A stretch of 64,000 nt of DNA from Favolaschia claudopus (Eukaryota > Basidiomycota > Agaricomycetes > Agaricales > Mycenaceae): contig JAWWNJ010000004.1 of NCBI GenBank assembly GCA_037176885.1, positions 2,108,001 through 2,172,000 of the forward strand, given 5' to 3'. The notes below the pieces were generated by a model that did no database searches, was not told the origin of the DNA, and was given only the letters and a program-made list of their open reading frames with translations. This document shows, in pieces, positions 1-64,000 of the stretch. The translations under genes were made by a program, and so were the position numbers. The number at the start of each line of letters is the position of its first letter. Positions within the stretch are counted from its first letter, which is position 1.

Positions 1-1905
1 TTGAAGAGGTTCGGGCAATGTCGGAAATTTTACTAGCGCCGCCGCCTGAATCAATGATACCATCCGGTGAACCGGAATTCTGCGGAACATACCATGAGGG
101 TCATTGTCCATTGTCGCGGCTATATTATTGGGAGCTGTCGGAAACTCACCAGAAACACCTTTTTCCCTCGTCTCTTGGGCCCGGGAGCGGCCGCGTGGCT
201 CCTTCTCAGTGGTTTCCGCAACGGTTGTTAACAAGCGGTCTCTGCATTGGGATAGGATCTCAATGCGCAAACCAATCGCTGCGTGGATATCATCTTTGTG
301 TGAGGAAGAGGAAGAAAAGTGAGTTCGTGTGCTGCCGGGTTGAACCAATAAACTCTCCAAAAACGAACCTTGTGTTTTGCAAGTCAATGTCAGATAGTGC
401 GAAGGAGCAGGCGCCTTTGTCGCACACCGCGGCTCCGAACGTGTGTTCCTGGTTACTTCTGAAAATTCCATCTGCCGCACTTGTCCTCAATCGTTCAGGC
501 TGCGTTTCGGACAAACTCACCGAAACCCAAAATCTTTACTGACACTCCGATTGGAATCAGAGTTCGGTTAAGCAATTAAGGTGGCGCAAGACTCCAAGTA
601 GTGGTTTCTCATTCACTCAATGATCACCATTGCTTCATGGACAGGCGTGGAGTTTATTGAACACAACGCTGCGGTCAGTATGGCGCTCAGCATATCACCT
701 TGTCGAGCGGCCGTGTTTCGGTGCGTAGACATTTGGTTATCAGATAATTTGCCCTTGAAACTGACGCCATAGGCCCTGGATCGGAGAGAGCTCCGAAAGC
801 GCCGGCGACGGGTTCGTTTTCACCGAAGAAACTGTGAGACTTTTGAGTACTTGGCCCGTATGAACTCTGGCTAGCCTCAGTCAAATCTGGAACGTCTATT
901 ACCAAAGAGCAACCTGAGCATGCTTGAACCAAACCAGAGGAAGGAGCAACACGAAGGAAGATGAGCACAATCCCGATTTGCAAAATGTGGAGGATGAAGG
1001 GAGGATGAGAGATTGAACACGGCATAAGTATTCCGTAATAAAGGTGATCCGATTGATTTTGGACTTGCCTTGAACTGTTGAACACAACGGTCATCACCAA
1101 GTCATCACCAGCCCACAGTGGGCACTGAGGCCCGGGGAACTTGAACGGACAACTACTTAAAGGGCAGTTGGAGTCTCCTTGAATTCATCCTGTCTTCAAA
1201 AATTCCATATTCGGGGAGTTCTTTGTCTCGGATTCAAGTTCAGACGATTTCCACGCGCACCACTCAGGACTTCTCCAGATTCTGACGAGACGACCATCCA
1301 TCGCGTTTCCGTTCTCCAGCTCCAGCTTTACACGCGTGGAAAGCCGTAACCTTTCGACTTGCCCGGCGGCCGCTAGGTGGGTAAACTTTGGAGTCCTACG
1401 TTGACCAACAGAAGTTAGAGTCTTAGACCGACATTCGCTTTCTGCATCTATGATCTGGTGGTGACGAGCCGTGCGCATGCTTGACACACTACTATACTGG
1501 ATTCTCCCCGACCTCACTGAAATTCCCCCTCATTTCCACTGTCTGAAGTTGCTCAGTCTGTCACAGGTGTGCTGTTCATGCGCTCCTCTACCACTGCTCA
1601 GTAGAAGCGTCCATGGCTTCTGATTGCTTACTGTTCGAGACACTTCAGGCCTAACAGCACCGTCTCTGATTAGAACTCCCAGCTGGAAGATTTGTCACGA
1701 CCGTCGCGTGATCCACGGTGGAGAACTATTGGCGCCAGGTAGGATTTTTTTGTTTGTCCTCGAGGCTATGCTGAATATCGGTATGCATCTAGTGGGTGCC
1801 ATGCTTCTACGCATTTTAATGCGAGTCAGACGAAAAAAGATCGCTATCATAGACATTTGACAACTTAAAAGGGTCGACGCCGCGTCGCCTCAGCATCCCA
1901 TTAAC
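1..1905. other. Left-edge stretch with no gene I can support
   Basis: Open frames here are short (up to 174 codons), overlap on both strands and show no recognisable motif, signal peptide or convincing splice chain. The stretch 1185-1517 on the minus strand is open for 110 codons and is basic, but nothing in it resembles a known family. The last part probably holds the promoter of the phosphatase gene that starts at 1906. The stretch may also hold the end of a gene lying outside the window. Confidence 0.4.
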
Positions 1906-2968
1906 ATGTCCTCCGCAAACATTCTATCGTCCCCACCGTTCCTGCCTATTGAAGGCGTGATCAATTTCCGCACGATTGGCGGCTACAAGACCAGCAATGG
2001 GCGTCCAGTCCACCTAAACTTGGTTTTCCGCTCAGGAGAGGTGTCTGGAATTACCGAGGCAGGAAAACAGCAGCTGGTTGACCTTGGAATTCGACGCGTC
2101 TTCGATACTCGTACCGACTGGGAGATTAAGAACTATAAAACTTTGTCGCCAGACGTTTCGGGGGTCGAGTTTGTCCGCGTCCCCATTGGTAAAGAAAATG
2201 CGTGGGACCCTGCCGGTCTGGAAAAGCAGTCCGTCGTCCGTTTTGTTTTCACTCCTTCTGGTTGACTTCGTTTTTCATTCAAGCCTGAAGCAGTATCAGG
2301 AGAACGAGTTGCAGGTCTAGCAGCCTCGCCTATAACTAGCTCGATTGTTACTGAGCCGCCCACGACAGGCCTTCGTGCAGGACGCACAGAAAACACTCGA
2401 GATTGGTGCATCTGCACTCGAAACTATTTTCAGGCATCTACTTGAGAGGCCGAATGAACCGTGTTTGTTTCACTGCACAGGCAAGTCGAGCTTCTCAGTA
2501 AACGAAAGTGAATCTCGAACATAGTTCTATCTCAGCGGGCAAAGACAGAACGGGACTCATCGCGGCTCTAATTCTGATGGTATGTCGTCACTATCCCAAT
2601 GTCTCTCCTTCTCATAACTCTCTTTCAGCTCGTTGGAGTGGATGATAATGACATCCTGAAGGACTACGCACTTACAACAGCAGGATTGGAACCAGTGCGA
2701 GAAAAACTAGCCCTCAGGTTCCAGAGTATGCCCGTATTCCAAAAACATTGGCAAGGTGCCGTCAACATGGGATCTTCCAAGTTCGTTCTATGCTGAGGAT
2801 GCTATAAATATTGACCTCAAGATTGCTTTCAGAGAGGAATCCATGACTGCTATCCTTTCAATGATTCGCGAAAAGCATGGAGGCGCCGCGGGTTATTTGA
2901 CCGCATTCACAACGTTGAAAGACGATGACTTGGAAATCATTCGCAACAATTTGACGACTGCAGTCTAA
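1906..2968 (+). CDS. Tyrosine-protein phosphatase (Y_phosphatase3 / PTP-like family)
   Basis: Predicted cytosolic tyrosine (or phosphoinositide) phosphatase of 265 aa in six exons: 1906-2228, 2284-2314, 2369-2480, 2536-2579, 2629-2780 and 2833-2968. The exon lengths sum to an exact multiple of three. The N-terminal half has the family blocks NFRTIGGY, FRSGEVSGI and RRVFDTRTDWEI. The catalytic P-loop reads HCTAGKDRTG, with nucleophilic Cys and Arg both present; it is assembled across the third intron. That intron (2481-2535) starts with GC rather than GT. The other introns are 49-55 nt with GT..AG ends. The start at 1906 is the first ATG ahead of the conserved block. Family membership is clear from the motifs; the physiological substrate is not. 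Intron 1 (donor 2229) and the short exon 2 are my reconstruction and are the least certain parts. Confidence 0.85.
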
Positions 2969-3375
2969 ATAAAGAAATGTACAGTACACAAACACTCGAG
3001 CATACGATTCTTACAAATACAGATTACTTATGTTTGCTCTTTGTTCACCACGATCCAGTTGTCAAAACGACCGACTCATTGCTTTGTTCAAACCTGTTCA
3101 GGTTCTTCCTCATAGCCGGCGACCGCGGTCGGTCGCCCGCCTCGCGCTATCAGCGTTGTGTGTTAAAGCGCAATGCTTTACCCCTCAAATTCTTCTATCC
3201 TTCGCCACTTGTCGACCTAGCACTTCATCCTTCTTCCGGTGGCAATCGTTCCGATGATCCAAAGTATGGCCGAAAAGGGCAAGTGGCAATGATTATGCCA
3301 CCCTTTGTGCCGCTCAAAGCGACAGGACAATGCATTGTGGTCAAAGCGTTTTGTGCCACCTTCCCACATGCAAGC

Positions 3376-3382
3376 TATATAA
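3376..3382 (+). promoter_or_regulatory. TATA box of the 3437 gene
   Basis: TATATAA lies 61 bp upstream of the ATG at 3437, in a short AT-rich patch inside otherwise GC-balanced DNA. The spacing fits a fungal core promoter. Confidence 0.55.
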
Positions 3383-3436
3383 GCCAGCGGTTTTCTCGCG
3401 GTGGCCTATCGCTTCTCACTCTCATTAACTCCTACC

Positions 3437-4193
3437 ATGTTTCGCAAATTCTCTGAATCTGCATTTTCATTCCTTTCCAACTCCTCAACTTCCTCATTGT
3501 TGCCGTCGGACAAGTCTGCGCAGCCTGCGCCCGAGTCCGGTTGGCGAGGATGCCTATCCAGAAAGCCCCAAGCCAAATTGAAAACCGCGTCGGATTCAAA
3601 TTTGATGTCTTATAAAAAGACCAAGAAAGAGAACGCTACTAAGTTCGCACCGAAACCGAGTGGCACATCTCTGAAAGAGGTTCGTAGCCGACGCGCGACG
3701 ATCTCATCAGACGGCCTTCCGGATATCGCTATTGCGTCGTTAAAGTCTTATAGCATAAATCAACCACCTGTGAGTCGAGTATGCTGTGGCATTGCAGACG
3801 GGGATACTGAATTCGAGGAACATCAGCCACCCGTGAAAGTACTTATTCAACGCAAGATCGTTTCGTACATACCGGAGTTGTACGAGGAGGTGGATCCAAT
3901 CCGTCAAGAAGGTCGTATGTACACCTGGGACAATCCTTCCTGGTTGAACTACGCGCCGTTGCCTCCTCCTCCTCGCAAGAAGAGTCAATGTGGTCGGATT
4001 GCCTCGAAACCCAAGATGGGTCCTGGGGTTTGCTTGTGAGTGTCATACCTATCCTGTGAAACTTCATAATGTGACGCCCGATTGTAGGACCTGTTCCTCG
4101 AAAAGGGACTTTTCTTGTGGAAGCTCTCAGTGCGAAGGACCGTGGAGTCCGTCGGTCTGCGGCAGCTGCGATTCACCACCTATGCAAGATTGA
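3437..4193 (+). CDS. Uncharacterised small basic protein
   Basis: I do not recognise this protein. The ATG at 3437 follows a TATA box and opens a 201-codon frame to 4039. It is Ser/Lys-rich in the first 100 residues (likely disordered), then has an ordered-looking stretch with IVSYIPELYEEVDP and a short PLPPPPRKK proline run. The frame probably does not end at 4039. A consensus donor (GTGAGT at 4036) and an acceptor at 4087 give a 52-nt intron, and the reading then continues to a stop at 4191-4193 with a Cys-rich tail. A weaker donor at about 4019 would instead join a tail in another frame that reads on past 4193, so the C-terminus is uncertain. No neighbour suggests a function. Confidence 0.5.
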
Positions 4194-6446
4194 GCGACTC
4201 GGGCCCCTGCAACAGTTTTTAGAACCGATTTCGACTAACGTATTTGTATTTAATCTCCATATGAAGAGGTCAAAATCTGAATTGAAGGTCGCGTCGAGAT
4301 CATCAGATCACATGGGCGTGTTCCAAGTCGTTCCGTCACGGCTCACGCGCTCACGAGTTGTGACATGTCGTGCATTGGCAGCATTGCCACTGGCAATCAG
4401 TCTCAGCTACCTTTTACGCCTTGTTCACGCCTTTAACGCTCCAAATCGCACGACACTAAAATTCGGATGACACTGGCAGTTCTCATCGACCTATCTTCCC
4501 TGTCAAGTAACGGGTACCGTCCAACTCGCCCAATACTTAGTGTTCGCCTCCAAGTTTCCTTCCTCAACTTGACACCGCCATCCAGGCCCAGGGCCTTGCC
4601 AGGGCTCGTGTCTGGTCAGCAATTATCGTCCCGAGAAGTCACAGCATGCACAGGCCCCATAATATGTAGCCTATAATAGTCCATAATGAACTGTGTCGCA
4701 ATACCGTGTCACGGCACTGACTTGTATCTCTCAAGGGCCCGGGCCTCAACAGGGACTACATCACACATATGTGGGGCGTCCCGGTGGAGAAGGCACTGGC
4801 ATCCAAGCCCTGGTCCCCGAGGCTTCACCGCTTCAGAATATCATATCGGCTTGTACATAAGTATCTTGGCTCAATTTAGAAGCGGCCTGAAGAACTCTTG
4901 TATACTGTAGCCCGAGCGAGGCACTCAAGCTGTCTGCATGTCTTTGAATTCTGGCTCCCAGTTCACGTTCATCCCAAACTCACAAATGTCTCTGCCTTGG
5001 TAACTGAACCTCAACCTCCGCGTTCCCACTGGACATTCGATTATGACACCGTTGTTCACCCACACGAACTGCCGTGCAATGACCGCAACATACATAGCCG
5101 TCTTGGCGCCTTTTCTCATGCTTCTCAACGTCTCGCGCCATTCTCCAACGGAAGAGATTCCGTGCCTCGAGCAAATATGCGTTGATTTGATGAAGGAAGG
5201 TTGCGCAGTGAGGATATCGTATCTTGACGTCGACCAGCCAGGGAACATACACACTCTAGCCGTTGGGGAGCATTAGAATTCAATGATGCTGGAGCGGACG
5301 TTCTACTAGTAGAGGCTTCAGTCGAATTCTTCCAATGTCTTTGGGTTTTCGTTGTTCGGAACAGAACACCGTCCGTTCGAGGACGCGGATAGTTAGAATC
5401 AATTAGTTCTGACACTCTCCTTGGACTTCTCGGGTGATTCATAGGGATTGTGCATTTACGATGCGTCAAAATGAGTATGATCACTATGCAGAATGCCTTT
5501 CTTCGATGGTTGTGTATTCAGAGCCCTACGTGCCTCTCGCGCGTCTTGACAACATGGGTGCCTCTACCGAGAACGGCAACACTGCGAGTCGGGACGCTGG
5601 TGCCAACTCGCTTATAAGTAAGCTCGGGCGGCCGGCGCACAAGCAACAAGAGCGGCCGACTTGCTGGTGCTTCGACTTCTCTATTTTGGGGTGCCTATTT
5701 CCCAACCACGCTGAACCAGCTGTACGGTCATACATATCCTGGGGCGGGCTATTCATAGAGAGCATGATTGAGTAAAGAGGATGAGCGCCGAGCCACCAAC
5801 TTGATGCTTCTCGATCCGCAAAACCAGTTGGCCAGTTTCCACAAGTGTTCGCGCGCAACTTGCAGAATGTTGACGGAGGATTCGTCGGTGGGACACAATT
5901 CGAAAGCTGAAGCGTAACTGGACACACCTCAGAAACTCGGGACAGGGTATCTGGTTTCCCGTGCAACCCGAATACATATGGATTACTGTGGTGATTTTAT
6001 TGGCGGCAAAAAGGCCGACGAGGCCAAGGTTAACGACGTGGTGTATATTCTTGGAACGTGTGGTTGTCGTAGTATCAGAGTCCGACGTCCGTGAACAGAA
6101 GCAGTTAAGAACTAGTTAAGATATACCCGCGGCAAAGGTTGGGTTTCAATTGTGTCGGTGAGATCGTCCGCAAAATACTGAAATAACCAAGAGACAACAC
6201 ATCCGTTGGACGATGGCAATTACCCACGAGCAATTGGCTCAACTGTAACTGTTGAGATCTTGGGCGTCAGTTTTTGTTGGCCTTTGAGGGTCCAGGGTAA
6301 GGTAATCCCGATGATGATCATCCACAAAGCTCAGAGAAGTAAATACACATAGATCGACAAAGACGATCAAACACTTGATACACATGGTAAGTGGAGGTGC
6401 CGTTAGAAAATTGAATCACTCACACAGTACGTTACTACGGCGAATG
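4194..6446. other. 2.2-kb stretch without a supported gene
   Basis: Several overlapping frames of 60-146 codons exist on both strands, but none has a motif, biased composition or a splice chain that extends it. I see no repeat or mobile-element ends here. The right part serves as the 3' side of the YAR1-like gene that reads leftwards from 7103. Confidence 0.35.
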
Positions 6447-7103
6447 TCAAGATCGCCCATCGATTCGCATTTTGGCCATTTGCCCATCGGCATCTTCGAT
6501 TTCAATGTCGACGCCTTCTGGCCCGACGGAAACATCCTCTCCCTCGTTCGTTTCGTCGCCTTCGCCTTCCTTCACGTCTCCTGGGTCGAGTTTCATCATT
6601 TGGACTAACCACTGGGCACCTTCGTCCCATCCGGCAAGCTCCGCTTCACCAAGCGGAGACCTCCCCGCGGCATTCTTTATGTCAATGAGGTCGACCCCCG
6701 GACCTCCGGGAAATTCGACCAGTTTCTTAACAACCCCGAGGTGTGAATTGAGAGCAGCCCAGTGTAAAGGTGTGGATTTCGCGTCATTTTGTGCGGATAG
6801 CATCGAGGGTGGAATTATAGGCAGCAGATAGTCGAGTACATCTATGTAAGGACTGAGAAATGAGTTCCTTGATATCGGTTTCGGCCATTTACACCTACCT
6901 ACATGCCCGTTTCCGCACAGCATGTGGAGCGGAGTGTTGCCGTTGTCGTCGTGAATTCCAGCAGCTGCAGCAGCGCCGAATGAATCTATGAACTGCTTGA
7001 CATCGTCGAGGTCGCCATATCTGCAGGAAAGGAGGAAATCTTCTTGATCGTTTGTGGAGGGAGCCATCTTTTTCTTGGGATTGATGGCATCAATCGCATC
7101 CAA
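6447..7103 (-). CDS. YAR1: Ankyrin-repeat protein, YAR1-like (Rps3 chaperone family)
   Basis: Two exons (7103-6899 and 6841-6447) joined over a 57-nt GT..AG intron (6842-6898) give 199 aa, matching the roughly 200 aa of yeast Yar1. Two ankyrin repeats are visible: NTPLHMLCGNGHV at about residue 57 and STPLHWAALNSHLGVV at about residue 90, the second followed by DIKNAAGRSPLGEAELAGW. The C-terminal 50 residues are highly acidic (EGEGDETNEGEDV), as in Yar1. Yeast Yar1 binds free ribosomal protein S3 and carries it to the nucleus for 40S assembly; that role is inferred here from size, repeat layout and acidic tail. An alternative start is the second Met, at 7067. A generic two-repeat ankyrin protein is the main alternative. 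Confidence 0.75.
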   Translation of the reverse strand: MDAIDAINPKKKMAPSTNDQEDFLLSCRYGDLDDVKQFIDSFGAAAAAGIHDDNGNTPLHMLCGNGHVGRCKWPKPISRNSFLSPYIDVLDYLLPIIPPSMLSAQNDAKSTPLHWAALNSHLGVVKKLVEFPGGPGVDLIDIKNAAGRSPLGEAELAGWDEGAQWLVQMMKLDPGDVKEGEGDETNEGEDVSVGPEGVDIEIEDADGQMAKMRIDGRS

Positions 7104-7651
7104 ATTGGGACTTCCTTCTGAGCGTCATCCCAGCCGTTTGTCTAACATAACGGCCAACGGAACGCTTGCACGATAACCTTGGCAACCAGCGATACCAAGC
7201 AATGACAGGGACAGACAGGGACATTTTGCAGAAATCTCCGATTTTCTATGGTTGAAAGTGCGCTGATTAAACAGCTCATCTCTGTCCCTGTTGGACCATT
7301 TGTAAAATTATCGGAGTTTCTCCTCGCAACTTCCTTGGACCACGCGAGCTTGTACCTCAGCACAGCCCTGGGTTTCATCTGGTTTCATACCCGGCTAGAC
7401 TCTCCGTCATGTCTCAGATCTCAGCTCGCATCAGTCCCCGCCTAATTTCGCCTCGACGCATCAATTCTCAACGGAGCACATCAATCTGTCCGGGACTTAT
7501 CATGTGGGGGCCATACTTATACGTCAACGAAACGCCCAAGCCGTTGCTTTTATTTCTTTCACGGCCTTAATACTCTTCTCGCCGGCTCGAGCTTGCTTTC
7601 CGCCGGCATTCCTCCTTTTTTTTCTTTCGTGCAATGTCCCATACCAGTCCT

Positions 7652-8262
7652 TCAACGTACCTTGTTTGGTTCGTTCATATTCACAACTCCAGCCACACGA
7701 CTGACGAGAAACAATTCCAGGTCCATTATATCATGTATTGTAGGCTCGATTTCCAACAGGATTGCGCTCTGCTGAAGTATCGATGGTAGCTCTTCGTGTT
7801 CTTGATATTCCATATGTACCAGTTCGACCGTTTTAAATGTCTTCGGTGGGTCCACCGGTGGGCTCTCGCTGTTGATTGATTCGAAATATTTGAACAGGTG
7901 GAACAATGGCCCGTATACAGGAGCCTTCAAGAGAATCATGACAGTGTGTTACTTGTTTTGAATACGCGGTATCCTTGCTGAATCTTGACCAGTATTCGTA
8001 CCTATTAAGTGTACCATTGTTAATGACCTACGCCATCGGTTTCGCCGTTATCAAGTACCAGGAGGGTTTCATCGATTTCAATGGTGCTAGTGAGTGACGC
8101 CTTGAACAGCACATAACCTTCTTTAATTCGAGTCCAGTAATCCCGAAGCCATACACCCTTTGGCCGGAATCTTCGCGACGTGCCATATTCCCCTTGACGC
8201 TCGCATTCACGATCGGTTGGAGTTTGGAAATGTGAGCCATACACTCTACGCATTGGTTCCAT
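7652..8262 (-). CDS. Possible uncharacterised gene, structure unresolved
   Basis: Two minus-strand open blocks (8262-8020 and 7939-7652) have protein-like composition, for example LLKAPVYGPLFHLFKYFESI and IHDIMDLELF in the second. They probably belong to one spliced gene. I could not find a single pair of splice sites that joins them convincingly, and a coding-like patch continues upstream to about 8450 in another frame. No family is recognised. It may be a decayed gene. Confidence 0.25.
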
Positions 8263-8530
8263 ACGCTAATCGCCGCTCAGGATAACGCATCTTGAAGGTA
8301 ACTCCAACCCAAATCATCTAGTTCGCGATTCTGACAGCACACCATAGAACTCTGCTTCTGGCTTTTCCTCGTCAACTCGGGTTCCGTCCAGCAAGACTGG
8401 TTCCGCAGCTGGTACTTCCGCACCTGGATTGTCGGATCCTGCGCTGCGATCATTTACATGCCGCTGCTCACCATTCTAACGCGGTCAGATCCACTCAAGG
8501 TGCGCGATAATCACACGTTGCCAGCTCAAA

Positions 8531-9643
8531 ATGAATTCTATATCTAGTCTGAAGCCTATACATTCCTGGGCGGCAGTCTGGGGAGTTTGTCTCTCACTCT
8601 CTGGTTCACTCCCGTGCTGTGCGTCTTCGGCAGATAATCGAGTTCAACATTCATCACTGACTCTATGTTCCAGCTGGGCGTTCCCTGCTTTCTTGGCCAC
8701 CCTGGTGAGCATATTTCTCATTCTATCTGCCGCACTCTCAATCTCTTGCAGAGAAGCGAAGGAGTCGACACTGCAACCGTAGTCCGATTGACAAAATTCC
8801 ACGAGCTGAATGTATGTTGCAGATGACTTGATTTTTCCCCTCTATGCTAACATCAGCAAATGTCGCAGACGATCCGTGTTATTTTCCGCTTCATCTTCGT
8901 TGTTCCCTTGGCCATCCTCGGCGCAGATGGTGTTCGAGATCACGTCCATGTGAACGAGAGTATGCTCTGGACCGGTGAGTGTCCTGCCTTCTCAGCCGTC
9001 TATCTATCTCTAATCCTCCCTTCTTCCAGACTTCTTGACCATGATCGCAGGTTTCGGATGCTGTATATCCTCTGCTCTGACACTCGTCGTATGTGGTTTA
9101 TTCTTAGTCCTTTAGACACCATCGATCTCAAGGTCATGTCTTTTCCAGATATTCTTCCCTCGCTCGGTAGAAGGCGAGATTGCCGCCAAGGACGCTGCCC
9201 GTCAAAAAAGACGAAACCGATCGTACGGTGGCTATCCAAACTCCAGCTTCAGCCCAGAAGAGAGATACTCTCAATATACCGACTCGGAAGCCTTCCCTTC
9301 AAGACCGCAACCTTCGCGCGATTCGAATTATTCGTCTCCGCAACTGAAAGCCAAAGAGTGGGCTTTAGACGGGGAGCAAGAAGTACCCGAGCTGCGCATC
9401 AAACCCGCACTGCGTCCCAACAGACGACGTGGCGAGGATGTGGAGATGGGTGGTTTTACCGGTTTGACAGAGGGCAATCTGTCGCAACACAATCTACACC
9501 GGACGGGTACGAAGCTCCATCCAATGGTGCACAACTTCACGTCTCCCATCGGTATGTCAACCTTATCCTTGTGGTTCGCACACTGCACCGGTTTTACTCA
9601 CTGACCTCTGTCCGATATAGACTTGTACGATGGGGAGCAGTAA
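8531..9643 (+). CDS. Membrane protein, last transmembrane helices and tail (7-TM receptor-like)
   Basis: The 3' part is well defined. Exons 8857-8974, 9030-9088, 9149-9551 and 9621-9643 splice in frame over consensus GT..AG introns to a stop at 9641-9643. They encode a hydrophobic helix (VIFRFIFVVPLAILGADGV), a short loop, and a second helix (FLTMIAGFGCCISSALTLV) ending at FFPRS. A hydrophilic cytoplasmic tail of about 130 residues follows, rich in Ser, Tyr, Arg and Gln. This layout resembles the last two helices and tail of fungal 7-TM receptors. Upstream pieces at 8531-8810, including YTFLGGSLGSLSLTLWFTPV, look like further helices, but I could not fix the exon joins or the true start. Either the 5' end lies in unresolved exons or the gene is truncated. 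Confidence 0.5.
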
Positions 9644-10117
9644 CCGACACGGCTGACATTCGCACAACTCTAATCACATTCCTCTTCATCTTCTTCCTTC
9701 GTTTTTTCTTCGTTCTTTTTGATTACCCACAATTACAATATTCCTGTACATATAGTTGCCCAAAATTTCCTCGCACAGAGGCCACATTCGCTCAACGTAC
9801 TATACCATCCATTAATCCGTCGGTACTGGGCTACCTACAGGGAGATGATATATGTCACTTGCCCATCAGGCAGCTGGAAGTTGCACAAAATAAGAAGAGG
9901 ATGATTGTGGGATACGATATTGATTGATGACATGGTAGCGTGCTATATTCGCGTTGGCAGGACAAGCAGACTGCTACAGGTATAGCGAACATGGGAGAGC
10001 CCTTGACATCTCATGAGCTGTCGCTTGCGTCGTGAACAGCTAAGCTGCGAGCGAGCGCATCGACTCAATTGTGCGGTCCGCGCAGAACCAAGACGTGCTA
10101 AGGTTCCTGTTAGTGCA

Positions 10118-12878
10118 TTAACCTCCCGTTTCCGGAGCGCGCATGGTGGGAGTTTCGACCACTTTATCAGTGGTCTCGGCAGTCGAGTCAGAAAAGGAGC
10201 CTACAAACAACTGTTAGCTGCTCTGCCTCGGTGTGTGAACCTCAACGCACCTGTACCAATGAGCAGATCTAGCTGGGTCAAAGATGGCCTATTTGCCTGT
10301 GCTTCGGCCGCGGCCTTTTCATTTGCCTTGCGTTCAGATGCTTGAGCAAGGGAAACGCCAGCTAGGTCTCGCCACCGGTTGGCCGCAAGGAATCTCTGCT
10401 TGGCCTGTCGTTGTTTGTTACCCGACCGCCTTTTGCGAACAGTTACTGATTCTTCCCCCGTGTTTGCCTCAATAGCAGACGTTTCTAGTACGTGATTTAT
10501 CGTAGAAACGGAAAGAGACGGATCTCGCGGGGCTTACCATCTGATGCACCAGCAGTGGAGGAGCCCTCTCGCTCTGGTAAGGCTGCTAAGTACCTCTGCA
10601 TACGACGCCGTGCTTTCAAACCAGGACTATTCCGGCGAGCAGGTCCTGTTTTGCTTTCTCAACAGTGGTCGAGACAGCGAGCAACGATTACGCACCCTTT
10701 TTCTCCGGCAGAGGCGCAGAGCTAGTAGGATCGGAATTCGAGGAAGCGTTCTCAGCCGTGATGACCTCATCCTCGACCTCACTTGCTTGACTTGTCGCAA
10801 CCCCACCTGCGGCTTCACTTTCGGCATCTTCTGCGTCTGCTTCAACGGGAGAGATAGCTTCGATCGAAGGAAACAGATGAACGAGCTTGGGGATCCTCCC
10901 GAGGAAACTGCTCTTGGAGCCATATGAAAGGTTAGTAACTACGGGTTCTAATGGTATTATATCAGCTGGGCCACCCGCCCAATCTCAATGGGCTGAAGGA
11001 CAAGAAACCACGCACTTCTATTGGCCAAGCCCGCCCATTCTGGGTGACCTAGGAGTATATCCAGTAGCCTAGTTCTCATCGCCTGGTCTCTCCTCGGTCT
11101 AGTCTGCACGTTTTGAATTGCGCGATCCAACTCTTGTATTGTAGAAGTTGCTAGAGCGGGATAAGCGCTGTGTTCGACATCTCACGCGGAGTCAGACGTG
11201 GTTGCCGCACCTGTTAGTCCGCATACAATTTGCCCCATACGCCATCTAAGGAATTCGTTCCTAAAAAGCAGTGCGGTTACGGAGGGGTCTGTCTTTCGTC
11301 AGCTGCGTGGACTAGTATCGAACCAGGACAACGCGCACTGAGCTGAATAAAAGGTCTAGGAACCACCGGAACCGAATTTTGCCTGACACGGGGAGGAGGA
11401 GAGGGTGAGGTTTCTGGAATGCGACATAAATAAGAATTGCGACGAGGCTGACGGACACGACTTACGCCGCTGAACATCCGAGCTCATTTGGGCTTTAAGG
11501 ATGGAAGTCTCGGTCTCTGTGATGTTACAGTTCGCACCACCACACCACGGTAAAAGGATTGAATTCGATATGCACCTTCAATGAGCAGCTCAAGAACCGT
11601 GGGCCCTCTCCAGCCACTCTTCCGTCTCTTCAGATCTCGGTGTGTCTCTTGAATGGAGGTCCACAGGTCGTCTACGGTCGAAGTTGCTGTGTTGCGGTCA
11701 GCACGGCAATCCCGTGGTTATAGACAAAATTCGTACCTGTTAACCCGCAAATCACCTGTCCAAGCTGCCATTTGCGCAAGTCTTTGTGGAAACTTAGGTC
11801 AGAGTCTTTTTCTTCGTCAGCTCCACCGATAAGAGTAAACGGGAAGAGTGCGTACCAGTCCGAGGTCCTCTGGCAGCAGGACCCATGAGCTGTAGGGTAC
11901 GAAGCTGGTGGAACAGGCGGCGACCTTCTGGATTGATTTCACAGAAGTCGGGGAAGAATGTGACCCGGAGATTGGGATCCGCTTGTAAAGCAGCGTGTGC
12001 CTGCGAAAGTGAAAGGATATGAGTATTCAAAATTGGGTTTAGTGTGCGACGATTAAACGTACACGAATCGCGTCGGCGATGCCGTAGAACTGGACGATAC
12101 GTCGGTTGTTTTGTAAAATCGATCCTTCTGTGCTAGGCGGGGAAAAGTTCCAGATCCATTCAACGGGGCCGAATTTCTTCGCGCCTTGATAATCCCGATT
12201 GTCGAGCGAGCAGATCGAAATGCTACGGCGCGCCAGGTTCGTGTCGATGGCCTCAGAGACAAATTGAGGTAAAGGGGTGGGAGGTAGCGGTTCCCAAGTG
12301 GCCGTTTTCGAGCGTGTATAAGCCTCCAAAGCGCTGGGCTGAATTAGGTGGACGGCGACGAAAGCGTGGGCAGACTCGTAGGAGAGAAAGCTCAATGTGA
12401 GGGTGTAGGAGGGAGTTTTGAGGAAGTCGAGTGGACCCGGTGGTTCGGGTTCCAAGCGAGCATACTCGAGTGGGCCTTGGTGAATCTTCATGAGTAGGTG
12501 GTGAAGAGGTTGTTCTGGTAGGCCCTTCACAACTACAGTGCGGAAGAGTTGTTGAGTGGGGGGGATTGGGAACGCGGAAGGTCGCGGAACAGCATCCAGT
12601 CGAGGATGCATTGGAAGATGAGCGGCGCCAGGGAGCGGGCTAGTGTTGCGTGGTATAAAGCGAGAGCCATGACCAATGCTTTTGTACAGCACAAGAGGAA
12701 TATCCCATTTGCGAAACACATCGACCTCGGGAGGAGGCAATCTTCCACTGTACCATTCCGGCGGTGAGCCTCTTAGGAGGTATCCGATCCTGGGGGCTCT
12801 GTCGTGCGGAATAGAAAATTTGGGGCGTAGTTTCTGGATGACGATTTTTTCTATAGAGCCACGCAATGAGAGCAGCAA
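10118..12878 (-). CDS. Multi-exon protein with RRM-like and internally repeated segments
   Basis: This minus-strand gene has a long first visible exon (from about 12850 to 12060) with two RRM-like blocks (FRTVVVKGLP and RRSISICSLDN). A chain of short exons follows: 12010-11863, 11782-11738, 11686-11576, then pieces at 11541-11270, 11245-11075 and 10905-10700. The last exons contain SPGLKARRRMQRYLAALPE and RWRDLAGVSLAQASERK, and the chain stops at 10118-10120. Two exon pairs are similar to each other (see findings). I found no in-frame ATG: the open frame enters through a likely acceptor at 12851-12853, so at least one 5' exon is missing. The protein resembles in style the RRM protein at 51.5 kb. 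An RNA-related role is an inference. Confidence 0.5.
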
Positions 12879-13560
12879 GGAACTCGTACAGATAGCTGTG
12901 GTCGCATTACTTGTTCACCGCATCCTCGTGAATACCACCTACGATTGTACAATCCAAGCTTGTTGAAGTTAACTGTCGGAAGTACAGACGAGGACGAAGA
13001 ACACGCGATCACGCGATGGAGCAAGCATCGTCAAATAATCCATTTTGGGTTGTCAAGTTGAATCAGCCTTCAAAAGCTTCAAAGCTTCAACCTAAAGGGG
13101 GGACCAATATGCAGAGAATACTGCCATGATCAAGCATTAACGCTGGGGTATGCATGGGTATCACTGAAATTCCGAATAATCCATTCAGTGATTTACAGTA
13201 GAGCCGCGAAATTTAAGTACCTCACATCTCTGAGAGCAATACAATGGGGAAGGCTGCTTCTCCGTTCAAGTACTAGTGATGCATCGATGTAACTACCTTA
13301 GTAAGCCGTGAACTTTACGACGAACTTGCGACGAACATCCGCCGCTTGCGCTCAGACTGAAAATTTCAACGAAGGCTATCGGAGTACATTCGGCCGAAGA
13401 TCCATCACGGGAATCACCGATTCGGACTCGGCAGGAGGGCGACGAAATCGGTCGGCTCCAAAACTTGGAGAACGTCGTCACAGCCTTATCACGCATTATC
13501 CTGGCTTTCTCTCTTACCACCACCACCGGTTGACCGTTGGTATCTAGAGAGTACTTCAGG

Positions 13561-14937
13561 ATGCAATTAGCATCCTACGGGGCCCGGGTTTTATCCCGAA
13601 AAGGCCCCCAAACAGCCAGATCTATACATATTCCATCTGCCATACGACCGCAATCCGCAGGTCTTGGACAGAAACTCCTCACTCAAACTCGTCTTGCATT
13701 AACCCGCTTCGTCACTCATCTTACCACCCCCGGAACTGGAACTGTATCTGTCGCGCGCTCGTTCCATGCGGCGAATCCCAGTATTCAGCAGCGTTTGTCG
13801 TTCACAGCTAGGACGACCCTCGCTCGGCCGTTGCAGCCTCATTTCCTTCCACGACCTCCTGTTGTTCCTCGTACAATGATGCAGGTCGGCCTTGGGACGG
13901 CACGCAACTTCTCGTCGGGGCGTCCGATTTTCCAACAGCTCGCCGACAATATTCCCGTTGCTGGACGAGCGTTCTACGAGGCAGACTGGGAGGTAAACAT
14001 GCACAAGGAGAGACAGAAGATAAGCCGTCCCTCCAAGAAAGCCGCTATCGCCAAGGCTTCGAAGGAGCTACTCAAGCCGGCTGCCAAACCCAAAGCTGCC
14101 GCTGCTACCTCCACCGAAACCGAGGCCGAAATCGAGCACTACTTCCCCGCCCCCTCCGTCCCCGACGTCACCACCTACCTCCTCGTCCCCCTCGCCCCCA
14201 CCCCCACCTCCCGCGCGCCCCTCCCCGAGTTCCCCATGGGACGCCTCGCCCTCCCCGCCGTCCTCGCCATCCATGACACGCACGAAACCCACCAACTGCG
14301 CGTCTCCTCGCTCTTCCACCGCCTCGACACAGCGAACGTCTGGTCCCGCGGCGTCGTCTGTGAGGCGTACGCCACGAGTGCGGACGCCCACGGGGTGTGC
14401 AACATCCTCAAGGTCGAGTTCGCTGGGTGGTCGAAGGCGGAGGTGCGCAGTGTTATCGGCGAAAGTGGTACGGGCTGGTGTGTTTTGGAAGAGGTCCATG
14501 GTGCGGTCTTGTCTGATGAAGAGGATGCGTTTTCCGAGACGTCTTCGATTTTGTCCGGCATTGCTGGCGACGAACCGCGTGTGGAGACTCCGCCGGTCGC
14601 GATGGACCCAGCCCAGTCGTTTGTCCTCCCTACCCTCGATTTTTCGTCCACTTTCCTCGAGGCTTCGGCCCATTCCCGCAGCCCCACCCCCGCCTCCGAA
14701 TCCGATATCGACGTCTTCTCATACACGCACTCGAATGGCAGCGCCGAGTCGGATTTGTGGTCTGACCACGAACCGGTGTTCGTCGACCCGCCGTCGGAGA
14801 ATGGGTGGTTCGAGTCCAGGATGGAGTTGGAGGACCCATGGCTTTCGGATGGTAGTGGGTGGCAGGTTGGGTTCAGCTCTGACTTTTCGCAGAGGTTGGG
14901 CCCGACGCCTGAGCCGATTGAGAGTGCGTTCGCTTGA
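13561..14937 (+). CDS. Conserved fungal protein with mitochondrial-type presequence
   Basis: Single-exon frame of 458 aa from the ATG at 13561. The frame stays open 24 bp upstream, but only with a TTG. The first 60 residues are rich in Arg, Ser and Gln and nearly free of acidic residues (MQLASYGARVLSRKG), typical of a mitochondrial targeting peptide. The centre (about residues 200-330) has an ordered block (TYLLVPLAPTP, then LRVSSLFHRLDTANVW, then ILKVEFAGWSKAEVRSVIG and SGTGWCVLEE) that I associate with a conserved fungal family of unknown function. The last 130 residues are acidic and Ser-rich, probably disordered. Start and frame are well supported; the reaction is unknown. Confidence 0.7.
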   Translation: MQLASYGARVLSRKGPQTARSIHIPSAIRPQSAGLGQKLLTQTRLALTRFVTHLTTPGTGTVSVARSFHAANPSIQQRLSFTARTTLARPLQPHFLPRPPVVPRTMMQVGLGTARNFSSGRPIFQQLADNIPVAGRAFYEADWEVNMHKERQKISRPSKKAAIAKASKELLKPAAKPKAAAATSTETEAEIEHYFPAPSVPDVTTYLLVPLAPTPTSRAPLPEFPMGRLALPAVLAIHDTHETHQLRVSSLFHRLDTANVWSRGVVCEAYATSADAHGVCNILKVEFAGWSKAEVRSVIGESGTGWCVLEEVHGAVLSDEEDAFSETSSILSGIAGDEPRVETPPVAMDPAQSFVLPTLDFSSTFLEASAHSRSPTPASESDIDVFSYTHSNGSAESDLWSDHEPVFVDPPSENGWFESRMELEDPWLSDGSGWQVGFSSDFSQRLGPTPEPIESAFA

Positions 14938-15505
14938 GCAGATAGTTTTTAGCGCATGCTTGCCTGTGATGAGGTATGCAAGCTCAATTACTTATGTAGG
15001 TCAGTTGTGTTATGCAGTGTATCCTTTGTAAATTTCCATTCGCCCTGTGTAAAGCAGAGGCTACCACACTCCTTGTATTCATGTCCTCTTTCCGCTCACG
15101 ACTGCGTTACGATTTTTTTCGCTTACATACATAAATAAATTTTCTGTGTGCTTTCTGACACTCTGGTCTCCACCTAATATATCCACTTCAATGCGCAACT
15201 CAGCATACATCGAAGAATCCAGCGCCTCTAGATAACTGCACGATTCCAATTTAATCAGAATGGTCATGAATATGAAGGAGCTGATGTGCTCAATGTGCGC
15301 CGGGCGATGAGGGTAAGTCGAAAAATCGAGCACATCCTTGATGATTTTCTATCCATGTGAAAATCCAAAATGTAGTCCATTAGCTATTACTGTTGATGTA
15401 TACTACTCCAGGCCCAGCAAGGTCCATGAATGTAAATTTGTTGGTTCATGTGCGTGCTGCAAACGCAGCCAACAACTTCCAGAATGAATGATGCGTCGAA
15501 TTCTA

Positions 15506-18139
15506 TCAAGCTAGAAGAACGAGAGGCTGCAATTTCTTGAAATCGAAGAAGCCGAGACCTGCATTCAAATGAGCTTGGGTTACAGTCTCTGCATTGGTGA
15601 ACCGTAACATACCGGACGTAGGATCCCAACTGGACGCATGCATACATCAGCCGTCTGTTCGAAAATACAATACAAAAGCATTCGACTCACCCCTTAGTCG
15701 CGTTGAACCCAGGCTGCTCACACCCACGCACATCTCCCTCTCTGGAATGAGAAACAATCATCACTATATCCAAGCTTTGCGAAGAAGAAGAAACCCGAAC
15801 GAACGTTATATCAACCATACCCTTCAACCCCGCGCCATACAGGAAAGGGTTCAAGAAGCCCAGGGTGGACTTGCCGTGTTGCAGCCGCCAATCATTCAGC
15901 AGAGCGACTATTCCTGCAGCAGTCGGCACGGCGGCGCTGGTACCGCCGCTGATATCCCAGCGGTTGTAATAGTAATCGAAGAACGCTCCGCTGCCTAGAT
16001 TTGGATGAATGAAAAACAAACGAATGAAAATGGGTCAAAGAAAACCCACCGATGCAAGTGATGTCAGGGTACGCGCGACCTTTATGATTGTACATGCTTG
16101 ATTGCATTGCCGTCTCGTTGCGGTGGGCAGGTCCGTTGAGATACCCGGTCACGGCAGCAGCTGCAAATGGGCGAATTGAACTTCAGTCAAAGGACTGAGG
16201 GAAAGGTTTCACCTTGGTACGCTGGCTGGTCGAAATAATATGAAAATCCGGCTCCAGATGCGAACGAAGGCTCTGTCGGGAAGAAGCCGAAGGTCTCACC
16301 GACGGAGGTTACGCTATAACCCCAAGATTTAGAAAGCCAGACGGCCGATGACTTGAATGTAAAGCGCACTAAGGGCAAGAGGCCGGGAAAACGGGCAAAA
16401 ACGTCGTGGCGTTGTTTCCGGTATTCGCGATGCATGACTGAATGAATGGTCCAAGTCAATCGCCAATGAATGAGCGACAAAATTGGAAGGCATACATCAA
16501 CCTCATCTACACCCAATCCCTGATCACCAGTGCTGAACATGACAGTAACACCTCTGTCAAAAGCGAATACCAGTCGGCAGCTGAGTTATTGTTCGCGGAT
16601 ACTACTCACCTCGCTCCGAGTTTTGCAAAACCTTTGCACACGGCGTTGGCATAGTCCTATCACATATCAGCGCAAAATTACTGGTGATTATCGGGTACAA
16701 CGGCGTACTCGCGGAACCTAGAATTAGCCATGAAAGTCAGTCATCAAGATATGAGCATAAAAATGGTAGATTCCTCACAGTTTGCTCGTCATCTCCATAC
16801 GACGTCGTGATAACAGTAGGAGGGTGCTCGAGTGTCAGGATGTAATTGATGAAACTGTGAAAAGAACAATCCAAAATCATTCAAACAGCCAGCGCTATGG
16901 AACGACTAGGACGTACTCGAGATATGGCTCGTTGGTACCAGGCATCTCGCCATCTTGATTCTGGTCGGGAATATAAGGGGGCACAGTGTTTGTCGTATAA
17001 TAAGTCATGGGAATGGGATATGCGACTTGAATGGCTGGCCAGAAAAACGAGTTAGTAGTTGGATGGGTGATATACAAGGCGCGGAAGCTGACCGAGCTGA
17101 GTATCAAGGTTCCCTTCGTCCGAAACAGGGCTGGCATCGAATGGTCCTGGAAATGGCTTAAGTGGGTTGTCAGGTAACAGAGCAAGCTGTTCACTAACCC
17201 GTGATATTCACGATTCCCATCGTGTAGTTGGATCCGATGGATTCAGGTATGTAGTCATTGAGATAGAGTTTCAAGGACTCGCTGCGAAGGGCATAAGAAC
17301 ACTAAATACTTGCTGTCGGACTCAAAAACATACGGTTTAGCCCAAATGTTCAGGTACCCGGAGCTGTTACCAGTCTGATGAGTGCCTCAATAATATAGAG
17401 ACAAGAAACCTCACACTCCGATATGATTTTTCTTTTCATCGATAATCTTTGGTTTGTAGTCTCCAATGTTGTACAGTCTGCGGATGCAAGGCGGATCGGC
17501 AACCGACACACAGCTCGTGAAATCGCTCTGGTTCAGCACCACGGGGCGCTTCTCGAGATGCACGCCATTCGCTTCGGCAGCAGGGCTAGACTCGCGTCGC
17601 CGGGGGGTCAAAAATGCAGTCGTCGGATGAACGAAATCGACGTGGGGAGCGAGCTCCTCGGGCAAGCTGTAGCTCAGCGTGCGCACGACGCGCTCCCCCG
17701 TCGGTCCGTGCTCGAAGACGCCGAAGCGGGTGGAGAACATGGACTCGGCGGAGGATACGGACACCACAGCAGTGACGCTGTCCTTTGAAGGTGTCCACTT
17801 CACAGACTTCGCGTCGTTCGCCGAAAGCCAGTCGGATACGAGTTGCACGGCTTCTTCAGTGGGCGTCGATAAGGCGTGAACCTCATCTCTCGAAAGGTGA
17901 TTCCCATAACTGGGATGCGACGGATCACTGATATCCAGCAGCAAAGACTCGAGCTGGGGGAAGTCATGCTGGGTCAATCCAAAGCGCAGTTTCAAGCCTC
18001 GGGTTGGAGACAGCTCTGCGTCCTGCAGTTCTGTCCAACCAGAAGGGATGCCGGACAGCGCGTCCTTCAGCACCGACGACGCAGAGGCACCCGCCAAAAA
18101 TGCGAGGAAAAGGCTGCACCAGCAAGGTGACAGAACCAT
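15506..18139 (-). CDS. Secreted sedolisin (S53) protease, left paralogue
   Basis: Secreted acid serine-carboxyl protease of the tripeptidyl-peptidase/sedolisin family. Exon 1 (18139 to about 17411) has a signal peptide (MVLSPCWCSLFLAFLAGAS) and a pro-kumamolisin activation domain. About a dozen short exons follow, each joined by a GT..AG intron of 45-70 nt. The catalytic Glu and Asp sit in DEGNLDTQ (about 17100), the oxyanion Asp in STGDQGLG (about 16530), and the nucleophilic Ser in GGTSAAVPTAAG (about 15930). All four residues are present, and I found no stop or frameshift in the exons I followed. The stop is at 15506-15508. A TATA box lies about 50 bp upstream. The gene is the left member of an inverted pair with 44048-46699. 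Confidence 0.85.
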
Positions 18140-18188
18140 GGTGGTGGGGGAATGGAACAAGTGTACAGTTGGCTAGAGCTCTCGCGCC

Positions 18189-18195
18189 TTTATAT
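18189..18195 (-). promoter_or_regulatory. TATA box of the left sedolisin gene
   Basis: Read on the minus strand this is TATAAAG, 50 bp upstream of the ATG at 18139. The same element (TATAAAA) stands 51 bp ahead of the right-hand paralogue, so the core promoter was duplicated with the gene. Confidence 0.6.
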
Positions 18196-18738
18196 GTATT
18201 GGGTGATTCAAGGTCATGGACGGTGAATATCCGCCGAGACTCGTTCGGATAAGTAGCATGACAGGACAGAAGATTCCAGACATTCACGGAACCTGGGCGG
18301 AGCAAGATGATGTCTCCGACGTATTGACATTTCCGTTAGTTCGCAGGTCTGAGTCTTTGAGTTTTTTGAAGACCGACAGAAACCTGCGCAGTCTTGAAAG
18401 TAGAAAACAGGAACATCTTTTCCCAAGTTAGCCGCGGCATCCCGTCCTGGATGCCGTCAATCCGATCAAAAGATGTCAACACAGCTTAGCTAAACGTCCC
18501 GTCCTGTGAGCGCGCCCCGAAGGCGGATAGCCGCAGAGTCGGAGGGCCGACCAAGGCCGACCAAGACCTGGCCTCCGGTACTTTTCTGGCGCGTCTAGTT
18601 CGGGACTGGGGCGCTCTTTCTTTCTTTGCGCCCCCAGGAAGTGTGGGGAAGGCAGCCGAACTCATCATGCTCATCAAGATTCGCGATCAAACAACGATTC
18701 ACAAAGGAACACATGTGATTCTGAGGTGAGACATACGA

Positions 18739-18745
18739 GTACTTA
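18739..18745. repeat. GTACTTA, left element boundary
   Basis: First of three identical 7-bp sites (18739, 26993 and 35247) spaced exactly 8254 bp apart. It is the likely crossover or target site of the recombinase. Left flank is ACATACGA. Confidence 0.75.
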
Positions 18746-19064
18746 TGTTTTTTGTTTTACGGGCTTTGATCCTGCCGGCCTGTCAATGATGCCATCAACC
18801 GCGTCCCCTTTGGGCGTGTTTGATGCCCGGCCTTCCTTAACGGGAACAGGAACGTCTTGAGTCGGTTGCTGGTGCAGGAGGGAAGTCCTTAACACTTGAG
18901 GCTTGGGGGGGACTGGGAACATATTCTTGATGCCTACTCTCAGACGAGGAAATAGTCTCTGACTGCTAATTTGTATGTACGGTACGGAATGACAAGGAGC
19001 TATTTATTAAATGGCAAGTCAAGAAAAAAAACCGACCAATAGCAGGTAAATTCGTGCAGCTAGA

Positions 19065-21338
19065 TTAATGGGCACTACCTCTCTTGCTCCGCCGCCCTAC
19101 TGTTACTCCCCGAGCCTTGTTGCTCTCTCTAATAGCCTCAATGAGTTTCGAAATTCGTTTATGGGCCTCAGGGTATGCTTTGATGAATTCCGACTCGTTA
19201 CGACCCAATCTGGGCAAGGGAAATAAGAACAATGACACTGGAGAAGGGGGTAACGTCGACTGACCTTTCGTACTCTTCAAAAATCAGTTTGCGCTGAGAT
19301 CGCTTTGCCCCAGTGACCTTTCTCATCCCATCCGAGTACCACTCCCGCGGCCAATCCCGTAAAGCCTTCAAGCCCTGGTTCTCATCACCGTACTCCCACT
19401 GACGAACGGCATCCAGCCAGGCCCGGTCGCCCTTCTTCAGGTCGGGAATAGCAACGCCAGCAAGAACTTCAACTTGCTCGGATATCGGAATGCGAGAATT
19501 GGGGCGGGAAGTTGTATTGGAGGTCGAAGCATTCGGAGGGGTGTTACTCGGGGGGATTGGCTGGGTAGGTGCAGAAAGCAGGACTGGTGGTGAGGCAGGA
19601 TGCGACAGCGGTGAGGGCGTAGCTCGACGATGGTGAGAAAGTGTAGCCTCGAGGCTGATGGCTTTCAGCTGTGCCATAATCTCGGCCGTCGTCGCGCGGA
19701 ATTCTTGTGTGGTGACTGGCTTCACCTGCAGATGTTCTCCCATAAAACTCTTGTCGACTTCGTGCTGTACAGGACACAGGGCATCGGCGTGCCCTGTCTC
19801 ATAGCTTTGGAGAGAATCAAGAAGGTACTTCATCAGGGTATCAACCTAAACAAGGTCACCGTCCGAGATTCAGTTATCATCCTATTTGGGAATAGTTGGA
19901 GACTTACATGTTCGCCGATTGCCCATCCCGCCCCACCACCGAACAATATTTAAAGACCACCGCTTTCCCAAAGGTGCGAACATGAACCTGTACTGCGCTC
20001 CGCCACGACGAAAGCTGTGAGTCGTATACGTTTTCTTGAGTCCTGCTCCCACCGTGAATTCGGTAATGAGATCCTGGCACATCTGCAGAGTCATTTCTCG
20101 CTTCGGGTGAATAGTTCCGTTTGTTGCAATGTAAGGGAATATATAATCGTCTGGCTGAAGTTTGCGTCCGAGGCAAAGCTCGTAGAACGGCAGCCAGACA
20201 AGCAGATACTGGTACATGTCAAGAGCGGGAAGGTCCGGTTGTCCGTAGATGTTATATTCATTGCCTAACCCATTGTGAGTGCTGTGACTTAGGCGATCAT
20301 AGTTAAATACTGACTCTCTCGCGTTCCATCGTAGCCTTGCTTGTGCTGCCAACCTTTTCGGCCATCCAAGAAAACCTTGAAGTAGGGATGATTGAATGGT
20401 AAGGGCGTGACACAATTCAAAGTGAGGTCTCGCATCTGGAGGCCACAAAGCTCGAAGTTCCTGGCAGATCGCATTCAGCAGACACTCGGAATAATTATAC
20501 TGAATTAACAGCACCTTGTCCAAAGTGTGAACCCGCTCGACGCAAACCCGCGCATCAAACCATGCTTCAAAAGTAAAATTCGCTCTGCCAGAACAGTGGG
20601 TGCAATGCCGGCTTTTGTGGCTTCCACAAGCTTTGCCGTTGGGCAAACAGACTCTGACCAGTTCATTAGGCAAGTCATATCTTCAACGGACATGGCCTCG
20701 GCGTGGTTTCTTGTTGCAGCCGCGCCCTTTTCTCCGTCACGAATTTTGATAATTTTGACAAGACTTTTCACAATTCCGGCGCGCGCGGGACAGCCAGTGA
20801 CTTTATTGGTTTCGTCATTCCAATGGTACTCCCCTGCATATTTATCGCCGTCCCTGACAAATTAGCAGTCAGAAACGAAATATTCAGCGAACAAGCAGCA
20901 ATAAAGAGGTCCGTACATATTATCCCAATACTTTGCATACGCACCATGGATTCCATCAGCGGTACTTTTCCCGAGGCCTTCTACAAGACACTTTTGGGTA
21001 ATGAACATCTCCAGAGCGATGGCTGAATGCTGATTCGGTGGCTTGGAGAACGCCTTGGCCAATAAATCTGTGTCAATCCCTTGCTCGCAAACCCAATCAG
21101 GATCTTTCTCCCTTCTTTGCCTGCGCTCTTCAACTACGGCGGCCAGAAACTCATCGCCTCTTGCCAGGTAGCCTCCATAGGCCTTGGTAGTGTTCTCCGC
21201 ATTGGTATATTTTGCGCGGGCATCCCTAGTATTTTGCGCTAATGTCTGACCGGTCACAGATTGCTTTTCTGAGTCTTTTTTCTTTCTTCCACCGGATTTC
21301 TTCCCTTCAGCGGAGGTATTCTTGCTTGTGCGAGCCAT
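19065..21338 (-). CDS. Tyrosine recombinase, copy A (one frameshift)
   Basis: DNA strand-exchange enzyme of the fungal Crypton-type family. Six exons: 21338-20917, 20853-20515, 20460-20315, 20264-19908, 19845-19265 and 19209-19065. The catalytic set is visible: box I Arg in MRDLTL, Lys in DGRKGW, HSFRRGG (HxxR), Trp in RWWGG, and Tyr in LMKYLLD. The N-terminus is Lys/Arg-rich (GGRKKKDSEK), probably DNA-binding. The C-terminus has a Ser/Thr/Pro-rich linker and a basic tail. Exon 4 has one extra G next to RWWGG (about 19930), which breaks the frame before the Tyr; the exons sum to 1990 nt where 1989 (662 aa) is expected. Exon 2 here is the in-frame version. The extra base sits in a G/C run and could be a sequencing error. 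Confidence 0.85.
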
Positions 21339-21437
21339 TAGAAAGATAATAAGATAGAGATGGTAGAGTAGAATGTAAGAAGCAAAGACAAAATGTGTTT
21401 AGGGGTACATTATAAATTGACTACCATATCCGGAAGA
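21339..21437 (-). promoter_or_regulatory. 99-bp spacer between XPG-like stop and recombinase start
   Basis: Short CT-rich spacer (minus strand) with a TATAATG patch and the run CTTATTATCTTTCT just before the recombinase ATG. It must hold the whole recombinase promoter, unless the two genes share one transcript. The same sequence is in copy B (29592-29690). Confidence 0.4.
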
Positions 21438-23410
21438 CTACAGCGTTGAATGTGTATTCTCTTTGTCCTCCACCTTGCCCTCTTGAATGATTCCCTCAAC
21501 CAAGGGACGTAAATCCCCATTCCAACCCGTTGCCGGCAAGGGAAAAGACGCCAGATGAGCTTTCAATGTATGAATGAGAGCTCCGGAGTACACCTTGGAG
21601 CCAAACCGACGCGGACGCTCATTACAAGGATGGCGTGTGTCCGGTGCTTCATAAGGAGTGGAGTCGAGAATCTAGACCACCTGAATCAGCCTGGTAGCAG
21701 CCCTAGAACAAGCAAATCACTTACCGGTCGATAATACTCGCTTCGAGTTTCAAGATGTGCCGGTGAGTGTTTTTCGTAATGCTGTACCAACAAGGGAAGC
21801 GCGTGAGAAAGGATTTGGCGCGGTATAGTGATGCGAATCTTTGCGCTGGGTGGACCAGTGCCTTCGCAAAAGGCGGCCACAATGGGAGCAACAAAAACTT
21901 CGACTTTGAAAGCTGTACGAGAACGTCCGCATATTGAAAGAAATGAGGACAGAGGCGGTATGGCTTCGTTGACCATGTCTTGCAGAAGATGCGCCTGCAA
22001 GAGTTCCATCTCATTGCATGGCTCAAAAAATATAGATTCCTTAGAGGTGTAGAATAGGATGCGAGAATAACAATAACACACCTCAGAAAGGCGCCTCACA
22101 CATATGGCGGTGATGAACGCGATCAGGAACCCAGATGGAATAGAGGCTACAGATCTCCATTGAAAATACCGCCCCCACAATCTGCGGAGCGAAGTGAGGT
22201 CAGGAGCCCTGGGGATCCAGAGTGCTGCATCGCAAGAGGTGGGAAAGGAGGGGGTGTCACCAACGTAGAGGTGAACGGTGTTGATATCTGGAAATGCGTC
22301 GGACACATCCGCAATGATTTCCGATGTCTTGTTGGCCCGAACGAGCTCTTCGCGCAGCTCAGGACGCCACAGGATCAAATACGCAGCCAACTCTGGAGGG
22401 GACAGAGTTTGCGCTGCCAGCAACAGGGTGTCGCCTAAGCCGCACAGCGCCAATGTATACGCAATTGATTCAGTGCATCCGGCAAGGCCCTGGAAATTGT
22501 CAATACAAGATGTACACCAAGTAAAAACATGACGCACGTCGTTATACCTTCCTCCCATTAGCAGACAAAACAGTAGAAGGCCGCCTCGCGATAAATAGGT
22601 ACACTTGTGAATGTTTTTGGACGTATAGATAGCAGCCTCGCTGTAATCGTCCTCCTGTGGGCTTTGAGCAGTCAGCATAATTTACAGGAGCAACTGTGAA
22701 TACAACACCAACCTATAAACGACATGAGTGGCTCCCAAAACAAACGCTTCCGCCTCGATGGTAAATATCAAGTCCAAGGCACCTGTTCGGTTGAGGCACG
22801 CAAGCTCTATCACAATATCTCCCTCAGCCTGAATGATTGTCAGTATAAAGGGATTAGATATCATTGACAATACATACAAGACGAGAATAAAAACCAAATG
22901 CCTGGACCAAAGAGTGGAAAGGACCAGCCAGTGGATGCCGCGTTGCTGGTACATCGAAGAAAAAGACGGCGGTGACGGATAATCCAAATATACGACACAG
23001 TCGGCAGCAAATATCATTGAGAGTGATATTCGGCTCGGATAGCCAGGTGCTGAGAGAAGCGAATGAATAAATTGTTAAGCCCAGTCTGCTATCACTTACG
23101 TGGCATCGATACCAATACGGAGGGAGAGAATCCCGTTGCGATTGGGGACAAACCCCTCCATGATGGTGAGATGCTTCAAAGCCCGCCGCCGAACTGCGGG
23201 CTCCAGTATCTATACATTGTCAGCATAACAATCAAAGTCTGAGAGGGGGAGAGCTGCTCGTACCAGCCAGAGTTCATCCATGCTCAGTGGTGGTGTGAGG
23301 AGAAAGACTTCAAGACTTCTCCTATTCCAATCCCGATTCGGCAGTCTCCATTTCCGCCCCGTCAAAAGACGAAGAGTCGTCAAGCCGCCCCATGGTGTCA
23401 CGGAGCGCAT
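21438..23410 (-). CDS. XPG/FEN1/GEN1-fold (PIN-like) protein, copy A, intact
   Basis: Eight exons (23410-23264, 23209-23100, 23049-22878, 22828-22713, 22661-22538, 22489-22082, 22039-21725 and 21671-21438) sum to 1626 nt, giving 541 aa. The N-region has LRIGIDATTWL and VFFFDVP, like the first acidic residues of structure-specific nucleases. The I-region reads EGDIVIELACLNRTGALD, then IEAEAFVLGAT. The helix-hairpin-helix-like part reads LSRGGLLLFCLLMGGRYND and GLAGCTESIAYTLALCGLGD. The order and spacing match the Agaricomycete XPG/GEN1-like family. Several metal-binding acidic positions are changed: one Glu of the I-region to Val, Asp to Glu twice, and GGDY to GGRY. The fold is clear; nuclease activity is doubtful. 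The gene ends 99 bp upstream of the recombinase start. Confidence 0.8.
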
Positions 23411-24027
23411 TTAGGTGCGCAACGAAGGCTCCCATGACCGCTAGGAAAGTGTCGGAGCAAGCTTCCTATGAGAATGGAAATAAATGGGACATGTCGCAGC
23501 ATTGGCTGTTATCTAATTAGTTTCCAGTCAATTCGGCGAATGTTCAAGTACGCACCATGCAACGCAAACTCTGGATTACTGAAATGGTTGTCCGTCTACC
23601 TCAAACTGGTTATTTCACGGCGATCGGTGTCACGGAATGCACGTAGGTGCAAAACGAAGGCTCCCGAAACCGGCTGCATTTGGAGGTGGCAAAGGAGACA
23701 TGCGCGTGTCATTGAGCGCGATGAGATAGCTCAGAATCAGGAGCTAAAAAGAAGAAGGATTAGCAAAGAAAGCATCCAGTTGAACAAGATTCAAACCTTC
23801 CAGTGGCAGAGATTGAATGATTCAATTGAGGATCTCGTGAGTTGGGTCCGGATTTGTCTTATATCAACCCAGATTTGTGAAGATTGCAACGGAGTGTACC
23901 GCAGCACACAACAAAGGTTTCCGAGTAGAGATTGAGCCGGGTGGCAGGGTGATATACAAGTTGTCGCCGAATCATGGTAGGTGGCGGGAGGAAAACAGTG
24001 ACTTCCTTTTTGGGATGTGACTCAACA

Positions 24028-24275
24028 ACGCGTGTCGCGTTGACGCGTTTTCGCGTCCACTTCGCCGTGGAGTTTACCGGCTCGTTCCCAGACCCTCACG
24101 CCACCTTTTGTACGCGTGAAACCACGTGAGACGCGTCGAAATTTGGCTGCATGTGGCCAAAACTCGTCGCGTCGAGGTCGGTATTATTTTGGCGTTTTTA
24201 ACACTGTGCAGGATTTCATTGTATCAACTCTTATGCTGCGACACAAATTTTGTTCAGAACGCGTGAAAAACGCGT
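24028..24275. promoter_or_regulatory. Cluster of six ACGCGT (MCB) motifs, copy A
   Basis: Exact ACGCGT palindromes start at 24028, 24043, 24112, 24131, 24259 and 24270. A TTTTGGCG (E2F-like) motif lies at about 24187. In fungi ACGCGT is the site of the MBF (Mbp1/Swi6-type) G1/S transcription factor. The cluster lies 620-870 bp upstream of the XPG-like start codon. Confidence 0.55.
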
Positions 24276-24511
24276 TAATTGTTCCATCTTCAACTTTTCT
24301 CAATCCGGGTCAGCAAGTTTCGGGGGCAGCTGTGTGCCACATTGCATCGCTGGGTGCTGCAAATATAGTAGAAGCCTGTACTGCGGCTGCTGGCGTTAGG
24401 GGTGTTAGGTACGGGTAGGATAAGACCAAAGCTTCAGAGAAAAGTGAGCACAAAGCGCTGTCCTGGGCGCGGGGGAGGCAAATAAGCAAGTAAGTGCTTA
24501 TTTCAAATCAG

Positions 24512-24543
24512 TTTACCGTAAAATGATCTTGATTTACGGTAAA
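24512..24543. repeat. Inverted repeat TTTACCGTAAA / TTTACGGTAAA, copy A
   Basis: Perfect 11-bp arms with a 10-bp spacer. The arm core (TTTACGG) recurs inside both element ends, which suggests a binding site for the recombinase or another element protein. The copy B equivalent is at 32766-32797. Confidence 0.6.
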
Positions 24544-26940
24544 ATACGTCCCACGTGACAGTCGCGCGCCGCAATTTACGCGCCAATAACGCGCGTTTGG
24601 CGGCCCCGCAGCGCATTTTGAGAACTAGGGTATGTCTCTAGCATACATACACTTGATTCCACGCCCACTAACCACTAATTTTCCTCTCAGCACCGTCTCA
24701 GTAAATTGATTATGTGCACTAAGTCGATTTCGAAGTTTCACTACACAGGCTTTGCACTGTGCAGACCCATCTGCCTTGGTTGCAGTAGATGTGTACGTCC
24801 AATCTATTGAGCATATCTTACTACAAATAAGGTAGAGTTAGGGCACCGGGTCCGTATTGGTATGTACAAGTTCTTATTTGGGACATTTGTGCATCAGTGG
24901 AAGAATGTGTCGAGAGGCGGCAACGGCAGCAGGAAATGGCGAGAATCAGAGGCCTGAAAGAGAGGAACAACACTCAGCTCATAATAAAGGCACAGAAATA
25001 GACAAGAGACTTACCATCAGCAGATATCATTTGTATAACAGTGTAGGGCGGAGCTGAAGGAAGACAGCCGTTGAACGGCAACACCGATACTTACAAGTGC
25101 AGGAGAAGGTGTTAAAAGTTTTGATTCATCTGCAGGTGCATTTATTCCGCCGCTTCCGCCGTCGAAAAACAAAAGAACGTACTCAATTTTGATTTGAGGG
25201 CTGCTTTCCAGTTGGTTGCTGCCCGTAGCGCAACGTTGGATGAAGTTGCAGTCGGCCGTGTTGGTGTAGAGGGCGGGGGGTGGTACGGCGTGTTCGAGGA
25301 GAGTCGGATTTAGGGCGGTGGGTTTGCGAGACCTAAGACGGCGGAAGGGGCAGATGGGGTATGAGGTGTGGGTACAGTGGTGGCGGCTGCGGCTGCGGCG
25401 GCGGGTGCGGGTGCGGGTAAGATGATGGATGTAGAAGAGTGGAAGACTAGGGAGACGGCAGTGTCGTTAGCATGGTGCGGGAGGTAGGGAGAGAGAACGG
25501 CGGGACAAAACCTTTTCTCCTTATGTCCTACTTTTCTGTAGTGCGAGTTACGCAGACGACAGCTGCAGCAGGGCGTGGTGGAGGTGAACTCTGTGGGTGC
25601 GGGTTGTTTGGCTGGTGAAGACAAAGGCAGGGTGGCGGGTTTGAGATAGGTGGACAAGCTAACTAGATGTTGTTAGTGCAGATAACGGAAAAGACAGCGG
25701 CGACGAACGTGTGTCGCTGCTGTGTCGCTAAGCAGATGGAGGTGCGGTAGGTGTGTGAAAACAGCGAGGCTGGGTAACCCGGCAACTTTTGTGTGTGTCG
25801 AAGTTGGGGGAGTTGCCAAGAAGACTTGGAGAGGCGGCGCTGTAGTAGGGAGAGGTTGAAAGAGTGGGGAGAGCGCAGCTGAAGGGAAGGGGATGAGGTG
25901 AAGAAAGAGGTAAACCAAAAACAGCCACGCACATTGACGCGTGTGCGGACGTGCTGCGTGGCGACTGCATCTCATCGCATGTAGTATTTTGAGTGGCGGA
26001 GCGAGCAACTGAAAATAGTTCAGTTTATACAAAACAACATAAACCCGAGAGAGACAGACGACATACATTGTGTTGGTAGCTGAGATGCACGACGAGTGCG
26101 ATCGTTCGGCGACGCTGTCCGGACTCACGAGCATAACAGCAGAGAGACAGCGTCCGGGGCGTACTGTTTGTGCTTTGGTTTGTACAAAACAATGTGAAAT
26201 GAGTGAAATACATACGCTTTTGTGAACACACCTAATTTGGGATAATGATTGAAAGGAGAGATGAATACGGCTGTTCAGCGATAATGGCTAGCTATCTAAA
26301 AGAAACGGGTATTTGGAGCGCCACAGGCTAGCTGTTACAACTTTAGTTCTAAGGGGAAGAGATGGAAATGAGGGAGATACATACTTTTTCTGATCTCCAG
26401 GTGGAGATGGCGAGAAATCTGCAAACACAGAATTGCGGCAAACGCGGCGATGGGTTCGAGCGTGTAGCTACATTGATGGCGTACCAGGGGACCTGTCTAC
26501 GCTTGGGTTCATGTAAACGAAGCAAGAAATTGGAAAGATACATACACAATTGTCCCGATTTTGGGGCGGTTACCGAATGAGAGTGGACACAGCTATCAAA
26601 GGTGTAGACAGCAACAATGGAGTAGTGAACGTTGTCGGAAGCACCTGGGGATGGCGAGTAGGCGGTAGGGAGCGGCAGGAGAGAAGCGCGAGAAGAGGGC
26701 GGCGGCGAGACACAGTGTGCGAGGGTTTTTTTAAGCAAATCCGAATTTTGATTCTCTTCAGCTCGATTCTCCGATTCTCTAAGCTCTTCAGATTGATGGT
26801 GGCTCCGACCCGACAGAGAGAGGGCATGCGCATGCGCGCACGCGTCGTTTGTCTGCTTACGGTGGTGGTGGGAGGAGCGAGACCGGGGATCAAACGCGCT
26901 GATCGAATTGATCCAGCGCTGATGATGCTGTCCCGGGCAC

Positions 26941-26963
26941 CGGTAAATCGCCACGATTTACCG
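26941..26963. repeat. Palindrome CGGTAAATCG-CCA-CGATTTACCG near right end, copy A
   Basis: Perfect 10-bp arms with a 3-bp spacer, 30 bp from the element edge. It is followed by CCGTAAATTAAGGTAAAT, which repeats the GTAAAT core twice more before GTACTTA. The copy B equivalent is at 35195-35217. Confidence 0.65.
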
Positions 26964-26992
26964 TGCATTTCCGTAAATTAAGGTAAATAAAG

Positions 26993-26999
26993 GTACTTA
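26993..26999. repeat. GTACTTA, junction of copies A and B
   Basis: The A/B junction carries one copy of the 7-bp site, as expected if a circular form integrated into the end of a resident copy. Confidence 0.75.
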
Positions 27000-27317
27000 T
27001 GTTTTTTGTTTTACGGGCTTTGATCCTGCCGGCCTGTCAATGATGCCATCAACCGCGTCCCCTTTGGGCGTGTTTGATGCCCGGCCTTCCTTAACGGGAA
27101 CAGGAACGTCTTGAGTCGGTTGCTGGTGCAGGAGGGAAGTCCTTAACACTTGAGGCTTGGGGGGACTGGGAACATATTCTTGATGCCTACTCTCAGACGA
27201 GGAAATAGTCTCTGACTGCTAATTTGTATGTACGGTACGGAATGACAAGGAGCTATTTATTAAATGGCAAGTCAAGAAAAAAAACCGACCAATAGCAGGT
27301 AAATTCGTGCAGCTAGA

Positions 27318-29591
27318 TTAATGGGCACTACCTCTCTTGCTCCGCCGCCCTACTGTTACTCCCCGAGCCTTGTTGCTCTCTCTAATAGCCTCAATGAGTT
27401 TCGAAATTCGTTTATGGGCCTCAGGGTATGCTTTGATGAATTCCGACTCGTTACGACCCAATCTGGGCAAGGGAAATAAGAACAATGACACTGGAGAAGG
27501 GGGTAACGTCGACTGACCTTTCGTACTCTTCAAAAATCAGTTTGCGCTGAGATCGCTTTGCCCCAGTGACCTTTCTCATCCCATCCGAGTACCACTCCCG
27601 CGGCCAATCCCGTAAAGCCTTCAAGCCCTGGTTCTCATCACCGTACTCCCACTGACGAACGGCATCCAGCCAGGCCCGGTCGCCCTTCTTCAGGTCGGGA
27701 ATAGCAACGCCAGCAAGAACTTCAACTTGCTCGGATATCGGAATGCGAGAATTGGGGCGGGAAGTTGTATTGGAGGTCGAAGCATTCGGAGGGGTGTTAC
27801 TCGGGGGGATTGGCTGGGTAGGTGCAGAAAGCAGGACTGGTGGTGAGGCAGGATGCGACAGCGGTGAGGGCGTAGCTCGACGATGGTGAGAAAGTGTAGC
27901 CTCGAGGCTGATGGCTTTCAGCTGTGCCATAATCTCGGCCGTCGTCGCGCGGAATTCTTGTGTGGTGACTGGCTTCACCTGCAGATGTTCTCCCATAAAA
28001 CTCTTGTCGACTTCGTGCTGTACAGGACACAGGGCATCGGCGTGCCCTGTCTCATAGCTTTGGAGAGAATCAAGAAGGTACTTCATCAGGGTATCAACCT
28101 AAACAAGGTCACCGTCCGAGATTCAGTTATCATCCTATTTGGGAATAGTTGGAGACTTACATGTTCGCCGATTGCCCATCCGCCCCACCACCGAACAATA
28201 TTTAAAGACCACCGCTTTCCCAAAGGTGCGAACATGAACCTGTACTGCGCTCCGCCACGACGAAAGCTGTGAGTCGTATACGTTTTCTTGAGTCCTGCTC
28301 CCACCGTGAATTCGGTAATGAGATCCTGGCACATCTGCAGAGTCATTTCTCGCTTCGGGTGAATAGTTCCGTTTGTTGCAATGTAAGGGAATATATAATC
28401 GTCTGGCTGAAGTTTGCGTCCGAGGCAAAGCTCGTAGAACGGCAGCCAGACAAGCAGATACTGGTACATGTCAAGAGCGGGAAGGTCCGGTTGTCCGTAG
28501 ATGTTATATTCATTGCCTAACCCATTGTGAGTGCTGTGACTTAGGCGATCATAGTTAAATACTGACTCTCTCGCGTTCCATCGTAGCCTTGCTTGTGCTG
28601 CCAACCTTTTCGGCCATCCAAGAAAACCTTGAAGTAGGGATGATTGAATGGTAAGGGCGTGACACAATTCAAAGTGAGGTCTCGCATCTGGAGGCCACAA
28701 AGCTCGAAGTTCCTGGCAGATCGCATTCAGCAGACACTCGGAATAATTATACTGAATTAACAGCACCTTGTCCAAAGTGTGAACCCGCTCGACGCAAACC
28801 CGCGCATCAAACCATGCTTCAAAAGTAAAATTCGCTCTGCCAGAACAGTGGGTGCAATGCCGGCTTTTGTGGCTTCCACAAGCTTTGCCGTTGGGCAAAC
28901 AGACTCTGACCAGTTCATTAGGCAAGTCATATCTTCAACGGACATGGCCTCGGCGTGGTTTCTTGTTGCAGCCGCGCCCTTTTCTCCGTCACGAATTTTG
29001 ATAATTTTGACAAGACTTTTCACAATTCCGGCGCGCGCGGGGACAGCCAGTGACTTTATTGGTTTCGTCATTCCAATGGTACTCCCCTGCATATTTATCG
29101 CCGTCCCTGACAAATTAGCAGTCAGAAACGAAATATTCAGCGAACAAGCAGCAATAAAGAGGTCCGTACATATTATCCCAATACTTTGCATACGCACCAT
29201 GGATTCCATCAGCGGTACTTTTCCCGAGGCCTTCTACAAGACACTTTTGGGTAATGAACATCTCCAGAGCGATGGCTGAATGCTGATTCGGTGGCTTGGA
29301 GAACGCCTTGGCCAATAAATCTGTGTCAATCCCTTGCTCGCAAACCCAATCAGGATCTTTCTCCCTTCTTTGCCTGCGCTCTTCAACTACGGCGGCCAGA
29401 AACTCATCGCCTCTTGCCAGGTAGCCTCCATAGGCCTTGGTAGTGTTCTCCGCATTGGTATATTTTGCGCGGGCATCCCTAGTATTTTGCGCTAATGTCT
29501 GACCGGTCACAGATTGCTTTTCTGAGTCTTTTTTCTTTCTTCCACCGGATTTCTTCCCTTCAGCGGAGGTATTCTTGCTTGTGCGAGCCAT
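27318..29591 (-). CDS. Tyrosine recombinase, copy B (different frameshift)
   Basis: Same gene and splice pattern as in copy A, offset by about 8253 bp. Exon 4 is in frame here, so RWWGGW, the following intron and the Tyr-containing LMKYLLD all read correctly. Exon 2 instead carries one extra G at about 29040, in the CCCC run after TGC, and breaks the frame about 20 residues into that exon. As sequenced, each copy is broken at a different place and neither gives a full-length enzyme. Confidence 0.8.
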
Positions 29592-29690
29592 TAGAAAGAT
29601 AATAAGATAGAGATGGTAGAGTAGAATGTAAGAAGCAAAGACAAAATGTGTTTAGGGGTACATTATAAATTGACTACCATATCCGGAAGA

Positions 29691-31664
29691 CTACAGCGTT
29701 GAATGTGTATTCTCTTTGTCCTCCACCTTGCCCTCTTGAATGATTCCCTCAACCAAGGGACGTAAATCCCCATTCCAACCCGTTGCCGGCAAGGGAAAAG
29801 ACGCCAGATGAGCTTTCAATGTATGAATGAGAGCTCCGGAGTACACCTTGGAGCCAAACCGACGCGGACGCTCATTACAAGGATGGCGTGTGTCCGGTGC
29901 TTCATAAGGAGTGGAGTCGAGAATCTAGACCACCTGAATCAGCCTGGTAGCAGCCCTAGAACAAGCAAATCACTTACCGGTCGATAATACTCGCTTCGAG
30001 TTTCAAGATGTGCCGGTGAGTGTTTTTCGTAATGCTGTACCAACAAGGGAAGCGCGTGAGAAAGGATTTGGCGCGGTATAGTGATGCGAATCTTTGCGCT
30101 GGGTGGACCAGTGCCTTCGCAAAAGGCGGCCACAATGGGAGCAACAAAAACTTCGACTTTGAAAGCTGTACGAGAACGTCCGCATATTGAAAGAAATGAG
30201 GACAGAGGCGGTATGGCTTCGTTGACCATGTCTTGCAGAAGATGCGCCTGCAAGAGTTCCATCTCATTGCATGGCTCAAAAAATATAGATTCCTTAGAGG
30301 TGTAGAATAGGATGCGAGAATAACAATAACACACCTCAGAAAGGCGCCTCACACATATGGCGGTGATGAACGCGATCAGGAACCCAGATGGAATAGAGGC
30401 TACAGATCTCCATTGAAAATACCGCCCCCACAATCTGCGGAGCGAAGTGAGGTCAGGAGCCCTGGGGATCCAGAGTGCTGCATCGCAAGAGGTGGGAAAG
30501 GAGGGGGGTGTCACCAACGTAGAGGTGAACGGTGTTGATATCTGGAAATGCGTCGGACACATCCGCAATGATTTCCGATGTCTTGTTGGCCCGAACGAGC
30601 TCTTCGCGCAGCTCAGGACGCCACAGGATCAAATACGCAGCCAACTCTGGAGGGGACAGAGTTTGCGCTGCCAGCAACAGGGTGTCGCCTAAGCCGCACA
30701 GCGCCAATGTATACGCAATTGATTCAGTGCATCCGGCAAGGCCCTGGAAATTGTCAATACAAGATGTACACCAAGTAAAAACATGACGCACGTCGTTATA
30801 CCTTCCTCCCATTAGCAGACAAAACAGTAGAAGGCCGCCTCGCGATAAATAGGTACACTTGTGAATGTTTTTGGACGTATAGATAGCAGCCTCGCTGTAA
30901 TCGTCCTCCTGTGGGCTTTGAGCAGTCAGCATAATTTACAGGAGCAACTGTGAATACAACACCAACCTATAAACGACATGAGTGGCTCCCAAAACAAACG
31001 CTTCCGCCTCGATGGTAAATATCAAGTCCAAGGCACCTGTTCGGTTGAGGCACGCAAGCTCTATCACAATATCTCCCTCAGCCTGAATGATTGTCAGTAT
31101 AAAGGGATTAGATATCATTGACAATACATACAAGACGAGAATAAAAACCAAATGCCTGGACCAAAGAGTGGAAAGGACCAGCCAGTGGATGCCGCGTTGC
31201 TGGTACATCGAAGAAAAAGACGGCGGTGACGGATAATCCAAATATACGACACAGTCGGCAGCAAATATCATTGAGAGTGATATTCGGCTCGGATAGCCAG
31301 GTGCTGAGAGAAGCGAATGAATAAATTGTTAAGCCCAGTCTGCTATCACTTACGTGGCATCGATACCAATACGGAGGGAGAGAATCCCGTTGCGATTGGG
31401 GACAAACCCCTCCATGATGGTGAGATGCTTCAAAGCCCGCCGCCGAACTGCGGGCTCCAGTATCTATACATTGTCAGCATAACAATCAAAGTCTGAGAGG
31501 GGGAGAGCTGCTCGTACCAGCCAGAGTTCATCCATGCTCAGTGGTGGTGTGAGGAGAAAGACTTCAAGACTTCTCCTATTCCAATCCCGATTCGGCAGTC
31601 TCCATTTCCGCCCCGTCAAAAGACGAAGAGTCGTCAAGCCGCCCCATGGTGTCACGGAGCGCAT
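29691..31664 (-). CDS. XPG/FEN1/GEN1-fold protein, copy B (frameshifted)
   Basis: Same eight-exon gene as in copy A. Exon 6 has one extra G in the GGGGGG run at about 30500, just after the DTP residues, so the frame is lost for the C-terminal 45 percent. Upstream and downstream exons are otherwise identical in the parts compared. The break may be a real pseudogenisation or a homopolymer sequencing error. Confidence 0.75.
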
Positions 31665-32282
31665 TTAGGTGCGCAACGAAGGCTCCCATGACCGCTAGGA
31701 AAGTGTCGGAGCAAGCTTCCTATGAGAATGGAAATAAATGGGACATGTCGCAGCATTGGCTGTTATCTAATTAGTTTCCAGTCAATTCGGCGAATGTTCA
31801 AGTACGCACCATGCAACGCAAACTCTGGATTACTGAAATGGTTGGTCCGTCTACCTCAAACTGGTTATTTCACGGCGATCGGTGTCACGGAATGCACGTA
31901 GGTGCAAAACGAAGGCTCCCGAAACCGGCTGCATTTGGAGGTGGCAAAGGAGACATGCGCGTGTCATTGAGCGCGATGAGATAGCTCAGAATCAGGAGCT
32001 AAAAAGAAGAAGGATTAGCAAAGAAAGCATCCAGTTGAACAAGATTCAAACCTTCCAGTGGCAGAGATTGAATGATTCAATTGAGGATCTCGTGAGTTGG
32101 GTCCGGATTTGTCTTATATCAACCCAGATTTGTGAAGATTGCAACGGAGTGTACCGCAGCACACAACAAAGGTTTCCGAGTAGAGATTGAGCCGGGTGGC
32201 AGGGTGATATACAAGTTGTCGCCGAATCATGGTAGGTGGCGGGAGGAAAACAGTGACTTCCTTTTTGGGATGTGACTCAACA

Positions 32283-32530
32283 ACGCGTGTCGCGTTGACG
32301 CGTTTTCGCGTCCACTTCGCCGTGGAGTTTACCGGCTCGTTCCCAGACCCTCACGCCACCTTTTGTACGCGTGAAACCACGTGAGACGCGTCGAAATTTG
32401 GCTGCATGTGGCCAAAACTCGTCGCGTCGAGGTCGGTATTATTTTGGCGTTTTTAACACTGTGCAGGATTTCATTGTATCAACTCTTATGCTGCGACACA
32501 AATTTTGTTCAGAACGCGTGAAAAACGCGT
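32283..32530. promoter_or_regulatory. Cluster of six ACGCGT (MCB) motifs, copy B
   Basis: Same cluster in copy B, first motif at 32283 and last at 32525-32530. Confidence 0.55.
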
Positions 32531-35246
32531 TAATTGTTCCATCTTCAACTTTCTCAATCCGGGTCAGCAAGTTTCGGGGGCAGCTGTGTGCCACATTGCA
32601 TCGCTGGGTGCTGCAAATATAGTAGAAGCCTGTACTGCGGCTGCTGGCGTTAGGGGTGTTAGGTACGGGTAGGATAAGACCAAAGCTTCAGAGAAAAGTG
32701 AGCACAAAGCGCTGTCCTGGGCGCGGGGGAGGCAAATAAGCAAGTAAGTGCTTATTTCAAATCAGTTTACCGTAAAATGATCTTGATTTACGGTAAAATA
32801 CGTCCCACGTGACAGTCGCGCGCCGCAATTTACGCGCCAATAACGCGCGTTTGGCGGCCCCGCAGCGCATTTTGAGAACTAGGGTATGTCTCTAGCATAC
32901 ATACACTTGATTCCACGCCCACTAACCACTAATTTTCCTCTCAGCACCGTCTCAGTAAATTGATTATGTGCACTAAGTCGATTTCGAAGTTTCACTACAC
33001 AGGCTTTGCACTGTGCAGACCCATCTGCCTTGGTTGCAGTAGATGTGTACGTCCAATCTATTGAGCATATCTTACTACAAATAAGGTAGAGTTAGGGCAC
33101 CGGGTCCGTATTGGTATGTACAAGTTCTTATTTGGGACATTTGTGCATCAGTGGAAGAATGTGTCGAGAGGCGGCAACGGCAGCAGGAAATGGCGAGAAT
33201 CAGAGGCCTGAAAGAGAGGAACAACACTCAGCTCATAATAAAGGCACAGAAATAGACAAGAGACTTACCATCAGCAGATATCATTTGTATAACAGTGTAG
33301 GGCGGAGCTGAAGGAAGACAGCCGTTGAACGGCAACACCGATACTTACAAGTGCAGGAGAAGGTGTTAAAAGTTTTGATTCATCTGCAGGTGCATTTATT
33401 CCGCCGCTTCCGCCGTCGAAAAACAAAAGAACGTACTCAATTTTGATTTGAGGGCTGCTTTCCAGTTGGTTGCTGCCCGTAGCGCAACGTTGGATGAAGT
33501 TGCAGTCGGCCGTGTTGGTGTAGAGGGCGGGGGGTGGTACGGCGTGTTCGAGGAGAGTCGGATTTAGGGCGGTGGGTTTGCGAGACCTAAGACGGCGGAA
33601 GGGGCAGATGGGGTATGAGGTGTGGGTACAGTGGTGGCGGCTGCGGCTGCGGCGGCGGGTGCGGGTGCGGGTAAGATGATGGATGTAGAAGAGTGGAAGA
33701 CTAGGGAGACGGCAGTGTCGTTAGCATGGTGCGGGAGGTAGGGAGAGAGAACGGCGGGACAAAACCTTTTCTCCTTATGTCCTACTTTTCTGTAGTGCGA
33801 GTTACGCAGACGACAGCTGCAGCAGGGCGTGGTGGAGGTGAACTCTGTGGGTGCGGGTTGTTTGGCTGGTGAAGACAAAGGCAGGGTGGCGGGTTTGAGA
33901 TAGGTGGACAAGCTAACTAGATGTTGTTAGTGCAGATAACGGAAAAGACAGCGGCGACGAACGTGTGTCGCTGCTGTGTCGCTAAGCAGATGGAGGTGCG
34001 GTAGGTGTGTGAAAACAGCGAGGCTGGGTAACCCGGCAACTTTTGTGTGTGTCGAAGTTGGGGGAGTTGCCAAGAAGACTTGGAGAGGCGGCGCTGTAGT
34101 AGGGAGAGGTTGAAAGAGTGGGGAGAGCGCAGCTGAAGGGAAGGGGATGAGGTGAAGAAAGAGGTAAACCAAAAACAGCCACGCACATTGACGCGTGTGC
34201 GGACGTGCTGCGTGGCGACTGCATCTCATCGCATGTAGTATTTTGAGTGGCGGAGCGAGCAACTGAAAATAGTTCAGTTTATACAAAACAACATAAACCC
34301 GAGAGAGACAGACGACATACATTGTGTTGGTAGCTGAGATGCACGACGAGTGCGATCGTTCGGCGACGCTGTCCGGACTCACGAGCATAACAGCAGAGAG
34401 ACAGCGTCCGGGGCGTACTGTTTGTGCTTTGGTTTGTACAAAACAATGTGAAATGAGTGAAATACATACGCTTTTGTGAACACACCTAATTTGGGATAAT
34501 GATTGAAAGGAGAGATGAATACGGCTGTTCAGCGATAATGGCTAGCTATCTAAAAGAAACGGGTATTTGGAGCGCCACAGGCTAGCTGTTACAACTTTAG
34601 TTCTAAGGGGAAGAGATGGAAATGAGGGAGATACATACTTTTTCTGATCTCCAGGTGGAGATGGCGAGAAATCTGCAAACACAGAATTGCGGCAAACGCG
34701 GCGATGGGTTCGAGCGTGTAGCTACATTGATGGCGTACCAGGGGACCTGTCTACGCTTGGGTTCATGTAAACGAAGCAAGAAATTGGAAAGATACATACA
34801 CAATTGTCCCGATTTTGGGGCGGTTACCGAATGAGAGTGGACACAGCTATCAAAGGTGTAGACAGCAACAATGGAGTAGTGAACGTTGTCGGAAGCACCT
34901 GGGGATGGCGAGTAGGCGGTAGGGAGCGGCAGGAGAGAAGCGCGAGAAGAGGGCGGCGGCGAGACACAGTGTGCGAGGGTTTTTTTAAGCAAATCCGAAT
35001 TTTGATTCTCTTCAGCTCGATTCTCCGATTCTCTAAGCTCTTCAGATTGATGGTGGCTCCGACCCGACAGAGAGAGGGCATGCGCATGCGCGCACGCGTC
35101 GTTTGTCTGCTTACGGTGGTGGTGGGAGGAGCGAGACCGGGGATCAAACGCGCTGATCGAATTGATCCAGCGCTGATGATGCTGTCCCGGGCACCGGTAA
35201 ATCGCCACGATTTACCGTGCATTTCCGTAAATTAAGGTAAATAAAG

Positions 35247-35253
35247 GTACTTA
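35247..35253. repeat. GTACTTA, right element boundary
   Basis: Third copy of the site. The sequence after it (GCAGTACAGATATTAC) continues the host intergenic sequence seen in the right-hand duplicate arm at about 43420-43437. Confidence 0.75.
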
Positions 35254-35620
35254 GCAGTACAGATATTACAGAGGCGCAAATTACAGCGGGGGGGTGTAGT
35301 ACAAGGTCGTGCGTCGTGAAGGAGTCCCATAAATATCACCGAGCGATCTTCCATACCGCCTCTCCAAACCCTAATCAACGGCAAAAACCGTGCGTGCATC
35401 ATGAATCGAAAGGCACGTTGATCACGCTGCCATCGCGAGCGACGGACGTCGATGGGGGGTGTGTCGTTCAGGGCCCTCAATGTCTGGAGAGGCGGGAGTT
35501 GTCAGAGAGAACTGGCGGGTAGCGAGAAAGGCGGGTGAGTCTGCAAGCGGGTTCGGGACAAAATTGTCCGTCATTCGCGCAATGACTCGGAAGAGTGAAA
35601 GACAAAAACCCACATTGACC
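35254..35620 (-). repeat. Left arm of inverted duplication (part 2)
   Basis: Continues the host sequence after the element array and matches the inverse of 43108-43437. The shared part ends at about 35620, inside the small membrane-protein gene. Confidence 0.75.
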
Positions 35621-35801
35621 CCGTATCCGTCTTCGCTGCTGCTTTCCCTAGCAGCTGGTACCCCACATAGCCTACGCTGGAGACAGCGGCTATCGAAACG
35701 GCGAGGACGACATAGAATGTCCTCTTTGACTCCGGGTCGGCCCAGACATCTTTCTCGCTTTCGAGACTCGGATCCTCGTAGATGGATATTGTGGCGCGCA
35801 T
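35571..35801 (-). CDS. Small single-pass membrane protein
   Basis: The ATG at 35801 opens 76 codons. The first 28 residues are charged (MRATISIYEDPSLESEK), followed by one hydrophobic helix (FYVVLAVSIAAVSSVGYVGY). I do not recognise a family. The last 15-20 residues may be intron: a further exon at 35511-35422 (SPDIEGPERHTPHRRPS) reads openly to a stop, but no consensus donor gives the right phase, so the C-terminus is unresolved. The duplicated arm at 43.1 kb contains only the 3' end of this gene, so this is the only complete copy. Confidence 0.45.
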   Translation of the reverse strand: MRATISIYEDPSLESEKDVWADPESKRTFYVVLAVSIAAVSSVGYVGYQLLGKAAAKTDTGSMWVFVFHSSESLRE

Positions 35802-37004
35802 CGTTGAGTAGATTGGGTGGAGATGCGGGGGAGGCGAGGATGGAGGGTGTCGGTGAGAGGGGGTATGTATGTGGCAGCTCGCAAAGAAACGACAATCACG
35901 GGTGTCGGACCTGCACAGGTCGCGTGCAAATAAATAGCCAGTCAAGCACGGAACATGCTATTGTTCGAAAGCCTTGTGTTGCCGCCCGAAGAGGAAAGGA
36001 TCCAAGACATGAATTCGAATTCGGATTGGCCAAGGGCGTGTGGGCGGCGTGAATCAAGTGGTCTGTCGAGGCGTCTCGACTATCAGAAACTAACTAACCT
36101 CCAATACATTTGACTTGATTCGGTGATTGAAGATGCTTTGCGAGTCTTTCCAGGTCTTTCCTCATGGTAGGAATCAGTTGGAATCGATACAGCAGGCCAA
36201 GAAGTGTAGCTGCTCGCCGGTCGACGTCTTCTATGAAGGTCGCATGAGCGGAAAATCCCTTGATCGATATCGCTAAAGTACTGTGATTTCCAAAAAGACT
36301 CTGCCAGACTCTGCCAATTTGGTTCCGTCGAGTGAATCCCGAACGCCATTGAAAGCGTTCGGAGCACTCAGAGAGACAGAGTTGAGACTGCTGGTGAGCA
36401 GAAAAGCTCGATTGGCTGACATAAAAACCTTCGACCAAAACGACTGGATCGAGACTCTCTCCTCGTGGCCGACCCTGGGTTTTCTCACTTAATTAACGCG
36501 TTTCTAGCGTGCATTGCCCTGTCAATGAGGCAAACAACAAGCGATATGTGGGACGGTGAACCCTCAAGTCGAGAGAGATGACGAAGCTACGCGTATTTCT
36601 TGCGACACATCGACACCCTTCTTGCCCTGGATACACAAGACTCCAATCCAGCCAAAACCATCGCGCCGAAGCGTGAACCAGAAGGAGAAGATCCCGCTTT
36701 CGCAAAGATCATAGTGAAAAGCCCCCTCTAGTCGTTCACAATACACTTTCTAGCTCTGTAGACGCGAAGGCTGTGTGTACGCGTAGCGGATGGGCAGGCA
36801 ATTCGAAGACGGACGGCGAAAGAGGGAATCACCATCTCCACCAGTGGCAACCACTGCTTCAAAGAGACAAAATTCAAGGCAGCACTGGCAAGCACCGAGA
36901 CATTTCTGGCGATTTGTGGGACCAGGAGACAATGACCCAGCTGGCGTTTGGTGGATGCAGGTTGTTGAATTAGATGTACATACAAGGAGGCCATACATGT
37001 GTGG
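35802..37004. other. 1.2-kb stretch without a supported gene
   Basis: Short overlapping frames on both strands (up to 142 codons), none with motifs or a splice chain. No repeat ends were seen. Confidence 0.35.
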
Positions 37005-37549
37005 TCATCCCAGTCGATCTGCAAAAGCGTCGTCATCAAATAACGCGTCTTCCTCAGCCGCAGCCTTAACACGGTCGTCCTTGATCATTCTTAGTGGAGA
37101 GTCAGCAAAAAAAAATCCGAGAGGACGGCAAAACGAACCTAGCATCAACACGAAGATCCTCTCCCTCCACCCTAACGACTTGCTGCGGCGTCTTTGCCTC
37201 TATTACCTGTCGGAATAGGGCGCGTTCGAGTCAGCCTCTACCCAAGAAAACCCGCATCGCACATACATAGTGGTTATCGCAATGCGGACAATACTCATCG
37301 CTCTCCTCATACGCCGACATATCCTTCCGGAACGCCTTCTTACATTTCTTGCACATGAACGCCATCTCCGCCGTCTTTGCGAGGTTGTGCGTCTGAGATT
37401 CCGCGTGGCATTCGGCACAGTCGAACCAGAGCTTGCAGCATGGTGCGCGGATCGCGACTTGTGCGTTTAAGATGTGTTTACTGCGGGGCTGGTGGGTATT
37501 CGATATCTTGACGCTTCGTGAGGGGGTTGATTGGGTAGACTGACCACAT
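37005..37549 (-). CDS. CHY zinc-finger protein
   Basis: Four exons (37549-37545, 37480-37267, 37206-37139 and 37089-37005) give 123 aa in a consistent frame; the first exon is only 5 nt (ATGTG). Zinc ligands are plain: CKH at the start, CC plus FDCAECH, CKKCKK, then CPHCDNH. This is the CHY-type zinc finger. The yeast relative Hot13 (about the same size) acts on Tim proteins in the mitochondrial intermembrane space; plant and animal versions are joined to RING domains, which is absent here. The C-terminus is charged and acidic (EEDALFDDDAFADRLG). Role by homology only. Confidence 0.8.
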
Positions 37550-37719
37550 AGAGTTCAAGAGTAAAGAAGCGAACCCAGGCAGGTGGAAGTAAGGAAGAAA
37601 GGTGGAATCAGCAAATTTTCGCTCAACTAGATTGATCATCACTCTGACTACATGCAAGTCCCAAATTCAAAATTCAAGCCATTCACCGTCCTTCCAACCA
37701 CAGGAACAGTGTTCGGTGC

Positions 37720-38060
37720 CTACTCGAATTCATAGCGGTTTTGAACTGGCTCCGTATAATTACACGGAAACAAGTGTTTCCCTGGAACACGCTTCGAGGC
37801 TTCCAACAGTTCGCCGCTCCACCAATCCTTGTCCGATGTGTCTGTCACTGCAATAATGTCTCCTGCCTTGAAGTCAAGCTCGTCTTGGTATTCCCCCTTG
37901 AAGTCCCATGCCGCTCTCACTATAACCGCGGAATCGTCTTATGATTCTGAACAAGCAACAAGCCATACATACCATAGTGCAAGATCGTCCTCCCATCGGC
38001 AGTCTTTCTACGTCCCTGTGTCTGCCGTTCCTCAGGCTGGGGCTGACCTTGCCATTGCAT
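37720..38060 (-). pseudogene. Decayed copy of the F-BAR gene's C-terminal SH3 part
   Basis: A minus-strand exon (37919-37720) encodes a good SH3 domain (ALYDY-type start AAWDFKGEY, then DIIAVTDTS, DWWSGELLEASKRVPGKHLFP). An upstream piece (38060 to about 37975) resembles the segment just before the SH3 intron of the neighbouring gene. Nothing like an F-BAR domain lies upstream of it. It is most simply a truncated duplicate of 38695-42051; a small stand-alone SH3 protein cannot be excluded. Confidence 0.6.
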
Positions 38061-38694
38061 ATTATGGTGTTATCGGGTTTGCGCTCGAGCTGCTTCTGTT
38101 TTTCGGAGATCTTGCAACAGGGACAAAATGGGCTGCTTCAAATTCTTCTTTGTCGACGAGCCTTTATGTAAAATCGAGTGTTACTGCGTTCCCGCAGATG
38201 CAGTCACTGCGAGAGGCACAGCAGTATTCCAGGCGCATCTTCTCAATGACAATGACAATGTCGGAGTCCTCATACACCGATACACCGAGTAACTGAGGTG
38301 GTAATCACAGGTCGCATCAAGTTCTCTGGCCCATCCCTGGTTCTTGGAATACCGCATACTTAACTGTGACTGACAGCTACCTACCAGCCACTGTACCCCA
38401 AGTTTCTACTTGCAAACCTGTATCTCCCATAACTGCGTTGTCAAAGAACCACATCTTCGCCGCCCACTACCCAGGGTAGCACAGCTGTCACAGCATGCCT
38501 CTCTGTAGCGTTAAGATAAACACCTTGTCGTGGTCTCCACCAAAGATTACAATTATGATATCGCAAGCAAATACACACAGCAGCGTAGTCTACACGAAAG
38601 CGCCATGGCCATATCGTCAATAGGTAGATCGTAAACCATCATCCTCGTCCGTCCAACCAACCCGCCCCCACCCGACCCATCAGATCCTCAATCC

Positions 38695-41600
38695 TCAAGT
38701 AAACAAAACCACAAAATTACTCGGAAATATATGCTTCCCCGGCACCCGCCTCGAATCATCCAACAACTCCCCACTCCACCACCCATCCTCCGGCGTAGCA
38801 GTAACAGCGATAATATCGCCCTCTTGAAAGTTAAACTCCTCGTCGATCGTGGCGTTGTAGTCAAATAGCGCTTTGACTGTATTCGCGACGTCAGTGAGTA
38901 ATCGCAACAAAAAATCAAGCGGAGAGCATGTGAACGTACCGTAAAACAAAATCCACTTCCCGTCCGAGGTCTGCTGTCGCTGTTGCGGCTGCGGCGAGGG
39001 CGACCGGTGTGCGGGCTGCAGCTGCATCTGGTGCTGCTGCGGCACACGCACGAGTTGCTGCTGCTGCTGCTGAGGCACTCTCACCAGCTGCTGCTGTTGC
39101 TGTAGTGGCGGCTGCTGCTGTTGCTGCTGTTGTTGCTGTCGCGCGTCAGGATAATATCCACTCCCGCCATTCCCATTCGACATCCCCCGCTGCAAATGAT
39201 TGACCGCCTGATACGCGCTCGCGTGCGGCTGCGGCTGATACACATGTTGCTGTTGCTGCTGCTGCTGCGCGGGAGGCGGCTGCTGCTGGTACGACGAGGA
39301 GGTATACGCCGGCTGTAATGGCGGTGGCGGCGGAACATAAGCAGGTTGTTGCGGCTGGTACGGCGTCATCGCGCCATACGGCGGCTGCTGCGGCGCAGGC
39401 GTGCTCGACGTCGGCCCCCCCATGTAGCTGATTCGCCGCTGCGGCTGCGTCGCGTACCCGCCTTGAGGACCCGTCTGCTGTGGCGGCATCGACTGTCGTT
39501 GCTGATGCTGCGGCTGCTGCTGTTGCTGTTGCTGTTGCGAATACCGATGCGCCATCTCATCGTGTATCACCCTTCCACTCGAATCCAACGCAATCCCCAG
39601 ATTATTCGGGCTGACCGCCCCCTGCCGACTGTTCATGCTGCTCGATGCGGAAGGCGGCGCGATGAAGCTCTGCCGCATGTTAGCAGGCGCAGCAGCCATA
39701 GGAGCAGGACTTGGCCCGCGCGACATTGGCTGAGGACTGGGGCTACGTGAACCAATCCCAGCATATCCCTGCTGGCTAGGCGGCCGTGTAAGAGTCTGCC
39801 CCTGACTCTGCTGTGACCCGTTGCTAGCGTTGTACGAATGTCCCGCCCCAGGCGGAGGTCCAGTGTAACTGCCCCGCCGACTATTCGAGCGGCTCATGGA
39901 TTTACGCTCTCCAGGAAGCGACTGTTGATAGTCATTGAGAACGTCGGCAATGTGCTCTGTTCCCGGCGGCGGCCCGGTTGAAGGCGGCCGCATGAAAGCA
40001 GCGGTGATTGGCGCAGGAGACACTGGCCGTGAGGTGGTGGGGTATGAACCCACGACAGCGTCCGCGGATTGTCGATAATCTCGCCCCGAAGCAGGTGACT
40101 GCGCACGTTGTGAGTGTTGTGACATACCAGAGCCCCCTTGCGCCGGGGTGGCGAGCGACATGGACGATGAGGGCCGCGTGTGGGAGTTCTGAGACGTGCC
40201 CTCGATAGCGGGCCGCCTGGAAGAGCGCGAATTCCGTCGAACAGTTCCCTGGGTTTGCAGCTCCTCCATCTGTTTGGCCAGCGGATCGACGGCGGACGCG
40301 TTTTGCGGTGACGAGGACATCGACATGCGGCTAGAGGCCGAAGGACCGGGTTGTGCTGGGTCCTTGCTCAGATCCACCTTGTACGCATTCGGACCAACCT
40401 TGATGAAGGTATCGGCAGTGGGGTCAAGTGGCTCTGCGAGAGGATCGCGCGGAGGGACACGGTAGGACGGCGACACAGATTTCCGGGTTACCTGGCGCGA
40501 GACGTCCGGTGACGGACCATTGGATGATGGTGATTGGGTGTAGCCGTTAGCGAATTGTGGTGGCGGTTGGTCTGACGACTGGCGCTGCGCAGGTATTGGA
40601 ACAGGATTGCTGTGGACAACCGACTGAGGAGGGGGAGGGGCGGCACTTGAATCGTCTCCGCGTCGTACTGGCAGCCCGACGCCAGCGCCGTTGGTTTGTG
40701 GTTCCTCTTCTTCTGGTGGAGCGGAATTTCGGGGGGCTGGCGGTGGACGTTGCGATGAACGAGGGAAGTTTGCGACACGATACGTCTGCTTAGACGAGGA
40801 TGTAGGTACGGCGTTGGGATCGCTGAAGTTGACGAAAGCTGGTGGGTCCGGAACCTGACTGCCTGTACCGTAGTCGCGCACGAAATTCTCCATGTCTTTT
40901 TCAGGTTCCATTTGCTCCAACGCAAGCCGCATGTGTTCACAAGACTGAAAGAAGTTAGTATTTGTTCCGAATGGACAAACGAATATTCACCTCATCGTCC
41001 GAAACGCACACAGACGAGACCGCGTTAGCATACGCCCACAAGTTGTCTTTGGTGAACTCGATCCGATCGTCTTCCAAGTCCTGGCAGCTGTCGCAGAAGA
41101 TCCTCCAATCATTCTCCCACTTGGCAACCGTCTCCGACAGAGCCCTCGCGAAATTGGCAAAATCGCGCTCATTGGTGACGACCGTCTGCTGTGCGCGGTC
41201 AAGTTTGAGATGTATCCGTTCCGCGTCCTTGCCCTGTACGAGACCCAGCTGGGCGGTGTATGAGTTGATGCGCATGCAATCATTTTCGTACTTTTCGCGG
41301 GCCTTGGTCACGTACGCCTCTTGCGTCTGTTTGGATTTGAACTCTTTCTCGATGGAAGCCTGATAGACTTTGCGGTGATGCTGTTGTTTGGCGTAGAACG
41401 AAGACGCCTGCGTCTCGAGGTCGCCCCGAACTTGTTGCGCAAGCGTCAGGTGGAACTGTCCCTGCTTTTCTGTCTCCGTGCGAATTGTGTCCAAGCAGTT
41501 GCGGAGTTCTCTACAACAAGTAATCAGTTGCGGCCTTAAAGGCTGGGCTTTGAAGGCAAATTGAAGATAGATCCACAATTCGGAGTCCGAATGTATAATG

Positions 41601-42051
41601 CTCTGTGAATCCTATTGCACGGACATTCAATGAATCGGCGGCATGGATGAGCAGATTCCATGATTCAGAAAAATCAAGAACAAGCGACAATGCTCGTATC
41701 ATCCGCAGAATCTCGAAACCCTACTCACCCTATCTCGTCGCGCCCCAGTGTTTGCTTCGCCAATTTAGTTAACCGCCTCGCATAATCCTCCTCAATGGAC
41801 GCCCTGATTTCTAGTCAGCATAAGAACCAAGCACGATATAAACCCAAGGCGGACCTCTCCTTCCAGAAATTGCGCAGTTCGTCCATCGTCCTCGCGGCTC
41901 CACGCATGCGGGCAAAGAGAACATCGACACCCCCATCGGCCAGACCCCAGAAAGCGTTACAAAAGTCGGTAGATCGGTCGTGAGGACCTATTTCGGCGCC
42001 CCTGGCATATTTTGAAAGAGAAGTGGTAGAGGCCTGCCGTCTAGCAGACAT
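38695..42051 (-). CDS. F-BAR and SH3 cytokinesis protein (Cdc15/Imp2/Hof1 type)
   Basis: Membrane-curving scaffold of the contractile ring. Five exons (42051-41855, 41803-41729, 41510-40991, 40944-38940 and 38876-38695) sum to 2979 nt, giving 992 aa. The F-BAR (FCH) domain takes residues 25-270 (STDFCNAFWG, then RASIEEDYARRLTKLAKQ, then LRNCLDTIRTETEKQ), with long coiled-coil helices. A disordered Pro/Ser/Gln-rich region of about 600 residues follows, with several poly-Gln runs. The protein ends with an SH3 domain (VKALFDYNA, then DGWWSGELLDDSRRVPGK). The ATG at 42051 is the first in frame. Domain order and the single terminal SH3 match fungal Cdc15/Imp2/Hof1. Truncated relatives of it lie on both sides (37720-38060 and 42646-43056). 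Confidence 0.88.
39000..39560 (-). repeat. CAG/CTG-rich poly-Gln coding tract
   Basis: Imprecise CAG/CAA runs within exon 4 of the F-BAR gene encode repeated Gln blocks of 5-12 residues mixed with Pro and Tyr. The interrupted runs suggest replication-slippage expansions. Confidence 0.75.
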
Positions 42052-42645
42052 AGTGGTGGTCAAAGGTCAAAGGGTTCGATCGAACATCCATTACGCGATC
42101 CTCACAGGCTGTCGCCATTTCGGAGAAGCACGAGTAAACAAGCGCTTCTTGGACAGTGTAACAACAGTGTGACCTTGGGGGTTCCTTCAAACTCAACTTT
42201 AACCTGCTTATAACTTTCCTTTTCATTATCACTAAGCTTCAGACGCAAATTCGTAAATTCTGGCTGAATTCTGGAGGCTGAATCGACTAGGAAGACTGGC
42301 ACGGCCGCTGCCACGGCGACACCGAGACAACGGGGAGAGATACATCTCGGAGGCAGGAACGGCGACAATCTACCATTCACGAGTCGCATTGTCTACGAGA
42401 AACACTCGAAAGCTATCAACGTGAATCTCGGAATTTGGCTGTCTTCTATAATATCCCGTTTGAGGTCGAGTGATCGTAAGCCCTCTCAATGGCGTTCAAG
42501 ACCAGGCAAGACCAGATTGGAAGGTCCAAAGCCCCGCCGAAGACAATGACACCCGCGTCTTGCTACTTCCATCCGGGAGTTGACTTGCAATTCCTGAGGC
42601 GGCACTCTGTCTCCATGCCGCCGCCGCACTGGCGGCTACTGGCGG

Positions 42646-43056
42646 CTACCGGCGGTCCAACTGGACGGTGGGTTCCTCTTCTTTTTCGCCGGAAGAATCT
42701 GGTCGCGGCGCAGGCGGACGTTGTGAGGTACGAGGAAAGTTCGCTACACGAAATCCAGAAGTCGACGAGGAAGCCCCGTGCACCGCTCCGCTGCTACCGC
42801 TGAACTGGCAAACACAGGTGGGTCTGGTTCTTTGACTCTCTGTACCATTGTAGGAGACAGACACATGGCGTTGCTGTACCCCCATAGACTGTCTTACCGA
42901 ACTCAATCCGATCTTGTTCCAAATCCTAGCATCTGTCGCAGAAAACCCTCTAGGCGTCCTCCCTTGGGCAACCGCCTCTGCCAGCACTGTCGGTGACTTC
43001 GCCAACTCCCGTTCAGCCTCCGCCGCCCTGCCGACGTCTTCGTTCTGATGCCTCAA
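42646..43056 (-). pseudogene. Decayed fragment of the F-BAR gene (central part)
   Basis: On the minus strand the stretch keeps recognisable pieces of the neighbouring gene in order. A degraded copy of the end of the F-BAR domain (LAKSPTVLAEAVAQG) comes first, then RVANFPRTSQRPPAPR, which nearly equals RVANFPRSSQRPPPAPR in the intact gene. The matching N-terminal and SH3 parts are missing and internal frames shift. It abuts the right arm of the inverted duplication at 43108. The 590 bp between it and the intact gene hold no supported gene; a 95-codon frame (42389-42102, minus) with a hydrophobic patch is doubtful. Confidence 0.65.
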
Positions 43057-43990
43057 TCTGCATTCTCGTTCTGCATCGACACGAGCCCTACCTGTGCGCG
43101 GTATAGCAGGCAGTTGTTGTGGGTCTTTGTCTTTCGCTCTTCCGAGTCAATGCGCGAATGAGGGACATCTTTGTGCCGAACCCGCTTGCAGACTCACCCG
43201 CTACCCGCCAGTCTTCTCTGAAAATCCCGCCTCTCCAGACTTTGAGGTCTCAGAACGAGACACCCCCCGACCGCCGTTGCTCACTATGGCAGCGTGATGA
43301 ACGCTGCCTTCCGAATCCCGATCTATGATTCACACTGTTTGGAGAGGCAGTATGGAAGATCGCTGGGCTACATTTATGGGACTCCTTCACGATGCACGAC
43401 CCTGTACTACATCCTTCGCTGTAATATTTGTACTGCTACTTCGATATGTCTCACGGTGATCCTCGCCTTGGCATAATCAGATGTGTTCCTTCGTGAATCG
43501 TTGTTCGAATCTTGATGAGCATGATGAGTTCGTCTGCGTTCCCCACACTTCCACGGCGCACAGAAAGAGCCCCTCAGTCCATACCAGACTCGTCAGAAGA
43601 AAAAACTGCTGGAGGCCAGGTCTTCGAGTTGGTCGGTTCTCCGACTCTGCATTGGGCATTACATGTACGGGACGTTTGGCTCAGCGGCGCTGACATTTTT
43701 TTGGGTCCGGTATTATCGGATTGATGGCACCCACGATGCCGCGGCCAACTTGGTTTTCTTTGCCAAGTTCCACCGCGCAAGCTTTCTCTCAGTCTTCCAA
43801 GGATGTGAGGACTCAAGCTTGCGAACCAAGGGAAATGTCAACGCGCTGGAGACATCATTCTGCTGCTTTTTCCGCTCAGGTTCCGTGAAGTTCTGGAGTC
43901 TTGTGTCCTGTCAATGGTCATGTAGTACTTAACCGAACGACTCTCGGCGGATATTCACCGTCTATGAATCACCATGAATCACCCAACACA

Positions 43991-43997
43991 TATAAAA
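43991..43997 (+). promoter_or_regulatory. TATA box of the right sedolisin gene
   Basis: TATAAAA, 51 bp upstream of the ATG at 44048, matching the position in the left paralogue. Confidence 0.6.
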
Positions 43998-44047
43998 GAC
44001 GCGAAGCTCTAGCGAATCTGTACACTTGTTCCATTCACCCCACCACT

Positions 44048-46699
44048 ATGGTTCTGTCACCTCGTTGGTGCAGCCTTTTCCTTGCGTTTCTGGCTGGTGC
44101 CTCTGCGTCGTCGGTGCTGAAGGACGCGCTGTCCGGCATCCCTTCTGGTTGGACAGAACTGCAGGACGCAGAGCTGTCTCTAAGCCGAGGCTTGAAGCTG
44201 CGCTTTGGATTGACGCAGCATGACTTTCCCCAGCTCGAATCTTTGCTGCTGGATATTAGCGATCCGTCGCATCCGAGCTATGGCAATCACCTTTCGAGAG
44301 ACGAGGTTCACGCCTTATCGACGCCCACTGATGAAGCCGTGCAACTCGTATCCGACTGGCTTTCGGCCAACAACGCCAAGTCCGTCAAGTGGACTCCCTC
44401 AAAGGACAGCGTCACTGCTGTGGTGTCCGTGTCCTCAGCCGAGTCCATGCTCTCCACCCGCTTCGGCGTCTTCGAGCACGGACCGACCGGGGAGCGCATC
44501 GTGCGCACGCTAAGCTACAGCTTGCCCGAGGAGCTCGCTCCCCACGTCGACTTCGTTCATCCTACTACTGCATTTCTGACTCCCCGGCGACGCGCACCTA
44601 GCCCTGCTCCCGATGCGAATGGCGTGCATCTTGAGAAGCGCCCAGTGCCGCTGAACCAGAGCAATTTCGAGAGCTGCGTGTCGGTCGCCGACCCGCCTTG
44701 CGTTCGCAGACTGTACAACATTGGGGACTACAAACCGAAGATCATCGATGAAACGAAAAATCATATCGGAGTGTGAGTGTTTTCGTCTTTATTTTACTGA
44801 GGCATTCATTGGTTCAACAGCACTGGATACCTGAACATCTGGGCCAAACCGTATGTTTGAGTTTCAAATCACGTATTTTAGTGTCTTCATGCCCTTCACA
44901 GCGAGTCCCTGAAACTCTATCTCAATGATTACATACCTGAATCCATCGGATCCAACTACACGATGGGGATCGTGAACATTACTGGTTAGTGCGCAGCTTG
45001 TTCTATCAACGACACCTCACTCACGCCATTTCCAGGACCTTTCGATGCCAGCCCTTATAATGACGAAGGGAACCTCGATACTCAGCTCGGTTAGCTTTCG
45101 CGCCCTATCATCCGTCCAACCACCAAAATTGTTAAATTTTGCCCAGCCATTCAAGTCGCATATCCCATTCCCATGACTTATTATACGACAAACTCTGTGC
45201 CGCCCGCTGTTCCCGATCCGAACTCAGGTGACGAGGATCCTGGTTTCAACCTCAATGAGCCATATCTCGAGTACGTTTTCGTCCGTCCCATAGCGATGGC
45301 TGCCTGAATGATTTTGGATTGTTTTTTCCACAGTTTCATTAATTACATCCTGACTCTCGAACACCCTCCTACTGTTATCACCACGTCGTATGGGGATACC
45401 GAACAAACCGTGAGGCACCCACCATTTTTATGATTATATTTAAATTGTGATGACTGACTCCCATGGCTTATTTCAGGTTCCACAAGTACGCCGCCGTGCT
45501 CGGTCATCACCAGGAATTTAATGCTGATACTTGAATGTCAGGACTATGCCGAAGCCGTGTGCAAAGGCTTCGCAAAACTTGGAGCGAGGTGAGTAGTGAT
45601 CGAGATCGCGAACAAAAGTTCAGTTGCTGACAGGTGTTCACTTTTGGTAGAGGTATTACTGTCATGTTCAGCACTGGTGACCAGGGATTGGGTACAAGTG
45701 CTACTGATGTACGCTCTCCGGTTTTCTTTTATCGGGTTCTTCCATGATTTACTTTGACCGTTCATTCAGCAATGCATCGCGTACGGAACCAATGCCACGA
45801 CGTTTTTGCCCGTTTTCCCGGCCTCTTGCCCTTAGTGCGTTTTATATCAAAGCGATTGGCCGTCTAATTCCCTGATTTTTTTGCGGCTATAGCGTAACCT
45901 CGGTCGGCGAGACGCTCGGCTTCTTCCCAACAGAGCCTTCGTTCGCATCTGGAGCTGGATTTTCATATTATTTCGACCAGCCAGCGTACCAAGGTGAAGC
46001 TTCCCTCGGTTCTCTATCACTGGACACTGAAATCGTTCGATTACAGCTGCTGCTGTGACCGGCTATCTCAACGGTCCTGCCAACCGCAACGAGTCGGCAA
46101 AGCAATCAACCATGTACAATCATAAAGGTCGCGCGTATCCTGACATCACTTGCATCGGTGCGTTTGTCCAATCCTCTTTTCATTAGTTTGTTTTTCATTC
46201 CTCTAAATCTAGGGAGCGGAGCGTTCTTCGATTACTATTACAACCGTTGGGATATTGGCGGCGGTACCAGCGCCGCGGTGCCGACTGCTGCGGGAATCGT
46301 CGCCCTGCTGAATGATTGGCGGCTGCAACACGGCAAGTCCACCCTGGGCTTCTTGAACCCTTTCCTGTATGGCGCGGGGTTGAAGGGTTTGGTTGATATA
46401 ACGTTCGTTCAATTTTCTTGTTCTTCGCTCAGGCTTGGATATGCTGATTGTTTTGGTTACAGAGAGGGAAATGTACTTGGGTGTGATCAGCCTGGGTTCA
46501 ACGCGACTGAGGGGTGAGTTGAATGCTTTTGTGATTGTATTTTCGAACACTCGGCTGATGCATGCATGCGTCTAGTTGGGATCCTACGTCCGGTATGTCA
46601 CGGTTCACTGATCCAGAAAATGTAACCTGAGCTCACTTGAATGCAGGTCTCGGCTACTTCGATTTCAAGAAATTGCAGCCTCTCGTTCTTCTAGCTTGA
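44048..46699 (+). CDS. Secreted sedolisin (S53) protease, right paralogue
   Basis: Same architecture as the left copy: signal peptide (MVLSPRWCSLFLAFLAGAS), pro-domain in exon 1 (44048 to about 44774), then about a dozen short exons. Catalytic Glu/Asp are in DEGNLDTQ (about 45065), the oxyanion Asp in STGDQGLG (about 45675), and the nucleophilic Ser in GGTSAAVPTAAG (about 46265). The frame reads through to the stop at 46697-46699 with all introns GT..AG, so it looks functional. Differences from the left copy are spread over exons and introns, for example in the linker ahead of the mature domain and in the loop after STGDQGLG. This indicates separation long enough for ordinary divergence. Likely an extracellular acid protease for protein nutrition. 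Confidence 0.85.
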
Positions 46700-47011
46700 T
46701 TGAATTTGACGCAACATTCATTGTTCAAGTTTGAACTAACAAATTTACATTTACGGACCTTGCTCGGCATGAAGTAGCATACATTAACAGTAATAGCCAA
46801 TGAACTACCTTTGGATAGGCACCTGCGTATGGTGTTCTGCTGGAAAATCGGACATGCTCGATTTCTCAACCTGTGAAGCTGGGAAAGTTTGAACTCGGCT
46901 CAATCGGACTCGGCTTTAGTCGGTTTTTCACCATCTCCAATCGCGTCTTGATCGTGTCGACTCACTCACTTTTTCGTTTGACCTCTTTAGAGTCCTCTCA
47001 CCGCGAACACC

Positions 47012-48223
47012 ATGAGTGCGCAATGTATATCTGTTTGGCAACTCTTTATTGAAATTTGAAAGACGCTGACGCTCTGGACGGTCGATTACTGTTCGCTATT
47101 CCCAAGAAAGGTTGTGAGCGCGCGTCGCGACATTCGCTTACTGGACTCATGCGTTATTGCAAGGAAGACTCCACGAAAAATGCCTCAGCCTACTTGCAGG
47201 TCTCTCTCTCTCCATCGCCTTCTCGTGATCTGTACCTGATTCCCCTCCAGGGGCCGATATACAATTTCGGAGGCACCAGAGGCTAGATGTCTGTCTCGTC
47301 CTCAATCACAACATCGCACTGTCTGTATTCCAACGGAATCTTTGCATATTGCCGTCTCACCGGCGGATAGTGTGTTTCTACCGGCATCCGACATTCCTTC
47401 CTTCGTTGGCAAAGGAAATGTCGACCTTGGGATTACGGGCCACGATGTGATACTCGAAGCTCAAATGCAGAATCACGTTACAGAGGCTTTACGACTCGGT
47501 TTCGGAAAATGCGCTCTACAAGTACAGGTCCCAGAGGCGAGCTCGATCAAAAGCGTCGAAGATCTCGCTGGAAAGCGGGTCGTTACAAGTTTCGAAGTGC
47601 TTTCAGCGGACTACTTCGGGAAGCTTGACGAGAAAAATGGTCTCACTGGTAATCAGCGAACCAGGATAGAATATGTGGGTGGAAGCGTTGAAGCTGCATG
47701 CGCTCTGGGTCTAGCAGATGGAATCGGTAGGACTCTAATTCCATGTTTCGAACAGAATCTGATCGAGATTATACAGTTGATCTTGTTGGTGAATATGGTC
47801 AATATTGCCTCTTTTTTCGATCATTGAACTCTTTACCCAGAATCGGGCGATACCATGCGTGCCGCTGGCTTGCATGCGATCGCTACTCTCCTCGAAACCG
47901 AGGCCGTGCTAATTAAATCGACCGTTCCAAAACATCCTGAATTTTCGCCCCTCATAGACATGGTGACGAGCCGGATAGCGGGAGTCGTTGCCGCTGGCAA
48001 ATACGTTGTATGCCAATACAATATCTCCCGGGACAAGCTTCCTGCGGCCACCCAGGTCACACCAGGAAGACGCGCGCCGACAATCAGTCCTCTCGAGGAA
48101 GAAAATTGGGTCGGCGTCAGCAGCATGGTGGAGAAAAAACGTATCGCTGGCATTATGGACGAATTGGTGAAGATTGGAGCGGAGGATATCCTGATCTTCA
48201 ATCTGGACAACTGCCGGGTGTAA
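47012..48223 (+). CDS. HIS1: ATP phosphoribosyltransferase (histidine biosynthesis, step 1)
   Basis: Catalyses ATP + PRPP to phosphoribosyl-ATP, the first and feedback-controlled step of histidine synthesis. Seven exons (47012-47024, 47063-47110, 47164-47199, 47251-47320, 47371-47726, 47777-47788 and 47841-48223) sum to 918 nt, giving 305 aa, close to yeast His1 (297 aa). Conserved blocks: LLFAIPKKGRLHEKC, RRHQRLDVCLVLNHNIAL, GNVDLGITGHDVI, and the PRPP-binding ESGDTMRAAGL. The C-terminal ACT-like regulatory domain (long form, histidine-sensitive) is present, ending in DNCRV. Exon 6 is a 12-nt microexon and intron 1 is only 38 nt. The start was chosen because MSAQYADALDGRLLFAIPKKG splices in frame. 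Confidence 0.93.
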
Positions 48224-48666
48224 TTGTTGGTCCAAAACATTTACCTTTATAGATATGTGCTTATTCCATGCACAAATGTTTGCTCTCAACAAAGTGAACG
48301 CTCATGATGATCGCGAAATTCTTTGATTCTTAGAGGTGAATTTGCTCGGGATTCTCGTCGAATATCAAGCGTTGTTTGATTTCACTCCGCCTCACATCGT
48401 AATTGTCTCAGCTTGGTCTGAGCTGGTGTGCAATTGTATATTGCTTGAACTTCAAGCGATCTAATCGCACAGACCGCTCAGTTCGAAAACCTCCATCTCC
48501 CTGCTGGACACGCGAGGGGCCGAGCTCACCAGGCAGTCGGTATTCCAGGCGACTCCTGCACGCTCTTCAGCGTATTGTTTCGGATGTCTCCATTTTTGTG
48601 ACATATTGTCGGCAGAGATCTTGGGTGGGACACTGTATTTCGGAACTTGTCTGAGACTCGCTCTCG

Positions 48667-48674
48667 TATATATA
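48667..48674 (+). promoter_or_regulatory. TATA box of the DUF5648 gene
   Basis: TATATATA 79 bp upstream of the ATG at 48753. Confidence 0.5.
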
Positions 48675-48752
48675 GGACAACGGCCGTAGTGATTCAAATC
48701 CTCGTCCTCAAGGCTCTCCCACATTCAGACTACTCTTCTCATTCTGATTATC

Positions 48753-49351
48753 ATGAAGACCTGCTCATCTCTCGCAATTTTCGCCGTTAGCTTCCTCCTC
48801 TCCTCGATTACGGCCCACGCACGCTCTGTTAAAATGACCAAGGTGTGTCTAATTCTAAGGTTATCACTGGTTCAAACTAACGAAGCATCCAGAGAATAGA
48901 CAACTGTCCCGAAATTGTCGGCGTTGTCAACTTACACAGACAATTTCACCACGACAAGGAGCACTATGTGTACACCACCAACTCCTCCGAGGTAGATCGT
49001 TCTGCCGTCGGTTATGAGTACGACGGCGTCCTTGGTGGCGCGTTCGAGAAGCAGGAGGCGTCGACGGTTCCCCTTTATCACATTTACAACGACCACACTC
49101 AAGCCAACTTCTACACGACGGACGAGGCGGAACGAGAATCTGAGCTTTCGCACAATTTGGCGAACGTCGACAGGGGCATTGCGGCCTTCGTGTTGAGCAA
49201 ACGAGCCTGCGGGAGTAAACCCCTATTCCGCCAGTTCAATCCTGCCACCGGGAACCATTTCCTCACTACGGACGAAGAAGAGGTGGAGTATGCGCTGACG
49301 GACAGAGGTTACGAGGAGCCAATTATTTCCGGATTCGTGATGCAGAAGTGA
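48753..49351 (+). CDS. Secreted DUF5648-repeat protein
   Basis: Two exons (48753-48842 and 48893-49351) give 182 aa. A clear signal peptide (MKTCSSLAIFAVSFLLSSIT) is followed by three degenerate copies of the short repeat typical of DUF5648: FHHDKEHYVYTTNSSE, then VPLYHIYNDHTQANFYTTD, then LFRQFNPATGNHFLTTDEEE. The pattern is aromatic/His, then YTT or LTT, then an acidic residue. The repeat occurs in bacterial and fungal secreted proteins, but its role is not known. Two Cys residues flank the repeats and may form a disulfide. Its TATA promoter and small size fit a regulated secreted protein. Confidence 0.75.
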
Positions 49352-49619
49352 GGTGGCTGCCGCACGGTTGGATTTAGATAGCATTGTTTGGATTTTTGTA
49401 ACGTGTATGACATTGTTGAACTCGAAGTCTTTATCGAGTTAGATTCCGTTGCATTTTTCTTCCAAGGCATGAGAGTCTCCAAACGAGAAGGATTCGAGGA
49501 GCAACGCACAGCGATCCTCATTCAACAACCCATTGCGAAATCGCGTAGCGATGGAGGCCGCTAAATAATCTTTGGGTATGGGGCCTGCACGCGAGAAAAG
49601 CTTCTGGTCCAAAATCAAT

Positions 49620-50886
49620 TCATTTAGGCTTGTGAGCTACCCAAAACTCTGCACGGTAAATCCAGCGCATCATAGCGTGTGCGTCGCCAGTGTACTCGCA
49701 TTCCACCGTAGTAGTCCGTTGCCCATCCTCCCGCGGATCGATGATGAATCCAAGCTCATCGACGGCCTGGAGGACCTCTTCGAGACTCAACTCGAGTTTC
49801 GATTGTCCGCCAGCGGTCCACAGAAGCGGCCCGAGATTGATCCAGGTACCGCCTGGTCGAAGAAGAGAGTAGATGTGTTCTAGCGTGGTGAGGATATTGA
49901 GGGAGGTGTCGATGAAGAACAAGGTAACGATGAAGTCGTAGCCAGGTATTGGAAGGAGATCCGGGTTCGGGGCGGGTGGGGGTTTCAAAGTGAGGAAGTC
50001 GGCTTCCCAAAGTTTTAGTGTGGGGGATAATCGAGGTACGACGTCGGGAAAATGGATTGAGCGAAACAGAGCTTCTGAGGATTTTTGATGCGAGAACCAA
50101 TGAGCATAAGGGTGAATGGAGTGTTGGTTGACAGTGGAAGTCGACATGGGGTCTAAGAGAAACCGAAACGCGAGATTCATGAAGAATGAGAGCTCGACCG
50201 CTGTGGTCTCGAGAAAACCTGTGGTCGCATTAAGGAAACAAGTCTGATGGAAGGGGGCTCCTCAACTTACCAAGCTCCGAAATTTCCCATGCTAGCCTTC
50301 CCAACCCCGCTCCCGGTACAAGAACGCGTTGTCTTGCGCGAGCATCAATGTCTACTGCGCGAAGAACGTCCAGAATAGGCGTGAATATTTTTTCGCGCTC
50401 TCGGACACCGTCAGCACTCCAGTCACGGATGTAGTGCTTCAAAGACTCTCGGACACGCATCAGGTCCGAAGACGTTCCTCCCCGTGGTGGAAGGTCAATG
50501 TTGAACTGCTGTTCTGCAAGTCTCGCAATCGCATCTGTGACTTTGGCATTTGCGCTGGTCACTTCCACGAGTCTGTTGAGCTTCGCGGGGTAGCCAAGGG
50601 TGTATCCGAGACGTTTATGTGCGCGACCGACGCCCGAGTACGCTGCCTGACGCTGAGAGGCCTCTGTCAACGACAGTTGACGGTACCGTGCATAAGAGTT
50701 CCGCGCACGCTCCAACGAGAACGGAGCAGATGCGGAGGGATCCAAAGATTTTAGTGAGACGAGATCGAGCAGTTCAGACCAGGTCCGTGGCAGGGCAAGG
50801 AAGGAAGAGTATCTCCATCCGAAAAAAGCGATGGCGATGGGGAAAAGTAGAGCCAGCCATATGTCGGATGTCCATGAGATGGACAT
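49620..50886 (-). CDS. Carnosine N-methyltransferase-like protein (N2227 family)
   Basis: SAM-dependent methyltransferase of the N2227/CARNMT1 family, which methylates histidine-containing peptides. Two exons (50886-50271 and 50218-49620) joined over a 52-nt intron give 404 aa. The N-terminus has a hydrophobic helix (IWLALLFPIAIAFFGW), unusual for the family, perhaps a membrane anchor. The family region holds VREREKIFTPILDVL, SAM motif I VPGAGLGRLAWEIS, GFLETTAVELSFFMNLAFRF, HPYAHWFSHQKSSE, YDFIVTLFFIDTS and LLRPGGTWINLGPLLW. The ATG at 50886 is used; the frame extends upstream only to a TTG at 50925. The substrate in fungi is not established. Confidence 0.88.
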
Positions 50887-51545
50887 GCACTCCGGTGAGT
50901 TACCGCTGCAGCCAAGCGCGCGCAAACAACCGCTAGCGTCCGAAAAAGGAAATATTTACAGGATGTTCTCGTTTTCGAGGATTCCGCTGTGATGCAGATG
51001 TAGCGCGAAACGTTGGGTGGAAAGAACGAGTGCGGAGCAGCTACAATACGTCTACGCGGAACATTTGATTGTCCACAAACTCTCTCAACTACGATACAAG
51101 AGTGGACTTGGAAGTAACTAGGGTTAGGGTTAGGAGAGTGGAGGGTCGAAAAAAAAATGGCCCACCCAGCCGAGTGGCCGTGGTGGGACAGGAAAATATT
51201 GAGACGGTGCATGCACCTAAGCACATACAAGCCGCAGGCGCACTCTGTATGGACAGGGTCGCCGTGCTATGGAGTGTTCCCACGGCCCACAAACCCAGGT
51301 AGGTGAAGGGACCTGTGCCATCAAGGTAAGTATGAGTTGCAAAGAAGATCAGGCGGAGACTTTATACCGCCAGCCAAGTGCACGGACCAGGAGTATTTGC
51401 CTTTGCTTGGGCCGGAGGATGCCGCTTCCACGTGAGACCACGTGCTTCTGAATTTTGATCTGCTCCTTCTCCTGGACGCGTCCAATACGAAGCTTACGCC
51501 GCATCCGTGCAAGTCGTCTGGCGCGATCGACGTTTGCGGCGGGGA
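50887..51545. other. Divergent intergenic region
   Basis: Separates the methyltransferase (minus) and the RRM gene (plus), so both promoters lie here. It contains TAGGGTTAGGGTTAGG at 51119-51134, a short telomere-like (or telo-box) motif. A single TAGGGTTAGGG recurs at 53655-53665 ahead of the next gene. No other feature is recognised. Confidence 0.4.
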
Positions 51546-53279
51546 ATGAATGGATGCCTCAATCTTTTGTCGCGTTCTATTCGATGTTGTTCCCGGCGCA
51601 CCTCACCGCTTATCTTACTCTGTCGACCCCATTTCCAAAGTTCGATCCCCAACTTCGAATCTCCTTTTCGACTGTCCGATAACCTGTTCGCCTCATCATC
51701 CCGTACTGGTTACGTCTATGAGCCGCCATTTGTGCGCCGTGGTGTCTGTATCACGAATCTTCCGTTGGGGACTACGATGCGTCAAGTTCTGAATCTAATT
51801 ACGGTCGGGCCCCTGGAGTCTGTCGAAATGAGCGAAGATGGCACTCGGTTGAATGTATTCTTTCTGAACGGCCTCCATGCCGCTCGATTCGTTGCCGCGT
51901 CAACTCGTCTCGCCATTGCCGGACGCCAATTGCATTGTGCTTGGCTGCCCAATCGCCAGCTGGACCCCGTTGTCGCACATGCAGTCAGCACAGACCGTGC
52001 CAGACGGACGCTATTGCTGTTCAAACACCGAGATAGGAAGGATCCTTGGATGGTCGGCTTTTTGAAGACATACCTGCCTGAGGCTGAAGAGATCACTGTG
52101 CGAGAGATCAAGGACCCCTTGTACTGGGAAGTGGCTGTCGTACATTTTCGCGATATATCAACTGCAATGAGGGTCAGCATGTCTTCGTTGATGATGCTGC
52201 TGCTTGCACTCGCTCAAGTACTCTCACCTATTAGGCTCTTGAAGAGGTTCCTGCTATGTTGTCTGTCCACGCTATATACGGCAGAGACCGATGTGAACCA
52301 GCTCCCACGAACGAGACCAGCATCTCGCCTTCCTATCCGAACAGGTTTCTTTATCAACCGACTTCCTCTCCTTTGACCACAGCCGATCACATCTTGACCA
52401 CGACCGACCACGCCTTCACCACAGTGACGCTCAGTAACCTTCACAAGGATACCACTGTTCGCGATATATGCAAGCGAGTATTCGGTGGAAAACTGTACGC
52501 CGTCAACTTGCACTCTGATCGTACTGCAGTACGTCTTCCTCCCATCTCCTCTATCCGACGTTGTGGAAGGCTCAAGTTTGGACTCGGCTTCGCACTATAC
52601 TGACTCAAAAAATCTAGGATGTGACTTTTTTTGACGCTGAAGAAGCACACAACTTCTACGTAGCCGCCACCACCAACGGCTTCACCCTTTTGGGCAACAA
52701 AGTACGGCTCGAACCCCAGACTGACGAGCCCCCCTCTCGCCAGATCGACGGCGTCCCCTACACACGCGTCCTACGGCTTCCCTTACATCAAACATGGATG
52801 CGGGGCATGTTCACACTCTCGAGAATCGCACAGGAATTTAGCCGATGCGGACCCTTGGACCGCGTATATGTAGCCCCGTGCGTATTTCGCTCTTTCCCGC
52901 CTTTGTTCCTCAGTCTTATACACTGCCTCTTTCCTTTCCTGCATCAAGGACTTTCGGTCGCAAAGTCGCAACACCACAGGCCGTGTGCATTGCCTTCGCC
53001 CGCGCCGCCGATGCACGCTTCGCGAAAACCCAGACCAACCTTGTACACGAGGCGTATGCTGGGAGAATCCTCACTTATGTTCGGGATCCGTGCGCTCGCC
53101 TTGACCCTATGTATGATGAGGTCGAGCTTGACCGGCCTTTGCCTGTGGAGAGTACGCGTACAGGACAGGGGGATCGAGGAGAGGCCGACGGGTTGCGGGA
53201 TGTGTGGTCTTCGGACACGGTACAGCGGCGGACGCTGGCTGCCTCCATTCAGACACGGATGATGAGACGCAATGCTTGA
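51546..53279 (+). CDS. RNA-binding protein with several RRM-like domains, mitochondrial-type N-terminus
   Basis: Four exons (51546-52172, 52235-52528, 52618-52877 and 52949-53279) sum to 1512 nt, giving 503 aa. The first 35 residues are Arg/Ser/Leu-rich without acids (MNGCLNLLSRSIRCCSRR), like a mitochondrial presequence. At least three RRM-like units follow: GVCITNLPLGTTMRQVL with GRQLHCAW (residues about 75-140), VTLSNLHKDTTVRDICKRV with GNKVRLEP (about 275-365), and RVLRLPLHQT with AVCIAFARAADARF (about 380-450). A middle unit from TLLLFKHRD is weaker. The exact RNP residues are degenerate. A role in mitochondrial RNA handling is an inference from targeting and fold. Confidence 0.7.
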
Positions 53280-53711
53280 GACGCCGCCATAGCGGTGGCT
53301 TTCATTGTGTAGTCCTGCGTGGGTCGCCAACTCCTGCTGTATACACTTAGGTCGGCGGTGAGAGCTTAACTATATCTCCTACGGGAGTGAACCGTGTGTG
53401 CCAAGGAGCACATTCGGTTCGGAGGCCAGACTGGGATTGGAGGGATCTCTGCAGACTACCCGCATTGGTGGACGTCCCTCAAACTGATCACGAAGGAATG
53501 TATCACTGTCTGGGATGGTCGAGGGTTGAACGTTGAACATTCAGAGTCTACCGACAATAGGTAAAAGTTTTGTACAAAAGTACCATACTGTAGCTAATAA
53601 ATGGATCACTCACCATATAAATCGTTTGGCAATTTGATGGATTTTGAATGCACCTAGGGTTAGGGTCAACCAAAGATTTGATGTCGTTTTTTGCTTTTGG
53701 TTTTCGATGTT

Positions 53712-56425
53712 ATGCTGGCCTGCCGGCCAGCCCTGGTCTTCTCTTCTACTTGGATTAGAACACTACAGCCTACGCCGGTAACACAAATCTCTTCCGTGCT
53801 GCGAAGAAGAAACATCTCTACACCCTCTGGAACTCCGTCTGCAAGTGCAGCTACTCATGGCTCAGAAAACACGTCCTCTTCCCTGGAACTGGGTACTTCT
53901 CCGAACATCGAAGGACCCGAGGGTGGCTCTACTACACGTTCCACGAAGGGAAAGAGGAAAAAAGCTTTGCGAAAGCCAGCGGATTCTGTACCCGTGGACA
54001 ATATTATCGAGCACCTTCGCCAACCACCTACGAATAAGAAAGGCCGAGCTAAGCCTCGACGTGATCCTGTGAAAATGTCTTCGGCCTCAAAATCCAAGGG
54101 CAAGGACAGCGGAAGGAATTCTGCTACAGATTCTGCGGCCGCGCCCGCGACAAGCCCGACTCGTTCCCCAAGGCTCAGCGCGACTTCTAAACCAGCGCCC
54201 CAGTCAAGTCCGAATCAGTCGGTCTCACTCCTCCGGTTACCGCCATTTACAACGCTTTCCGAAGTAGGACGTATGGTCCTGAATTCAGGAGTGTCTCCCG
54301 GCGCAGTCTTAGCGATCCAGATGTGGCTTTCTTCTCGCAGCGACCGACAAGACGCGAATGACAACGCCGAAACATCCGATGAACAGTCGTCGAATGTGCC
54401 TTGGAAGCTGGGCGCGGTAAATAATTATATTTGCTGGGATCTTGCCCTCTAAAGCTGACGGCGTTATAGACCATCGACTTTTGCGATGCTGACGTCGCTA
54501 GCGCGTTTGCTAAGGCTCCGATGTTGCTGGAGGTGTTTCTACCTCCAGCACCACCAGACAGCCAACCACCATCAGTCGATGACCGGCCTTGCGTACGGCC
54601 GTTTCCTCCTTCGGCACACGTTGCGGATTGGACACCAGCAGAGCTCGTATCGCTTGCCAGATTCTTGCCCACATGGCGCAACAACCTGCTTGCTCAATTG
54701 AAGCAGGGCCGGTTCGTTGAATCGCCGCCAGAATCGGCGAACATTGAAACACATGTGGGACCGGAGGACGGGGAATTGGTGGAGATGACGGTCGAGGATA
54801 ACGAAGATGCATTGCTTGAGCGAGCTAAGGTGCTGGTTTCAATGTGGGACGAGCTAGAGAGCACCCCCGATACAGATGGCCCTCCAGGTTCTACTGATTC
54901 CAAGGCCAATTGCAAAGAGGTTTTGCCGGCTGTTTCAGCAGAAGATGGAGACCCACTCAAAGTCAACGCTGACCAAACTCCAAATGCGGAGGGAGGCGAA
55001 CGAGAAGCCGAGGCACTAAATACACCATATTCGGCGCAGAACGACAATCAGCCAATTTCTCCAGGCCCAGAGCCCATGTTGAAGATTTCAAAGTCGTCCT
55101 CCATCGAGCTCTCAAAGCTGTTGAAAAATGACTGGGCGTACTCAGAACTGTTGCAGCGGTGAGTACATCAATCTATCGATTATTTTGACGCAATTTTGAA
55201 GCAGTCATTATCTAGCGCGCAAGCCCAGTTGTCACCCAACAGCGTACTAGTGTCCATCCCCGTCCTTCCACTGTACAAGGCCCACATCTTCCGTGGCCAC
55301 CCTCGGCAAACACGTTGGCTCGCCATGCGCGTCCCTGGCTCAGGCGTCCCCATCCTTACCCCGCCAGAGGCTCCCGCGAACGAACCCGAGACGAAGACCA
55401 TTCTCGAGGAACAGGAGGAACACGAGGACCCTGCCATCCAGCTATACGCCAACGCCCTACGCAAAGCCCTCGCGCGCGAACGCGAGCTCGAGGCGACCCT
55501 CTGGGACGCGCGTATCGCAGCGCAGGAACAAGCGCTGCAGATGGCACAGACAGCGGCCGAGGCACAGGTGCGCTCCGTGTTTGGCGCGTTTGGGGCTTTG
55601 GAAGGGGTGTGGATCCGCGTGGTGCGCGCTCCTCCTCCTGGAGCCAGGTCACCAAACCGCGATAATGGTAACACCGACGCCGACGCGGATACCGAAAGTC
55701 GTCCGAATCGTTGGGTCTACGAGCTACATGCTCTCGTGGCGTTTGCGGAGGTCCAAACGGCGGCGCGTGCACGGACGTTGGTGCCTGTGCAGTTCCCCGC
55801 GTTTGAGCGAATGGGGTTGCGGCATGTGAGCGAACCCTGGCCCGAGGCCCTGGGCGGGGAACCGCCGGGGGAATCGGAATTGAAGTCGTCTGACGCCGTG
55901 CGCGAGGGGTGGGCTGTGAGGCTGGCGCGGGAGCACCACGCCCAGGCGCAGGCGCGAGAACGGCACCAGGAAAGGGAGAGGCAGAGGGGTGCGGCGGAGG
56001 GGACGTGGGGGAAGGAGAGATTGAGTGAGGTGAGGGAGAGGCTGCGCAGGGATCAAAGGCATGCAGAGTTGGCGCAGCAGAAGAAGGGAGGGAGGAAGCT
56101 GAGGAGGGAGGAGGATGATTTCCCTTATGAGGTGGCGTATGGGGTGCCCCCCTCGTCGGATGAGACGTCAGCTCGCCGTTCGGGATCTCTGGCAGCCTCT
56201 GCCTTGGACTCACGTCCCACAGAGAGCGGCGAGGCAGTCTTGAGCGACTCCTCTGACTCGGATTCGCGTAGTGCCTCAGACTCAGAATCCGACAGCGAGA
56301 GTGATTCTGACTCCGATTCCGACAAAGAAGATCCTTCAGAGTTGACGAAGTCGAGTACAGAAGAGACCGCAACGGAGACGTCGCTGCCAGCGAATCCCGC
56401 TCTCCCTTATGTTGCGCTCTTCTAG
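53712..56425 (+). CDS. Large uncharacterised protein, basic N-terminus, Ser/Asp-rich tail
   Basis: Three exons (53712-54416, 54470-55158 and 55216-56425) sum to 2604 nt, giving 867 aa. The N-terminus (MLACRPALVFSSTWIRT, with RRRNIS further on) looks like a mitochondrial presequence. Next is a Ser/Lys-rich region, an ordered block at about 180-300 (LLRLPPFTTLSEVGRMVL, then PWKLGATIDFCDADVASAF), a long acidic stretch, and a third block at about 470-640 (VLVSIPVLPLYKAHIFRGH, then WVYELHALVAFAEVQTAARA). The C-terminal 230 residues hold an Arg/Glu-rich probable coiled coil and a Ser/Asp repeat (SDSESDSESDSDSDSD). I do not recognise the family. The LPPFTTLSEVGRMV block has an RRM-like look. It follows the RRM gene on the same strand. 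Confidence 0.65.
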
Positions 56426-56767
56426 ATCTTCGCAATAAACTTGGACACGCGCCTTCGTCGCTCCGCTGCACACAGTGCAGGTTGATGCCTTTGGTGCGCA
56501 ATCTGCGTTTCGCTGGTGTACGCGCTGCGCCGCGTCGCGAAGGTAATTAGTATTTGGGCGGCTGACCATTGCTCGAGATTTGGGGGTGAGGGACGAGCGA
56601 ATTGGATAGAGAGGTGGATTTTTAACAAAAAAGTATCCTATGCATTTATATACAGCGTCTCGTTCCAAATTCTCTATCTACGCAAGTACCATGTAGCACT
56701 AGTTGATTGCACAGTACCCCGCTCTTCGATGTACGAACTTTAGTACGAGATCCACTAATCTTCGCAT

Positions 56768-56942
56768 TAGGTTCGGATCAAGCCGCCTTCTCAACTCACA
56801 TGACATTCACGTGCGGACACACGGAATTTGAGAAAGGGCTAGGTTCGGAACAAGCCTTCTCCGGTCCGGGCAAGCCGGACTAACTCGGAGTGTCCGCACG
56901 TGAATGTCATGTGAGTTGAGAAGGCGGCTTGATCCGAACCTA
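56768..56942. repeat. 53-bp perfect inverted repeat
   Basis: 56768-56820 and 56890-56942 are perfect inverse copies, 69 bp apart. A third, direct copy of the left arm lies at 56977-57029. Both arms contain CACATGACATTCACGTGCGG. Confidence 0.85.
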
Positions 56943-57820
56943 AGAAAGGGCTTGTGTCAAGATGTCAAAAAAGGGCTAGGTTCGGATCAAGCCGCCTTCT
57001 CAACTCACATGACATTCACGTGCGGACACACGGATTCTGAGAAGGGGCTTGTGCCAAGCTCAAGAAAAAGAGGGATGTCTTGAGCTCGGTCCAGGAGCTC
57101 AGCCGTTGGCGGAATCCCTTCTCTGTAAGTGTATAATATGTACCTGAGATGTATGAGCTACTCAGACCATTATTTTAAGCCCGTGTTGCTCCAATACAGC
57201 CCGCTGATGCTACGCTTCGACGAGCGAGAAAAGGCCACAAAAATCCTCTACTCAGGAGTCAACATTTGTTTTTTGGTTCCAAATTTTCCTGGACATATGT
57301 ATGGATGTCAAGTATGCTTTCTGAGTAATTTTTGAGTTTCTTTATGTCTCTGCGCCCACTAGGAATATGGTTTGCAACTCGGCAAGCGCGTTTGTCACGC
57401 ATGTCACATATGTGACATTTCACCCATCGCAGCGAAATTTGCATTCCTTGGGCGAAGCATTGGATTTCATAGCAAAACTGTGGTTGAGAAGTTGTAGTAC
57501 ATAATCATATTAGCCACTCTGAGGCAAAATTAGGTGCATATAGCTGAAAATTAAGGTGATTAATAGAGGTTTAGAAAATGCCGAAACAAGCACAAAGTCC
57601 AAGCATAGGACACTAAAATTGAGGTATTTTATCAATTCAAATGCATGAGCATATGGGTATGCTTCCATTAACCAAGTTTGAACTTGTTTTATGAGCGTTG
57701 GTGCTGAATTACGAGCAGTAGACAATCATGAGGACATTGGCCTTTTTTGGTAGTTTGGACCAAGCCTCTCTCCGAGTTAGTCCGGCTTGCCCGGACCGGA
57801 GAAGGCTTGTTCCGAACCTA
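56840..57820. repeat. 51-bp perfect terminal inverted repeats of an inner unit (981 bp)
   Basis: 56840-56890 and 57770-57820 are perfect inverse copies that start and end with TAGGTTCGG / CCGAACCTA. A diverged third copy lies at about 58188-58238. This inner unit looks like a sister element nested within the outer one. Confidence 0.8.
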
Positions 57821-58638
57821 AAAAAGGGCAATGTCTTTGGCGCGCTCTTGTGCCTCAGCAAGGGTACCAATCACCTCCGACCAGTGGTGAATGTTGTAGC
57901 TAAGAGTCATCTCTGTGATTCCACAATTTTATTTCGACGAGAAATGCCCTATTCATGACACTGTAAGCTGAACATTCTGAGGCTTGGAAACGGGTTTGAC
58001 AGCGTGAATGATCTTGTAACAGCTCAACTGGCTTCAAAATATAGAATTCGGTGTAAGTAAATGCAGCCAAGGTGTCTAGCAGCTCTCAGGCAGCCTTCTT
58101 TCAGCCGCTTGCAGCCCATTTCTAGGGTTCAGAAGGAAAAGCTGCAAAAGACATTCGTTGTTTTGAGCAGTTTGGAGCAAGCCTCTCTTCGAGTGAAACC
58201 CGGCTTGTCCGGATCGGAGAGGGCTTGTTCCGAACCTATCTTCGCATAAGACAAAAAATTGAAAGTACTGGGGCATCACCTGCGACAACGAACCGTAGAC
58301 ACGGAGAAAGAGCAAGAGGACACAAAAGAGAGAGAGCAGCGGAGAAGGAATTCTTGCATTCTAATACTACTAGATAAACTGACATACACACATATAAAGA
58401 CACAACAACGGCTACGACGACAAAAAAATGGGGCACGGGGGGAAAAGGAGATGTGATGAGCACGAGGAAGAGGATGAGGGCGCGCTGATGGAGAGCATGT
58501 GGCGAGAATGGAATGAGAGAGGGAGCGTGTATAGCGTAACGCAAACGCGGGAGGGAAAAAGCAGTCGGTTAAAAGAGACAGGATGAGACGATACGGGGAG
58601 ACAGAATGTGATGTCGCATGCTGCGCCGCTCGCTGCTG

Positions 58639-59624
58639 CTACTCTCGGCCCCACTGCTGCGCCGCAGAGGGCGGGAACGACGCCGCACGCACGGTAAGCG
58701 GAGGTGCAGGCTGCATCAATCGCTTCCTCGGGTCCCGGGTCTTCAGAGACTGCTGCTGCTGAATATTCACGTTGACGTGGGGCATGTCGACGTCGCCGTT
58801 GTCGCTGTGGTTATCGTCGTCGTGCTCGATAAACTGCGCCGCGAATGCCGGGGGGATGACGAGCGGAGGGGCGAAGGCGGGTTGGGGGCGGGCGGTGCCT
58901 GTTGCTACGAGCGACTGGAGGTAGGTTTCGAGGCGGAGTTCCTGTGAGGGTAAATGAGTTAGCGTTGGGATTAATTTAGTAGAGATAGAAGATAGGGGGA
59001 AATGAGAGATTAGCACAAGAGAATAAGACGTCGTATTGCGCCATCTTTGCATATGCGTATCTCTTCATCGAAGTATGATGCACTGTCCCATATACCGAGT
59101 AGAATATCTGGAATTGAAATATTCAGACGTACCTCGAAACTGGTACTCTCAAGCCCTGGAGTTGCGGTGATACTCTGGAAGAGCTCGCCCTCCGTAACGT
59201 TCGCGCCATTCTTCTTCGTCGCTAGATCGCCCATTTCCGAGTCCACGTCCATGCCACCCGCGCTCCCCGCTCCTCCTGTCTCAGTCACGCGAGGAGTATG
59301 CGGCGCCGACACAGCGCGTGCAACTCGCCTGGCACCAGCAATCTTGCGTGGCAACGCGACCGGCGCCGCTGCGCGCTGAATGCGTAGGAGCGTCGATACG
59401 TACCCGTCGTCTGATCCACTTTCGCTGTCCGAGTCATCGCAATCGAACGCGACGAGCTGTTCGAGGGCGATAGCACTTAGGTCGACTACTGCCGGACGAG
59501 AGGAGCAGGCCGTTGCGCGAGGCTTGGCGGTGACTAGGTCGGTGAGGATGGGGTTTGAGGAGAGAGGGTCGCCGGTGAGGTCGAGGTCGGGGAGGTCGCG
59601 GGGGGTGTAGTAGTGGTCGAGCAT
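58639..59624 (-). CDS. Uncharacterised acidic protein
   Basis: The ATG at 59624 opens an exon to about 59133. It starts MLDHYYTPRDLPDLDLTGD and contains the acidic run DCDDSDSESGSDDG at about residue 60 and a small Ala/Arg-rich part. The last exon (about 58942-58639) encodes ELRLETYLQSLVATGTARP, then an acidic patch and KTRDPRKRLMQPAPP. A donor GTACGT at about 59132 and an acceptor CACAG at about 58943 join them in one possible model; one or two small exons may lie between. No family is recognised. The 400 bp beyond its stop are purine-rich (AGAGAG) and probably 3' UTR. Confidence 0.5.
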
Positions 59625-61383
59625 GATGGGTTGGACATGTGCATTAAATGAGATTTAAAAAGAAACTTGTTTTTATGGGCTTTTGAGCTTGAAAAGTTGG
59701 CTGGGCAACCGGGTCGTGGAATACGCAGAAATTCAGAGAATCGACATGGCGGCAAGACACAAGCGCATAAATGTCACAGAGTCACATCACATTACAGCTT
59801 TAAGTTTCTTGTACTCTTGTTGTACTCTGTCGCGATCTGAACCGCCAGCCCCGTTTTCAGCTCAAGGGCTCGTCTTGTTGCATGATTATGGCGACCACCG
59901 AGAAAATTCCAAGAGCATTCAAAAAAACTGGAATAAGGATCTACCATTACGACGCTTTACCGTTTGGAGAAGAGTCTTAGAAGACCGGTGCTAATCTGAG
60001 TAGTAACTCGGCGTCGTCCCTACCATATCTCGTGCCAACCTCTTGGGTGAAGATACAATCGCAAGCGGCTCGAGCAGAATCGCTGTTTTATGTCAAGGCT
60101 TTGGCTCGAGTCGAACAAGCAGTTGTCCCGGACTCCGATCGGTGGCTTGGCCCATCTCCGAAACTCGCAGTGGATCCTAGGGTACCAAGGCTCAATCTGT
60201 GCCATCCGAGCACTCCTTACAAGCTGGTCTGGAGGCTACTTCGTTCAATGGCACCGATACGGGAGGTATCCGATCCACGACGTACATGATTTTTACCTGT
60301 ACGCGCTTTAAGCCTGTAATTCGAAGAGCTACGAGTTCTTATCTGGTATAAGCCCGGCGACATGCTAGCATCTCTTTATCGCTCGATTGGCCCCCAGAGA
60401 TAGGGAACGTCCCGCATTCAAGTTTAAACGGGCACACGATGGGCGACTTCCTCATCTGGATTGAGCTCAACCCTTATCGCCTGCAAACTCAGAGTTGTAG
60501 CTGATAACGTCGACGCCACCTCAGTGACTACTAGCAGTTCAGGCTCACCCGCACAGACAGCGGCTGTGAAATTCATCTGTTTTCGTCGCCCAAATGACCT
60601 TACGCGATATTCTAGATGCCACAGGCACACGACTGGCGACGTCCTCATCTGGGTGTCAACCCTTATCGCTGCAAACTTGGAGCTGTAGCTGATAACGTCG
60701 ATGCTATCTCAGGGACTACTAGTAGCTCAGGCTCACCCGCACAGATAGTGGCTGTAAAATTCATCTCTTTTGTTGGCCCAGAATGACCTGGCGCGATGTC
60801 TTGGATTCCACCCCGGTTCTCCTGCCGCTTTATACTCAAGCGAGGGCAGAGAAACGGTATTCCCCCACCTCTTTGGTCCGTCTCGCGACCTCTTAGGTGC
60901 CTGGAGCACACGCTGGGCCATTGCAGCGAGCATTAGAGCTTCGCGAACGCTGTCAAGAGCATACGGTAACGGATACTCTCTACAATCTGGACTTCTCGAT
61001 AGCTCAGGGGACCCGAGCAAAGAGTCGATCAAGTTCAAGAGCAACAAGTCAAGGATGGAAATTATGAAAACAAAGCCTCGTGTGAGGTCTCCCGGGGCTT
61101 GGACGGGACTGTTCTTTGGCGCAGCCTTCATTCTTCTCTTCACCTACGAGGCACATACGCAGGCGACTGCGGGAAACACTGAACATTCGTGACTGACTTG
61201 CCGCGCACCATAGACCAAAAGATCCATTGTACAATGCGGTAATGAAACAATTTTCTCTACATAATACACACAGCTGGTAGCTAAAGTTATCCAAAGGTAC
61301 CCAGATTAGTCCAGGTTAGTAAGTACATTTGAATTAGTTTCTACAAGTTCCTAACCCCGTTCCATAACGCCAGGTCCCCCCCA
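59625..61383. other. 1.76-kb stretch without a supported gene
   Basis: Contains the 193-bp tandem duplication at 60431-60815. Frames of 136-140 codons overlap on both strands at 60.73-61.19 kb but have no motif, and part of them is repeat sequence. I call no gene here. Confidence 0.35.
60431..60815. repeat. Diverged tandem duplication, about 193-bp unit
   Basis: Unit 1 starts GGCACACGATGGGCGACTTC at 60431; unit 2 starts GGCACACGACTGGCGACGTC at 60624. The two stay alignable over the whole length (shared blocks CTGATAACGTCGA, CTCACCCGCACAGA, TGGCTGT), with roughly one difference in eight bases. Function unknown. Confidence 0.7.
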
Positions 61384-62670
61384 CTACATATCGTCAGAAT
61401 GAGGCTGCGAACCCCCCTTCGACTTCGCCCCCATCACACCCTCAGCCTCAGGCTCACACCGCCCCTTAACATCATCACTCCCCACAATCCTCGTCTCCTC
61501 GCTATCCAACAGCACGGACTCCCTCGTCCTCGTCCCATCCGTCCGGTGCTGGAACTGCACCGCACTCAACGGAATCGTATGCTCCTCTGGACTAAGATTC
61601 ATCGTCAGCGTCCACTCCGGCAGCCTCCGGATGCCCAGCAATTTATTGCGGTAGACGCGGCATGCCATGACGCTGGAGAGGGTGGCGTTGGGGATGAGTG
61701 GGAGGACTCGGTATACGGCCGGGACGCTTGGGATGAAGAGGATGATGGCGCTGAAGATGGTCATGAAGACGACGATCCTTGATATTGCGAGATGTCAGCG
61801 GATCCAGCATAGGAAGAAGTGTGAGGGAACGACGTACAGGTAATACGTTTGACCATCCATGAACAGCGATCTCAGCAACATTGCGCCGCCCCGGGACGTG
61901 TTATTGCCATTCTTCCCACCCGCTTCTCGGGTCTGTGCGATGAGATCCGAGAAGAACTGGGTCGAGATTGCGATAAACGTCGCGGTGACGAGTATTGCGA
62001 GCGTGACGGGAGACGCGCCGATATACAAGTCGGACCGTGAGATTGCGCAGGAGCGGAAGGGGCCGACGACGGATCCTTGCTGGCCAAGAGGGATGGTTGT
62101 TGCTGAGCCTACAGCAGCGAGCCAGAGGAATCCGAAGACGAAGGAAATGGCGCGGTGGTTGGGGTATACATTGCAGACACGAAGGAGGAAAAGATATCCC
62201 GTTCCGCAGATACCGACGGGGAAGAAGCTGTTGAAAGCTAGCAGAGCTTTGTCGCAGTCATCGAAGGCATATGCTGAGAATAGACCGTGTCAAAAATCGG
62301 AGGGAGTGAGCGCGGAGAATAGCCGTACAAGTGAATATTGTAAGTCCCAGGACGTAAATCAGAGTACCAAGTCTATGGGCGTAGATGAGCTCGCGGATGA
62401 GTGAGGCTCCTCAAAATTCCTCCACCTCGACATAACATACGCAATCGCACCCGCAACAGACTTGTGCTTCCTGAAGACAGTGTATTCCATCCGTACATGG
62501 TTCAAAATATCCCAGACCAGCACCTAAAATCGTGTGTAAGGCTTCGAAGTCGAAGAAAACGAAGCACCATGCTGACGTACCGCAACGGAGCCAGCGCAAA
62601 CATACTGCGAGATCTCAATCTGTCTCTGCAGAAGAGCGCGATTGTCGAAACCAGGAGCGAAGTGCGCCAT
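61384..62670 (-). CDS. Seven-transmembrane protein of the Agaricomycete DUF6533 type
   Basis: Multi-exon minus-strand gene. The ATG at 62670 starts MAHFAPGFDNRALLQRQIEI, then QYVCAGSVA splices to VLVWDILNHVRMEYTVFRK, the hallmark WD..L....E....R.K block after the first helix. Later exons give LGTLIYVLGLTIFT, the loop Cys in FDDCDKALLAFN, helices TGYLFLLRVCNVY, ISFVFGFLWLAAVGSATT, YIGASPVTLAILVTATFIAIS, and the last helix IVVFMTIFSAIILFIPSVPAVYR. SVMACRVYRN follows, a common family ending of the membrane part. The tail is hydrophilic. The stop is at 61384-61386. These proteins are abundant in mushrooms; function unknown, possibly receptor-like. Confidence 0.7.
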
Positions 62671-63374
62671 GCGCCTAGGCGTCGCAGAGGACACGCCACG
62701 AAGAGGAGGAGAACGTTGAGCTGTTGCGAGTCGTGGTCTAATTTGATGAATCGGCAAAACGAGTCCGAATCGCGTATCATTTGCATATGCCATAGACAGC
62801 CCCGCGAAATTCGCAGCTGGATATGTATATAGCCAGGCTAGCTCCTTCTCTAGATACTGGAGGAAAGAACGAAGTCAAAGGCTACTTTTGCGGTGGAAGC
62901 TGGTGAACGCGAAGACCAAGGAATCTGGATGCAAGAACGATCAAAAGTGCGGGAATAGCCGAGCTGCCAACTCTCCCTCGAACCGTGTCTACAATATCCT
63001 ATTCTCAGAGTCTCAGATATTTAGCAACTACTACTACGGGGCCTGAAATAACTCAGAGCGTCTCTGAGCCTGGGTAAAAGACTAATCATCGAAGGCCGTC
63101 GCTCCAGTCTGTCCAACAGATTGGACCCACTGTTCCTTAGCAGCCAACGCAAGTCGTCCTGAGCGATTCTCTTGTATTTCAAGCGCTTCTATCTGTTACT
63201 ATCCAACCCCAGTTGTCGTGGCATCGTGCTCGGTTTCTTGTTTTCAAACACAAAAGGCTCAGTATAGTCTAAGCCATCCTCCCGCTCTTGTTGTTTCTGG
63301 AAAGCTTTACTTAAGTAGACCGCACAAACTCAGCTTCCACATAAACAGACGCCCTAACGTTGCTCGACAGCCCC

Positions 63375-63977
63375 ATGTCTTTCGGCCACGCCATTTGCAA
63401 CTTCATGGGCCGAAACCTGCTGCGAAGGAGGAAGCGGACGGCTGAGGAGGCCGCTGACTCGGAGAAGACGGCCGATACATTGAATCGTGCTGCCACTGGC
63501 GGTGGCCTCCGGCCTGGATACGCACCAGTACCAGTCGTCGATGGCGCCGGCAGCTCAACTGCCTTAGATTCCCATTGCCTGCCCTTCCGGGTTACGAGCC
63601 TCCCCTTATTCCCAACCCTCCAAAGACTGCAATTCCGTGTCGCGGCGCATCTGGATACTCTCCCTGCCCTTGGCATCAAAAAAGCGCCTTACACTCTTGC
63701 TCCAGATCGTACTCTGAAGGTGGATGGCGTTGAATTCATACCTGGCGGAATGGGATCCTTTGGGAAGGTGTACCGATATGAATATGGCCGTCAGAAGAGA
63801 GCCGTGAAGATCAAAGTTCGAAAAGCTGGACAAGAGATGGCTGATGACCTGGACTTCACTTCGGAAGTAAATGCTCTATGCAGATTAGCTGATTCCCCTC
63901 ATCCGAATGTCATGGTCGGTTTTCAGCTGACCCTGTTCGACACTTGGGTGAGGACTGGTGTAGCTGCCGTAGAAATG
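63375..63977 (+). CDS. Protein kinase domain, first exon only (cut by window end)
   Basis: The ATG at 63375 opens 201 codons up to a donor (GTATGT at 63978); the rest lies beyond the window. After an Arg/Ala-rich N-terminus of about 115 residues comes the start of a kinase fold: EFIPGGMGSFGKVYRYEYG (Gly-rich loop), RAVKIKVRK with the ATP-anchoring Lys, and a helix DFTSEVNALCRLADSPHPNV with a Glu in the place of the C-helix Glu. The part with HRD and DFG is not in view, so catalytic competence cannot be judged. Confidence 0.7.
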
Positions 63978-64000
63978 GTATGTTCCCCGTGACAGCATGA

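Follow-up and report, generated by a model that had tools for sequence, protein, structure and literature searches.

The 64-kb stretch of Favolaschia claudopus DNA analyzed in this study (the window) carries two tandem copies of a two-gene element. The element is interpreted, at a probability of roughly 80%, as a DNA transposon whose tyrosine recombinase (YR) acts on TACTTA cores, releasing a circular form of the element that reinserts at TACTTA. The element itself and its mode of recombination are considered very likely, while the role proposed here for its second protein, a relative of GEN1 that would bind recombination junctions, is a tentative suggestion and somewhat more likely to be wrong than right. 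The finding suggests a type of fungal transposon about which little is known.

Self-identity at an offset of 8254 bp spans 18739 to 26999, and GTACTTA lies at 18739, 26993 and 35247, which are the two edges of the array and the unit/unit junction. This heptamer occurs just five times on the plus strand and three times on the minus strand of the 64 kb, so three exact placements exceed chance. Alignment of the two units over 8264 columns gave no substitutions and six single-base indels, and this confirms the preliminary description of two head-to-tail 8254-bp units (18739-35253) that are bounded and joined by GTACTTA (Table 1). Each unit has two genes on one strand, with the GEN1-fold protein first and the YR second. 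The deposited YR model of unit 1, P0001, maps inexactly to unit 2 and is without the stretch RWWGGWAIGEH, where the units differ by one base.

Table 1. Features of the tandem array, in window coordinates.
Feature	Position	Strand	Remark or basis
Element unit 1	18739..26992	-	8254 bp; gene strand is minus
Element unit 2	26993..35246	-	head to tail with unit 1
YR gene, unit 1 (P0001)	19068..21338	-	deposited model has six exons
YR gene, unit 2	27322..29592	-	approximate; position from 8254-bp offset
GEN1-like (XPG-fold) gene, unit 1 (P0121, 543 aa)	21441..23410	-	
GEN1-like (XPG-fold) gene, unit 2	29694..31664	-	
Left core (G)TACTTA	18739..18745	.	repeat search and comparison of copies
Core at unit/unit junction (right end joined to left end)	26993..26999	.	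same junction in C446, C8-785k
Right core GTACTTA	35247..35253	.	comparison of copies
Left terminal sequence (3' end, gene orientation)	18739..18848	.	13 genome matches
Right terminal sequence (5' end, gene orientation)	26861..26999	.	21 matches for 300-base query ending here
Putative recombinase site at junction	26971..27016	.	inverted arms around core

Two further arrays lie on contig C8. One, at 785551-802839 (C8-785k), has a period of 8641 and the same layout as the window, and its units differ by three substitutions plus the terminal host base; the other, at 729816-745154, has a period of 7667 and belongs to a second family, with a YR about 39% identical to that of the window. Contig C446 (22,287 bp) closes on itself via one right-end/left-end junction, its last and first bases being adjacent bases of the unit. 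The GEN1-like gene of this contig is interrupted by a nested LTR retrotransposon and the circular junction is present nonetheless, so the gene is dispensable in cis. The self-closing contig and the three tandem loci strengthen the earlier proposal that a circle integrated into a resident copy, but that step remains an inference, because unequal sister-chromatid exchange by the recombinase would give the same array. Such an exchange, which would pair the left core of one chromatid with the right core of the other and need no free circle, predicts the same structure and would fit the near identity of units within an array. The self-closing C446 argues against it, though this contig may represent an array that the assembly graph left unresolved, and exchange is regarded as a possible but less likely origin of the arrays.

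TACTTA is found at both ends of filled copies, reading TAAGTA on the gene strand. Since the preceding base varies between copies, the core is taken to be the 6-bp TACTTA; the 7-bp GTACTTA was ruled out as its first base differs among copies and empty sites. At the junction, the arms CCGTAAA (26971-26977) and TTTACGG (27010-27016) flank the core and form a putative recombinase site. The second family has like arms, with spacing within one base of that in the window (1 of 2000 shuffles, the inverted arms having been spotted by eye before the shuffle test). The 5' ends of the two families are also alike (score 33, 0 of 500 shuffles), and the 3' ends showed no likeness in register (score 25, 1 of 500 shuffles).

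The core was present once in empty homologues at four of seven insertion sites tested, with two sites, the window's own being one of them, where it was not and one that was uninformative. The C84 insertion site reads TTACTTA where empty (C20), that of C29 reads ATACTTA (C82 and C6), the right flank of C8-785k reads TACTTA (C10 and C3; the left flank has CTACTTA in two array copies) and that of family 2 reads TTAAGTA (C79 and C10). Empty homologues with a single TACTTA or TAAGT(A) indicate that integration reuses a short pre-existing site, something already proposed for Cryptons. No single-core empty site was found among the paralogues of the window's own locus at C22 and C12, which read GAGTAGCAG, without CTTA, and the repeat that borders the right end in C160, C50 and C75 has ACGAATA, not TACTTA, at that place in all nine other copies read. 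These nine ACGAATA copies of the C160-type flank repeat also diverge just past that place. Contig C336 matches the C84 site along its left flank and then diverges within the core (TTACAG). A target consisting of TA only, hinted at by C22, C12 and the C160 flank repeat, is contradicted by the four TACTTA/TAAGTA sites.

The closest relative of the second protein is GEN1, a Holliday-junction resolvase. A profile of seven sequences from the window's family had GEN1 as its best match (E 4.5e-49), as did the structure model of the C84 copy, P0122 (mean pLDDT 73; E 1.4e-16, TM 0.74 by target). GEN1 scored better than FEN1 or XPG in both comparisons, which refines the XPG/FEN1/GEN1 fold assigned previously. 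Against Pfam XPG_I, the window's protein alone reached E 0.065, below the cut-off, and P0123 gave no match. In the window's family, two of seven GEN1 catalytic acids are kept and three are changed acid for acid (correspondence by alignment), E122 is replaced by V and D199 by K or R (GEN1 positions, by alignment), and the stretch past the second Asp falls about 12 residues short of its GEN1 counterpart. Judged from these residues, nuclease activity has probably been lost in this family. The I-region acids and GGDY are canonical in the C8-734k, C59 and C114 copies.

A GEN1-like gene lies upstream of the YR at 10 of 11 YR loci inspected. Order and strand are the same in the window, C446, C29, C8-785k, C52 and C84, and at the divergent loci C8-734k, C229 (second gene incomplete), C59 and C114. 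In addition, one gene model each from Cyclocybe aegerita (P0108) and Arthromyces matolae (P0065) spans both genes, GEN1-like first and YR second, a fusion seen in only 2 of 120 YR proteins listed. No GEN1-like match was present in the 1.3 kb read at C137 or in the stretches fetched around the YR fragments of C228, C111 and C117. These two-gene relatives support the earlier claim that an XPG-superfamily gene is part of the recombinase element, and both genes are open and conserved. The gene could instead be a passenger, either cargo or a selfish nuclease in its own right, riding with the recombinase. The changed catalytic acids in the window's family and the interruption in C446 would fit this, as would a dN/dS (0.13-0.26, 10 pairs, family 1) that exceeds that of the YR (0.04-0.08, six pairs). 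The same can be said of C84, where the GEN1-like gene is closest to the window copy (0.75-0.83) and the sequence intervals flanking it show 0.91-0.99 identity to C8, so that the gene seems, from these identities, to have been exchanged as a cassette. Against a passenger stand the linkage, order and strand kept across YRs of about 39-58% identity and the low absolute dN/dS of the GEN1-like gene in family 1, and this explanation is considered unlikely, though not negligible.

The YR possesses the catalytic R-H-R-Y set of tyrosine recombinases, with R254, K289 and H385 in all 46 sequences and R388 and Y428 in 45 of them. The structure model of the C52 YR (P0003) has Cre as its best PDB match (E 3.5e-06, TM 0.47 by target), and the YR profile had one match in the PDB, at E 0.26. 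A helical C-terminal domain is predicted. The element is Crypton-like, yet the CryptonF hallmark GCR1_C was undetected by HMM searches of limited sensitivity (1 of 46 YRs at E 0.14; none of five C-terminal YR pieces). A small relative of Starships, whose captains are DUF3435 proteins, would account for the weak DUF3435 matches, which 36 of 46 YRs show at E 1 or better (0.00024 for the best). Where tabulated, in seven proteins, these matches are nevertheless partial, covering 41-55 of 418 model positions and falling below the curated cut-off; Phage_integrase is matched too (18 of 46 YRs), the YR is the downstream gene and the unit is 8 kb, making this affiliation improbable. An origin of the second unit and of C446 in faulty assembly is very improbable. 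The window units do differ by single-base indels alone, a sequencing-error pattern, but junctions of the same kind occur at three loci in two families, substitutions separate the C8-785k units and C446 holds a nested LTR element.

In the transposon model favored here, the Cre-like YR would pair two 6-bp cores and excise the element as a circle bearing one core, which is the presumed transposition intermediate. The circle would then integrate either at a host TACTTA or into a resident copy, the latter producing head-to-tail units with a single core at each junction. The GEN1-like protein may join the YR in acting on the Holliday-junction intermediate, most likely binding or shaping the junction with no cutting in the window's family, and where the I-region acids are intact it may also resolve junctions. 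More speculatively, and with rather low confidence, mushrooms may host a whole superfamily of YR transposons in which a self-encoded relative of Holliday-junction resolvases is a working partner of the recombinase, cutting or holding the four-way intermediate, and these transposons may be a source of mushroom genes annotated as 'PIN domain-like' or 'XPG-I'.

Together, the arrays, self-closing contig, single-core empty sites and arms shared by two families give a defined and testable recombination site. The pairing of a recombinase that forms Holliday junctions with a resolvase relative whose catalytic site is seemingly disabled in one family but preserved elsewhere also amounts to a natural experiment on what leads a transposon to carry a protein of this kind. 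Among the literature matches listed (titles and beginnings of abstracts, a scope outside which subscription papers and Repbase reports fall), there was no published description in which an XPG or GEN1 gene belongs to a Crypton or YR element, and 'Crypton' and 'Agaricomycetes' were mentioned together only in a paper on a marine species register.

Starships are likewise fungal mobile elements driven by a YR, with the DUF3435 captain as the first gene and large cargo. The element described here, in contrast, is small and without a cargo block, its YR lies downstream and its similarity to DUF3435 is weak. Closer parallels are found with CryptonF of fungi and oomycetes, compared here by its published description (Kojima and Jurka, 2011, PMC3212892). 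Both are DNA elements encoding a YR; CryptonF has terminal direct repeats of 4-6 bp as recombination substrate, here the 6-bp TACTTA, and a circular intermediate, proposed there by analogy with prokaryotic elements, may have its counterpart in the self-closing C446, which could be a free circle or an array. Unlike CryptonF, the present element adds a GEN1-like gene and has no detectable GCR1_C, and its arrays and single-core empty sites were observed directly. The earlier view that Cryptons encode essentially only the recombinase needs correction, since the same source describes an added C48 peptidase in the oomycete CryptonF-2_PS and its relatives (PMC3212892). CryptonF-2_PS thus also joins a second function to a Crypton YR, a peptidase there and a junction-resolvase fold here. 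That fold is shared with the GEN1/Yen1 resolvases (PMC4695337), and the I-region acids are canonical in family 2, C59 and C114; the second protein differs from these resolvases in being transposon-borne and, in the window's family, in the replacement of E122, D199 and other acids.

The element in the window is a tyrosine recombinase (YR) transposon with a recurrent second gene, which is of the XPG fold and GEN1-like. The preliminary description had claimed a head-to-tail pair of 8254-bp units bounded by GTACTTA, and window positions 18739–35253 are indeed two such units one directly after the other, GTACTTA standing at both outer edges and at the junction between them. Each unit carries the GEN1-like gene first and then the YR on the minus strand. 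Alignment of the window units gave 0 substitutions and six single-base indels, and this near-identity of sequence indicates that the element has been active recently. Some 580 bp separate the array from the start of an ORF for a sedolisin-type protease, identified by its Pro-kumamolisin activation domain; the element may thus have inserted upstream of this gene. Near the right end, window 24893–26861 has no match in contig C29 and only a partial match in C8, and the sole ORF tested there (25673–26134) has no Pfam match.

Locations of genes, tandem pairs and neighboring features (the window genes by exact mapping of the deposited proteins)
Feature	Location	Strand	Period (bp)
YR gene, unit 1	window 19068–21338	-	
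GEN1-like gene, unit 1	window 21441–23410	-	
GEN1-like gene, unit 2	window 29694–31664	-	
Pro-kumamolisin ORF	window 17411–18160	-	
Second tandem pair	C8 785551–802839		8641
Family 2 tandem pair	C8 729816–745154		7667
Dispersed repeat array, left flank of the second tandem pair	C8 781012–785550		1092

Searching the genome with the YR yielded 114 matches, and 11 loci from an inspected subset were chosen for a YR match covering at least residues 60–420 of protein P0002. The claim of a full second XPG-fold gene in the unit is borne out, as ten of these 11 F. claudopus loci (window, C446, C29, C8-785k, C52, C84, C229, C8-734k, C59 and C114) carry the GEN1-like gene upstream of the YR on the same strand; with YR-fragment loci counted in, the figure is 10/14. 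The gene is broken up in C446, and in the C229 copy the PIN and I regions are unmatched. No GEN1-like gene was found in the 1.3 kb read at C137, nor within the stretches fetched at the fragment loci C228, C111 and C117, and C102 has a GEN1-like match with no YR. Two of 120 listed proteins, P0108 (Cyclocybe) and P0065 (Arthromyces), span the GEN1-like gene into the YR, and in P0124 GEN1-like sequence continues into the YR start.

The core at the element ends is TACTTA (TAAGTA on the gene strand), and seven filled insertion sites were tested for empty homologues, with a pre-existing core at four, none at two, and one uninformative. Empty homologues read GAG-TTACTTA-TGTAC in C20 for the C84 site (C336 matches only the left flank, diverging within the core as TTACAG), CCGC-ATACTTA-TCCG in C82 and C6 for the C29 site, and TTAAGTATAT in C79 and C10 for the family 2 site. 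The C8-785k site is counted with the caveat that its flanks derive from different repeats: TACTTA is present in the right-flank homologues C10 and C3, and the left-flank repeat reads CTACTTA in two of its array copies, whereas four copies of it elsewhere (C165, C28, C53, C7) are divergent at the core position. Paralogues of the window site in C22 and C12 read GAGTAGCAG, in which CTTA is absent, and the repeat at the right flank of C160/C50/C75 reads ACGAATA at the junction in 9/9 other copies read, which also differ just past the junction. No spanning empty site was found for C52. Filled copies have a left core with the host's first base and a right core that is mostly the element's GTACTTA, and together with the empty sites this is what conservative site-specific recombination with a 5–6 bp overlap would give. 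In the C8 dispersed repeat array, CTACTTA, containing the target core, separates the units at both unit borders examined; related repeats form arrays with periods of 1246 and 1076 on C28 and C57.

The divergent family 2 has a YR ~39% identical to that of family 1 (the window's family) and an upstream GEN1-like gene with GEAEAE, DDGD and GGDYD intact. The edges and junction of the family 2 pair carry TAAGT, which is contained in the family 1 core when that is read on the opposite strand. The 5' ends of the two families align with a score of 33, reached by 0/500 mononucleotide shuffles, and the 3' ends with a score of 25, matched by 1/500 and out of register. Short inverted arms on GTAAA/TTTAC flank the core in both, with spacing equal within one base (1/2000 shuffles, the arms having been spotted before the test).

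A protein search found 277 YR relatives at E 1e-3 or better, and among the 120 matches listed all 119 that are named to species belong to Agaricomycetes. The nearest structure to the C52 YR model (mean pLDDT 77, pTM 0.46) is Cre (E 3.5e-06), and the catalytic residues are kept in 45–46 of 46 aligned relatives. Pairwise dN/dS of the YR is 0.04–0.08 over six pairs, five of them with dS >1; the C29 model used was transferred from C52 through an alignment and contains a single stop where two exons meet. RWWGGWAIGEH, in the C8 and C52 proteins, is missing from the deposited window YR model, and a one-base difference between the window units falls at this stretch.

GEN1 is the best match of both the upstream protein's family profile (seq­uences: seven, canonical mushroom PIN-domain-like proteins included) and the C84 copy's predicted structure (mean pLDDT 73, pTM 0.74); the window protein alone reaches E 0.065 against Pfam XPG_I, under the cut-off. 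For the GEN1-like gene, pairwise dN/dS is 0.13–0.26 over ten pairs, with dS >1 in six and the C29 and C8 models lifted from C52 by alignment. In PMC4695337, alanine at the C. thermophilum GEN1 acids D38, D79, E120, E122, D141, D143 and D199 is reported to leave binding nearly unchanged and to impair cleavage, least for D38. By our own alignment, family 1 keeps the first two acids, replaces E120 with D, E122 with V, D141 and D143 with E, and D199 with K or R, and lacks ~12 residues after the second Asp. From these changes and the alanine results, we would expect the family 1 protein to bind without cutting.

A 1262-base left-end query had 22 matches in the 264.6-Mb assembly, in which the window occupies C4:2108001–2172000. 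Complete or near-complete relatives are C446, C29, C8-785k (two units), C52 and C84, each keeping both genes, with the C84 YR match limited to residues 1–485 of 664. C446 (22,287 bp) closes on itself, since its last base is unit position 7306 and its first 7307, and it has one right-end/left-end junction. It differs from the window units by one substitution and scattered indels, and a 14 kb LTR retrotransposon (C446 5150–19180; LTRs 1839 bp, 99.95% identical), Gypsy-type by our reading of its ORF, lies inside its GEN1-like gene. Right ends with a different interior occur at C160, C114, C50, C75, C103 and C120, possibly as non-autonomous or decayed copies, and those at C160 and C50 adjoin a repeat.

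Identity in 400-base windows shows C29 to have a C52-like GEN1 block (0.87–0.97) and a window-like YR block (0.88–0.97). The C84 GEN1 gene is closest to the window copy (0.75–0.83), and the windows adjoining it on both sides are C8-like (0.91–0.99). At this resolution the breakpoints fall between genes, as if cassettes had been exchanged, and recombination between elements is the sole explanation we offer for these sequence mosaics.

Assignment to CryptonF would be tentative, as no GCR1_C domain turned up in the YR relatives searched. In how it works, the element here is like a Crypton.
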